A program made the position numbers and the translations under genes. From Candidatus Mcinerneyibacteriota bacterium (GTDB lineage Bacteria; AUK180; JAQVHJ01): 5,089 nt of DNA. The notes under the pieces were generated by a model. It did not search any database. It was not told the origin of the DNA and worked only from the letters and a program-made list of their open reading frames with translations. Location of the stretch: the NCBI GenBank assembly GCA_030630935.1, contig DAOVMD010000261.1, forward strand, positions 1 to 5,089, given 5' to 3'. Positions 1 to 5,089 of this stretch are shown here, one piece after another. The number at the start of each line of letters is the position of its first letter. Position 1 is the first letter of the stretch.

Positions 1-2
1 AT

Positions 3-863
3 AAAAATAATATCAAGGAAACGTATCTTTCCGATAAAGAGGTTAGGAAGCATAAAAATTCATCTATTGTAGTTGCGTTAATTGGAGAAAAAATTAAAGT
101 TACAACAAATGAAATTGCTGCTGAGATCAGGTATCTTAAAGGGATTGACAGGTATTTCAAGGAATCGGAAGCTGAGCGTAAGAAGATACTGGATGTAATT
201 ATTAATCGCAAGATTTTTTATTTGGAATCTGAAAAACGTGATTATTCAAAAACAAAGAAGTCCAAGAGACGTGTTTTGAAGATGAAGAAGGATGAGCTCT
301 TCAAGTTCATGGTTCTAAAATATATCCCATCTAAATTAGATATCTCTGAATTTGAATTAATGGACTATTATGAAAAGAACAAGAAAAGATTCTTTTCTCC
401 GGAAAAGATACATGTAAGGCATATTTTATTTGATACAGAACCTGAAGCGAAAAAGATTTATAAAAAGATCAAGGGTTCAAAAACCCCGGTAAAGACCTTT
501 AAGATTTATGCTGAGAAATTTGCACGCGGTCCTAAATCATTGAAGAAGGTCGCCGGAGATTTAGGATTTATTCAGCGTGGAGTCATGCCGGATAATTTTG
601 ATGATATTGCATTTTCATTAGGGAAAAATGAAATTAGTAAAATTGTAAAGACTGAATTTGGATTTCATATTATTTTACTTGAAGAACGTCAGGAAGAGAT
701 ATATATTTCTTTTAGTAATGTTAGACAGAAATTAAGGCAAGAGATATTTAACGCTCGGAAAAGTACGATGGTTGAAGATTATTATAATGATTTAAAGAAG
801 AACTATACAATAAAAATTTATTTGAGAGAGGAGCAGATTAATGGCAAAGAAGAAAAGATTTAG
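3..863 (+). CDS. SurA/PpiC-type peptidyl-prolyl cis-trans isomerase (5' partial)
   Basis: Likely a periplasmic parvulin-type prolyl isomerase and chaperone that helps exported or outer-membrane proteins fold. The frame is open to the left edge, giving 286 visible residues with the N-terminus (presumably the signal sequence) missing. Visible residues 21-125 resemble a SurA N-terminal chaperone domain: the opening SIVVALIGEKIKVTTNEI follows the family pattern of 'VVA.VNGE.IT..E', followed by Lys-rich helices. Residues about 136-228 are a parvulin domain with VRHILF (His140), GDLGFI (185-190) and FGFHII (His222), the usual conserved positions. A final helix about 230-265 resembles the C-terminal helix of SurA/PrsA proteins. 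A TTG at 222 could be called as a start but would cut away the chaperone domain, and there is no in-frame ATG upstream of it in the window. The 3' end overlaps the next gene by 23 nt. Family assignment is firm; whether it is SurA, PpiD or PrsA-like cannot be decided without the N-terminus. Confidence 0.9.
   Translation, partial: KNNIKETYLSDKEVRKHKNSSIVVALIGEKIKVTTNEIAAEIRYLKGIDRYFKESEAERKKILDVIINRKIFYLESEKRDYSKTKKSKRRVLKMKKDELFKFMVLKYIPSKLDISEFELMDYYEKNKKRFFSPEKIHVRHILFDTEPEAKKIYKKIKGSKTPVKTFKIYAEKFARGPKSLKKVAGDLGFIQRGVMPDNFDDIAFSLGKNEISKIVKTEFGFHIILLEERQEEIYISFSNVRQKLRQEIFNARKSTMVEDYYNDLKKNYTIKIYLREEQINGKEEKI
829..833 (+). promoter_or_regulatory. Ribosome binding site for the small membrane protein gene
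   Basis: AGGAG lies 7 nt before the ATG at 841, inside the last codons of the upstream isomerase gene. Its good spacing supports the overlapping start at 841 and makes translational coupling with the upstream gene plausible. Confidence 0.7.
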
Positions 864-1038
864 AGCTAAGTCCCCCTTACCAAAGGAATCGAAAGTCAAG
901 AAACCAGAGCTGGAACCAGAGATAGTTGAAGAGATTGAACCGATTGAAATCGGTTGGGAATTTCACAAGGTTCCCCTGATACTTTCGGTTGTTATTGCAG
1001 TTGTTTTTTATGTTCTGGTTTTTATATTTGTAAAGTAA
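841..1038 (+). CDS. Small single-pass membrane protein, unknown function
   Basis: A 65-residue protein I do not recognise. Three parts are visible: a basic N-terminus (MAKKKRFRAK, then more Lys to about residue 21), an acidic Glu/Pro/Ile-rich stretch (about 22-40), and one strongly hydrophobic segment (about 44-64) ending in a terminal Lys. This is the layout of a tail-anchored, C-terminal single-span protein, with the charged N-terminal part probably cytoplasmic (inferred from the positive charges and the lack of a cleavage site). The start overlaps the isomerase gene by 23 nt, has a well-placed AGGAG, and the stop merges into the yicC ribosome site, so the gene sits firmly in the operon. 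It is probably real, because it fills the gap exactly and has a membrane-protein composition. A role with the neighbouring envelope chaperone is possible, but nothing in the sequence shows one. Confidence 0.75.
   Translation: MAKKKRFRAKSPLPKESKVKKPELEPEIVEEIEPIEIGWEFHKVPLILSVVIAVVFYVLVFIFVK
938..955 (+). repeat. Short perfect inverted repeat within the small membrane protein gene
   Basis: AACCGATT and AATCGGTT face each other around two bases (GA); as RNA this would be a 7-bp stem with a 4-nt loop (TGAA). It falls in the codons for EPIEIG, just upstream of the membrane-segment codons. It might slow translation or protect the mRNA, but it may equally result from the repeated Glu-Ile codons. 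No protein-binding role can be shown. Confidence 0.25.
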
Positions 1039-1043
1039 GGAGG
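1036..1043 (+). promoter_or_regulatory. Extended Shine-Dalgarno for yicC, fused to the upstream stop codon
   Basis: TAAGGAGG is an 8-nt match to the canonical anti-SD complement, and its TAA is also the stop codon of the small membrane protein gene. It lies 4 nt before the ATG at 1048, a short spacing. The next in-frame ATG (1060) is more distant and would remove the conserved MLHSMTGF start of YicC, so 1048 is kept. The arrangement favours reinitiation by ribosomes finishing the upstream gene. Confidence 0.75.
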
Positions 1044-1047
1044 AAAC

Positions 1048-1926
1048 ATGCTTCATAGTATGACTGGATTTTCGACTGAAACAATAAGTATTTCAAACCT
1101 GACCATTACATGTAATTTAAAAAGTTTAAATCATAAGTATGCTGATTTTGAGATTCAAATACCAATTACGGATCTGGATTTAGAGTTGGAATTACTTTCA
1201 ATTGCAAAAAAATCAATTACCCGCGGGAAATTATCGATAAATATTGAGATTGTAAAAGGTAATATCGTTAAAGATTTTGAATTAGATACTGAGTTACTCA
1301 AGAAAGTTAATCTTTTATTTAAGAAGACCAGGAAGATTCTCGGAGATGATTTCAAAAATATTCCAATCACTAATTTATTTCAGTTCAAAGAAATAATCAG
1401 ACCTGTGTATAGGAATAATAAACAATTACGAAGTGGGATATTAAAACTTTTTACTAAGACCTTATTAAAACTTTTAATATCCAGACGTTCAGAAGGTAAT
1501 GAACTTGAGTCAGATTTTAAAATGCGATTAAAACTTATAACATCTTTATTGAAAGTTATTAAATCAAGAAGAAGGAAGCATGTGGATAGGATGTCCAGGA
1601 TATTTAACGAGAAACTTAAGCAGTACGGAGCAGATTTAATGGACCCTGTTAAAGGGATAATAAAATTTGAGTTATCTGTAATTTCTGAGAAATGTGATAT
1701 TACAGAAGAACTTGTCAGGTGTAAATATCATATTTCAAATTTCCTCAGAAGTATTAACTCCAAAACTCAAGCTTCGGGGAAGAAACTCGATTTTATTACA
1801 CAGGAGTTATTACGTGAAATAAATACGATTTCAAGTAAATCATCTGATTTTGAAATTAGAAATAGTGTAATTTCAATTAAAGATGAACTTGAGAAGATTC
1901 GTCAACAAGTTCGAAATATAGAATAA
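1048..1926 (+). CDS. yicC: YicC family endoribonuclease
   Basis: A cytoplasmic endoribonuclease of the YicC/YloC family; the E. coli member degrades small RNAs such as RyhB. The 292-residue length is typical. The N-terminal YicC_N domain (about 1-155) opens with the signature MLHSMTGF, followed by SLNHKYADFE (family form 'SVNHRYLD') and the TRGK motif at 58-61. The C-terminal DUF1732 domain (about 205-292) carries CDITEELVR (216-224), GKKLDFITQELLREINT (244-260) and the closing EKIRQQVRNIE, all close to consensus. A Lys/Arg-rich helical linker (about 146-190) lies between them and includes the family 'REG' element as RRSEGNEL. Small departures are visible: Leu replaces Asn in the usual QE-MNRE element, and SSK replaces GSK. 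The place just before remA and gmk matches the yloC-remA-gmk order of Bacillus. Identity is secure; the RNA targets are unknown. Confidence 0.95.
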   Translation: MLHSMTGFSTETISISNLTITCNLKSLNHKYADFEIQIPITDLDLELELLSIAKKSITRGKLSINIEIVKGNIVKDFELDTELLKKVNLLFKKTRKILGDDFKNIPITNLFQFKEIIRPVYRNNKQLRSGILKLFTKTLLKLLISRRSEGNELESDFKMRLKLITSLLKVIKSRRRKHVDRMSRIFNEKLKQYGADLMDPVKGIIKFELSVISEKCDITEELVRCKYHISNFLRSINSKTQASGKKLDFITQELLREINTISSKSSDFEIRNSVISIKDELEKIRQQVRNIE

Positions 1927-1932
1927 TCACAC

Positions 1933-1937
1933 GGGGA
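1933..1937 (+). promoter_or_regulatory. Atypical ribosome binding site for remA
   Basis: GGGGA lies 6 nt before the ATG at 1944 in the 17-nt gap after yicC. It is a weaker, non-standard purine run compared with the AAGGAGG used by yicC, and may lower RemA translation. The start itself is fixed by family length and the conserved N-terminus. Confidence 0.45.
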
Positions 1938-1943
1938 CATTTT

Positions 1944-2198
1944 ATGGGCTCAAGATTTTTAAATATTGGTTATGGTAACCTGGTTTTAATTGAGAAGATA
2001 GTAGCAATAATAAAGCCGACATCTTCTCCTATTAAAAAGGTAAGAACTGAAGCCCGGAAATCAGGACGATTGATTGATGCTACCTTTGGCCGTAAAACCA
2101 GGTCTGTGATATTCATGGAGTCAGAACATATTATCCTATCTGCATTAAAGCCTGAGACGATTATGGAACGTGTTGAAGAAAAAACATTTAAGGATTAA
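1944..2198 (+). CDS. remA: RemA-type DNA-binding regulator (DUF370)
   Basis: A small DUF370 protein of 84 residues, matching the family's usual 80-90. In Bacillus subtilis RemA is a DNA-binding activator of biofilm matrix and osmoprotection genes that assembles into a ring-like oligomer. The family pattern is present along the whole length: FLNIGYGN (5-12), SSPIKK (27-32), RLIDATFGRKTRSVI (42-56), ESEHIILSALKPETI (59-73). Arg50-Lys51 occupy the place of the paired arginines implicated in DNA contact in Bacillus-type RemA, so the basic charge is kept with Lys for the second Arg; Lys18 sits where another Arg is found. The gene lies 17 nt after yicC and 3 nt before gmk, as in Firmicutes. Outside Firmicutes the target genes are unknown, so biofilm control should not be assumed here. 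Family call is very confident. Confidence 0.93.
   Translation: MGSRFLNIGYGNLVLIEKIVAIIKPTSSPIKKVRTEARKSGRLIDATFGRKTRSVIFMESEHIILSALKPETIMERVEEKTFKD
2190..2194 (+). promoter_or_regulatory. Ribosome binding site for gmk inside remA
   Basis: AAGGA sits in the last codons of remA, 7 nt before the gmk ATG at 2202. With only three bases between the remA stop and the gmk start, the two genes are probably translationally coupled. Confidence 0.65.
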
Positions 2199-2201
2199 AT
2201 A

Positions 2202-2807
2202 ATGAATAAAGGTTTTTTAGTTATCATATCCGCACCATCGGGTGCAGGGAAAACTACTATCTGCAAGCGCTTACTAAAGAGGAAACCGGAGTTGGTATAT
2301 TCAATCTCGACAACTACCCGGAAACCAAGACGTGGTGAGAAGACAGGAGTCGATTATTTTTTTCTGAATAAACAGGAATTTGAGAAGAAAATTAAAAAGA
2401 ACCAATTTGCTGAATGGGCGATTGTTCATAGTAATTACTATGGAACTCTAAAGCATTTTGTTGATAGGAATATAAACGCCGGTCGGATTGTAATTTGCGA
2501 TATTGATGTTCAAGGCGGGGAAAAAATTATGAAAGTTTATCCTCAAGCGGTTAAGATTTTTATTGTGCCGCCTACCTGGGAGGAGTTGGAACACCGATTA
2601 AGATTCAGGGCAACAGATACGGATAATGTAATTCAGCGCAGATTAAAAAATGCCGAGAAGGAATTAAAATATTTAAAGAAGTATAAATATTGTGTTGTAA
2701 ATGATTCTGTCTCTATTGCAGTGAAACATATTGAAAGTGTAATTAATTCGGAAAAGTTAATGATCTCCAGATTGAAGAACATTAATAACTTCTTTAAAAA
2801 GGGGTAG
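2202..2807 (+). CDS. gmk: Guanylate kinase
   Basis: Cytoplasmic enzyme converting GMP and ATP to GDP and ADP, essential for GTP and dGTP supply and for recycling of GMP-derived nucleotides. The 201-residue length is normal. The P-loop is SAPSGAGKTT (10-19), as in E. coli Gmk. The GMP-binding domain follows: STTTRKPRRGE (36-46) with the guanine/phosphate-contacting arginines, DYFF (51-54), then EWAIVHSNYYGT (71-82) with the conserved Glu and Tyr. DIDVQGG (100-106) is the Walker-B-like strand. The lid (about 126-147) reads RLRFRATD where the family usually has RLRGRG(T/Q)D, so two glycines are replaced by Phe135 and Ala137. The ATP-side VVNDS element is at 165-169. All main active-site residues are present, so it should be active. 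It starts 3 nt after remA and ends 8 nt before coaBC. Confidence 0.96.
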   Translation: MNKGFLVIISAPSGAGKTTICKRLLKRKPELVYSISTTTRKPRRGEKTGVDYFFLNKQEFEKKIKKNQFAEWAIVHSNYYGTLKHFVDRNINAGRIVICDIDVQGGEKIMKVYPQAVKIFIVPPTWEELEHRLRFRATDTDNVIQRRLKNAEKELKYLKKYKYCVVNDSVSIAVKHIESVINSEKLMISRLKNINNFFKKG

Positions 2808-2815
2808 AGTAGAAT

Positions 2816-3991
2816 ATGTCAGGGAGAATAATCATAGGAGTTACAGGATCCATTGCTGCATTTAAATCTTTAGAACTTGTCCGAATGCTTGTTAAAAACG
2901 GGAAAGAGATAGACGTAATTTTAACAGAAGCCGGGGAAAGATTTATTCCCAAGGTAAATTTCAAATCATTTACATCAGGGACAGTGGCTTCCGATCTCTG
3001 GTCTGAAGAAGTTAATCAGCCTATTCATATTAAATTATCAAAAGCTGCGTCAATTTTGGTAGTGGTTCCTGCATCTGCAGATTTTATTGCAAAAGCCGCA
3101 GCTGGTATTGCTGATAATCTTTTATTGTCAACCTTTTTAGCTTTTAATGGACCTAAAATCATTGCACCTGCAATGAATCCCAATATGTATAAGAACCCTA
3201 TAACTCTTAGAAATATTAGAACTCTCCGTAAATTCGGAGTTGATTTTATTGAACCCACCACCGGGTATATGGCTGATTACTTGATTGGAGTTGGGCACCT
3301 GGCTGATTTACAGGATATCTTTGATTATATTGAGAAGTACGAAAGAAAGCAAGTTTTAAAAGGGAAGAAAGTATTAATAACTGCCGGTGGGACGAGGGAA
3401 TTTCTTGACCCGGTTAGATTTATTGGTAATCCATCAACCGGAACAATGGGTATTGAGCTAGCACGTGAGTTTTGGAAGTTTGGTGCTGAAGTAAAATTGA
3501 TATCAGCAAATATCTCAAAACAGATTCCAAGTTATATTAAGAATATAGAAGTCATTAATTCGGAAGAGATGTTGAAAGTAGTAAGAAAAAACTTTAAAGC
3601 CTCAGATATATTTGTTTCAACTGCTGCAATCTCTGATTTCACACCAAGGACTCCGAAGAAAGTGAAAATAAAAAAATCAACTGACTTGAAAGAGATAAAG
3701 CTTAAAAGAACAATTGATATAATTAAAGAAATCTCTAAGCATAAAGGTAAGAAGAAAATAATAGGTTTTGCTGCTGAAACATTAAATCTTGAATCTGAAG
3801 CAGAGCACAAATTGATTGAAAAGAAGTTAGATTTAATAGTTGGAAATTATGTAGGAAAGAATAGGGGTTTTGGTGAAATTACTTCAGAAGGAATAATTTT
3901 AGGAGAGAAAACAAGAATTGAATTTTCGGGCTTAACAAAACCTGAATTATCCCGAAAAATACTTGAAGTGATACTTCAAGTTTGGTACTGA
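2816..3991 (+). CDS. coaBC: Bifunctional CoaBC (phosphopantothenoylcysteine synthetase/decarboxylase), atypical CoaC active site
   Basis: Two-domain coenzyme A enzyme: CoaB joins 4'-phosphopantothenate to cysteine using CTP, and CoaC, an FMN flavoprotein, decarboxylates the product to 4'-phosphopantetheine. Length 391 residues is close to the usual ~400. The CoaC half (1-175) has GVTGSIAAFK (8-17), His71 in HIKLSKAA (equivalent to E. coli His75), the FMN-site run PASADFIAKAAAGIADN (85-101), and PAMNPNMY (118-125) with Asn121 (E. coli Asn125). The substrate flap, normally LACGDVGEGRM, reads MADYLIGVGHL (152-162), so the catalytic Cys (E. coli Cys158) is Asp154. The CoaB half (181-391) has GKKVLITAGGTRE (183-195), GNPSTGTMG (204-212) with Asn205 but Thr210 for the usual Lys, KIKK (284-287) and GFAAET (317-322). 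No frameshift is visible. CoaB probably works; CoaC activity is uncertain. Confidence 0.93.
   Translation: MSGRIIIGVTGSIAAFKSLELVRMLVKNGKEIDVILTEAGERFIPKVNFKSFTSGTVASDLWSEEVNQPIHIKLSKAASILVVVPASADFIAKAAAGIADNLLLSTFLAFNGPKIIAPAMNPNMYKNPITLRNIRTLRKFGVDFIEPTTGYMADYLIGVGHLADLQDIFDYIEKYERKQVLKGKKVLITAGGTREFLDPVRFIGNPSTGTMGIELAREFWKFGAEVKLISANISKQIPSYIKNIEVINSEEMLKVVRKNFKASDIFVSTAAISDFTPRTPKKVKIKKSTDLKEIKLKRTIDIIKEISKHKGKKKIIGFAAETLNLESEAEHKLIEKKLDLIVGNYVGKNRGFGEITSEGIILGEKTRIEFSGLTKPELSRKILEVILQVWY
3961..3981 (+). repeat. Perfect inverted repeat at the 3' end of coaBC, possible weak terminator
   Basis: ACTTGAAG and CTTCAAGT form an 8-bp stem around a 5-nt loop (TGATA), inside the last ten codons of coaBC. 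Only three of the eight pairs are G-C and the stem is followed by just two T before GG; the next T-rich run (CTCTTTTTCTCTT) begins about 12 nt later. It could be a weak terminator or an mRNA-end stabiliser for the operon, but chance is possible. No better terminator is seen before the next promoter. Confidence 0.3.
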
Positions 3992-4004
3992 AACTCTTTT
4001 TCTC

Positions 4005-4033
4005 TTGACAATTTTTATAAAGTATGATAAAAT
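4005..4033 (+). promoter_or_regulatory. Sigma70-type promoter for the LysM gene
   Basis: A perfect -35 box TTGACA (4005-4010) is separated by exactly 17 nt from a -10 box TAAAAT (4028-4033), which is preceded by TG plus one base (4025-4027), an extended -10 element. The spacer is A/T-rich. Transcription would start near 4040, leaving a leader of about 30 nt before the ATG at 4071. The site lies in the only sizeable gap between genes and points at the LysM gene, so it marks a new transcription unit. Strength is inferred from consensus match alone. Confidence 0.85.
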
Positions 4034-4056
4034 ATACCTGTAGTAAAAAATAAATT

Positions 4057-4061
4057 AGGAG
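4057..4061 (+). promoter_or_regulatory. Ribosome binding site for the LysM gene
   Basis: AGGAG lies 9 nt before the ATG at 4071 in the short leader after the promoter. It fixes the start, which is directly followed by a standard signal peptide. Confidence 0.75.
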
Positions 4062-4070
4062 TAACATAAA

Positions 4071-5089
4071 ATGAGAGAAAAATCCAGCTATTTTTCAAGA
4101 ATTTTTGTATTATTTATCGCATTAAGCCTCTTTTTAATTGGTCCGGTTTTTGCTGATGATCCAGTTGAAGTAGAGACAGTGATAGAAGTAACAACACCAG
4201 AGACTGTCCCGGTAGAACCTGAAGAGACAATTGATGTGTCGAGTACAACCGTTTACATTATTAAAGAAGGCGATACCCTTTGGGATATTGCAGGTTCTGA
4301 ATATGGAGATAATTTTAAATGGCCTGTAATCTGGAAGCAGAATTCATATATTGAAAATGCTGACTTAATTTATCCAGGGAATGAATTACATATTCCATCC
4401 TTGAAAGATGGTCCCGGTCCTGAACCTGAAATTGCAATAGAACCTTACACAAAACCCGTTTATGAAAGTTATCATTATGAAGGTGAGCTTGAGGATTGGG
4501 AAGAAGTATCGTATACTGAAATTGATGACGACGATTCATATCGCGATATTGACAGAACTTATAGAGTTCCGGCAGATGTAGTTTTATCTGCAGGATTCAT
4601 TAAAGATGAGCAGAATTTTATTCCGAGTGGTTATGTTCTGGGTGATGTCATGATTCGTGGTAAGAAGATGGATGCCCAAGGTGAAGAGGTAGTTTTATCC
4701 TTCACAAAACACACACAGGGAATTCAGCTTGGTAATAGCTACTTAATCTACAGACTTGGTAAGAAGGTCCAGGATTTAGATAGGACGGAAAAATATTTAG
4801 GTAGAGTTGTTGAGGTTGTTGGTGTTTTAATGGTTAACGAGCTCGGCGAAGAATCATCAAAGGGTACTATTATAAAATCATTTGCTGCATGTAAGAAGGG
4901 GGATTTACTCAGACCTTATTACCAGGTTTCAGCAGTTAATGATTTCACCAGTTCAAATCCGACTGAAAGAATTGGTTATATCGTTGCAAGCCGTTATGGT
5001 GTTTTATGGCCGACTCAACCACAGAACATTGTATATATCGACTTCGGTAAACGTCATGGAGTCAGTCCTGGTAACGTATTTGAAATTTA
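4071..5089 (+). CDS. Secreted LysM-domain envelope protein (3' partial)
   Basis: An exported protein with 339 visible residues and no stop before the right edge. Residues 1-28 form a Sec signal peptide: basic start, hydrophobic core from about 11 to 23, and a VFA cleavage site before DD. There is no lipobox cysteine. An acidic Glu/Val/Thr/Pro-rich linker (about 29-58) follows. A LysM domain spans about 61-109 (YIIKEGDTLWDIAGSEYGD to YPGNELHIP), which in this family binds peptidoglycan. After another acidic linker with a DDDD run (about 112-162), the rest is beta-rich and seems to hold three diverged modules of about 40 residues starting near 187, 244 and 302. The last, with VYIDFGKRHGVSPGNVFEI, resembles the small beta-domain at the C-terminus of FlgT-like and other envelope proteins. 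It has its own promoter, so it is expressed separately from coaBC. It probably anchors to or organises the cell wall in the periplasm; the exact role is unknown. Confidence 0.88.
   Translation, partial: MREKSSYFSRIFVLFIALSLFLIGPVFADDPVEVETVIEVTTPETVPVEPEETIDVSSTTVYIIKEGDTLWDIAGSEYGDNFKWPVIWKQNSYIENADLIYPGNELHIPSLKDGPGPEPEIAIEPYTKPVYESYHYEGELEDWEEVSYTEIDDDDSYRDIDRTYRVPADVVLSAGFIKDEQNFIPSGYVLGDVMIRGKKMDAQGEEVVLSFTKHTQGIQLGNSYLIYRLGKKVQDLDRTEKYLGRVVEVVGVLMVNELGEESSKGTIIKSFAACKKGDLLRPYYQVSAVNDFTSSNPTERIGYIVASRYGVLWPTQPQNIVYIDFGKRHGVSPGNVFEI

Follow-up and report, generated by a model that had tools for sequence, protein, structure and literature searches.

We consider it quite probable that the CoaBC protein encoded in the window (the whole stretch of 5,089 nucleotides analysed here) is a working bifunctional enzyme and the organism's only PPC decarboxylase, and that it completes the reductive step without a cysteine, taking the proton from another group, most likely Asp154 or Tyr155. 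In the textbook account the cysteine of the substrate flap is catalytic. The window belongs to a 3.16 Mb draft genome (471 contigs, about 80% complete) in which the region is present in a single copy. Its coaBC gene (2816..3991, forward strand) encodes a 391-residue fusion of CoaC (PPC decarboxylase, PF02441, 110 bits) and CoaB (PPC synthetase, PF04127, 200 bits). The TIGR00521 profile matches residues 4-386, covering both halves, at 390.7 bits (curated cut-off 219.7 bits). According to the alignment with E. coli Dfp, the key residues of the CoaB half are retained (Asp198, Arg201, Asn205, Asp274, Lys284 and Lys287), and Asn205, Arg201 and Lys284 correspond to the active-site Asn210, Arg206 and Lys289 of the E. 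coli protein. The AlphaFold model has a mean pLDDT of 90.8 and finds its top PDB match in M. smegmatis CoaBC (6TGV). However, since it is a single chain without FMN and does not show the inter-subunit active site, the model does not decide between proton donors. Taken together, the protein is most likely a complete and single CoaBC, with predicted activity. As for its neighbourhood, a RemA-like regulator (1944-2198) is flanked by genes for a YicC-type endoribonuclease and guanylate kinase. The common gene order elsewhere is gmk-rpoZ-coaBC; here the gap between gmk and coaBC is only about 9 bases (2807-2816), so that there is no rpoZ between them.

The position of the missing cysteine is well defined. 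Against E. coli Dfp (from NC_000913), the alignment pairs His75 with His71, Asn125 with Asn121, Cys158 with Asp154, Gly159 with Tyr155 and Arg165 with His161, and the register is identical when solved PPC decarboxylases are aligned by HMMER. The original prediction, which called the register secure and read a Cys to Asp change at codon 154, a neighbouring Gly replaced by Tyr and an Arg by His, is thereby borne out. All of the relevant features lie on the forward strand. His71 (3026..3028), needed in the first half-reaction, is His in 151 of 151 CoaBCs. Asn121 (3176..3178) is part of a PAMN motif; for the equivalent Asn, binding of the substrate carboxylate has been described (PMC6168597). Within the flap MADYLIGVGHL (3269..3301), the position of E. 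coli Cys158 and Arabidopsis Cys175 is taken by Asp154 (GAT, 3275..3277). It is followed by Tyr155 (TAC, 3278..3280), which is invariant in the class and is a candidate alternative proton donor, while Ala153, Gly158 and Gly160 are held. The form LACGDVGEGRM, previously given as the normal flap, is adequate as a consensus but not for E. coli itself, which has QACGDIGPGRM. Thus, the window protein resembles Dfp in domain order, in the His75/Asn125 pair and in the CoaB active-site residues, and differs from it in having Asp154-Tyr155 instead of Cys158-Gly159 and His161 instead of Arg165. As had been noted, the translation contains no other cysteine: the whole protein has none, which rules out a takeover of the role by another Cys.

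Could the Asp codon be a sequencing or assembly error? The assembly is a draft in 471 contigs, and the region is represented in one copy. Nonetheless, we find this explanation extremely improbable, because the reading frame is open, GAT is at least two base changes away from any Cys codon, and five CoaBCs of the same class (35-47% identical to the window protein) also lack the cysteine. All five have LASY at the site, that is, Ser154 followed by Tyr155, and the survey of 151 sequences contains six with Tyr155, a number equal to that of the window protein plus its five class relatives. In a tree of 232 CoaBCs, built with residue 121 and flap columns 152-157 left out, the window protein falls into a six-member class clade (support 99), enclosed in a nine-member clade (support 98). 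None of the nine members has Cys, and in two of the three that lie outside the class clade the residue at the site is Asp (LADL). Judging from this tree, the loss of the flap cysteine in the clade is old, and the Asp/Ser154-Tyr155 flap is, on the sequences compared, a class-specific variant. The expectation that no read error is involved, and that close relatives would not be found to keep the Cys, therefore holds, and by the same comparison the error explanation, as far as the loss of Cys is concerned, is already refuted. The change at this site is real and probably functional. The choice of Asp over Ser at position 154 is seen in the window genome alone, since no CoaBC was found in the sole genome of the same family (72% complete).

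The original prediction also treated the loss as unusual, and this view does not survive a broader survey. A survey of 151 CoaBCs spanning the bacteria found Cys at residue 154 in 111, Ser in 20, Glu in seven, Asp in six, Ala in three, and Gly, Thr, Met and Arg in one each. With the window left out, 98 of 126 families have only Cys, 28 are Cys-less and none is mixed, although the Cys-less share may be inflated because the sample was chosen by similarity to the window protein. Asp154 itself occurs in at least three other families. Among named genomes, Ser154 together with Asp121 is found in 27 of 28 Bacteroidota, Asn154 in some Bacillota and Ser154 in several Chloroflexota. The remaining genome of the Bacteroidota, a Bacteroidales MAG (L068), keeps Asn121 and Cys154, which may reflect either transfer or a misassigned contig. 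In cultured Segatella, Spirosoma and Runella only one HFCD gene is present per genome, with Ser at the site. These proteins are thus naturally Cys-less and the only HFCD of their genomes, as is the window protein, but unlike it they have Ser154, Asp121 and, in most cases, Gly155. M. smegmatis CoaBC (6TGV), the best structural match of the model, is likewise a full-length protein without the flap cysteine; it differs in having Gly154 at the Cys position (TGADSG) and His121 in place of Asn (PAMH). Silencing of coaBC in M. tuberculosis is bactericidal (PMC8205227). The available part of the 6TGV structure paper describes the flap and leaves the missing Cys without comment, and a literature search that did not extend to the principal mechanistic papers on the E. 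coli and plant enzymes found no discussion of natural loss of this residue. In four loci (L025, L029, L189 and L241) the Cys-less flap is two residues above the usual length, as in LATASEGEGMGRM. As judged from the sequences surveyed, the loss is widespread, ordinary variation and not a singular event, and the flap cysteine is not a defining feature of the TIGR00521 family as it stands.

If the window protein did not carry out the complete reaction, another route to 4'-phosphopantetheine would have to exist. The decarboxylase half might be dead or stalled at the enethiol, with a separate CoaC or imported pantetheine completing the pathway. Indeed, in the plant and yeast enzymes the second half-reaction is blocked when Ser takes the place of Cys (PMC9604783; 1MVN). 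However, the first-half residues are conserved, and the window genome encodes no PF02441 protein besides this CoaBC. Six of the seven genomes of the class have exactly one such protein and the seventh (72% complete) has none. A second CoaC was found neither in the window genome, where one could be missing from view because that genome is only about 80% complete, nor in five class genomes that are over 90% complete. Accordingly, neither the separate CoaC offered earlier as an explanation nor a standard second copy that would make the loss trivial was found in the genome or the class. PanC, CoaX, CoaD and CoaE were all identified in the window genome, and its CoA pathway is complete. The search for pantothenate kinases covered CoaA-type (type I) enzymes and CoaX; no CoaA-type kinase exceeded the cut-off in the class, and the window genome had no match at all. 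CoaX is thus the sole recognised pantothenate kinase. The CoaX family is selective for pantothenate and does not use pantetheine, and in B. subtilis pantetheine is salvaged via CoaA only, not CoaX (PMC11487621). Imported pantetheine would therefore have no suitable kinase among those found, and the import of a later CoA precursor, also suggested originally, is unlikely given PanC, CoaX, CoaD and CoaE and the lack of a CoaA-type kinase. Since only one HFCD protein accompanies these enzymes and CoaX is pantothenate-selective, de novo CoA synthesis appears to require the window CoaBC all the way to 4'-phosphopantetheine, and we give little credence to a dead or stalled decarboxylase half.

Of the three explanations proposed originally, the use of another donor fits best. 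In the plant enzyme, the first half-reaction is carried out by His90 and Asn142 and the second by Cys175; yeast Cab3 with Cys478Ser fails in complementation (PMC9604783), and a crystal structure of the Arabidopsis Cys175Ser mutant contains the enethiol intermediate (PDB 1MVN). AtHAL3a of Arabidopsis (PDB 1E20) shares with the window protein the HFCD PPC decarboxylase fold and the flap register, but it is a stand-alone CoaC with Cys present. Because Cys-to-Ser is harmful in the plant and yeast enzymes, yet nearly all sampled Bacteroidota naturally have Ser, enzymes that lack Cys by nature must work by other means. In the window protein, FMN, His71 and Asn121 would oxidise and decarboxylate the substrate in the usual way, giving the aminoenethiol, over which the flap would close. 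Reduction to 4'-phosphopantetheine would then be finished without cysteine, the proton coming from another group, most likely Asp154 in the place of Cys or the adjacent Tyr155, possibly via bound water. EpiD and MrsD, the peptidyl-cysteine decarboxylases, stop at the enethiol, without a reductive step. They share the HFCD fold but match less well and are not fused to CoaB, whereas the window protein is fused to CoaB and is encoded beside gmk, remA and yicC-type genes, not as a stand-alone HFCD in a lanthipeptide cluster.

Residue 121 offers a further hint. It is Asn in all 111 Cys-bearing CoaBCs of the survey, whereas nine of the 40 Cys-less proteins have a change, to Asp in five and to His in four (Fisher p = 3e-6, uncorrected for relatedness). 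In the full set of 232 CoaBCs it is likewise never changed where Cys is kept; with correction for the tree, too few independent pairs have the support to reach significance. The change from Asn to Asp or His at PAMN is seen in L045, L050, L098, L101, L149, other Bacteroidota-type loci and M. smegmatis 6TGV. A change at 121 might possibly compensate for the lost Cys: as the equivalent Asn is described as binding the carboxylate, an acid or base here could act in proton transfer. Since Asn121 is retained in the window protein, a solution of another kind would be required there, and Asp154 and Tyr155 suggest themselves for the role.

Two observations count against the favoured reading as a whole, a complete decarboxylase with another donor: the Asp121 of Bacteroidota-type enzymes is absent from the window protein, and Ser does not replace Cys in the yeast Cab3 or Arabidopsis backgrounds. 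Moreover, no acid may be needed at 154, as Ala and Gly also occur there elsewhere. It is conceivable, though we think it rather unlikely, that no flap residue is required at all, with water or the invariant His71 protonating the enethiol in the closed pocket and residue 154 drifting freely. Such a mechanism also implies an active enzyme and differs only as to the donor. It is consistent with the variety at 154 among Cys-less proteins (Ser, Glu, Asp, Ala, Gly, Thr, Met, Arg and Asn). However, free drift does not sit well with the uniform presence or absence of Cys within families (none of 126 mixed), with the retention of Ala153, Gly158 and Gly160, with the fixation of Tyr155 in the class, or with the alteration of Asn121 only in Cys-less proteins, a hint of compensation. 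Going beyond the donor at Asp154 or Tyr155 that we favour for the window protein, it is tempting to speculate that in this class the second half-reaction of CoaC has been redesigned, so that the invariant Tyr155, aided by Asp/Ser154, replaces Cys as the donor. On this tentative scheme the problem would have been solved independently several times, in Bacteroidota by Ser154 together with Asp121 and in mycobacteria by Gly154 and His121.

The wider question is therefore a general one, namely how Cys-less CoaCs complete the reduction. With Cys absent from about one-fifth of the sampled families, from nearly all Bacteroidota sampled and from mycobacteria with a solved structure, the textbook mechanism misses much of bacterial CoA synthesis, and the apparent coupling between residue 121 and the lost cysteine points directly to testable mutants.
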